NCBI GenBank assembly: GCA_018650085.1
Contig: JABIGQ010000005.1
Span: 1-32,346, forward strand
Length of the DNA: 32,346 nucleotides
From: Candidatus Magasanikiibacteriota bacterium
Lineage (GTDB): Bacteria; Patescibacteriota; Patescibacteriia; Magasanikbacterales; UBA922
Direction: 5' to 3'
Position numbers and translations under genes: made by a program. Shown here piece after piece: positions 1 through 32,346 of the stretch; within the stretch, counting starts at the first letter, position 1; every line of letters begins with the position of its first letter. The notes under the pieces are model-generated. The model had not been told where the DNA came from, searched no databases, and saw only the letters and a program-made list of their open reading frames with translations.

Positions 1-23
1 AAAAAACATTATTTTTTATTTTA

Positions 24-32
24 TGATATACT
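24..32 (+). promoter_or_regulatory. Extended -10 promoter for the first gene pair
   Basis: The sequence TGaTATACT is an extended -10 element about 34 bp before the start codon at 66. The place where a -35 would lie is mostly A/T and is cut by the window edge, so it cannot be judged. No Shine-Dalgarno is seen before the ATG. Confidence 0.4.
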
Positions 33-65
33 ATCAAATAATTATTTAGCTTAATTAATTATCAT

Positions 66-662
66 ATGGAGGACACAAAAACAGGATCAAAAAAAGCCCT
101 TATCTTTGGGCTTCTTATCTTACTCATGGTGGGGTATATTGTATATAATAAGCAAGTAGAAGAGCCAGTAGGGGAGAATGTATCTACAGATACTAGAGAA
201 GTCACAGATGAAACTCTTCCCTCATATATTGTTGTGGAAGAATTGGATAGTGGGGATAAGTTAGTGAAACATGTTAGGGATGGATATGAGGTTGTTGTGG
301 GGGAGGAATGGTTTGTTGAGCCATTAGAAGATATCACTAGATTAAGCAATATAAAAGATAGAGTGTTGTCTTCAGGAGTACAAGGGGATGGATGTGACAT
401 AGTTTTACAAAAAACAGATATTAAGGATTTAGATGAGTATGCTAAAACAGTTGCGGAAGATGAAGGAGCTACATATTTACTTACTAAAGAAGGACAAGTA
501 GAAAGTCTTGTATTTGAAGGTGATTTTTTAGAAACAGGAGATGAGTTACTTTATTATAGACGGACAGGTAAAGATGCGTATCTTGGAATAGGTATAGTGT
601 GTAAAAATAAAACAGATTATCTGTTTGTCAAAGATGAAATTATCAAAAAGACATTAAAATAA
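66..662 (+). CDS. Membrane-anchored protein of unknown function
   Basis: This 198-residue protein has a short cytoplasmic N-terminus with several lysines, then one hydrophobic segment at about residues 11-27, then an acidic domain of about 170 residues that should lie outside the membrane. The positive-inside pattern (KK before the segment) supports an N-in orientation. Two cysteines in the outer domain, one near residue 110 and one near 179, could form a disulfide. I do not recognise a family. The gene ends 14 bp before the secreted peptidase-like gene and very likely shares its transcript, so a role at the cell surface next to that protein is a reasonable inference. The start is the first ATG of the frame and lies just after a possible -10 box; there is no ribosome binding site. 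Confidence 0.75.
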   Translation: MEDTKTGSKKALIFGLLILLMVGYIVYNKQVEEPVGENVSTDTREVTDETLPSYIVVEELDSGDKLVKHVRDGYEVVVGEEWFVEPLEDITRLSNIKDRVLSSGVQGDGCDIVLQKTDIKDLDEYAKTVAEDEGATYLLTKEGQVESLVFEGDFLETGDELLYYRRTGKDAYLGIGIVCKNKTDYLFVKDEIIKKTLK

Positions 663-676
663 TACAAAAGGGGGGT

Positions 677-3613
677 ATGAAATACAAAATATTATTATTT
701 TTAGTTATAACCTGTTTATTTTTTCCTAGGATTGTTTCTGCATATGTAATTGAAGCTGTCCCGTTTAAATCCCAAATACCTCCGGGTATTTGGAAGGATT
801 CAAAAAATTGTGGTCAAGCCTCATCATTGATGGTATTTTCTTTTTTTGATAATAAAACGCCGATTATTCAGGGGATAAAAGATATCGATGATGAATTATA
901 TAGCTTGTATCGGGATGATATACGAAATTATAATGGTAGCGAAACGAAAACGTATCAGTTAGCAGCTGTTGCAAAACAATTTGGTTTTGAAGCAAGTATA
1001 TATGGTGTAGATGGGACATTAGATTGGTTGAGGAAACAGATATTGAATGATCAGCCAGTCATTGTATTGAGCCATATCAATATGGATTCTCGTAACATCG
1101 GACATTTTATGGTAGTGGTGGGAGTAGAAGATGAAGAAATTATTGTACATGATCCTGGTAAAAATAAGCATGTAGGTAAGTTTAGAAAGTTTTCTATTGA
1201 TAAATTTCTTACATCTTGGGATGCTCAAGATAATTCATATGTAGTAATAAAAAAAGAAACCCCAACTCAACAACCACCCCAATCCCAATCCTTCTGGCAA
1301 GAACTTCATGACTTCTTTTTTGGAGGATTTGTATTTGGATGGGATAATCAATCTTCTGTATATGATGGGCCATTGAGAGAAAACGCCCCAGTAGAACCAG
1401 AAGAAGAATTTGAAATTATAGAAGAAGAGGAACTCCCAGCAAAAATTATTCATGGAACTATACGTACACCTGCGCAAACCATACATGCACAAGCAGAAGA
1501 AATAATAAACATAACAGCCCTTGTAGAAAATACAGGAGAAACAACGTGGGAACATGATTTGATATCTCTAAATGTAGTAGGAGGGCGAGATGCAAATGCA
1601 CAATTTAGACATCCCTCATGGTTTACTCCACTTCGCCCGACATTATTAAAAGAACAAACTATTTTGCCAGGACAGATAGGGACATTCCCATATACCATTA
1701 CTGCCCCAAGAGAAGCAGGAACATACAGATTTCGTACGCAACTAGTGTATCAAGAAGGGAGTGTATTTTCTGGTATTGGAGATAGATATCATGTGCTTAG
1801 CATTATTGTTGAGGCCTTGGAAGAAGAAAGTATAGAGGAAGAGATTGTTCTAGATATTCCAGAAGAACCTATTATAGCACCAGTAGAAGAAATAGCGGAG
1901 CATCAGGAAGAAGATCCTGCAGAAGAAGAAACTCCTCAAACAAATGCTCAACCAATCATTATTTACGGTGGAGGTGGTGGAAGTAGTACTCCAGAAGAAA
2001 CACATACTGGCACAGGAGGACCAGTAGAAGAGGAAAATGTTTTGCCGGAAATAACGATTACATATCCTACAAGTTCTCCATATATTATCACTACAAGTAC
2101 TGTACATATAACAGGGACAGCGAATACAAGTACAGCATATATGACTTACAGTACATCCTCATTGCATACAAGTACGACTGCATATATCACAATCAATACC
2201 TCTACTTATGCGTGGGTATATAGCCCAGAAATTTCAGTGGGCACAACAACGGTTTATTTTACTGCATGGGATAGTGACTGGAGTGTAAGTAGTACACCAG
2301 TAGCACAAACACTTGTCTATAATGAAGAGGAAGAAGAAATACGCACAGGGAATATTATTATAACAAATCCAACACTGACACAAAGCGCTACAAATACATA
2401 TAATTATACGAGCAATACAAGCACTCTTCTATTTGAAGGAATAGCAAGCAGTACAATTGATCAAATTATTTTTTCTGTGGATGATGTTATAGTGACCACC
2501 ACACTTACTGCCTCTAGTACTTGGGAAATTTCTTTTACTGTGGAAGATGCCACAAGCACCGTATATATGTATGGAACATATGATAATGTGCAAATTACCC
2601 CAACGACAACTATAGATATAACTGTAGAAGAAGACAATTCACCAACACTTGCAGTTATAGATACCCAAAGAACAATTGAAGATCTAACGCTCATTACTAC
2701 ATCTACAAAAGAAGCCTTTTTAGAATATCAGATATTATTTATTGGTGGGATAGAACTTACAGTAGAAGATGTACAAGAGATGTGTGCAAATATAGGGGAA
2801 ACAACTACCTCTACAGATAGCACTGTTTTTTCAGATTTTTTTTCCTATGCACAATATAATGTAGAAGTAGGGCAGTGTGTTTGGGGTTCTGTAACGACAA
2901 CGGCACATACATATACTTTTCCATTCGATGAATCTTTTCAATATCTTCCAGTGATTGTGCGTGTACGTGCATATGATGAAGAAAACACCCCATACGAGTG
3001 GCAATATGGTGAGATGCTTTTTGGGTTGACTGTTGAAGATATGTTTTATGAAGAAAATCGTTTTATCATTTCAGAGATAGCTTGGATGGGGACACAGGCC
3101 AGTGCCAATGACGAGTGGATTGAAATATTTAATTCTAGTATTCATGATCGTAATCTAGAGGGTTGGCAGCTTGCTTGGGGGGATTATAATACCACTACAG
3201 AAGAATATGACAATAGTGTTGTGTTCCCAAGGTATATTGTTGATTCTTTGGAACCTGTAGTATTAGAGCGAACAGATGAAAATACAGTGATTGATCATAG
3301 ATCAGGAATAGTATATACAGGCGCATTAGGAAATACAGGAGAGCATCTCCGTCTAATAGATACAGAGGGAAATATTATAGATGAAGTAGACGCAAGTGCT
3401 GGCTGGTTTGCTGGAGATAATACAGAAAAATCAACTATGTTGCGTATGTTTGATGGGCTATCAGAGGGGAATAATGCGGATAGTTGGTGTACATTTACAG
3501 AATGTTTAGAAGATGAAATTATGAGAGGTACAGCAGATATGCATGATGCAGATGGTAATTCTATTGTAGGCTCTCCAGGAACACCTATATGGGGGATCCA
3601 GATGTTTTTATGA
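677..3613 (+). CDS. Secreted multidomain protein: C39-like peptidase, Ig-like repeats, lamin-tail domain
   Basis: This 978-residue protein starts with a Sec signal peptide (hydrophobic 4-16, likely cleavage after Ala22). Residues 25-190 look like a papain-fold C39-type peptidase: Cys45 in the motif NCGQAS, His143 in GHFMVVVG, and Asp159 in HDPG would form the catalytic triad. After a Pro/Gln linker, residues about 250-375 resemble the NBR1-type Ig-like domain (NTGETTW, then LPGQ, then APREAGTYRF). A Glu/Pro-rich and Gly-rich linker (about 376-450) leads to Thr/Ser-rich Ig-like repeats (about 455-665). Residues about 795-930 match a lamin-tail domain (ISEIAWMG, NDEWIEIFN, LEGWQL), which is common in Parcubacteria secreted proteins. 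There is no C-terminal anchor or sorting signal. It likely acts outside the cell as a cysteine peptidase or adhesin; the substrate is unknown. The start ATG follows a GGGGGG run only 1 base away, so that run is not a well-placed ribosome binding site. It ends with TGA TGA. Confidence 0.8.
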   Translation: MKYKILLFLVITCLFFPRIVSAYVIEAVPFKSQIPPGIWKDSKNCGQASSLMVFSFFDNKTPIIQGIKDIDDELYSLYRDDIRNYNGSETKTYQLAAVAKQFGFEASIYGVDGTLDWLRKQILNDQPVIVLSHINMDSRNIGHFMVVVGVEDEEIIVHDPGKNKHVGKFRKFSIDKFLTSWDAQDNSYVVIKKETPTQQPPQSQSFWQELHDFFFGGFVFGWDNQSSVYDGPLRENAPVEPEEEFEIIEEEELPAKIIHGTIRTPAQTIHAQAEEIINITALVENTGETTWEHDLISLNVVGGRDANAQFRHPSWFTPLRPTLLKEQTILPGQIGTFPYTITAPREAGTYRFRTQLVYQEGSVFSGIGDRYHVLSIIVEALEEESIEEEIVLDIPEEPIIAPVEEIAEHQEEDPAEEETPQTNAQPIIIYGGGGGSSTPEETHTGTGGPVEEENVLPEITITYPTSSPYIITTSTVHITGTANTSTAYMTYSTSSLHTSTTAYITINTSTYAWVYSPEISVGTTTVYFTAWDSDWSVSSTPVAQTLVYNEEEEEIRTGNIIITNPTLTQSATNTYNYTSNTSTLLFEGIASSTIDQIIFSVDDVIVTTTLTASSTWEISFTVEDATSTVYMYGTYDNVQITPTTTIDITVEEDNSPTLAVIDTQRTIEDLTLITTSTKEAFLEYQILFIGGIELTVEDVQEMCANIGETTTSTDSTVFSDFFSYAQYNVEVGQCVWGSVTTTAHTYTFPFDESFQYLPVIVRVRAYDEENTPYEWQYGEMLFGLTVEDMFYEENRFIISEIAWMGTQASANDEWIEIFNSSIHDRNLEGWQLAWGDYNTTTEEYDNSVVFPRYIVDSLEPVVLERTDENTVIDHRSGIVYTGALGNTGEHLRLIDTEGNIIDEVDASAGWFAGDNTEKSTMLRMFDGLSEGNNADSWCTFTECLEDEIMRGTADMHDADGNSIVGSPGTPIWGIQMFL

Positions 3614-3638
3614 TGAGCATTAAATAGTCTGCTGTCAG

Positions 3639-3667
3639 TTGACAATACCTATAAAACAGCATATCAT
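3639..3667 (+). promoter_or_regulatory. Promoter TTGACA-N17-TATCAT
   Basis: A perfect -35 (3639-3644) and a good -10 (3662-3667) are 17 bp apart, upstream of the dehydrogenase gene. The -35 is the right half of a small dyad, TGTCA-GT-TGACA (3633-3644), which could be an operator or chance. The predicted leader is about 27 nt and has no Shine-Dalgarno. Confidence 0.65.
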
Positions 3668-3700
3668 TAATGGTATATTGTTATATTATTAGTATTTATT

Positions 3701-5005
3701 ATGCTTACATACTCACAATTAGAATTAAAAGAAGAATCAGTGTGTCTCGTAGGGTTAGGTTATGTTGGTCTGCCACTGGCAGTATTATTATCAAAGCATT
3801 TCAATGTGCTTGGTTTTGATATTGATGAAAAGAAAATTGAAGAGTTGAAATCAGGATATGATAGAACAAGAGAAGTTTCAAAAGAAGACTTAGAATCAGC
3901 AAAGATAGTATATAGTGCAGATCCTTCAACTATTGCAGAAGCAAAATATATTATTGTTGCAGTGCCAACTCCTGTAGACGATCACAATATTCCAGATCTT
4001 ACTATTTTAAAAAAAGCAACAGAAACAGTAGGAAAACATATACAGCAGGAAAGTATTGTTGTCTATGAATCTACCGTATATCCAGGAGTTACAGAAGAAA
4101 TTTGTGTGCCTATTTTAGAAAAATTATCCGGGTTAGAGTACAAGAAAGATTTTGGTATTGGATATTCTCCAGAGCGAGTAAATCCAGGAGATAAGGAACA
4201 CACTATAGATAATATAGTAAAAGTAATTTCAGGATCAGATGATGTAGTTTCAGAAGTATTGGAAGGAGTGTATGGAAAAATTACAAATACATATCGTGCC
4301 ACATCAATTCAAGTGGCAGAAGCAGCAAAAGTAATAGAAAATACACAGCGTGATCTTAATATTGCGCTTATGAATGAATTGGCTGTGCTCTTTTATGCTA
4401 TGGGTATAAGCATATATGATGTATTAGCAGCAGCAAAAACAAAATGGAATTTTCTTCCATTTACACCTGGACTTGTTGGCGGGCATTGTATAGGAGTAGA
4501 TCCATATTATCTTACATATAAAGCACAGGAAATAGGACATACTCCAGAAGTTATTCTTGCAGGGCGGGGGATAAATGATAGCATGCATACATTTATTGCA
4601 GGAGAAATTGTAAAACAAATGATACGCATGGGGAAAAATGTGAGTACTTCTACATTTGTTATGCTTGGGCTGACGTTTAAAGAAAATGTCCCAGATATCC
4701 GTAATTCAAAGGTAGCATCACTATATAATGAATTAAAAGAATTTGGGATTACACCACTAGTATATGATCCGTTGGCAGATGCGCAGGAAGTGAAGCATGA
4801 GTATGGTATTGATTTAGTAAAAAAAGAAGATCTCCCACAGGCAGATACTCTCATTGTGGCTGTAGCGCATAAAGAATTTACACAAATGAAAGAAACGGAT
4901 TTGAAAGTAATGATGAATCATGATAATCTATTAGTAGTAGATATAAAACATCTCTATAATAAAAAACTCATAGAAGATTTAGGTATGACCTATTGGTCAC
5001 TATAA
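3701..5005 (+). CDS. tviB: UDP-N-acetylhexosamine 6-dehydrogenase (TviB/WbpO type)
   Basis: The product belongs to the UDP-glucose/GDP-mannose dehydrogenase family, which oxidises C6 of a UDP-sugar to a carboxylate with two NAD+. The N-terminal Rossmann fold has the GLGYVG motif at residues 18-23 and an acidic FDID at the end of the second strand. The family catalytic cysteine is Cys263 in the motif GGHCIGVDPYYL, and YSPERVNPGD marks the central part. The length (434 aa) is normal. The PFTPGLVGGHCIGVDP sequence is typical of the N-acetylhexosamine branch (TviB, WbpO) rather than plain UDP-glucose dehydrogenase; the exact sugar cannot be told. The next gene, 14 bp downstream, is a UDP-sugar epimerase, and in other bacteria the pair makes acidic amino sugars such as UDP-GalNAcA for capsules or lipid-linked glycans. 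Confidence 0.9.
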   Translation: MLTYSQLELKEESVCLVGLGYVGLPLAVLLSKHFNVLGFDIDEKKIEELKSGYDRTREVSKEDLESAKIVYSADPSTIAEAKYIIVAVPTPVDDHNIPDLTILKKATETVGKHIQQESIVVYESTVYPGVTEEICVPILEKLSGLEYKKDFGIGYSPERVNPGDKEHTIDNIVKVISGSDDVVSEVLEGVYGKITNTYRATSIQVAEAAKVIENTQRDLNIALMNELAVLFYAMGISIYDVLAAAKTKWNFLPFTPGLVGGHCIGVDPYYLTYKAQEIGHTPEVILAGRGINDSMHTFIAGEIVKQMIRMGKNVSTSTFVMLGLTFKENVPDIRNSKVASLYNELKEFGITPLVYDPLADAQEVKHEYGIDLVKKEDLPQADTLIVAVAHKEFTQMKETDLKVMMNHDNLLVVDIKHLYNKKLIEDLGMTYWSL

Positions 5006-5019
5006 ATAAAATAGTATAT

Positions 5020-5934
5020 ATGAAATATCTTGTCACCGGTGGAGCCGGATTTATTGGAACAAATATAGTAAAAGAACTTTTATCAAAAGGGCATGAAGTC
5101 GTGGTGTTGGATAATTTTGCAGGTGGAAAAAAAGAAGAGCGCTTGCAAGATGATGCAACATATCTCGATGGAGATATTCGTAATCGTTCAGATTTAGATA
5201 AAGCAATGAATGGCGTAGATGGTATTTTCCATTTAGCAGCACTTCCACGTGTGACATTTTCTGTAGAATATCCATGGGAAACACATGATGTAAATGTAAA
5301 TGGATTGCTCCAAGTGCTCATTGCTGCCAAAGATCATGGCATTAAGCGTGTGGTATTTTCTTCTTCATCTTCTACCTATGGTGGAGAAGATAATGAAAAA
5401 ATGCTTATAGAAGACGGCGTACCAAAAAATCCAATTAGCCCATATGCACTTCATAAATTGACAGGAGAGCATTATTGCAGATTATTCTCAGAATTATATG
5501 GCTTGGAAACTGTAAGCTTGATTTATTTTAATGTATACGGTCCATATTTTGATCCAGAAGGAGGATATGCTCTTGTGATTGGAAGATTTTTACACCAAAA
5601 ACAACATGGTGAACCTATGACAGTTTGTGGAGATGGAGAATATTACCGTGATTATACGCATGTAAGTGATGTGGTAAATGCAAATATCCTTGCCATGACA
5701 AAAGAGAGTGTAGGAAAAGGGGAGACTTTGAACATTGGATATGGAGCACCTCGTACAGTAAATGATCTGGTGACGTTAATAGGTGGAGAGCATGTAAATG
5801 TTCCAGAACGTCTAGGAGATCCTCGTTTTTCTGGTGCGGATAATAAAAAAGCAAAAGAACTTCTTGGCTGGGAACCTACTATTACACTAGAAGATGGAAT
5901 TGCAGAGTTGAAGAAAGAAATGGGGTTAGAGTAA
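5020..5934 (+). CDS. NAD-dependent sugar-nucleotide epimerase/dehydratase
   Basis: This 304-residue protein is an extended short-chain dehydrogenase. It opens with the NAD-binding motif TGGAGFIG (residues 6-13) and has a serine cluster near residues 115-120 followed by Y142xxxK146 in SPYALHK, the catalytic tyrosine and lysine. These are the marks of UDP-glucose or UDP-GlcNAc 4-epimerases. FNVYGP and the C-terminal LGWEP motif also fit. I chose the ATG at 5020, not the TTG at 4993 in the same frame, because MKYLVTGGAGFIG is the normal start of the family. It lies 14 bp after the dehydrogenase gene, so the two probably act in turn on one UDP-HexNAc sugar, as TviB and TviC do. Substrate specificity is inferred, not seen. 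Confidence 0.88.
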   Translation: MKYLVTGGAGFIGTNIVKELLSKGHEVVVLDNFAGGKKEERLQDDATYLDGDIRNRSDLDKAMNGVDGIFHLAALPRVTFSVEYPWETHDVNVNGLLQVLIAAKDHGIKRVVFSSSSSTYGGEDNEKMLIEDGVPKNPISPYALHKLTGEHYCRLFSELYGLETVSLIYFNVYGPYFDPEGGYALVIGRFLHQKQHGEPMTVCGDGEYYRDYTHVSDVVNANILAMTKESVGKGETLNIGYGAPRTVNDLVTLIGGEHVNVPERLGDPRFSGADNKKAKELLGWEPTITLEDGIAELKKEMGLE

Positions 5935-5977
5935 CCCGTCTTCACTCAGTCCATTTCATGGCTGAGTTGCGCCGGGT
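5934..5977 (+). other. Structured hairpin at the epimerase stop codon
   Basis: Right at the stop codon a two-part stem can form. The outer stem is ACCCG (5934-5938) with CGGGT (5973-5977). The inner stem is ACTCAG-t-CCAT with ATGG-CTGAGT around a TTC loop (5944-5967), a 10-bp helix with a single bulged T. It is followed by the terminator at 5991. It could stabilise the 3' end of the mRNA or be a small RNA element; no known family is recognised. Confidence 0.45.
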
Positions 5978-5990
5978 AAAAGAGATATTA

Positions 5991-6019
5991 AAAAAATGTG
6001 GGTAGATCCCACATTTTTT
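5991..6019. terminator. Bidirectional intrinsic terminator
   Basis: AAAAAATGTGGG-tagat-CCCACATTTTTT is a strong hairpin with a T run on each strand. It ends the dehydrogenase/epimerase transcript on the + strand and folD on the - strand. Confidence 0.9.
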
Positions 6020-6038
6020 GTTATCTATATATTGTTTT

Positions 6039-6872
6039 TTAGCTTTTACCAGCAACTATAACTGTATTTTCTATCAATTTAGCTACTGTAATAGGGCCGA
6101 CTCCTCCGGGAGTTGGAGTAATAAAAGAGGCGCGCTTTGCTACTTTTTTTATATCTACATCTCCATGCATTTTTTTCTGGGTAAATGACACCCCTGCATC
6201 AATGATAATTGCTCCTTTTTTTACCATGTCTTTTTTTATTAAATCTTTTTTCCCTACAGCAGTAATAATAATATCTGCTTGCTTGCATTTTTTCTTTAGA
6301 TTTTTTGTTTGTTTATTGCAAGTTAGGATACTTGCAGATCTATTCATTAGAAGAAGAGAAAGTGGTTTCCCCACTAGGTTTCCTGTCCCAACCAATGTAA
6401 TATTTTTTCCAACGACATCTACATTTAATGTTTCTAAAATATGTAGAATCGCTCCGGGAGTTGGCGGGATCATGTCTTGATCATTTCGCAGTAACTTTCC
6501 TAAATTTTCATAGGTAAGATAATCTACATCTACTGAAGGATCTATGGTATTTAACACTCTCCCAGTGTGAAGATGTTTTGGCAATGGAAGCTGTATAATC
6601 ATGCCGTGTAGTTCTTTTTTCTGTATACTTTTTAGTTCTTTTATAAGTGTTTTTTCTTCTATATCTTTTTTAAACGTATACACATCTACTATTATGCCAA
6701 TAGATTCTCCGGCTTTCTGTTTCTTTAATACATATGTTTGAGATGGTTTATTATCTCCTACCAGTACCACAACAAGACGAGGAGTGATTCCACGTTTTTT
6801 TAGGAGGGTGACTGTTCGTTTTGTTTTTTTGAGGAGTTGTTTTGCAATTTCCTCACCATCTATGTATTGCAT
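6039..6872 (-). CDS. folD: Bifunctional methylenetetrahydrofolate dehydrogenase/cyclohydrolase FolD
   Basis: FolD interconverts 5,10-methylene-THF, methenyl-THF and 10-formyl-THF in the cytoplasm. The 277-residue product has the normal length and both domains. The catalytic YxxxK is Tyr47 and Lys51 in TYVLKKQKAG; GMIIQLPLP is the next conserved block, and TPTPGGVGPIT closes the dinucleotide site. Two deviations stand out. The usual PCTP motif reads PPTP, and the usual CHSxT strand of the cofactor site reads CNKQT, after a GTGNLVGKP loop. Because that strand contacts the NADP phosphate in the family, cofactor choice may differ. The gene stands alone on the minus strand with its own promoter, and no other folate gene is near. 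The start lacks a Shine-Dalgarno. Confidence 0.93.
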   Translation of the reverse strand: MQYIDGEEIAKQLLKKTKRTVTLLKKRGITPRLVVVLVGDNKPSQTYVLKKQKAGESIGIIVDVYTFKKDIEEKTLIKELKSIQKKELHGMIIQLPLPKHLHTGRVLNTIDPSVDVDYLTYENLGKLLRNDQDMIPPTPGAILHILETLNVDVVGKNITLVGTGNLVGKPLSLLLMNRSASILTCNKQTKNLKKKCKQADIIITAVGKKDLIKKDMVKKGAIIIDAGVSFTQKKMHGDVDIKKVAKRASFITPTPGGVGPITVAKLIENTVIVAGKS

Positions 6873-6906
6873 ATGGAGTGTATTAGACTTGTCTTATAAC
6901 AAGCCT

Positions 6907-6935
6907 AGTATATATGAAAAAGATGGAAAAATCAA
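6907..6935 (-). promoter_or_regulatory. folD promoter TTGATT-N17-TATACT
   Basis: Read on the minus strand, TTGATT (6930-6935) and TATACT (6907-6912) are 17 bp apart, 35 bp before the folD ATG. The leader contains a small hairpin CTTGT-tataag-ACAAG. Confidence 0.6.
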
Positions 6936-6954
6936 GATTGGGGGGATGATTTGT

Positions 6955-6984
6955 TTGCGTGTGGGGGGAATTGTGGGGTATACT
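6955..6984 (+). promoter_or_regulatory. Possible promoter TTGCGT-N18-TATACT
   Basis: A fair -35 (6955-6960) and a good -10 (6979-6984), 18 bp apart, point towards the gene at 7031. The spacer is unusually G-rich (GGGGGG and GGGG). The resulting leader would be about 40 nt and has no Shine-Dalgarno. Confidence 0.4.
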
Positions 6985-7030
6985 TTGGATATAGTTTAAA
7001 AAATAAAATTTAACTCTAATTCTTCCCTAT

Positions 7031-7399
7031 ATGAAAATTTACGTTGCACATTCAAGAAGTTTTGACTTCAAAAAAGAATTATATGAGCCAATGAGACAAA
7101 GTTCTCTAAATAATGAACATACTTTTGTTTTACCTCATGAAACTTCAGATGAATCTTTTAATTCCAAAGACTATTTGAAAAATGAAGCAGATGTATTAAT
7201 AGCAGAAGTTTCTGAGCCTTCTACTGGCTTGGGGATTGAATTAGGATGGGCGAATATCTATGAAGTCCCAATTATTGGTATTTATAAAAAAGGATCAAAA
7301 GTATCAGGTTCATTGAAAGTGGTATCAAAGAACTTCGTGGAATATTTTAATAGTAAAGAATTGATTTCTGGTATTGAAAAAATAATTAATGAGATGTAA
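7031..7399 (+). CDS. Nucleoside 2-deoxyribosyltransferase-like protein (DNPH1/Rcl type)
   Basis: The 122-residue product matches the short nucleoside deoxyribosyltransferase fold. The stretch ADVLIAEVSEPSTGLGIELGWA-like region (residues 53-74) is very close to the core of the Rcl/DNPH1 2'-deoxynucleoside 5'-phosphate N-hydrolases, which reads AEVTQPSLGVGYELG in animals. Glu70 would be the nucleophile that attacks C1' of the deoxyribose, and Asp54 and Ser64 lie where family members bind substrate and phosphate. The N-terminal IYVAHSRS is the expected first strand and loop. A role in nucleotide salvage or clean-up of modified deoxynucleotides is likely; hydrolase versus transferase activity cannot be told from sequence. 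It is a single gene between divergent folD and pilT. Confidence 0.75.
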   Translation: MKIYVAHSRSFDFKKELYEPMRQSSLNNEHTFVLPHETSDESFNSKDYLKNEADVLIAEVSEPSTGLGIELGWANIYEVPIIGIYKKGSKVSGSLKVVSKNFVEYFNSKELISGIEKIINEM

Positions 7400-7429
7400 A
7401 AGTAAATTACTTCTAAACAATACTATATA

Positions 7430-7462
7430 AAGTAGCCCTTTCCAGCTACTCTATGGTATAAT
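7430..7462 (+). promoter_or_regulatory. pilT promoter, extended -10, with upstream dyad
   Basis: TGgTATAAT (7454-7462) is an extended, consensus -10 just before pilT. Upstream, AGTAGC-cctttcca-GCTACT (about 7430-7449) is an inverted repeat covering the -35 position. It has no T tract, so it is a candidate operator rather than a terminator. No clear -35 hexamer is present, which fits an extended -10 promoter. Confidence 0.5.
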
Positions 7463-7488
7463 CTATACATATCTATTAAACAAATCAT

Positions 7489-8523
7489 ATGAAATCTATA
7501 AATGATTATTTTAGTATTGCAGTGAAAAATAATGCATCCGATCTACATCTCGTGGGTGGAGAAAAGCCAATGCTTCGTATTGCGGGGGAATTGAGAGATA
7601 TAGAAGAAAAACCATTGACAGATAGTACGCTAAGAAAAGAAATTGCAGGAATATTGACTACACAGCAACAAAAAACATTGACAGAAGAAAAAGAGTTAGA
7701 CATGAGTCATGATCTAGGAACAGCACGCTTTCGTGTCAATGTGCATTTTCAGGATGGAAATATTGGATTAGCAGCACGTCTCGTCCCAAAGACAATTCCA
7801 TCACCAGATGAATTGCGTTTTGAGCCTATATTACAAGAATTGCCACAATTACTAGATGGATTAGTCCTAGTAGTAGGGCCAACTGGGCAGGGAAAATCTA
7901 CCACAATTGCATCAATGATAGAAGAGATTAATAAAACAAGAAAAACGCATGTTGTGACAATTGAAGACCCTGTTGAGTTTTTATTTGAAGATAAGATGAG
8001 TTTAATTGAACAAAGAGAAGTGGGCCAAGATACCAATTCATTTTCAGATGCACTTAAGCATGTATTACGACAAGATCCAAATGTTATTTTAGTAGGGGAG
8101 ATGCGTGATCCAGAGACCATTGCAACCGTCTTAACTGCCGCAGAAACAGGGCATTTGGTATTTTCCACTCTTCATACCTCTACTGCAGCAGAGGCTGTAG
8201 AGCGAATTGTAGATGTATTTGAAGGACCAAAGCAAAAGCAAGTACTTATCCAACTATCCGCAGTATTACGCGCTACTGTTGCGCAGCAATTGATACCAGC
8301 AGCAGAAGGTGGGCGTGTCGCTGCCAGAGAGGTATTGATTAATACGCCTGCGGTATCAAATTTGATTCGTGAAAATAACATTGCTCAGCTCCAAAGTGTA
8401 ATCCAAACAAATGCAAAAGCAGGAATGGTAACTATGGATAAAGCAATAGAAAAATTATTAAAAGAAAAATTAATTACAAAAGAGGTAGCAGAAAAAAGAA
8501 GTGGAAGACAGCGTAAAATATAG
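7489..8523 (+). CDS. pilT: Type IV pilus retraction ATPase PilT
   Basis: PilT is the hexameric cytoplasmic ATPase that depolymerises type IV pili and drives twitching motility or DNA uptake. The 344-residue product has the family length. Walker A is GPTGQGKST (residues 130-138), an Asp box follows in VVTIEDPVEF, Walker B is ILVGEMRD, and the His box is ETGHLVFSTLHT. The N-terminal SDLHLVGGEKPMLRI is the typical PAS-like domain start. No pilin or assembly gene is nearby. The next gene, a penicillin-binding protein, begins 2 bp after the stop, so the two are co-transcribed; this pairing is uncommon. Confidence 0.95.
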   Translation: MKSINDYFSIAVKNNASDLHLVGGEKPMLRIAGELRDIEEKPLTDSTLRKEIAGILTTQQQKTLTEEKELDMSHDLGTARFRVNVHFQDGNIGLAARLVPKTIPSPDELRFEPILQELPQLLDGLVLVVGPTGQGKSTTIASMIEEINKTRKTHVVTIEDPVEFLFEDKMSLIEQREVGQDTNSFSDALKHVLRQDPNVILVGEMRDPETIATVLTAAETGHLVFSTLHTSTAAEAVERIVDVFEGPKQKQVLIQLSAVLRATVAQQLIPAAEGGRVAAREVLINTPAVSNLIRENNIAQLQSVIQTNAKAGMVTMDKAIEKLLKEKLITKEVAEKRSGRQRKI

Positions 8524-8525
8524 TT

Positions 8526-10322
8526 ATGGGGATATCCAATAAAAAGAAATGGAAAGCAAATGGTTCAAAGCATAAGCGATTGGATATTACTTTTTTTATT
8601 ATGTTGGGAATCATGGGGATTGTGGCATTGCGTTTTGGTATTCTTATGATCATTAGTCATTCTTTTTATGAAAAATTAGCAAGTGGTTCTCATGAAGTGT
8701 ATTCTCAATTATTTGCAACACGTGGAAGTGTATATATACAAGATTCTCGTACAAAAGAAGAATTTCCTTTAGCTATTAATAGGGATGTGTTTTTTGTATA
8801 TGCTAATCCACAGGAAATAAAAGAATATACTATAAAACAAGAAATAGATTTTGAGACATTTATTCAAACTATTGTTACAGAAGTAGGGGATATCTTGGTA
8901 TTTGATGAAGATCAAAAAGAAGGTATGCTAAAAAAATTAAGAAAAGATCGTGATCCATATGAACCAATAAAAAAACAAGTAGAAGAGGATATAGTAGATA
9001 GTATAAAAGAAAAGGAATTGGCAGGTATTCATTTTTTACGTCAATCAGTGCGTTATTATCCAGAGCATGAGTTAGCTTCCAATGTTATTGGATTTCTTGG
9101 GAAAACAGAAGAGGGGAATGATATTGGGCGTTATGGGATAGAAGGATATTGGGAAAAAGAACTTGCGGGAGTGTCTGGGTTTTTTGAAGGATTAAAAAGT
9201 GCGAAAGGGCGTTGGATTCCGCTGGGAGGAAGTGAAACAAAAGCCTCAAAAGATGGGGTGGATCTATTATTAACCATAGATAGAACATTGCAATTTCATG
9301 CATGTGATACATTGAAAAAAGCTATGGAGTTGTACGAAGCAGAGGATGCAGCATTAATTATTATGGATCCACGTACGGGGGCTATTCGTTCTATGTGTAG
9401 TTTCCCAGATTTTGACCCAAATACATATGGTCATGTAGAAACTGTTGAGTCTTATAATAATGCGACTATTTTTACACCATACGAACCAGGATCGATTTTT
9501 AAACCAATTACCATGGCGGCTTCATTAAATGAAGAAGTCATTACTGCGCAAAGCGTATTTTATGATAGTGGACAACGTGATGCTGGGTGTATTTATCCTA
9601 TTCGTAATGCAGATGGAAAAGTATATAAAGATCAAAGCATGAGTGGGTTATTGGAAAACTCTGTAAATACGGGAATGGTTTGGGTAGCAGAACAGGTAGG
9701 AAAGCAAACATTTAAACAATATATTGAAGAGTTTGGGTTTGGTATAAAGCAGGGGATACTTATGGACACAGAGGCAAGTGGATCGCTTGAAACACTAAAT
9801 CGTAGAGATAATGATGATATGGACTGTTACACTGCCACAGCTTCATTTGGGCAGGGGATCTCTGTAACCCCACTCCAAGTTGTCACTGCATTTAGTGCTA
9901 TAGCAAATGGTGGAACATTATTTCAGCCATATATTGTAGAAGAAATTCGGCATACAGATAAAGCATTTGAAAAAACAAAACAAAAAGAATTACGTAGAGT
10001 TATATCTACACGTACAGCAGCTACAGTTTCGAGCATGATGGTAAATGTCGTAGATAAAGGACATGCCAAATTAGCACGAGTTCCAGGGTATTATGTTGCA
10101 GGAAAAACAGGAACAGCACAAATTGCGGAAAAGGGAATATATATAGATGCTACAAATCATTCATTTGTAGGATTTGCCCCGGTAGAAGATCCGCAGTTTG
10201 TTATGATAGTAAAATTAGGTCGCCCAAAGAGTGGAAAATATTCATCTGCCACTAGTGCCGCAGTATTTGGAGATATTGCCCAGTTTATTTTACAATATTA
10301 CGGTGTTGCTCCTACACGTTAG
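8526..10322 (+). CDS. Class B penicillin-binding protein (FtsI/PBP2-like transpeptidase)
   Basis: This enzyme cross-links peptidoglycan on the outer face of the membrane. The 598-residue protein has one N-terminal membrane segment (about residues 19-42), a dimerisation/pedestal region (about 55-230) and a transpeptidase domain. The three active-site motifs are all present: SIFK with nucleophile Ser323 and Lys326, SVN at 379-381, and KTG at 527-529. The layout matches septal FtsI (PBP3), with no PASTA domains at the C-terminus. A PBP2 (elongation) role cannot be excluded because no division or rod-shape genes adjoin it. It is translated from the pilT transcript with only 2 bp between genes. 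A REP-like element starts 6 bp after its stop codon. Confidence 0.92.
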   Translation: MGISNKKKWKANGSKHKRLDITFFIMLGIMGIVALRFGILMIISHSFYEKLASGSHEVYSQLFATRGSVYIQDSRTKEEFPLAINRDVFFVYANPQEIKEYTIKQEIDFETFIQTIVTEVGDILVFDEDQKEGMLKKLRKDRDPYEPIKKQVEEDIVDSIKEKELAGIHFLRQSVRYYPEHELASNVIGFLGKTEEGNDIGRYGIEGYWEKELAGVSGFFEGLKSAKGRWIPLGGSETKASKDGVDLLLTIDRTLQFHACDTLKKAMELYEAEDAALIIMDPRTGAIRSMCSFPDFDPNTYGHVETVESYNNATIFTPYEPGSIFKPITMAASLNEEVITAQSVFYDSGQRDAGCIYPIRNADGKVYKDQSMSGLLENSVNTGMVWVAEQVGKQTFKQYIEEFGFGIKQGILMDTEASGSLETLNRRDNDDMDCYTATASFGQGISVTPLQVVTAFSAIANGGTLFQPYIVEEIRHTDKAFEKTKQKELRRVISTRTAATVSSMMVNVVDKGHAKLARVPGYYVAGKTGTAQIAEKGIYIDATNHSFVGFAPVEDPQFVMIVKLGRPKSGKYSSATSAAVFGDIAQFILQYYGVAPTR

Positions 10323-10328
10323 TTATTC

Positions 10329-10420
10329 ACGTCATTGCGAGCGTAGCGAAGCAATCCCAGAGTTTAGCGCATTAAAGCCTGGGATTGCCGCGTTGTCCTA
10401 ACGGCAACTCGCAATGACGT
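10329..10420 (+). repeat. REP/MITE-like palindromic element, copy 1
   Basis: A 92-bp palindromic element with 13-bp terminal inverted repeats, ACGTCATTGCGAG and its complement, and an inner pair CAATCCCAG / CTGGGATTG. It begins 6 bp after the PBP stop codon. The core from GAAGCAATCCCAG to GGATTGCCGCG is nearly identical, in reverse complement, to the element at 17125-17210. Repeats starting CGTCATTGCGAG are known from many unrelated bacterial genomes. As RNA it folds into a long hairpin that would lie at the 3' end of the PBP message. Confidence 0.88.
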
Positions 10421-10436
10421 ATGTTTTTTGTATATT

Positions 10437-10466
10437 AAAAGAACCGTCATTATGACGGTTCTTTTT
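10437..10466. terminator. Bidirectional terminator between PBP and tRNAs
   Basis: GAACCGTC-attat-GACGGTTC has an A run before and a T run after it, so it can stop transcription on both strands. It ends the pilT-PBP operon on + and the tRNA operon on -, only 1-2 bp after the mature tRNA-Met 3' end. Confidence 0.88.
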
Positions 10467-10467
10467 G

Positions 10468-10541
10468 TGACAGGAGGGAGATTTGAACTCCCGACCTTAG
10501 GGTTATGAATCCTACGCTCTTACCAACTGAGCTACCCTGCC
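10468..10541 (-). tRNA. tRNA-Met (anticodon CAT)
   Basis: The minus strand folds into a full cloverleaf: acceptor GGCAGGG / TCCTGTC with two G-U pairs, D arm GCTC-AGTTGGTA-AGAGC, anticodon loop TTCATAA, T arm GGGAG-TTCAAAT-CTCCC, discriminator A. CCA is not encoded (the sequence continues CA). It looks like an elongator tRNA-Met; a lysidine-modified tRNA-Ile2 also carries CAT and is not fully excluded. The top of the anticodon stem is an A-C mismatch (31/39). Confidence 0.9.
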
Positions 10542-10548
10542 TTTTATG

Positions 10549-10620
10549 TAGCCTGTAGGGGAATCGAACCCCTATTACCTGGATGAGAACCAGGCGTCCT
10601 AACCATTAGACGAACGGGCC
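10549..10620 (-). tRNA. tRNA-Glu (anticodon CTC)
   Basis: The cloverleaf begins GGCCCGTTCGTCTAATGG, typical of tRNA-Glu. The anticodon stem CCTGG / CCAGG closes the loop TTCTCAT, giving anticodon CTC for GAG codons. The T arm is AGGGG-TTCGATT-CCCCT. The acceptor stem has one C-A mismatch (position 5 with 68) and a terminal G-T pair. It is the first gene of a two-tRNA operon, 7 bp before tRNA-Met. Confidence 0.9.
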
Positions 10621-10662
10621 GACTATAGATGTCTACGAATAATGTAGGTACCAATAGCCAGT

Positions 10663-10691
10663 ATTATATAGGATATTTATTCTCTTGTCAA
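10663..10691 (-). promoter_or_regulatory. Perfect consensus promoter of the tRNA operon
   Basis: On the minus strand TTGACA (10686-10691) and TATAAT (10663-10668) are exactly 17 bp apart, the full sigma-70 consensus. The 5' leader before tRNA-Glu is about 36 nt. It is the strongest promoter in the window. Confidence 0.9.
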
Positions 10692-10694
10692 TAT

Positions 10695-10723
10695 AAAAAA
10701 ACATCTCGTTTTATACGAGATGT
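10695..10723 (-). terminator. HU gene terminator
   Basis: ACATCTCGT and ACGAGATGT form a 9-bp stem followed on the minus strand by six T. It lies 18 bp after the HU stop codon and just upstream of the tRNA promoter -35. Confidence 0.85.
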
Positions 10724-10740
10724 TCTTTATGTTTTTTTTA

Positions 10741-11064
10741 TTAAATCGTAGGTTGTGCGGGTGCCTCTGGCGGTGTAAGAGATCTTTTTCCTTTCAATGC
10801 ATCTTTTAATGCTTTTCCTGCTTTAAACTTAGGAACAGTCACTGGAGGAATAGTAATCTTTTCAGTTGGGTTTTGTGGATTTACTCCAATTCTTCCTGCA
10901 CGTGTCTTTGCGCTAAATTGTCCAAATCCTGCAATATTCACTGTTTCACCTTGTTGTAATTGCTCCATGACAATGCGTACAAATGTGTTTACCATGTCTT
11001 CTGATTCTTTTTTTGTGACTCCTACACGGCCAGCAATAGTTTGTGCTAAACTTGCTTTATTCAT
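10741..11064 (-). CDS. HU-family DNA-binding protein
   Basis: HU is a small dimeric protein that bends and packs DNA. The 107-residue product carries the family pattern: helical N-terminus, FGxF as NIAGFGQFSAKTRAGRIGVNP (residues about 42-62; key residues Gly, Phe, Arg, Asn-Pro), and the basic arm with NPTEKITIP ending in FKAGKALKDALKG. The usual HU ends about there, near residue 90. This one has a Pro-rich tail of roughly 15 residues (SLTPPEAPAQPTI). It has its own strong promoter and terminator, as expected for an abundant protein. The start lacks a Shine-Dalgarno. Confidence 0.93.
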   Translation of the reverse strand: MNKASLAQTIAGRVGVTKKESEDMVNTFVRIVMEQLQQGETVNIAGFGQFSAKTRAGRIGVNPQNPTEKITIPPVTVPKFKAGKALKDALKGKRSLTPPEAPAQPTI

Positions 11065-11099
11065 ATGGGTAAATGTTATGTTTCAAATGTGTTACCTCT

Positions 11100-11128
11100 A
11101 TTGTACTAGAAAGGCAAATTTGTGTCAA
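11100..11128 (-). promoter_or_regulatory. HU promoter TTGACA-N17-TACAAT
   Basis: A perfect -35 (11123-11128) and near-perfect -10 (11100-11105) on the minus strand are 17 bp apart. The leader is about 30 nt. Confidence 0.82.
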
Positions 11129-11149
11129 TAGAGCGACAAAATGATAAAG

Positions 11150-11181
11150 AAAAAAACATAGGAACTATCCTATGTTTTTTT
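11150..11181. terminator. Terminator of rny
   Basis: ACATAGGA-acta-TCCTATGT is flanked by an A run and a T run, so it works on either strand. It lies 19 bp after the rny stop codon. Confidence 0.88.
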
Positions 11182-11199
11182 GTGAGTTTGTTTTTTTCT

Positions 11200-12723
11200 T
11201 TATCTTGCGTACTCTATAGTACGAGTTTCACGAATAAGATTTACTTTAATTTCTCCTGGATATTGTAATTGACTTTCAATTTTTCTTGCAATATCTTTTG
11301 CCAAGCTATACGCTTGATAGTCGTCAATTGATGTAGGATTTACAAACACACGGATTTCACGACCAGCTTGGATAGCATATACTTTATCTACCCCTGGGAA
11401 ATCTTTTGCTGTTTCTTCTAATTCTTCTAGACGAGCAACATATTGTTCAAATGTATCACGACGAGCTCCAACACGAGATGAAGAAATAGCATCTGCTGCC
11501 ATAACAATCTTTGTTAAAAGAAGTGGTGGGTTTGTGTCATGATGTGTCAATGCAACTTGTGCTGTTTCATCATCAACATTGAATTTTTTTAGAATAGTAT
11601 GTCCAATTTCTGTATGCGCTCCTTGTGTTTCATGATCAATTGATTTTCCAATATCATGGAAGAATCCAGCCTTTCGTGCCTTTGCAGGGTTAATACCAAC
11701 TTCTTCTGCCATTAATGCAGAAAGGTATCCTACTTCCATAGAATGGTTCAATACATTTTGGCCATAACTTGTACGATATTTCAATCTTCCTACAATAGAG
11801 ATAAGCTTTGGTTCAATACCAATAATTCCCATTTTATGGAGTGCTTCTTCACCAGCTTTATGAATATCTAGTGCGAGTTCTCTTTTTGCTTCTAAAATAT
11901 ATTCTTCAATTTTTGCTGGTTGAATACGTCCGTCTGCAATTAATTTTTTTAATGCTAAATAACAGACACGGCGACGAATAGGGGAGAAACTTGAAATAAC
12001 AAGTACTTGTGGTGTCTCATCAATAATAAGTTCACAGCCTGTCATTTTTTCAATTGTTTTAATATTTCTTCCTTCTTTCCCAATGATTCTTCCTTTCATC
12101 TCATCACTAGGAAGGTCAATAACAGTCCCAGTAGTTTCTTGTGCATGATTACATGCAGTTCTTTGCATAGCTGTAATAACCAAAGATTTTGCTTTTATGT
12201 CAATATCTTCTTGGTTACGTCTATCTAGCTTAAATTGCAAATGAAGAAGATCTTCTTTTGCTTCTACTTCTACACGTTCCATGAGTTCTCCTTTTGCTTT
12301 TTCTTGAGAATATTGTGCAATATCTTCTAATCGTTTTATTGCTTGTGATCGTACATCTTCTACTCTTTCTTTGATGTCTTGAATTTCTTTTACTTTTTCT
12401 TCAAGTTTTGTTTTTCTATTTTCAAAATCCATGAGTTTGTTATCAAACATGGTCTCACGGTTTTCTAGACGTGCTCTGGTTTTATCTAAATCAGCTTGAC
12501 GTTTTTTTTCTTCTACTTTTGCTTCATCAATGATTTTCATTGATTTTTCTTTTGCCTCAATTACAATTGTTTGTTCCTTGTTCTTTGCTTCAATGAGGCG
12601 TTTTTCTGCAAGTGCTTCTACTGAATTTGCACGTGCTTGGGCTATTTGTTTTCGCGAAACATACCCAATGGCACCACCAATAGCAATACTGATAAGTGCA
12701 GTGATCGTTATTTGTATAAACAT
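11200..12723 (-). CDS. rny: Ribonuclease Y
   Basis: RNase Y is a membrane-tethered endoribonuclease that starts mRNA decay in bacteria without RNase E. The 507-residue product shows the full order: one N-terminal membrane helix (about 3-22), a long charged coiled coil (about 25-175), a KH domain with GRIIGKEGRNIKTIEKMTG (about 205-225), and an HD domain with FFHDIGKSID as the metal-binding His-Asp pair. Family length is about 510-520, so it is complete. It is a single-gene unit with a promoter about 270 bp upstream, which gives a long leader. With the beta-CASP enzyme at 25005 and RNase HI at 16693, it is part of this cell's RNA turnover set. Confidence 0.96.
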   Translation of the reverse strand: MFIQITITALISIAIGGAIGYVSRKQIAQARANSVEALAEKRLIEAKNKEQTIVIEAKEKSMKIIDEAKVEEKKRQADLDKTRARLENRETMFDNKLMDFENRKTKLEEKVKEIQDIKERVEDVRSQAIKRLEDIAQYSQEKAKGELMERVEVEAKEDLLHLQFKLDRRNQEDIDIKAKSLVITAMQRTACNHAQETTGTVIDLPSDEMKGRIIGKEGRNIKTIEKMTGCELIIDETPQVLVISSFSPIRRRVCYLALKKLIADGRIQPAKIEEYILEAKRELALDIHKAGEEALHKMGIIGIEPKLISIVGRLKYRTSYGQNVLNHSMEVGYLSALMAEEVGINPAKARKAGFFHDIGKSIDHETQGAHTEIGHTILKKFNVDDETAQVALTHHDTNPPLLLTKIVMAADAISSSRVGARRDTFEQYVARLEELEETAKDFPGVDKVYAIQAGREIRVFVNPTSIDDYQAYSLAKDIARKIESQLQYPGEIKVNLIRETRTIEYAR

Positions 12724-12980
12724 AAATATCTCTTTTTTATGTATGAAAAGGATATTGAAGAAGAGATGTCTATATAGACGTATACTAAATATTTCTAGAT
12801 GTATTATCTAGAGATGTATCCCATGTATATTAGTTATGGGGTGTGTGTAGAGAAGAATGAATAGATATCTTCATAAAAATAGAATACGTGTAATTATGGG
12901 ATGGTGTCTTATTCGTCTCATCATTCCCACAAGACAATGCTTTTCGTCAATATAACCTTACCATGCTTAATTTAAAATCT
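12724..12980 (-). promoter_or_regulatory. Long structured 5' leader of rny
   Basis: About 255 nt lie between the predicted transcription start and the rny ATG, with no ORF worth calling. Possible hairpins include TCTAGAT-gtatt-ATCTAGA (12794-12813), the 12-bp perfect palindrome GTCTATATAGAC (about 12768-12779), and an imperfect stem GGGA(a)TG..CACCATCCC (about 12899-12930). It could be a site where RNase Y controls its own message. That is inference only. Confidence 0.45.
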
Positions 12981-12986
12981 ATATAT

Positions 12987-13015
12987 AGAATAGCAAAAAA
13001 AGTGTCTTTTGTCAA
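12987..13015 (-). promoter_or_regulatory. rny promoter TTGACA-N17-TATTCT
   Basis: Perfect -35 (13010-13015) and fair -10 (12987-12992) on the minus strand with a 17-bp spacer. It diverges from the flippase promoter, whose -35 starts 6 bp away. Confidence 0.7.
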
Positions 13016-13020
13016 TCTGC

Positions 13021-13049
13021 TTGTAATTTAGGCTAAATTAAGGTAAAAT
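13021..13049 (+). promoter_or_regulatory. Flippase promoter TTGTAA-N17-TAAAAT
   Basis: TTGTAA (13021-13026) and TAAAAT (13044-13049) are 17 bp apart. The expected transcription start near 13056 lies after the first in-frame ATG at 13050, which argues for the ATG at 13074 as the true start. Confidence 0.6.
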
Positions 13050-13073
13050 ATGGGCATATATTATTATATTATT

Positions 13074-14495
13074 ATGTCTGTAGCGAAAAATACCACATTA
13101 ATGACTATTGCATCTATTGGCCAAAAAATCATAGCATTTATATATTTTGCAGTCATTGCTAATTTTTTGGGTGTAGGAGATACTGGGCGTTATACCACAG
13201 TCCTTGCATTTACTACTATTATTGTTGTATTTGTGGATTTAGGATTAAGTAATGTTCTTGTCCGTGAAGTTGCACGAAAAAAAGAACAAGCACAGGCCTA
13301 TTTATCCACAGTACTTGCCAGTAAAATAGTCTTGAGTATCTGTTCTTATCTTCTGCTTGTTATATTAGTAAATGTCTTGGGATATGATATGGAATATAGG
13401 CATATGGTATATCTATCTGGCGTGACAATGCTCTTTGATTCTCTTCATTTGAGTCTGTATTCTGTTTTACGTGGATATGGAATATTAAAGCATGAAGCAC
13501 GTGGAATTATTCTTAGTCAAGCTATTACACTTATCTTTGGAACCACATTTTTATATTTAGGTTTCCCCATTATATTTTTAATTCTTGCTTTCACCATTGC
13601 AAGTTTTGTAAATGTCTTGTATATTGGTACGATTTTAAAAAAGACTTACGAATTATCTCTTGTCCCTGTTTTTGACAAGAAGATTTTTAAACATCTTTCT
13701 CGCATTGCTGTTCCGTTTGCATTTGCTGCTATCTTTGCACGAGTGTATTCATATATAGATGGATTATTATTAAAAAGTATGCTTGGGGATATTGCGGCGG
13801 GTCTTTACGCTATTCCTATGAAAATTACTTTTGCTTTTCAATTTATCCCATTTGCATTAGTGGCATCTCTTTATCCACGCATGAGTGAATATTTTACTAG
13901 TAATAAAAAAAAATTGGCACAAATTTTTCATCAGGGATTGGTTTATCTAAGTATTGTTGCTTTTCCTATTGCTGTAGGGATTGCTGTGTTAGCAAAGGAT
14001 ATTATATTACTTATTTATACAGAGGACTACATAGCCTCAGTAGTGCCATTGCAAATTCTTATGACTGGCTTGGTTTTTTTCTTTTTAAGTTTCCCAATTG
14101 GGGCGTGTCTAAATGCATGTAATCGTCAAGCAACGCAGACAGGAATAGCAGGTGTAGTTATGCTTATAAATATTGGATTAAATATTATGCTTATACCAAT
14201 ATATGGCATTATAGGTGCATCAATTGCTGCATTGGTAGGAAATGTATTACTTGTTGTGATTGGATTTGTATTTGTAAGAAAGGTATTAGAAGTGGCTTGG
14301 GTAGATTTATTAAAAAAAATAATACAGATTGGGTTTTCTGCATTTATTATGGGGTGGGCAGTATATATGGTCTCATCACATGTGCCATTAGTTATAGCTA
14401 TATTATTTGGAGCAGTTATTTATCCTTTCATGTTAATGCTCACAAAAGGAGTAGAGAAACGGCATATAGAGGATGTTGTGGGATTGTTGAGGTAA
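13074..14495 (+). CDS. Polysaccharide flippase (Wzx/MATE-like, oligosaccharide translocase family)
   Basis: The 473-residue protein is almost all hydrophobic helices, about 12-14 membrane segments, and matches the polysaccharide transporter family that moves lipid-linked oligosaccharides across the membrane. N-terminal NTTLMTIASIGQKIIAFIYFAVIANFLG-type sequence, with VLVREVARKKEQA in the second loop (DLGLSNVLVREVARK), is typical of Wzx/RfbX proteins. I moved the start from 13050 to 13074 because the earlier ATG overlaps the promoter and its product would add a poorly placed MGIYYYII. The gene is convergent with the glycosyltransferase at 14552. It probably handles the glycan built from the UDP-sugar made by the genes at 3701-5934, though the substrate is unknown. 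Confidence 0.88.
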   Translation: MSVAKNTTLMTIASIGQKIIAFIYFAVIANFLGVGDTGRYTTVLAFTTIIVVFVDLGLSNVLVREVARKKEQAQAYLSTVLASKIVLSICSYLLLVILVNVLGYDMEYRHMVYLSGVTMLFDSLHLSLYSVLRGYGILKHEARGIILSQAITLIFGTTFLYLGFPIIFLILAFTIASFVNVLYIGTILKKTYELSLVPVFDKKIFKHLSRIAVPFAFAAIFARVYSYIDGLLLKSMLGDIAAGLYAIPMKITFAFQFIPFALVASLYPRMSEYFTSNKKKLAQIFHQGLVYLSIVAFPIAVGIAVLAKDIILLIYTEDYIASVVPLQILMTGLVFFFLSFPIGACLNACNRQATQTGIAGVVMLINIGLNIMLIPIYGIIGASIAALVGNVLLVVIGFVFVRKVLEVAWVDLLKKIIQIGFSAFIMGWAVYMVSSHVPLVIAILFGAVIYPFMLMLTKGVEKRHIEDVVGLLR

Positions 14496-14527
14496 TAAAT
14501 ATACTTGTATATAAGATTAAATTTGTG

Positions 14528-14553
14528 ATATGGCATTTTTGCCATATTTTTTT
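14528..14553 (+). terminator. Flippase gene terminator
   Basis: ATATGGC-attttt-GCCATAT followed by T7. It works only on the plus strand; its T tract touches the stop codon of the convergent glycosyltransferase gene at 14552. Confidence 0.85.
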
Positions 14554-16684
14554 ATACATCTTCTTTTTTTAATACCATATATCTATTTATGATAATAGAT
14601 AGTAATAGAAAATCAATAATAAGAAGGCTGTAGAATATATATTTTTTAGAAGAATCTGTATCTATTAACCAGACAATATCTGGAGTATGATAGGAAGTAA
14701 TATCAATATTTACATGATTTAATACCAGATCTTCTTGTTTCCTTGTCCATCTAAACCATGTTTCTTCTTCATAGCTAATAGGTTCGTTTTTTATATGTAG
14801 ATAACTAAAAAGTAAGTTGTGGTAGAGGGGGATATGGGAAAGTTGTGGTGTAAAACGCATATGGTGTAGTGAATCTACATTTCCTTCACGTAATATATTT
14901 AATTGTTTACCATAAGAGTAGGAGGCTCCTAGAATTTGTATATATATTGATAATATTATAGTTATAAAAATCAGTAGTGTGGATATTTTTTTCCACGTGA
15001 TATTATGAAATATAAAAATAAGTGGTAGGTGTAGAAGGCTTAGGATGGGAATTAATTTTCTTACAGCCCATGTTTCATCTGTCCAGTAACTAAATGGTGC
15101 AGTAAGAAATAATAGAAGGAGAAAAGATACTAAAATAAAAGTAGCAGTTTCTTTATGTGTATAAAAAAATTTCTTCCATACAAAAAGAGTTAATAAAAGA
15201 AGAGGACTAAAGAAAAATATACTTTTACCAATGGAAAAGAATATTCCATAAAATCCTTCCCACCATGTCCATATTTGAAATTCATGCGCAAGTGAATATA
15301 CTCCAGTAAATGAATGGTAGTGAAAATATTGAAAAATAAGAAGACTTAGAAATGCGATAACAGCAGGTATAATTGCTTTTGAAAAATCTTTTATATATAT
15401 ACGAATATTTTTTTGTAATCTCTCGTAGTGTACTGTTGCTATAAATAGTATAATGGGTAAACCAAATATTGGGCCATACGATTTTGCTGTGGCAAGGAGA
15501 GCAAATATAATTCCTACGGTAAAAAGAGAGCCTTTTTTTTCTTTCCAACGTATTAATGTCAATAATAACATTGTTATATAAAACGTTGCTTGATATTCCA
15601 TCCCTATATTTGCATATGGCCAAAGACTAGATCCTATACCTATTAATATAGATACTGCTAGAGCAATATATTTTTTATGTGTAAGATACCAAACAATATA
15701 GAACATTCCTATAGTCGTCAATGTAGAAAATATGATCGGTACGAGAGTAAGCCAAACGATATTATCTAGGCCAATAAGTCGAAATAGTATAATAAAAGGA
15801 ATATATAATATAGTTGCAGAAATACCAGCCCTTTTTATATCATATTCTCCTGCGAGTAACTTTAGAGCAGAGACAGCAGTTTCTCCTTCATACCCCCCAA
15901 AGTTCATATGCCATGTGGTCAAGTAGCACATACAAGTAAAAAATCCAGCAAGTAGTGCAAAGTGGCTAACAGATAGATCAGAAAATTTTATACGAAACAT
16001 AGTGTAAATAGCTTTTACTCCATCACGCCAATTTATTTTTTTTCCTTCATCTTTTGATCTGGGATTATATGAAATAGGTATTTCTTTAATTGTTATATTC
16101 ATGTTTGAAATATGCCCTGTAACTTCTGGGCAGAAAGCAAATCCTTTTTCACGTAAGGGCATTTTTTTTAGCAGGTTTGTTTTTATAAGCTTATAGCAGG
16201 TAGCCTCATCTGTCATTTTTTGTTTAAATAATATATTTGCAATGAGAGTTACTAGCCGTCCACCCCAGTAAAATAGTGGTGCACCACGTGTGTTGCCTCC
16301 TTTATTTCTTGAACCGTAGAGAACAGAGAGTTCTGTTTTTTTTGCATGGGTATACATTTCTATAATATCTTTTGGGTCATATTCTAAATCAGCATCTTGG
16401 ATAATAGTATATGTTCCAGTTGCTTTTTTTATTGCAGAGTGAATAGCTGCCCCTTTTCCTTTATTTTTTTTATGTAGAATAATATCAAATACATCTTTAT
16501 TTTTTATTTCAGATTTATATGATAGTAACGATTGTTTTGTGTTATCTTTAGATCCATCATCTACAGCTATGACTTGATAAGTTATATTAGAATTTTCCAA
16601 TACAAAAAAAAGCTTTTTCAATAGTTGAATAACTGTTTTTTCTTCATTATAGATTGGCACAATGATGGTGAGGTCTGCTGGCAT
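14552..16684 (-). CDS. Fused GT2 glycosyltransferase and multi-pass GT-C-like membrane protein
   Basis: The 710-residue protein joins two units. Residues 1-240 are a family 2 glycosyltransferase of the dolichol/polyprenyl-phosphate mannose synthase type: IIVPIYNEE at the start, VDDGSKDNT, and the metal-binding DADLEYD near residue 97. Residues about 245-705 hold about ten or more hydrophobic helices with an outer loop GGYEGETAVSALKLL after the first, as in GT-C transferases that use polyprenyl-phosphate sugars and carry an acidic motif there. A likely reading is that the first part loads a sugar onto a lipid carrier and the second transfers it on the outer face. The gene is last in a run with rnhA (8 bp before it). 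No terminator is seen on its strand. Acceptor and sugar are unknown. Confidence 0.85.
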   Translation of the reverse strand: MPADLTIIVPIYNEEKTVIQLLKKLFFVLENSNITYQVIAVDDGSKDNTKQSLLSYKSEIKNKDVFDIILHKKNKGKGAAIHSAIKKATGTYTIIQDADLEYDPKDIIEMYTHAKKTELSVLYGSRNKGGNTRGAPLFYWGGRLVTLIANILFKQKMTDEATCYKLIKTNLLKKMPLREKGFAFCPEVTGHISNMNITIKEIPISYNPRSKDEGKKINWRDGVKAIYTMFRIKFSDLSVSHFALLAGFFTCMCYLTTWHMNFGGYEGETAVSALKLLAGEYDIKRAGISATILYIPFIILFRLIGLDNIVWLTLVPIIFSTLTTIGMFYIVWYLTHKKYIALAVSILIGIGSSLWPYANIGMEYQATFYITMLLLTLIRWKEKKGSLFTVGIIFALLATAKSYGPIFGLPIILFIATVHYERLQKNIRIYIKDFSKAIIPAVIAFLSLLIFQYFHYHSFTGVYSLAHEFQIWTWWEGFYGIFFSIGKSIFFFSPLLLLTLFVWKKFFYTHKETATFILVSFLLLLFLTAPFSYWTDETWAVRKLIPILSLLHLPLIFIFHNITWKKISTLLIFITIILSIYIQILGASYSYGKQLNILREGNVDSLHHMRFTPQLSHIPLYHNLLFSYLHIKNEPISYEEETWFRWTRKQEDLVLNHVNIDITSYHTPDIVWLIDTDSSKKYIFYSLLIIDFLLLSIIINRYMVLKKEDV

Positions 16685-16692
16685 AAGTCTAA

Positions 16693-17091
16693 CTATTGTA
16701 AATCCAATACCTTGTTTACTTCGGCATCAGATTCTTTATTTTCTGCACGGGGGATATGGGTAAGGGTTACTTTCTTGAACCCTTGCATGATATTCCATGC
16801 TTGTATAAATAATTTTTGGATATTGAGATTTTTTACTTTCCATCTTCTGTTTAATTGTTCTACAACTAATTTACTATCTAAAAAACAAAATACTTCTGTA
16901 GCACCAAGTTCTTTTGCTTTTGCCAATGCAGAAATAATTCCCATGTACTCTGCATAATTGTTTGTTTGCTCGCCCAGATACTCTCCATAGTGTTCTATGG
17001 TTTCTCCGGCTTCATTTTTTATGACAATACCACTAGCAGCAGGCCCTGGATTCCCACGAGCACCACCGTCTGTATAAAGAAATAATTTCAT
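16693..17091 (-). CDS. rnhA: Ribonuclease HI
   Basis: RNase HI cuts the RNA strand of RNA/DNA hybrids. The 132-residue product has all four metal-binding acids: Asp8 in YTDGGARGNPG, Glu48 in NNYAEY, Asp72 in FLDSKLVV, and Asp122 in ESDAEVNKVLD. The last motif is usually EADALANxALD; here LAN is replaced by EVN, but the Asp is kept. It lacks the basic protrusion of E. coli RNase HI and so belongs to the short form that also resembles the C-terminal domains in YpdQ/Rv2228c-type proteins. It lies 8 bp before the glycosyltransferase and downstream of recJ and the REP element. Confidence 0.93.
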   Translation of the reverse strand: MKLFLYTDGGARGNPGPAASGIVIKNEAGETIEHYGEYLGEQTNNYAEYMGIISALAKAKELGATEVFCFLDSKLVVEQLNRRWKVKNLNIQKLFIQAWNIMQGFKKVTLTHIPRAENKESDAEVNKVLDLQ

Positions 17092-17097
17092 AATACA

Positions 17098-17235
17098 TTA
17101 TACTTGTTTAATATCTTTTAGCATACGTCATTGCGAGCGTAGCGCGGCAATCCCAGGCTTTATTGCGCTAAACTCTGGGATTGCTTCGTCGTACCTCCTC
17201 GCAATGACGTTTTTATTTATACTTGTTTAATATCT
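17098..17235. repeat. 19-bp direct repeat flanking REP copy 2
   Basis: TTATACTTGTTTAATATCT occurs at 17098-17116 and again at 17217-17235, an exact match. The second copy is the last five codons and stop of recJ read backwards (DIKQV plus TAA); the first is a noncoding duplicate just upstream of rnhA. The 100 bp between them (17117-17216) hold the REP element. This is what a target-site duplication, or a repeat-mediated duplication, would leave. Confidence 0.9.
17125..17210 (-). repeat. REP/MITE-like palindromic element, copy 2
   Basis: An 86-bp element with the same 13-bp ends as copy 1 (ACGTCATTGCGAG / CTCGCAATGACGT) and an inner CAATCCCAG / CTGGGATTG pair. Read on the minus strand its core matches copy 1 nearly base for base, so both copies have the same orientation relative to the upstream gene. 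It starts 6 bp after the recJ stop, as copy 1 does after the PBP stop. Confidence 0.88.
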
Positions 17236-18989
17236 ACAATGGTCAATTGCAATTCACGATTTCCATTCCATTCATTTATCCCAATTTCAAATACAATATC
17301 AATAGTATCCCCAACATGTAAGAGTTTACACCAATTTTTCTCCTCACCATCAGTGGTGCAAAGGTTCCATCCAATAGTTTTACGTATGACATTGTTATTG
17401 TGTGTGACTAAAATACGCAAATGTTTTTTTTCTTTTCCTAGTGGTTTTAGCTCTGTAATTGTTACACCACGAGCTACGTATTTTGGGGCAGGATTTTTTT
17501 GTCCAAATGGTTTGAATTTATCTAGAGAATCATAGAGCTTCCAGTCCACATCTGCTAAATCTATTTCTGCATCGATATCAAGAGTGGGAGTCATGTCTAT
17601 GTCTTTTGTTTTTTTACTACATTTTTTTATAAATGCTTCTTGGAATTCTTTTATCTTTGAGCTGTCTGCTAAACTAAATCCACATGCCATAGGATGCCCA
17701 CCAAATTTATCAAAATATTCGGGCATTTCTTGCAATGAATCTATCATATCAAATCCTGGGACACTTCTACCAGATCCTGTAACGACATCACCATTATTTG
17801 CCATGATAATCGTTGGTTTTTGATAGCGAGCTTTTATACGACTGGCAATTAATCCTACAATACCTGTAGTCCAATCGGGATTATAATAAAAAAGCACAGG
17901 ATTATCTAATTGATGTTTTTCAACATTATCTATGGCTTGTTTTACATAATTTTCTGTTATCTCTCTGCGTTCTTTATTATTTTCATGTAACCTAAATGCT
18001 AGATCTATAGCATCTGATCCATATTTCGCAGTGAGTAATTTATATGCTACATTTGCATGATCAATTCTTCCTGCGGCATTAATTTGTGGCGCTATACGAA
18101 ATCCTATGGTATTTGCATCAATTGGTTTTTTCAAGACCATGTCATTATCCATTATTCCTGATTCAAGAAATAATTTTTGTAAGCCTATCCGGCGTGTTTT
18201 ATTTAATACAATTAATCCATACTTCGTTAGTGTGCGTGATTCTCCCAGTAGGGGAACCATATCTGCCACACTTGCAATAGCGACCATGTCTAGTAACCAT
18301 TTTTCAAATCCTTCGTGTGAAATACCATTTGCGAGTGTTTCGTGTGATTTGTGATGTGTATGAATTAATCCTTGGGCTAATTTAAATGCTACACCACCAC
18401 CAGCAAGTTCTTTATCTGGGTATGGTTCATCTGGAACCTTTGGGTGAATAATTGCATGCGCTTTTGGGACATTTTCTGGAACAGTATGATGATCTGTAAT
18501 AATACTATCTATTCCTTTTTCATTTGCATATGCAATTTCTGTTGCATTACTAATTCCACAATCACAGGTGATAATAAGATTTGTTCCTTTATCTGCCAAA
18601 TAGTCAATAGTATTATTATTCAAACCATAGCCATCTTTTTCACGATGGGGGAGATAGACATCTATATGTTTTGCGCCTATAGCTTCTAACACTTCTGTAA
18701 GAATAACAGCAGCACTTACTCCATCTGCATCATAATCTCCGTGTATGGTGATATGTTCATCTTTTTCTACCGCAGTAAATAAACGACGAACCGCCACTTC
18801 CATATCTTTAAATAAAAAAGGATCATGCACATCTTTGCTATAATCTGGTTGAAGAAAAGAATCAATCTCCTCTGCGGTCATTATTCCTCTATTATATAGG
18901 AGAGAAGAAACTATCTTTGGCAATTCCGGATGATTGTCTATAAATGATTGTGGAGGAGATGGAAGAACATTCCAACGTTTTTCAATCAT
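17217..18989 (-). CDS. recJ: Single-stranded-DNA-specific 5'-3' exonuclease RecJ
   Basis: RecJ degrades single-stranded DNA 5' to 3' in recombination and mismatch or base repair. The 590-residue protein has the DHH phosphoesterase motifs: HGDYDADG (residues 83-90), TCDCG (about 142-146), and DHH at 166-168, followed by the DHHA1 motif GGHPMACGFSL and a C-terminal OB-type domain. I chose the ATG at 18989 (MIEKRWNVLP), not the ORF start at 19055, because the family begins near there and because the upstream 66 bases are covered by a small membrane peptide gene in another frame. That gene's TAA is 1 base before this ATG, so translation is probably coupled. lepA lies upstream in the same run. Confidence 0.93.
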   Translation of the reverse strand: MIEKRWNVLPSPPQSFIDNHPELPKIVSSLLYNRGIMTAEEIDSFLQPDYSKDVHDPFLFKDMEVAVRRLFTAVEKDEHITIHGDYDADGVSAAVILTEVLEAIGAKHIDVYLPHREKDGYGLNNNTIDYLADKGTNLIITCDCGISNATEIAYANEKGIDSIITDHHTVPENVPKAHAIIHPKVPDEPYPDKELAGGGVAFKLAQGLIHTHHKSHETLANGISHEGFEKWLLDMVAIASVADMVPLLGESRTLTKYGLIVLNKTRRIGLQKLFLESGIMDNDMVLKKPIDANTIGFRIAPQINAAGRIDHANVAYKLLTAKYGSDAIDLAFRLHENNKERREITENYVKQAIDNVEKHQLDNPVLFYYNPDWTTGIVGLIASRIKARYQKPTIIMANNGDVVTGSGRSVPGFDMIDSLQEMPEYFDKFGGHPMACGFSLADSSKIKEFQEAFIKKCSKKTKDIDMTPTLDIDAEIDLADVDWKLYDSLDKFKPFGQKNPAPKYVARGVTITELKPLGKEKKHLRILVTHNNNVIRKTIGWNLCTTDGEEKNWCKLLHVGDTIDIVFEIGINEWNGNRELQLTIVDIKQV

Positions 18990-18990
18990 A

Positions 18991-19092
18991 TTAAAATGCA
19001 GAAAATATTGGAAGGACTGTAAAAAATAGCATCCCACCAATTCCAATAATTGCAATAAACATTTTTAATTTTTTGTGTTGTTTGTCTGCCAT
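18991..19092 (-). CDS. Small 33-residue single-pass membrane protein between lepA and recJ
   Basis: A complete frame of 33 codons reads MADKQHKKLKMFIAII, then a Gly-rich hydrophobic run ending FSAF and TAA. The basic N-terminus (five Lys and two His in the first 11 residues) followed by about 20 hydrophobic residues is the pattern of a membrane-inserted small protein, or of a signal-anchor. It starts 16 bp after the lepA stop and ends 1 base before the recJ ATG, which is the spacing of a coupled gene. No Shine-Dalgarno is clear. I do not recognise a family. It could instead be untranslated spacer, but the charge pattern and gene-like spacing on both sides make that less likely. Confidence 0.62.
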   Translation of the reverse strand: MADKQHKKLKMFIAIIGIGGMLFFTVLPIFSAF

Positions 19093-19108
19093 ATATAAGT
19101 AATTTAAA

Positions 19109-20905
19109 TTATCTTTTTAGAACAGCTAAATATGCTTCTGATGGAATATTTACTTTCCCTTTCCCCATGGCAAGCATTTTCTTTTTCCCTTTCTTTTGTT
19201 TTTCAAGCAGTTTTCTTTTTCTAGTGACATCTCCACCATATAACTTTGCAGTCACATCTTTTCTCAGCGCACTAATTCTTTCTCCTGCTACAATTTTTCC
19301 ACCAATGGCTGCTTGGATTTTTATGACAAATTGTTGTTTTGGTAATGTTTCTTTTAGAGATTTTACAATCTTTTTTCCAATACGAAATGCTTCATCTCGC
19401 CAAACAAGGAGGGACAATGCCTCTACAGGTTCGTCCGCAATAAGAATATCCATTTTTACCACATCAGATAGTCTATAATCTTTTAATTCATAACTTAAAG
19501 ATCCATATCCACTCGTAACTGTCTTTAGTTTATCATAAAAATCAGTAATAAGCGATGCAAGTGGCATGTGGTAATGCAGGAGCGCACGCTTTGCGGTATT
19601 TCCTGTACCAGTACTTAAATATTCTGTATTTTGGTATTCTCCTTTTCTCTCAGAAACTAGTCCCATGATATTTCCAATGTATTCTTCTGGAGTAATAATA
19701 TCTACAGTCATCCATGGTTCTTTTATGCGTTCAATTTTTTGGACTTCTGGTAGATCTTGTGGGCTTTTTACAATTAATTCTTTTCCATCTGTTTTATATA
19801 TTTGATAAGCAACACTAGGTACCGTAGCAATAATATGAAGTCCAAATTCACGGCGTAAACGTTCTTGGAATATTTCTAAATGGAGCATGCCTAAAAATCC
19901 ACAACGAAATCCAAATCCGAGTGCTTGAGAATGTTCTGGCTCATAAAAAAGAGCAGAGTCATTTAATTTTAATTTATCCACGGCATCACGCATGGCATTG
20001 TAATCATCTCCTTCTTGCGGAAAAATTCCCGCAAACACCATAGGCATAACTTCCTTGTACCCAGGGAGTGGAGCCTCTGCAGGTGTTTTTTTACTTGTAA
20101 TGGTGTCACCTACACGGACATGCCCTAATTCTTTTAATCCAGTAACAATATATCCGATTTGTCCATTTTCTAACATGGGATCACTTTCTAGCGTAGGGGA
20201 GTAGTGTCCTATGTCTAATATTTCTGCTTCTGCCTTTGTACTCATAAATCGTACAGAATCTCCTTTTTTTAGTGAACCATCTTGCATACGTACAGAAGCA
20301 ATAACACCTTTGTAATCATCATAAAATGAATCAAATATCATGGCACGTGCAGGTTTATCTTCATTTTTACTTGGTTCTGGAATCCGCTCAATCACTGCAT
20401 CAAGTATTTGTTCTACTCCTTCTCCTGTCTTTGCAGAGCAGGTTAATATATCTTCTTTTTTACATCCTATAAGATGAATAATCTCAGCACTTACTTTTTC
20501 TACATCCGCATTTGGTAAATCAATTTTATTCAATACGGGAATAATAGTAAGATCTTGATCTAATGCAAGATAAAGGTTTGCTATAGTTTGTGCTTGCACT
20601 CCTTGGCTGGCGTCTACTAAAAGAATAGCACCTTCTACCGCTGCAAGTGATCTGGATACCTCATAGGTGAAATCCACATGCCCGGGAGTATCTATAAGGT
20701 TCATTATATTTTCTTTGTGCTCCATGCGAACAGGCTGGAGTTTTATGGTAATACCACGTTCTTGCTCTATGTCCATTTGATCTAGGATCTGGCTTTTCAT
20801 GTGTCTTTTTTCCACAGTTCCAGTCACTTCTAAAAATCGATCTGCAAGGGTAGACTTTCCATGATCAATATGAGCAATAATACAAAAATTTCGGATAGGA
20901 TTCAT
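19109..20905 (-). CDS. lepA: Elongation factor 4 (LepA)
   Basis: EF4 is a ribosome-bound GTPase that helps stalled or misplaced translation and subunit biogenesis. The 598-residue product has normal length. The GTPase motifs are AHIDHGKST (residues 11-19), the switch region QERGITI, DTPGH, and NKID. The family C-terminal domain is present, with YKGVIASVRMQDG in domain II and the conserved end MGKGKVNIPSEAYLAVLKR. It heads a minus-strand run (lepA, small membrane gene, recJ, rnhA, glycosyltransferase) behind a clear promoter. No Shine-Dalgarno is seen; the leader is about 25 nt. Confidence 0.97.
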   Translation of the reverse strand: MNPIRNFCIIAHIDHGKSTLADRFLEVTGTVEKRHMKSQILDQMDIEQERGITIKLQPVRMEHKENIMNLIDTPGHVDFTYEVSRSLAAVEGAILLVDASQGVQAQTIANLYLALDQDLTIIPVLNKIDLPNADVEKVSAEIIHLIGCKKEDILTCSAKTGEGVEQILDAVIERIPEPSKNEDKPARAMIFDSFYDDYKGVIASVRMQDGSLKKGDSVRFMSTKAEAEILDIGHYSPTLESDPMLENGQIGYIVTGLKELGHVRVGDTITSKKTPAEAPLPGYKEVMPMVFAGIFPQEGDDYNAMRDAVDKLKLNDSALFYEPEHSQALGFGFRCGFLGMLHLEIFQERLRREFGLHIIATVPSVAYQIYKTDGKELIVKSPQDLPEVQKIERIKEPWMTVDIITPEEYIGNIMGLVSERKGEYQNTEYLSTGTGNTAKRALLHYHMPLASLITDFYDKLKTVTSGYGSLSYELKDYRLSDVVKMDILIADEPVEALSLLVWRDEAFRIGKKIVKSLKETLPKQQFVIKIQAAIGGKIVAGERISALRKDVTAKLYGGDVTRKRKLLEKQKKGKKKMLAMGKGKVNIPSEAYLAVLKR

Positions 20906-20936
20906 AAAATAAACATTAAGCCTTTATATTGTGCGT

Positions 20937-20965
20937 ATCATAGCAGTATTAAGGGGAAAAATCAA
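20937..20965 (-). promoter_or_regulatory. lepA promoter TTGATT-N17-TATGAT
   Basis: TTGATT (20960-20965) and TATGAT (20937-20942) on the minus strand are 17 bp apart. This is the only strong promoter seen for the five-gene lepA-to-glycosyltransferase run. Confidence 0.75.
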
Positions 20966-20978
20966 GGATGTCTAGAAT

Positions 20979-21008
20979 TAAAAAAGCCCACATTTCACAA
21001 TGTGGGGC
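20979..21008 (-). terminator. Terminator of the GC-rich lipoprotein gene
   Basis: CCCACATT and AATGTGGG form an 8-bp stem that continues into GC pairs, with a T tract on the minus strand. It lies about 105 bp after the lipoprotein stop. Confidence 0.85.
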
Positions 21009-21111
21009 GCTTATTGATAACCGGACGGCTTCAATAAACTAACATCTACTTGGTGTAGACGGAACCCGTGTGTTAACGGGGTCTTCCGGAGGCGTAAAGG
21101 GTACGCTGGCT
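21009..21111 (-). other. Structured 3' untranslated region
   Basis: Between the lipoprotein stop and its terminator are about 100 bases that are richer in G+C than the surroundings and hold several small stems on the minus strand: GTAAAG..CTTTAC, CCCGT..ACGGG, TCTAC-accaa-GTAGA, and an outer CCGGA..TCCGG. There is no ORF. It may be a stable 3' UTR or a processed small RNA. Confidence 0.4.
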
Positions 21112-21441
21112 TTACCACATTATATGAGTTGGTGGTGTCGGGGGGTCTGTGGGTGGAAATAGGACCCTCATGGCCCCATCTGGGGTCGGCCCGTCTCCCC
21201 AAAAGTATGAGTCGTACTTTGGGGTGGACGTTGCTATTTCGTCCTTTTGGCCGGTCGGACATCTGTACAGTATACTATCTTTTGTCATATTAAATACTAT
21301 GATCTTTTGTCCCGGTGCGACTCCACCGGAACATGAGAAGGTCACTCCTTCTTTTGAGATCATGGATGGGACGGTGGGGCAGCGGTGCGCCCCACAGCCG
21401 GTGGTGATGATGAGGGCGGTCAGGATGCTGAGAAGCTTCAT
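21112..21441 (-). CDS. Small GC-rich lipoprotein of unknown function
   Basis: The 109-residue product begins MKLLSILTALIITTGC, a lipoprotein signal with the modified cysteine at residue 16. The mature part has three more cysteines in addition to one close to the N-terminus, and ends in a Pro/Thr-rich tail. No family is recognised. A clear AAGGA ribosome binding site lies 6 bases before the ATG, unusual in this window. The gene and its flanks (about 21000-21480) are near half G+C by eye, while neighbours are clearly AT-rich, and it has its own promoter, long structured leader and terminator. This suggests a recently acquired single-gene cassette. Two overlapping frames (21011-21262 on -, 21149-21532 on +) are open only because of the GC-rich composition. 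Confidence 0.68.
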   Translation of the reverse strand: MKLLSILTALIITTGCGAHRCPTVPSMISKEGVTFSCSGGVAPGQKIIVFNMTKDSILYRCPTGQKDEIATSTPKYDSYFWGDGPTPDGAMRVLFPPTDPPTPPTHIMW

Positions 21442-21616
21442 GGTTTTTCCTTATTTTAAAACCATTTTTGCAACCAGGTATTCCACAAGAAGACGTTCTT
21501 CTTGGATACCTCAATACACATATTTGTTATAAATACAGATATTGAGATATCCAACCAAATAACCACTATTCCACCAAGTTTTGTAAAAAGAACTTATATA
21601 CGCTTGCTTAAGCGAA
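21442..21616 (-). promoter_or_regulatory. Long structured 5' leader of the lipoprotein gene
   Basis: About 175 nt separate the predicted start of transcription from the ATG. Two hairpins abut: AAGAAGA-cgt-TCTTCTT (21487-21503) and a 12-bp stem GGATA.CTCAATA / TATTGAG.TATCC (21504-21552), whose loop holds a further TATTT / AAATA stem. A third, CGCTT-gctt-AAGCG (21601-21614), lies at the very 5' end. A cis-regulatory RNA is possible; no known riboswitch class is recognised. Confidence 0.5.
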
Positions 21617-21622
21617 CGAGAT

Positions 21623-21651
21623 ATAGTAGCATAAAAAAAACACTTTGTCAA
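21623..21651 (-). promoter_or_regulatory. Promoter TTGACA-N17-TACTAT
   Basis: Perfect -35 (21646-21651) and good -10 (21623-21628) on the minus strand, 17 bp apart. The -35 lies in the loop and arm of the murJ terminator hairpin. Confidence 0.75.
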
Positions 21652-21657
21652 GTGTTT
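21631..21657 (-). terminator. murJ operon terminator
   Basis: AAACACTT-gaca-AAGTGTTT followed by T8 on the minus strand, about 34 bp after the murJ stop. It overlaps the -35 and spacer of the next promoter. Confidence 0.82.
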
Positions 21658-21690
21658 ATGTGGTTTGTTGGGTTCAAATATTGTATCTCA

Positions 21691-23304
21691 CTACATCTGT
21701 TCTCCCTCTTGAATTCCTGCTTCTACATTTCTTATACGAAGCCAACGTTTTTTTAATGTTTGGGAGAGATGGATCATTTCTTCTGAACGTAGGAATAGGA
21801 GGATCACAGCATAGATAAATAAGCCTATGATTCCTGTAATTGCTCCTTGTAGGAAGATTCCCCAGAAACGAGTCATATCTACCATATATCCAAGTTGAGT
21901 TTTTATAAATTGCATGGCAATACCCATAATTAATCCTGCCCCAATCATCTTATATATAGATGGCAGAATAATAGACTCGTTGAGTGTTTTTAGATCACGA
22001 CGAAGGCTAAACCACATAGCGACAAGCTGGAAAATAGCACTAATAGAAAACGCAATAGCAAGCCCCATAACACCCAGAGTATCTTTTAGAGCTAGACTTC
22101 CTATAATAGAAATAAGTGTTGCTACAAATCCTATTAGGAGAGGAGTCTTTGTATTATGCATAGCATAAAATGATCTAGCAAGGAGTGGGGTCAAGCATTG
22201 GGCAAATAATGATAATGTAAAAAATGCAAGCGTATCTGCAGTCATAATCGTTGCTGCCCAGTCAAATTTTCCAGAACCAAGTACGACACGGACAATTTGT
22301 GCACGAAGAAGTAAGAAGATAAGAGAGAGTGGAATAATAAAGAAGAGTATCTTTTTTACTGTATTTACTATTTGATCTCTAAAGGCATCTATCTTTTTTT
22401 CTGCTGCAAGTTCAGATAGAGTAGGGAATGCTGCCATAGCAAATGAAAGGCCAATAATTCCTACAGGAACAAATTGCAAATTACTTGCAAAGGTAAAGAC
22501 CGTAATGCTTCCCACAGCAAGTGTAGACGCAATAATGGTCATGACAAATAAATTCAGTTGATTACTTGCTAGTGTGAGCGTGCGTGGAATCATAAGTTTC
22601 CCAATGTGTAGTGTATCTTTATCATAAAGATTAATCTTTGGGTGAAACTGAAATCCGTGATGGTGAAGGGTGGGAATTTGAATAGTCAGGTGAAAAAACG
22701 CTCCTAAAATCACACCAAATCCTAGCCCGGTAAGTCCCCAAATTGGCACAAAAAAAATAGCTCCAATAATAATCCCAAGGTTATATACCAATGGAGTGAG
22801 GGCATAGATAAAAAAACATTTCATGGATTGGAGCATGCTATTTAATATAGAGCTAAGCCCTAGTAGAAATGGACTAAAAAGCATGATACGAGAAAGGAGG
22901 ATGGTTTGTGTTACTTGTTCTGCATCAAATCCTGGGACAATGAGTGGAATAATTTGTGGCATGAAAATAAAAAAGAGTACGCATACAAAGGCAATACCAA
23001 TTCCTACAATAGTTAAAATATTATTTGCGAGTCCCCATGCTCCTTTTTTATCTTTTTTTAATTTTGCAGTAAATATAGGAATAAAGCCTGCAGAAATTCC
23101 ACCAACTATAAGGAGGTTAAATACTAAATCGGGGATACGAAAAGAAGCGTAATACATATCTAGTGTAGATCCAGCTCCAAATTGATGCGCAAAAATACGA
23201 TCACGAAGAATAGCAATAAGTCTGCTAAGAAAGGATGCTCCTCCTAAAACAAGTGCTGCACCAGTAATTGTTTTTGACGTATTATTGAAAATTCGTTTGA
23301 TCAT
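21691..23304 (-). CDS. murJ: Lipid II flippase MurJ (MviN family)
   Basis: MurJ moves lipid II, the peptidoglycan precursor, to the outer face of the membrane. The 537-residue protein has about 14 hydrophobic helices. Its N-terminal block, SFLSRLIAILRDRIFAHQFG with LDMYYASFRIPDLVFNLLI soon after, is the MviN signature, with the conserved arginines and Asp of the central cavity. The length fits the family. It is the last gene of a three-gene run (unknown membrane protein, corA, murJ), 15 bp after corA. With the PBP at 8526 it shows that this cell builds peptidoglycan. The start has no Shine-Dalgarno. Confidence 0.95.
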   Translation of the reverse strand: MIKRIFNNTSKTITGAALVLGGASFLSRLIAILRDRIFAHQFGAGSTLDMYYASFRIPDLVFNLLIVGGISAGFIPIFTAKLKKDKKGAWGLANNILTIVGIGIAFVCVLFFIFMPQIIPLIVPGFDAEQVTQTILLSRIMLFSPFLLGLSSILNSMLQSMKCFFIYALTPLVYNLGIIIGAIFFVPIWGLTGLGFGVILGAFFHLTIQIPTLHHHGFQFHPKINLYDKDTLHIGKLMIPRTLTLASNQLNLFVMTIIASTLAVGSITVFTFASNLQFVPVGIIGLSFAMAAFPTLSELAAEKKIDAFRDQIVNTVKKILFFIIPLSLIFLLLRAQIVRVVLGSGKFDWAATIMTADTLAFFTLSLFAQCLTPLLARSFYAMHNTKTPLLIGFVATLISIIGSLALKDTLGVMGLAIAFSISAIFQLVAMWFSLRRDLKTLNESIILPSIYKMIGAGLIMGIAMQFIKTQLGYMVDMTRFWGIFLQGAITGIIGLFIYAVILLFLRSEEMIHLSQTLKKRWLRIRNVEAGIQEGEQM

Positions 23305-23319
23305 ACTAGACTTGTTGCA

Positions 23320-24240
23320 TTATAACCACTGTTTCTTTCTAAGTATAATAAGTGCTCCTATCACAACAATTGCTAAAATACCAAACATACCCCATACAAA
23401 TAGAGGTTCTTTTGCATATGGTAATCCAATAATATTCATACCATAAATACCAGATAATACAGTAAATGGTAAAAGCGCCACAGAGATAGAGGTCAATGCT
23501 CCAATTACTTTATTTGTCCTTTGGGTGATCAATGACTCTACGGTCACATGTAACCCCTCTATGGTTTCTTTATATGAATCTACCACTGCCCACATTTTAT
23601 TTAAATAATCACTAATATTATCAAAATAGAGTGTCGTATCTTCATGCATAAATGGTTTCCGAATGTGAGAAAGATTTGATACTAAAAATCGTTGTGGATC
23701 AATAATTCGGCGAAGGTTTAAGATATTTCTTCTATGAAGTGCTAATTCTTTTACGACTTCAAATTCATGATTTCCTTCAAAAATAGTTTGTTCTACCGCA
23801 TAGAGTTGTTTCCCTAGATTATTTAAAATAGGTTGAGTATCTTTGAATAAAGATTCAAGTAATTTATAAAGAAGATGACCAGAAGTTTGGTTCATCCATT
23901 CTCGCTGAAAGCGTTTGTTTTTCATACAACGATAAAAAAAGCTCTTTATTTCTTTTGATTTTGTATGTTGTACTGTAATAAGAAATTCTTCTCCAATAAA
24001 TACATCGATTTCGTGAGGAACAATTTGTTTTTTTTCTGCATTCCAATGTGGAAATTGTAATACTATAAAAAGATAATTTTTATACGTATCTATCTTTGGT
24101 GTTTGGCTTTCACCACGGATGTCTTCTATATCTAGATGATGAAAATTGTGTTTTTCTTTTAGATATGTAATTGCTGTTTCGTCGACTTTATCAATATTTA
24201 CCCAAGTGACTGCTTGAGAAGAGAGTGTTTTTATTGCCAT
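23320..24240 (-). CDS. corA: CorA-family magnesium/cobalt transporter
   Basis: CorA forms a pentameric Mg2+ channel. The 306-residue product has the cytoplasmic alpha/beta funnel, long stalk helix, and two C-terminal membrane helices (about 243-262 and 278-299). The selectivity motif YGMN is present as Tyr266-Gly-Met-Asn269, right after the first helix. The typical EEN-type loop sequence after GMN is replaced by IIGLPYAKEP, common in short CorA forms. The C-terminus is positively charged (RKKQWL), as in the family. It starts 6 bp after the upstream membrane protein gene. Confidence 0.93.
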   Translation of the reverse strand: MAIKTLSSQAVTWVNIDKVDETAITYLKEKHNFHHLDIEDIRGESQTPKIDTYKNYLFIVLQFPHWNAEKKQIVPHEIDVFIGEEFLITVQHTKSKEIKSFFYRCMKNKRFQREWMNQTSGHLLYKLLESLFKDTQPILNNLGKQLYAVEQTIFEGNHEFEVVKELALHRRNILNLRRIIDPQRFLVSNLSHIRKPFMHEDTTLYFDNISDYLNKMWAVVDSYKETIEGLHVTVESLITQRTNKVIGALTSISVALLPFTVLSGIYGMNIIGLPYAKEPLFVWGMFGILAIVVIGALIILRKKQWL

Positions 24241-24246
24241 AGAAGA

Positions 24247-24906
24247 TTAATTAGATGAGGGAGGAATAGAAATAGTAATAGAAAATAAATCAGTGCCATT
24301 TTTATTTGGATTGTCTTTTATATAAAGTATAACATCGGTTTGTTCTTTTTTAAAAAGGACTTGTTTTGTGGTAAGAGAGCTAGAGCCTATTTGCGTGATA
24401 AATTCATTTTTTTCTAATTCTTTTGCATAATGTTGTTCTATAAATGATGGTTCCGCAGAGAGGATAGACCAATATATCGTATAGACGTCCCTTTGGTCAC
24501 TGACTGGTTCTGTAATAAATGATGTTAGACGATCCCATGTAGTTTTTTCTTCTGGAGTATCTATGAATTGTTCTTCCAAGAGTAATATAATAGGGGAAAG
24601 TATGACCTTTGGGATGATAGCAATTGCTTCTAGGGTTTTATGTTTTTCTTTTCCAGAAAAATATGTAATTCTGTCAATGTTTGCCTCATCATAGAGTGGG
24701 AGCATGTCTTCTATAATATTTGGTACTTCTTTTAATTCTTTCGTCCTTGGTTTGTTCATAAATTGGAGGAGAAGAATCATTGCAATAAAAAAAATAACAA
24801 TACAACCGCATCCAGTAGTACAGGTACGCTTTAGGCAAGATCGCTGTTTACGCAGTTCTTGCATTGGGGGTTCTTGTATAATAACTGATTGATGTTCTTT
24901 TCGCAT
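24247..24906 (-). CDS. Single-pass membrane protein of unknown function
   Basis: The 219-residue product has a basic cytoplasmic N-terminus of about 30 residues with a Cys-rich stretch (CLKRTCTTGCGC) that runs into one membrane helix (about 34-52). The remaining 165 residues should lie outside the cell and are acidic, with no motif I recognise. Cysteines at the membrane boundary could be lipidated or bind metal, but this is speculation. It is the first gene of a run with corA (6 bp away) and murJ. The weak ribosome binding site GAGAGG precedes the ATG. Confidence 0.78.
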   Translation of the reverse strand: MRKEHQSVIIQEPPMQELRKQRSCLKRTCTTGCGCIVIFFIAMILLLQFMNKPRTKELKEVPNIIEDMLPLYDEANIDRITYFSGKEKHKTLEAIAIIPKVILSPIILLLEEQFIDTPEEKTTWDRLTSFITEPVSDQRDVYTIYWSILSAEPSFIEQHYAKELEKNEFITQIGSSSLTTKQVLFKKEQTDVILYIKDNPNKNGTDLFSITISIPPSSN

Positions 24907-24918
24907 ATATTCCTCTCT

Positions 24919-24927
24919 ATCATACCA
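24919..24927 (-). promoter_or_regulatory. Extended -10 promoter of the corA-murJ run
   Basis: TGgTATGAT on the minus strand, 13 bp before the ATG at 24906, is an extended -10. No convincing -35 is seen. Confidence 0.5.
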
Positions 24928-24954
24928 GAGATTTGGTAAAATGTGTAGGGTTCA

Positions 24955-24963
24955 TGGTATACT
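24955..24963 (+). promoter_or_regulatory. Extended -10 promoter of the beta-CASP gene
   Basis: TGgTATACT is an extended -10, about 42 bp before the ATG at 25005. A weak TTGGTA lies 19 bp upstream. It is divergent from the promoter at 24919. Confidence 0.5.
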
Positions 24964-25004
24964 CTTGTTACATTATAGACTTATTTATTTTTTAATATAC
25001 ATCT

Positions 25005-26357
25005 ATGAATATAACATTTCACGGTGCAGCACATGGGGTTACAGGATCATGTCATCTTGTGGAAACACAGGGAAAGAAAATTCTTTTTGACTGTGGAATG
25101 TTTCAGGGATCTAATTTTAATGAGGGGAAAAATCATGATGATTTTCCTTTTGATCCTGCCTCTATAGATGCAGTTATTGTAAGTCATGCACATATTGATC
25201 ATACAGGGAGAGTTCCTAAACTTGTTCGTGATGGATTTCGTGGAAAAATTTATATGACAAAGGCCACCTGTCGATTGACCGAACTTATTTGGAATGATGC
25301 TTATCATATTATGAAATATGATTATAAAAAATTTCAAGTACCCTTATTGTATGATGAATCAGATGTTGAAATGGCGGTATCGCATTGTCATGGGGTTGAT
25401 TATCATGAAACCATTGATCTAGGAGATGGGATGACTGTGATATTTAAAGATGCTGGTCATATATTTGGTTCTGCATTTATAGAATTTCATGCAGAAGGAA
25501 AGAAAGTAGGGTTTTCTGGGGATTTGGGAAATATCAATGTGCCAATTTTACGGGGGACAGATCAGCTAGGTGCAGTAGATGTACTGCTTACAGAGTCTAC
25601 TTATGGAGATAGATTGCATGAAACAGAAAAAACGAGAAAAGAATTATTATTGCAATTAATCATGGATGGCACAAAACGTGGTGGTGTTATGATGATGCCA
25701 TCTTTTTCACTAGAACGTACGCAAGAAATTTTATATATTTTAGATGAATTACTTGAAACCGATAAAACATTGCCAGATATTCCTGTTTTCTTGGATAGTC
25801 CGCTTGCTATACGTGCTACGAGAGTGTATAAAGAATTCCCAGAATACTATAATAAAAAAGCTACAGAAAAGTATATGAAGGGGAATGATTTTTTAGATTT
25901 TAAACGATTGAAATTTACAGAAACAGTAGAAGAATCAAAAGGAATAAATAATGCAGATACTCCTAAATTAATTATCGCTGGCGCAGGGATGATGAATGGT
26001 GGGAGAATTTTACATCACGCAAAGCGGTATTTATCTGATCCAAAGGCTACTTTAATCATTGTGGGGTATCAGGCACATGGGACACTAGGAAGACGATTAT
26101 ATGAGGGGGCAGAAAGTGTGACAATACATGGAAGTAAGGTAAAAGTGCACTGTCAGATAAAAGCAATAGGAGCATTATCTGCACATGGAGATCAGACAAA
26201 AATTATTTCATGGATTAGAAATGCAGAGGAATTACCTGGAAAAATATACTGTGTGCATGGAGAAGAACATGCAGCGACTGCATTGGCCCATAAAATAACA
26301 AAGAGTTTAGATATAGAGGCGTTTGTGCCAAATGAAGGGGAGAGTGTGGAGGTGTAA
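25005..26357 (+). CDS. Beta-CASP metallo-beta-lactamase fold RNA-processing enzyme (YSH1/CPSF-like)
   Basis: This family holds zinc-dependent nucleases that cut RNA, related to CPSF-73 and archaeal aCPSF. The 450-residue product has the metal motif SHAHIDHTG with His61, His63, Asp65 and His66, then GHIFGSAFIEF, and FSGDLGN for the bridging Asp. The beta-CASP part shows PVFLDSPLA (motif A Asp), the GAGMMNGGRILHHAK block, and SAHGDQ near the C-terminus for the last His. It lacks the C-terminal extension of RNase J. A cytoplasmic role in RNA maturation or decay is likely; the exact target is unknown. It stands alone between two promoters and is followed by a terminator shared with the noncoding RNA on the opposite strand. 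Confidence 0.9.
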   Translation: MNITFHGAAHGVTGSCHLVETQGKKILFDCGMFQGSNFNEGKNHDDFPFDPASIDAVIVSHAHIDHTGRVPKLVRDGFRGKIYMTKATCRLTELIWNDAYHIMKYDYKKFQVPLLYDESDVEMAVSHCHGVDYHETIDLGDGMTVIFKDAGHIFGSAFIEFHAEGKKVGFSGDLGNINVPILRGTDQLGAVDVLLTESTYGDRLHETEKTRKELLLQLIMDGTKRGGVMMMPSFSLERTQEILYILDELLETDKTLPDIPVFLDSPLAIRATRVYKEFPEYYNKKATEKYMKGNDFLDFKRLKFTETVEESKGINNADTPKLIIAGAGMMNGGRILHHAKRYLSDPKATLIIVGYQAHGTLGRRLYEGAESVTIHGSKVKVHCQIKAIGALSAHGDQTKIISWIRNAEELPGKIYCVHGEEHAATALAHKITKSLDIEAFVPNEGESVEV

Positions 26358-26370
26358 AATCTTGCTTAGA

Positions 26371-26406
26371 AAAATAAAAGACTACCTATTTCTAGGTAGT
26401 CTTTTT
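26371..26406. terminator. Bidirectional terminator
   Basis: GACTACCTA-tttc-TAGGTAGTC (26380-26401) has a T tract on the plus strand and a T-rich tail on the minus strand. It ends the beta-CASP transcript and noncoding RNA 1. Confidence 0.88.
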
Positions 26407-26549
26407 AATTGAAAAAATGAATGGGGGACCAAGATTTAGAGAAGAATTGAACCTCGACCTAAATCTTAGCCCCCCGATGTGTTGAGTGATGTTGGAAGCA
26501 GGGCCCTCCATCACTCGTACTGACATAGCTCTCCTAAAGTTTTGAACGT
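26371..26549 (-). ncRNA. Noncoding RNA 1 (proximal copy of the tandem pair)
   Basis: A predicted transcript of about 180 nt runs from the promoter at 26556-26584 to the terminator at 26380. After a leader with GTTCAA and AGGAGAGC come two hairpins. The first is an 8-bp stem, 26484-26491 with 26509-26516 (GAGTGATG / CATCACTC). The second is a compound stem: GGGGG plus AAGATTTAG (26423-26439) with CTAAATCTT plus CCCCC (26459-26474), closing a 19-nt loop. A frame of 44 codons starts at an ATG 4 bases after the AGGAG, but its stop lies in the terminator stem and the ATG is missing in the other copy, so I treat the RNA as noncoding. No known RNA family is recognised. Confidence 0.7.
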
Positions 26550-26555
26550 CTATCA

Positions 26556-26584
26556 AACATACACGAGATTATGCTATCTGTCAA
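26556..26584 (-). promoter_or_regulatory. Promoter of noncoding RNA 1
   Basis: TTGACA (26579-26584), 17-bp spacer, TATGTT (26556-26561) on the minus strand. The spacer differs from that of copy 2 by one base. Confidence 0.8.
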
Positions 26585-26625
26585 TAGGGCATATGTGAAT
26601 AGTATAGATGTGTAGGGAAATTGCT

Positions 26626-26778
26626 TAGAAAAAAAGAACTACTCATTTTGAGTAGTCGTCTTTATTAAAAAATTGAAAGGGGGTCCGTGTGGGGGGTAGG
26701 GGTAGGATATAGACAGGTAGGACAAGGACCAACCACCCCACACGGATATGTATATAGGCTCTCCTTAACAGTTGAACT
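26626..26778 (-). ncRNA. Noncoding RNA 2 (distal copy of the tandem pair)
   Basis: A predicted transcript of about 150 nt starts near 26778 with GTTCAACTGTTAAGGAGAGC, almost the same leader as RNA 1. No start codon follows the AAGGAG. The body is one hairpin: a 10-bp GC-rich stem, CCGTGTGGGG / CCCCACACGG (26736-26745 with 26685-26694), around a 41-nt loop that carries three CCTACC repeats. GGACCCCC follows, then the terminator ACTACTC-aaaat-GAGTAGT and a T tract (26638-26656 and below). The stem and loop bear no likeness to those of RNA 1, though the frame around them is the same. Confidence 0.7.
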
Positions 26779-26784
26779 TTTTCA

Positions 26785-26813
26785 AATATACACGAGATTA
26801 TACTATCTGTCAA
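26785..26813 (-). promoter_or_regulatory. Promoter of noncoding RNA 2
   Basis: TTGACA (26808-26813), 17-bp spacer, TATATT (26785-26790) on the minus strand. The spacer happens to contain a second TATAAT. Confidence 0.82.
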
Positions 26814-26865
26814 TATGGCGTATGTGAATGATTGCAATATATTAAATTTTATGGTACTATATTTT

Positions 26866-26874
26866 TGCTAAAAT
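26866..26874 (+). promoter_or_regulatory. uvrB promoter, extended -10
   Basis: TGcTAAAAT ends 10 bp before the uvrB ATG, so the message would be leaderless or nearly so. No LexA-like dyad is seen. Confidence 0.5.
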
Positions 26875-26884
26875 AAGCATAAAT

Positions 26885-28912
26885 ATGTCTAAATTTGTTT
26901 TAAAATCCAAGTATAAACCAGCAGGTGATCAGCCAAAAGCGATTAGTGGGCTTGTTTCTGGTTTGGAAAAAAATATAGATAGACAAACATTACTGGGTGT
27001 TACTGGTTCTGGAAAAACATTTACTATTGCAAATGTTATAGAGCAAATAAATAGACCGACACTGGTAATAGCGCATAATAAAACACTGGCAGCACAGCTG
27101 TGTAATGAATTTCGGGAGTTTTTTCCAGATAATGCAGTAGAGTATTTTGTATCATATTATGATTATTATCAGCCAGAGGCGTATATGCCAGGGAGTGATA
27201 CTTATATAGAAAAAGAAGCACAAATTAATCAAGAGATAGATAGACTTCGTCATGCCTGCACACAATCATTACTTACAAGAAAAGATGTTATTATAGTAGC
27301 ATCTGTATCTGCTATTTATGCACTTGGTTCCCCAAAGGAATATGAGAAAATTGTCTTGCATTTATCTGTGGGACAAGAGCTAGATAGACGTGGTATGATG
27401 GAGCAGTTAATTGATATGCAGTTTGAAAGAATAAATGTAGGATTAAAGCGTGGGACATTTCTTATGCGTGGACAAGTGTTTGAAATTATGCCAGTAAATG
27501 AAGAAAAAATTTATCGTTTAGAAATAAGTAATACCATTGATAGAATAGAAGTTATAGATCCAGTAACCAGAAAAGTGGTACAAGAGCAGGAAGATGTTTG
27601 GTTTTTTCCAGCAAAACATTATGTGGCAAGTAAAGAAGCGAGAGAAAAAGCATTTTTTCAGATGAGAAAAGATATAGATGATAGATTGGTGTACTTTAAA
27701 GAGAAAGGTAAATTGCTGGAGTACGAGCGATTGAAAAGAAAAACAAATTATGATTTGGAAATGATAAAACAAGTGGGGTATTGTAATGGAATTGAAAATT
27801 ATTCTTCTTATTTTGATGAGAGAAAAACTGGCGAGCCTCCGTTTACATTGCTTGATTATTTTTCACATAATAATGATAAATTTCTCACAGTGGTAGATGA
27901 ATCACACGTGACTATGCCACAAATTCGTGGAATGTATCATGGAGATAGATCTAGAAAAGAAACATTGATTGAACATGGATTTAGATTGCCAAGTGCACTA
28001 GATAATCGTCCGCTTATGTCTCCTGAATTTTTAAATAGAATTGATGATCTTATTTTTGTATCTGCAACTCCTGCTGATTATGAAAAAGAAGAATCAGGAA
28101 ATATAGTAGAGCAGATTGTGCGTCCCACAGGATTAGTCGATCCAGAGGTAATTATCCATCCAGTGACAGGAAAAGGAAAACAAAAATCTCAGGTAGAAGA
28201 TGTGATTGAAAGAATTGAAAAACAAGTAAAAAAAGGGGATCGTACATTGGTGACAACATTAACAAAGAAAATGTCAGAAGATTTAACAGATTATCTAAAA
28301 GATAAAGGTATTAAAGTCGCATATTTACATAGTGACATAAAAACAATTGAGCGAATAGATATTATTTCAAAGCTTCGTAAAGGGGAGTATGATGTGCTTG
28401 TGGGAGTAAATTTATTAAGAGAAGGCTTAGATATCCCAGAGGTTTCTTTTGTGGCTATTTTAGATGCAGATAAAGAAGGATTCCTGCGTAATGAAACGAG
28501 TCTAGTCCAGACTATAGGGCGTGCTGCTAGGAATGCAGATGGAAGAGTGGTATTATATGCAGATAATATAACAAAATCAATTACACGAGCGATAGAGGAA
28601 ACAGATCGTCGTCGTGAGATTCAATTAGCATATAATAAAAAGCATGGTATTACGCCAAAGACAATAGAAAAGAATATAAAAAATATTTTAGAAGAGTTTG
28701 GTATTTCTCCAAAAAAGGGGAAACATACGGGGAGAGCAAAAAAACAAAAACGATTATTAGAATTGGATCTGCTGGGGGATGATAGACCTATGAAAGAAAT
28801 TATTCGTGATAAGGAAAAGAAGATGAAAGAGGCTGCAAAGGATTTGGAGTTTGAATTGGCGGCTATATTACGTGATGAGATTCGTGTATTGAAGACGGTG
28901 AAGGAGGAGTAG
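26885..28912 (+). CDS. uvrB: Excinuclease ABC subunit B (UvrB)
   Basis: UvrB is the damage-verifying helicase-like subunit of nucleotide excision repair; it receives DNA from UvrA and recruits UvrC. The 675-residue product is full length. Walker A is GVTGSGKT (residues 38-45). The beta-hairpin that is inserted in the duplex is [16 protein letters not shown]. Helicase motifs include DESH, SATP and the QTIGRAARN block near the C-terminal third. The UVR domain at the end ([20 protein letters not shown]) binds UvrC. uvrA follows 1.4 kb downstream, separated by two genes. The upstream side holds the tandem noncoding RNAs on the opposite strand. The start codon lacks a Shine-Dalgarno. Confidence 0.97.
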
Positions 28913-28971
28913 ACATACACTGGATTTCAATTTATTTTTATCGGCGAAGTTTTGATTAGTAATAAATATAT

Positions 28972-29607
28972 ATGAACATAACAAACAGACAAAAACATTA
29001 TGCGTTTATTATAGGAATGAATATTTTTTTGTTTGGCGTGATTATATTATTAACAGCGAATGTAAATATATTACAGTATAATCAATTTATTGTAGAAGAA
29101 GATATCCCAATATCAGAAGTTGCTCTTGTATTTGGAGCTGGAATGGTAGATGAACATGAAATGTCTCAGATACAGCGTGAGCGTGTAGAAAAAGGAATTG
29201 AATTATATAAAAGTGGTGTAGTAAAAAAATTGATCATGACAGGGGATGATGGTGCTATGAGGGGAAGTGAAGTAGGGGCTATGAAAAAGATGGCAATAGA
29301 TGCAGGTGTTCTTGCAGAAGATATATCTGTAGATCCGCATGGATATAATACTTATGCAAGTTGTACACGAGCAGTAGAAGAATTTGGATTAGATCATGCT
29401 CTTGTTATATCACATGAATTTCATCTTTCTCGTATTTTATATATGTGTAATACATTTGGATTAGTAAGTAAAGGAGTTTCTGCAGATGAAGGAGAGTATA
29501 ACTTGCATACAAGGGTTTGGTCTATGACTGGTAGGGAAGTATTGGCGCGGTTAAAAGGGTGGTGGCAGGTAGAGGTGACGAAACCTGAACCAAAGATGTA
29601 TAATTAA
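28972..29607 (+). CDS. YdcF/SanA-like membrane protein (DUF218)
   Basis: The 211-residue product has one N-terminal membrane helix (about 11-29) and an outer DUF218 domain. Family marks are FGAG at about residue 53, the helix ERVEKGIELYKSGVVKKLIMTGD, PHGYNTYASCTRA, and SHEFHLSRILYMCNTFG near the C-terminus. SanA is tied to envelope barrier function and vancomycin sensitivity in enteric bacteria, and relatives are linked to envelope polymer metabolism; the activity here is unknown. The gene starts 59 bp after uvrB and may be read from its transcript. A terminator follows. Confidence 0.85.
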   Translation: MNITNRQKHYAFIIGMNIFLFGVIILLTANVNILQYNQFIVEEDIPISEVALVFGAGMVDEHEMSQIQRERVEKGIELYKSGVVKKLIMTGDDGAMRGSEVGAMKKMAIDAGVLAEDISVDPHGYNTYASCTRAVEEFGLDHALVISHEFHLSRILYMCNTFGLVSKGVSADEGEYNLHTRVWSMTGREVLARLKGWWQVEVTKPEPKMYN

Positions 29608-29622
29608 TTATTATCAGAAAAT

Positions 29623-29648
29623 AAAAAAAGCATATCTTATGCTTTTTT
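29623..29648. terminator. Bidirectional terminator
   Basis: AAAAAGCATA-tct-TATGCTTTTT with A and T tracts on both sides, between the convergent YdcF-like and lipoprotein genes. Confidence 0.85.
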
Positions 29649-29666
29649 GTTTTTCTTTAAGAAATA

Positions 29667-30101
29667 TTACTCTACGTACAATTCTAAATCATTGCTGTAC
29701 TGTACACAATGATTGTCTTCAAATGTACAAATTCGAAAGTTATGATCTCCAGTTGGGAGGTCTATCCAGATAATTTCATTTAGGGTGTTATGTACTTGAA
29801 ACCAATAATTCTTTTCATCAAATACTGGATTTGTGGTATCACTTCTGACCAGTCTTAATTTTTCTGTGTTATATACTTCCTCGCTGAGATCCCAAGAGAA
29901 TTTTGCTCTATTTTTTCCAAGTGATTTTCCTGTTAGGGTAATCGTTCCTTGTTGTACATGTGTGGAAGCGTGAGTTTTTTCTTCTTGTACGGTTGGGGTT
30001 ATGGCAAGTGTTTCTTGGGTATCAAAAACCATGGCGGTTTGGCATCCCGTGGTGATACATATGATGATAATTGATAGAAAAACAATGCCTCCTTGTTTCA
30101 T
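29667..30101 (-). CDS. Lipoprotein with Ig/FN3-like domain
   Basis: The 144-residue product has a lipoprotein signal: a hydrophobic run, then ITTGC with the modified cysteine at residue 20. A Thr/Gln-rich linker leads to a domain of about 90 residues (50-142) whose pattern of strands, FSWDLSEEV, KLRLVRSD, WIDLPTGDHNFRIC and CVQYSND, resembles the short FN3-like lipoprotein domains frequent in Parcubacteria. Two cysteines near residues 127 and 133 may pair. The ATG has a strong ribosome binding site (AAAGGAG, 4 bases away), unlike most genes here. Function is unknown; a surface role is likely. Confidence 0.82.
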   Translation of the reverse strand: MKQGGIVFLSIIIICITTGCQTAMVFDTQETLAITPTVQEEKTHASTHVQQGTITLTGKSLGKNRAKFSWDLSEEVYNTEKLRLVRSDTTNPVFDEKNYWFQVHNTLNEIIWIDLPTGDHNFRICTFEDNHCVQYSNDLELYVE

Positions 30102-30136
30102 ACCACTCCTTTAGAAGAATAATGTGTACGTTATTT

Positions 30137-30165
30137 ATTGTAATTGAAAGAGAAAAAAAATGCAA
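30137..30165 (-). promoter_or_regulatory. Lipoprotein promoter TTGCAT-N17-TACAAT
   Basis: TTGCAT (30160-30165) and TACAAT (30137-30142) on the minus strand, 17 bp apart. It diverges from the uvrA promoter 9 bp away. Confidence 0.68.
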
Positions 30166-30174
30166 GTGTGTTCA

Positions 30175-30203
30175 TTGACGAACCAATAAAAAACTGCTAG
30201 TAT
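30175..30203 (+). promoter_or_regulatory. uvrA promoter TTGACG-N17-TAGTAT
   Basis: TTGACG (30175-30180) and TAGTAT (30198-30203) are 17 bp apart; TATTAT three bases later is an alternative -10. The leader to the uvrA ATG is about 60 nt. No LexA-type dyad is seen. Confidence 0.6.
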
Positions 30204-30242
30204 TATCTAGTTACCCGTTCTTTTTTACTTTATTTATATAAA

Positions 30243-30262
30243 CCCCATATAAGGGGCTTTTT
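30243..30262 (+). terminator. Terminator-like hairpin in the uvrA leader
   Basis: CCCC-atataa-GGGG followed by CTTTTT lies between the uvrA promoter and its ATG. The stem is only 4 bp, so termination would be weak; it could act as an attenuator. Confidence 0.4.
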
Positions 30263-30271
30263 GTTGTATAT

Positions 30272-32346
30272 ATGCAAAATAAAATAACTATAAAAGGTGC
30301 GCGTGAGCACAATTTGAAAAATGTTCATCTAGAATTACCACGAAATAAAATGATTGTGTTTACAGGATTGTCTGGTTCTGGAAAGAGTAGCCTTGCTTTT
30401 GATACTATTTTCGCAGAAGGGCAGAGACGTTATGTAGAAAGTCTTTCAGCGTACGCGAGACAATTTTTAGGAGGTATGAATAAACCAGACGTGGATGAAA
30501 TAGAAGGGTTGTCTCCGGGCATTTCTATTGACCAAAAAGCACATAGTGCAAATCCACGTTCTACAGTAGCTACTATTACAGAGATTTATGATTATCTCCG
30601 TATTATTTATGCACGCATAGGAATTCCACATTCTCCAATTAGTGGTAAGTCGCTAGAAAAAATGACAACAGATCAGATAACACATAGGATAGAAACATCC
30701 GAGCATATAAAAACAAAAGCAAAAAAAAGTGAACCAATTCGTATACTTGCTCCACTAGTACGTGGAAGAAAAGGGGAGTATTATCAGATGCTTTATGATT
30801 TATACAATACTGGATTTCTTTGGGTGCGAGTGGATGGAAAGATAAAAAGCTTGCGTGAGAAAGTAGTATTGTCAAAAAATAAAAAGCATACCATTGAAGT
30901 GATCATAGATGAAATTCCTGCAAAAACAGATTTTAGTATAAAAGAAGAACAAGAGCGATTGGCGTACGCTGTAGAGCAAGCAGTAGATTTATCAAATGAA
31001 TCTTGTGTTGTGCTGTATCCAAATGGAGAGGAAAGGGAATATAGTACACAGTATGTATTGCCAGAAGATGGAACGAAATTCCCAGACATAGAGCCACGTA
31101 TGTTTAGTTTCAATAGTCCATATGGATATTGTAAACCATGTACAGGACTTGGGACAAAGGAATTGTTTAGTGAAGACGTGTGTCCTGTGTGTGACGGAAA
31201 GAGATTAAATAATTATGCGCTAAGCGTAAAAATTCAGGGGAAAAGTATTTATGATATTACTGCCATGACAATTCACGATGCGCAAGAATTTTTTGGGACA
31301 TTGGAAACGCATCTGTCTGAAACGGAGAGAGAAATTACAGGGGCAGCACTTCGTGAGATAAAAAACCGAATAGGATTTATGCATAATGTGGGATTACATT
31401 ATTTAACGCTTCATAGAAAAGCGGGGACACTTTCTGGTGGGGAAGCTCAGCGCATCCGTCTGGCTTCTCAGGTAGGACAACAGTTGGTAGGTGCTATGTA
31501 TGTGCTAGATGAACCAACTATTGGATTGCATCAGCGAGATAATGAACAGTTGGTTTCTACACTGCGTCATCTTTGTGATATAGGAAATACCATCATTGTA
31601 GTGGAGCATGACGAAGATACCATTTTAACAAGTGATTGGATAGTAGACATAGGGCCTCGTGCGGGTGTGCATGGTGGAGAAATAGTATATTCAGGTCCAC
31701 TAGAAAATGTATTGGATGGAAAAAATAAGGGTGATAAGTTTGAATGTAAAGAAATTGGTTCTGCTAAAAAATCATTAACAGGAAAATATTTACGTGGAGA
31801 GGTGAAAATAGATGTTCCAGATAAACGGCGTTCTGTAGATAGAGCAACACCACGATTGAAAATTTATGGAGCAGAAGAACATAATTTAAAAAAAATAAAT
31901 GTAGAGATTCCATTACGTCGACTTGTTTGTTTAACCGGTGTTTCTGGATCTGGTAAATCTACATTAATGCATAGGATTCTTTATCGTGCAGTAGCAAATA
32001 AGCTTAACCATGTAGATAAACGAATTGGGAAACATAAACGAATTACTGGTATTGAATATATTGATAAAATAATCCGTATAGACCAAAGCGCTATTGGGCG
32101 TTCTCCACGTAGTAACCCCGCAACGTATACAAAGGCATATGATGCTATTCGCCAATTATTTGCAGCAACTGCAGAGGCAAAAATTCGTGGGTATAAAGTG
32201 GGAAGATTTAGTTTCAACAGACCTGGTGGAAGATGTGAACATTGTGAAGGAAAAGGAATGCTTGAAATTGAGATGCATTTTCTTCCAAGTGTATCTATCG
32301 TCTGCGATGTGTGTAAGGGGAGACGATTTAATCAGGAAACACTTCA
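30272..32346 (+). CDS. uvrA: Excinuclease ABC subunit A (UvrA), partial, 3' end outside window
   Basis: UvrA is the dimeric ABC ATPase that finds bulky DNA damage. The first 691 codons are in the window without a stop. Walker A I is GLSGSGKS (residues 32-39), signature I is LSGGE (387-391), Walker A II is GVSGSGKS (556-563), and the second zinc module begins GGRCEHCEGKGM near residue 653. The UvrB-binding part (LAPLVRGRKGEYYQ) is present. The first zinc module is Cys287, Cys290, Cys304 and Cys307, with only 13 residues between the CxxC pairs. Typical UvrA has over 100 residues there, the insertion domain. The start ATG was chosen because MQNKITIKGAREHNLKN is the family N-terminus. No Shine-Dalgarno precedes it. 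Confidence 0.96.
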   Translation, partial: MQNKITIKGAREHNLKNVHLELPRNKMIVFTGLSGSGKSSLAFDTIFAEGQRRYVESLSAYARQFLGGMNKPDVDEIEGLSPGISIDQKAHSANPRSTVATITEIYDYLRIIYARIGIPHSPISGKSLEKMTTDQITHRIETSEHIKTKAKKSEPIRILAPLVRGRKGEYYQMLYDLYNTGFLWVRVDGKIKSLREKVVLSKNKKHTIEVIIDEIPAKTDFSIKEEQERLAYAVEQAVDLSNESCVVLYPNGEEREYSTQYVLPEDGTKFPDIEPRMFSFNSPYGYCKPCTGLGTKELFSEDVCPVCDGKRLNNYALSVKIQGKSIYDITAMTIHDAQEFFGTLETHLSETEREITGAALREIKNRIGFMHNVGLHYLTLHRKAGTLSGGEAQRIRLASQVGQQLVGAMYVLDEPTIGLHQRDNEQLVSTLRHLCDIGNTIIVVEHDEDTILTSDWIVDIGPRAGVHGGEIVYSGPLENVLDGKNKGDKFECKEIGSAKKSLTGKYLRGEVKIDVPDKRRSVDRATPRLKIYGAEEHNLKKINVEIPLRRLVCLTGVSGSGKSTLMHRILYRAVANKLNHVDKRIGKHKRITGIEYIDKIIRIDQSAIGRSPRSNPATYTKAYDAIRQLFAATAEAKIRGYKVGRFSFNRPGGRCEHCEGKGMLEIEMHFLPSVSIVCDVCKGRRFNQETL

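Follow-up and report, generated by a model that had tools for sequence, protein, structure and literature searches.

The last 19 bp of recJ occur twice in this Magasanikiibacteriota genome: once as the end of the gene, and once as a noncoding copy on the far side of a REP-like element that lies between recJ and rnhA. Our best reading, to which we give a probability of roughly 40%, is that a single repair or template-switch event, tied to the element and not involving a transposase, produced this arrangement. A separate small duplication, before or after the insertion, is nearly as likely. The duplication looks like a one-off repair accident and not like the element's normal way of moving, because the other copies that could be examined lack such a duplication.

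The duplicated recJ end and the element between its copies

The window (the whole stretch of DNA that we analyzed, 32,346 bp) is contig 1 of the genome, which has 1,001,033 bp in 64 contigs and which we call G000. The relevant features are:

16693..17091, minus strand: rnhA-like RNase H gene (Pfam RVT_3 and RNase_H)
17098..17116, plus strand: noncoding 19-mer copy upstream of rnhA (exact match)
17117..17124: TTTAGCAT, 8 bp that separate the noncoding 19-mer from the core of the REP, with no clear sharing with other copies
17125..17210: CGTC-tagged REP-like head-to-head dimer (ACGTCATTGCG...CGCAATGACGT), from repeat comparison and hairpin folding (z -5.97)
17211..17216: TTTTAT, 6 bp that separate the core of the REP from the original 19-mer, with no clear sharing with other copies
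17217..17235, minus strand: original 19-mer, the 3' end of recJ including the TAA stop (homologous to the same-genus recJ end)
17217..19055, minus strand: recJ, open frame from TTG, with a likely ATG start at 18989 (translation inspected)
10329..10420: the window's second REP-like dimer, with no flanking direct repeat above 7 bp

The 19-mer, TTATACTTGTTTAATATCT, is present exactly twice in the window, and its copies are 100 bp apart, as an earlier note on this DNA had reported. With up to 3 mismatches allowed, these are still the only two matches in the window (shuffled sequences averaged 0.04 matches, and 0 of 100 shuffles gave two). Across the 1.0-Mb genome, a search that allows up to 2 mismatches likewise finds just these two. 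That one copy is the end of recJ with its stop, while the other is noncoding, was also part of that note, and both the translation and the alignment bear it out: the 17217 copy encodes ...IVDIKQV* on the minus strand, which aligns with ...IVDIKQS* of the same-genus relative. The noncoding copy sits 6 bp before the ATG of rnhA at 17091. The product of recJ contains the Pfam domains DHH, DHHA1, and RecJ_OB, and most relatives align with the rnhA product from residue 1. Both genes look intact and align with their relatives to their ends. (We also considered whether the duplication supplied a promoter, as a TATAAT before rnhA was spotted by eye, but a scan of that strand did not call it and we dropped the idea.)

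An artefact of assembly or strain mixture is the least likely of the explanations that we weighed. The assembly is in 64 contigs, which could favor such an error, but both genes are intact, the junction is otherwise ordinary, and normal reads should easily resolve a 19-bp repeat whose copies are 100 bp apart.

The REP core at this site is 86 bp. G000 holds 19 complete copies of the CGTC-tagged palindrome dimer (a pattern count agrees), which combine a small set of half-unit types in different ways. CGTC is at both outer ends in all 19 copies. A CCA-type tail (...GCAATCCCA) points inward. As a single strand, the dimer with its flanks is predicted to form a strong hairpin (-28.6 kcal/mol, z -5.97). 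The monomers have a 5-bp ATTGC/GCAAT stem, one of them with an inner 3-bp stem (z -1.24 and 0.58). We call the half-units "CGTC-REP-like" because the uninterrupted stem is 5 bp and not 8-9 bp. The window's core is 98.5% identical over 68 bp to a copy on contig C56 and 95% identical over 82 bp to a copy on contig C6. For the 8-bp and 6-bp side pieces, we found no convincing donor among the other copies; the best match of the 8-bp piece was 8/10, which counts the GT of the core, with one copy at locus L010.

Some observations concern other copies or other repeats. Behind a gene that looks like ahcY, a REP copy (C6:9793) has AGATATTAAA at equal distance, and about 24 of 30 bases match without gaps by eye. 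We deemed this match a coincidence because these letters belong to the end of that gene and the rest mismatches recJ. REP dimers lie behind an ahcY-like gene (translation inspected) in two genera (L009, which is C6:9793, and L165, at G023 C9:7111), perhaps as independent insertions at the same gene end. A 14-bp sequence, GTGAGAAATTGATT, lies directly behind three REP copies with differing right half-units (G000 C26:3102, C42:4147, and C54:11609) and has no further exact copy in G000. The window also contains a 48-bp direct repeat (26553-26600 and 26782-26829; 92% identical and 229 bp apart) upstream of the open frame at 26885.

The recJ-rnhA junction in relatives

We compared 30 loci, including the window's own. 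One locus (L045) has rnhA only, and recJ adjoins rnhA in the other 29. None of the 28 other junctions contains a CGTC dimer, including the junction of the sole same-genus genome (G001), so there is good support for a gain of the element here in this lineage. With both genes apparently intact, this agrees with the view in the earlier note that the element moved in this lineage without harming recJ. That note had also looked to the relatives for an empty site with a single 19-mer. The element is indeed missing from 28/28 junctions, but none of them gives a clean empty site of that kind: G001 has a 34-bp gap without the element, and this gap cannot be aligned with the empty site that we propose. 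The nearest genome's RecJ is 68% identical in protein, and none of the 28 junctions is close enough to align. A RecJ scan of the genome contigs gave 3 distant loci (34-43% identity), and an empty/filled comparison in a related genus (g23) gave one readable case, which is too diverged for a base-by-base reading.

From the homologous recJ end to the ATG of rnhA, 17 of the 29 junctions (own included) span at most 38 bp; the other 12 are enlarged. Twelve junctions, again counting our own, span more than 45 bp, and a duplicated recJ end of more than 7 bp occurs in the window's alone. Other palindromic repeats enlarge several of these junctions (TCATCC[C/T]GAG in L025, L026, L039, and L051; GTCATTCC in L046). 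Three junctions, each from a different genus (L036, L040, and L049), have a PD-(D/E)XK-like reading frame with inverted repeats around it, joined in frame to the 3' end of recJ. (The one of the three that we tested matched PF13366 with 83 bits; we take this frame to be of the GxxExxY type.) In L036, a 7-bp repeat, TAAGACT, flanks the frame. The recJ-rnhA spot tolerates insertions repeatedly.

Flanks of other copies and candidate vehicles

We surveyed the flanks of 85 dimers from 10 genomes of the same family; 80 of these have full 60-bp flanks. The count of exact repeats took all 85 dimers, and the mismatch and constant-offset tests omitted the five without a full flank. (Two genomes with a single match were left out: G022, and G003, whose match is not a REP by its letters.) The longest exact flank-to-flank repeats are 19 bp, for the window copy, and then 11, 10, and 9 bp; between mismatched flanks, the maximum is 12 in 1,218 cross pairs. 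When mismatches are tolerated, the window copy scores 19 and the runner-up 11, and all 1,130 cross pairs score below 13. (The survey's looser pattern misplaced the left boundary of a G000 copy at L010, near 1193, making it 125 bp long; when properly bounded, it has no repeat.) Repeats that score at least 8 are in slight excess (23/80 versus 12.9 expected), and these include at least one MITE duplication (L077). We found no short duplication at a constant offset among the 80 dimers.

A long flanking repeat is thus unique to 1 of the 80 dimers with full flanks, and none of the other 79 has a comparable one. A transposon or MITE with target-site duplication would have a flanking direct repeat of constant length in most copies, and these dimers do not. 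The 19-bp repeat is therefore not a family trait, and insertion as such does not cause the duplication. The earlier note had read the repeat as a direct trace either of insertion with target duplication or of template switching. The insertion of the element in this lineage stands and template switching is still viable, but the survey argues against target duplication as the rule, which removes one candidate mechanism. The main value of the recJ-rnhA site is as a test case for target duplication in these repeats.

We also searched for a REP-associated transposase, as that note had suggested. PF01797 has no match in G000. The REP-transposase model NF047646 finds two weak genes in G000 (35.6 and 30.5 bits, with a cut-off of 80) and one strong gene in G001 (107 bits). 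The two RAYT-like genes in G000, both beside GTAG-type palindromes, are:

C54:22938-23387, minus strand: weak match to NF047646
C56:46657-47220, plus strand: weak match to NF047646

The palindromes that flank them are GTAGGGACAGGTC... and GTAGAGACGCAGC... (GTAGGGACAGGTCGTGACCTGTCC; GTAGAGACGCAGCAATGCTGCGTCT). The end motif of the CGTC REPs is absent from the 3.5 kb examined around these two genes and from around the RAYT of G001. In a REPIN system that is mobilized by a RAYT, the gene would be flanked by the same palindromes and the REP head would be GTAG or GTGG; here the palindromes differ and the head is CGTC. We therefore rejected a RAYT as the agent. Also, according to the available portion of PMC2817692, IS200/IS605 elements leave no larger duplication of the target, which agrees with the earlier remark that transposases of this type do not usually leave such long ones.

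Another transposase might still act here. Regular transposition by a putative enzyme that makes long duplications of variable length would fit a repeat that stands on either side of the element, at a spot where insertions recur (12/29 junctions are enlarged). We consider this very unlikely. It is opposed by the count of 1 in 80, with or without mismatches, by the lack of a short duplication at a constant offset, and by the association of the G000 RAYT-like genes with GTAG palindromes. Also, the insert would need to have brought 14 bp of flank that are not clearly common to other copies.

At least one route of spread can be seen in genus g23. In two genomes (G023 and G059), several CGTC dimers are inside a 184-208-bp MITE with the ends TGTAAGAATCGNCAGCGTT. 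We found this MITE at 17 places, of which 10 are complete; L195 and L197 belong to a single copy, one at each end, which leaves 9 distinct copies (L183, L185, L186, L188, L191, L193, L195, L198, and L199). (The remaining 7 places have no readable right end, and 5 of these are at a contig end.) All 9 copies contain a REP dimer. Five (TGTAAGAATCG ends; L183, L186, L191, L195, and L199) have an exact 7-bp target duplication, and the other four have no exact one. In this genus, then, REP dimers spread as MITE cargo. Such nesting is a route by which REPs that have no transposase can spread, and it points to hitchhiking as one route, at least, that is real. MITE ends are missing from the window copy, and the MITE end sequence (up to 2 mismatches) is absent from G000, G001, G060, G021, and G010.

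One event or two, and comparison with known systems

In the single-event reading, a segment of about 100 bp with a CGTC-type REP-like dimer would have been inserted just behind the stop of recJ in this lineage, and the final 19 bp of recJ would have been duplicated on the segment's far side in the same event. The route was probably fill-in repair of a staggered break, or template switching of replication at a hairpin, and not the element's normal transposition. The empty site would have read recJ ...AGATATTAAACAAGTATAA, then TGTATT, then the ATG of rnhA, which is a gap of 6 bp. Because of the duplication, recJ would have kept its stop and rnhA 25 bp of former upstream sequence, and the insertion may have survived for this reason.

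We have several pieces of evidence for this reading. First, the two 19-mers are still identical even though only one of them is coding, which makes the duplication young. The REP core is close to its siblings in G000, so the core and the duplication could be of one age. Second, all 28 other junctions lack the element, and a 6-bp ancestral gap fits the range of the shorter junctions in relatives. Third, the dimer's hairpin is a plausible stall site. Fourth, transposition of the IS200/IS605 type, as the available portion of PMC2817692 describes it, leaves a 19-bp duplication unexplained. Against this reading, the side pieces, with no donor found, fit equally well as the old spacer of a gap that predates the REP, and the other 79 dimers, none with such a repeat, and the unalignable gap of G001 also speak against it.

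Alternatively, the REP came into the gap with no duplication, as other copies seem to have done, and a separate small duplication confined to this spot copied the end of recJ, earlier or later; template switching at the hairpin may have produced it. This is quite possible. Other dimers lack a long flanking repeat, and on the recJ strand, the side pieces ATAAAA and ATGCTAAA are plausible as old intergenic sequence. Without the REP and the duplication, the gap would be 20 bp, which is within the range of the relatives. A caveat is that both events are needed in a gap of about 125 bp, and recently enough to keep 19/19 bases identical.

If the single-event reading applied more broadly, CGTC-type dimers would sometimes enter gene ends by break repair that duplicates the end of the neighboring gene, so that host repair and no transposase spreads them, with MITE cargo as the route elsewhere. 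We think this is unlikely. An insertion scar with a date would be rare evidence on how CGTC-type REPs spread. The available portions of PMC3733652, PMC2817692, and PMC3116915 do not report long duplications at CGTC REPs (subscription literature was largely outside our scope). Overall, the duplication at recJ-rnhA is real but ordinary for its kind.

The element resembles MITEs with target-site duplication in being a short, non-autonomous, palindromic element between direct repeats. Unlike them, it has no common terminal inverted repeat beyond the REP, and the duplication is in one copy only. As in RAYT/REPIN systems (the portions of PMC2817692 and PMC3116915 at hand), a dimer of inverted REPs is the likely mobile unit, and the genome has RAYT-like genes. 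Here, in contrast, those genes adjoin GTAG palindromes, their scores fall short of the NCBIfam cut-off, and the 19-bp duplication does not match what IS200/IS605-type movement leaves (as far as the excerpted text of PMC2817692 describes it).

The closest comparison is with the CGTC-tagged REPs of Di Nocera et al. 2013 (PMC3733652). These have CGTC (or TGTC/CCTC) at the outer end. In the accessible part of that paper, most of them are head-to-head dimers, and they often lie close to where the gene upstream ends (3'); they include RPE-4 and RPE-6 of Rickettsia and dRS3 of Neisseria; and they "apparently lack a dedicated transposase", with their manner of spread stated as open. They have an 8-9 bp stem and a 4-5 bp loop, whereas the elements that we studied have a 5-bp uninterrupted stem, longer and variable loops, and halves of mixed type. 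As in the CGTC-tagged REPs described there, we found no dedicated transposase, and the element shares their CGTC end, ATTGC...GCAAT stem, CCA-type tail, head-to-head dimer, and position near the 3' end of an upstream gene.

Follow-up and report, generated by a model that had tools for sequence, protein, structure and literature searches.

A tandem pair of candidate small RNA genes with shared ends and unrelated middles upstream of uvrB in a Magasanikiibacteriota bacterium

Two promoter-to-terminator units between a beta-CASP ribonuclease gene and uvrB

The window analysed here, a stretch of 32,346 nt from a Candidatus Magasanikiibacteriota bacterium (contig JABIGQ010000005.1), carries on its plus strand a gene for a beta-CASP metallo-beta-lactamase ribonuclease with Beta-Casp and RMMBL domains (25005..26357) and uvrB (26885-28912); an earlier note on this DNA had rightly described these neighbours as an RNA-processing enzyme gene and uvrB. 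In the spacer between them two promoter-to-terminator units lie on the minus strand, unit A (26629..26813) and then unit B (26366..26584), which we annotated as putative small-RNA genes with predicted transcripts of about 150 nt (5' end near 26780) and about 180 nt, respectively. The ribonuclease gene is convergent with unit B, and a likely divergent uvrB promoter, TTGCAA-N17-TACTAT, was read from the plus strand at 26832..26860. The pair occupies a single place in the genome and nothing else there resembles it, which ruled out a mobile or repeated element. Elsewhere in the window we noticed a small orphan lipoprotein-like ORF (21112-21441, minus strand) with a signal peptide and a TTGCG lipobox, between lepA-like and murJ-like genes.

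The tandem arrangement described in the earlier note was present in both copies, including TTGACA, the 17-bp spacer with its single difference, the GTTCAA leader and the GG(A/T)CCCCC block. The promoter of unit A (26785..26813) consists of TTGACA (26813-26808), a 17-nt spacer and TATATT (26790-26785), with 11 of 12 consensus positions, and that of unit B (26556..26584) of TTGACA (26584-26579), a 17-nt spacer and TATGTT (26561-26556), with 10 of 12; the spacers, GATAGTATAATCTCGTG and GATAGCATAATCTCGTG, differ at one position. Both units continue with the leader GTTCAA-N6-AGGAGAGC and, further downstream, contain GGWCCCCC (as GGACCCCC or GGTCCCCC), a T-rich linker, a terminator and the tail TTTTTCTAAGCAA. 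The intrinsic terminator of unit A (26629..26657) is formed by GACTACTCAAAATGAGTAGTT and a T run, detected at 26657-26637, and that of unit B (26366..26405) by a 13-bp stem and a T run, detected at 26405-26376. A stretch of 2 kb contained five terminator-like sites, compared with 0.8 in shuffled sequences. Each copy thus has its own promoter and intrinsic terminator, as sibling small RNAs do. Two compensatory pair changes distinguish the terminator stems of A and B (ACTACTCA/TGAGTAGT versus ACTACCTA/TAGGTAGT), which agrees with the earlier claim that they diverged while remaining paired. Read from the sequence, the plus-strand face of the unit B terminator finishes in TTTTT too and might serve to terminate the beta-CASP mRNA.

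The local alignment of A and B scored 90, and the highest score among 1000 dinucleotide shuffles was 30. The period of 259 bp given previously applies to the 3' edges (CTAAGCAA) but not to the promoters, which are 229 bp apart because unit B is about 30 nt longer.

The central parts of the units were said to be unrelated yet well formed, and our analysis bore this out. Unit A has one central hairpin (26685..26745, minus strand; CCGTGTGGGG...CACACGG) with a large pyrimidine-rich loop, and unit B has two, at 26484..26516 (GAGTGATG...CATCACTC) and 26423..26475 (GGGGGGCTAAGATTTAG...CTAAATCTTGGTCCCCC), both on the minus strand. Upstream of GGWCCCCC, the centres aligned with a score of 11 against a shuffle mean of 12.6, and therefore the middles of A and B have no detectable relation. 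The folding z-scores were -4.45 for unit A and -7.71 for unit B, and -5.5 and -8.4, respectively, for the parts downstream of AGGAGAGC. Antisense pairing between A and B was also considered and set aside as unconvincing, since 9 of 200 shuffles paired equally strongly.

A diverged pair on the same plan in a related genome

The comparison within the genus is based on one other genome, G001. Its 409-nt spacer between the metallo-beta-lactamase gene and uvrB contains a diverged tandem pair of its own, with the same site, strand and order as A and B and with the same plan of promoter, AGGAGG, long hairpin and terminator. The first unit (u1) comprises TTGACA, TTTAGGAGGTG, a GGGTAAAGAGG hairpin and a short terminator, and the second (u2) TTGACA-TATAAT, TAAGGAGGTG, a ATACTGATGGGGG hairpin and a terminator; the predicted fold was strong for u2 (z -6.4) and marginal for u1 (z -1.8). 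Unit A was weakly colinear with u2 (score 46 versus 28.1 +/- 4.3 in shuffles, reached by 1 of 500, uncorrected for 15 comparisons). In both whole genus genomes, a search for TTGACA-TANNNT-AGGAG returned 12 and 14 matches, and inspection of these 26 left four orphan hairpin-terminator units, namely A, B, u1 and u2, while the remaining matches head genes or fall in coding sequence or gene leaders. Two orphan mini-genes with a promoter and a Shine-Dalgarno sequence were also observed in G001, one with a 41-aa hydrophobic ORF (L064) and one with a 22-aa frame and a terminator (L146). A further genome of the family, G010, has a comparable unit (G010 u2, folding z -5.9) at the metallo-beta-lactamase–uvrB site.

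BLAST of A and B against G001 and 57 further relatives gave no homologue; among the matches examined, all were to terminators, low-complexity sequence or coding sequence. No sequence homologue was found in family genomes, GTDB contigs, IMG/VR, phages or plasmids, and the exact promoter and leader patterns, searched in the GTDB contigs and IMG/VR, occurred in one Clostridia contig, about the number expected by chance. The earlier note recognised no known family, and neither the gathering nor the permissive thresholds of Rfam gave a match for A or B, with 6S among the families whose covariance models failed to match. A relaxed scan for orphan Shine-Dalgarno units in 750 kb yielded 4 matches, compared with 4-5 for control motifs, which rules out a genome-wide class; the units are repeated only at this locus.

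Another possibility is that an intergenic stretch with promoter and terminator was duplicated in tandem, that the duplication is neutral or in decay, and that its RNA would be functionless. The missing sequence conservation beyond the genome would fit such an origin, as would the relatives, most of which lack any such unit at the site (the beta-CASP–uvrB spacer measures 0-168 nt in many family members). The promoters are intact, however, the terminators changed in a compensatory manner, the folding z-scores reach -4.5 (A) and -7.7 (B), and G001 repeats the tandem plan, so that we consider a neutral origin improbable. The related genome has its own diverged pair at the same place, and for this reason the pair is probably real. 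The earlier note had proposed selection on the RNA of both copies with the middle free to change; the conserved promoters and ends, the compensatory terminators, the strong folds and the G001 pair all point this way, and the view of A and B as an RNA pair under selection is well supported.

A Shine-Dalgarno-like motif without a consistent start codon

On the minus strand, AGGAGAGC lies at 26758..26765 in unit A and at 26528..26535 in unit B. It resembles a Shine-Dalgarno sequence without a consistent start codon, a trait shared with the G001 pair and one on which the earlier note was silent. The 16S rRNA of this genome ends in GGATCACCTCCTTTCT at its 3' end, to which AGGAG is complementary, and the motif lies 14-23 nt from the predicted 5' end in A, B, G001 u1, G001 u2 and G010 u2. 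The predicted duplexes with the 16S tail were strong in the G001 units (-17.3 kcal/mol for u1 and -20.5 for u2) and weak in A (-8.2) and B (-7.3), with G010 u2 at -12.7. In the predicted folds of A, G001 u1 and G010 u2 the motif is partly paired.

AGGAG is normally the sign of an mRNA. The main rival reading is that A and B are small-peptide genes, i.e. structured mRNAs of orphan genes for tiny, fast-evolving peptides, with A starting at a distant or non-canonical codon. Every unit has a strong Shine-Dalgarno-like motif, and in unit B an ATG 4 nt after AGGAG opens a 44-codon frame (26392..26526, minus strand; MSVRVMEGPAS...), the same frame being open in A up to its terminator. Orphan mini-ORFs with a promoter and a Shine-Dalgarno sequence do exist in these genomes, such as the one at L064 and, in G010 unit 1, a frame of 36 aa. 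On the other hand, A, G001 u1, G001 u2 and G010 u2 have no start codon 2-15 nt past the motif, and the stop-free runs after it are no longer than in shuffled sequences, a fraction of 0.18-0.80 of which reach them. The ORF of unit B, whose open-run length is reached in 27% of shuffles, extends across the two long stems to a stop within the terminator stem; it had no Pfam match and was judged to be a chance occurrence. Because four of the five units lack a near start and the open runs are at the shuffle level, we favour non-coding RNA for A and B and hold the peptide reading to be rather unlikely.

The same motif could mean that the RNAs are mainly ligands of the 30S subunit, an untranslated Shine-Dalgarno bait that occupies 30S or shields the 5' end in the manner of STAB-SD elements, with the hairpins as merely structural ends. 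The motif is the element common to all five units, it is close to the predicted 5' end, and its complementarity to the 16S tail extends up to about 10 nt. Against this, only 5-6 bp of pairing are predicted in A and B, the motif is often partly paired, and the presence of two distinct, elaborate hairpins in each genome would be left unexplained; we regard such a role as unlikely, more so than the peptide reading.

Structured RNAs beside beta-CASP genes in other genera

In four other genera of the family (G019, G020, G024 and G002), promoter-to-terminator RNAs of 312-438 nt with folding z-scores of -8.8 to -12.6 lie antisense downstream of the beta-CASP gene, and Rfam gave no match for them. A fifth genus (G030) has a large structured antisense RNA of about 450 nt. 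All five loci (L097 in G019, L111 in G020, L100 in G024, L055 in G002 and L115 in G030) are located at most about 900 nt downstream of beta-CASP. Pairwise similarity among these RNAs is marginal, and they may possibly form an undescribed RNA class. No adjoining uvrB was found in G019 and G020, so any link would be to the ribonuclease gene. Under strict criteria, an automatic test detected structured antisense units beside beta-CASP at 1 of 44 other loci, which was not significant. With relaxed criteria, such units were counted at 5 of 43 beta-CASP loci and at 6 of 359 control genes (p 0.003 by Fisher's test); leaving out L104, which overlaps a tRNA-like sequence, lowers the first count to 4 of 43. 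The criteria were relaxed post hoc with the examples already seen, and the enrichment, like the idea that antisense structured RNAs are tied to the beta-CASP site across genera, is therefore suggestive only. It is improbable, in our estimate, that the site is a lineage-specific locus for paired non-coding RNAs that diversify rapidly, use an untranslated Shine-Dalgarno sequence to dock on 30S subunits and carry a changeable hairpin, forming with the larger RNAs of the other genera one undescribed class tied to the enzyme.

The best NCBIfam model for the beta-CASP protein (25005-26357) is that of type VII Cas14, ahead of aCPSF1, with a match over residues 1-446 at 444 bits, below the cut-off of 800; this resemblance probably reflects shared ancestry alone. 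The match and the large antisense RNAs of other genera could be taken to favour an antitoxin-like or RNA-guide system linked to the adjoining ribonuclease. Beta-CASP is, however, present in 45 of 46 family genomes, most of which lack such RNAs, as would be the case for a housekeeping enzyme, and neither Cas genes nor a repeat array were seen at the locus. A type III RNA antitoxin is made of tandem repeats and precedes, on the same strand, the gene of an endoribonuclease toxin, whereas the ribonuclease gene next to A and B is convergent and near-universal in the family. The comparison with antitoxins drawn in the earlier note was not upheld, with no toxin gene, no tandem-repeat antitoxin array and nothing antisense to an adjacent gene, and we consider a system of this kind very improbable.

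Comparison with known sibling small RNAs and a proposed mechanism

OmrA and OmrB of the Enterobacteriaceae depend on Hfq, are controlled by OmpR and base-pair with envelope mRNAs. Their first 21 and last 35 nt are nearly identical (PMC4211561), and like A and B they are tandem sRNA genes with near-identical ends and divergent middles. By analogy, this layout suggests that A and B may be trans-acting sRNAs. A and B differ from OmrA/OmrB in being unrelated to them in sequence (Rfam gave no match at gathering, and no Omr model appeared among the weak matches of the permissive scan), in having roughly double the length (about 150-180 versus 82-88 nt) and in sharing a promoter core and a Shine-Dalgarno-like motif. 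Duplicated adjacent sRNA genes are also found in AbcR1/2, PrrF1/2 and the streptococcal csRNAs, but in those groups the siblings are mostly similar from end to end, while the centres of A and B are unrelated. Clusters of csRNAs occur near the DNA helicase gene ruvB (PMC4211561).

In STAB-SD 5' stabilisers, a Shine-Dalgarno sequence reportedly does not serve initiation. The motif of unit A, with no start codon 2-15 nt past it, may be comparable, while B has its ATG, and the predicted pairing with the 16S tail is strong in the G001 units and weak in A and B; STAB-SD elements reside in mRNA leaders, whereas in A and B the motif would sit on a stand-alone short RNA. PMC3997798 cites Agaisse and Lereclus 1996 for STAB-SD.

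Taken as a whole, A and B probably represent a genuine pair of RNA genes that changes fast and, although its general style is known, has yet to be described. We put at about an even chance that they are tandem-duplicated sibling sRNA genes with a shared Shine-Dalgarno-like leader and private stem-loops, the leader contacting 30S or protecting the 5' end and the stem-loops presumably pairing with mRNAs. The basis is computational: the units and their architecture, the folds, the compensatory terminator changes (covariation being within A and B only) and the G001 pair. Weak Shine-Dalgarno pairing in A and B, the partly paired motif and the z-score of -1.8 for u1 count against it. A tandem duplication would have produced two genes, each with a vegetative-type promoter and an intrinsic terminator. 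The shared part would be an open 5' leader ending in AGGAGAGC, and the private part a central stem-loop, still folded although its sequence has diverged past recognition. Through its leader, which probably makes contact with the 30S subunit or shields the 5' end, each RNA would touch the anti-Shine-Dalgarno end of 16S rRNA and thereby either be protected from decay or be loaded on 30S subunits. The variable hairpin probably does the specific work and would provide each RNA with a partner of its own, presumably an mRNA with which it base-pairs. We infer in this way that A and B are transcribed, contact 30S and regulate targets in trans; no target for either RNA was found.

The untranslated Shine-Dalgarno-like motif would then be a variant feature within a known kind, the sibling sRNAs, and, should it bind the ribosome, small RNAs would have in it an unusual means of engaging translation. 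With fixed ends, exchanged middles and a different pair at the site in a congener, the locus may offer a concrete case of sRNA-sibling diversification. Our literature searches turned up no paper about small regulatory RNAs of these bacteria, which are ultra-small and for the most part uncultured.

Other structured RNA units were observed in the two genus genomes, again with no Rfam match, in the case of the first two at the permissive threshold. Similar units with 6S-like long rod folds lie at L136:7599-7795 in G000 (plus strand) and L152 3832-4029 in G001 (minus strand), directly 3' of a ribosomal protein L28-like or similar small ribosomal-protein-like ORF. A second unit present in both genomes, at L136 2099-2247 (G000, minus strand) and L152:17175-17322 (G001, plus strand), has CGGAGTAATC... 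and a GGCC-rich terminator.
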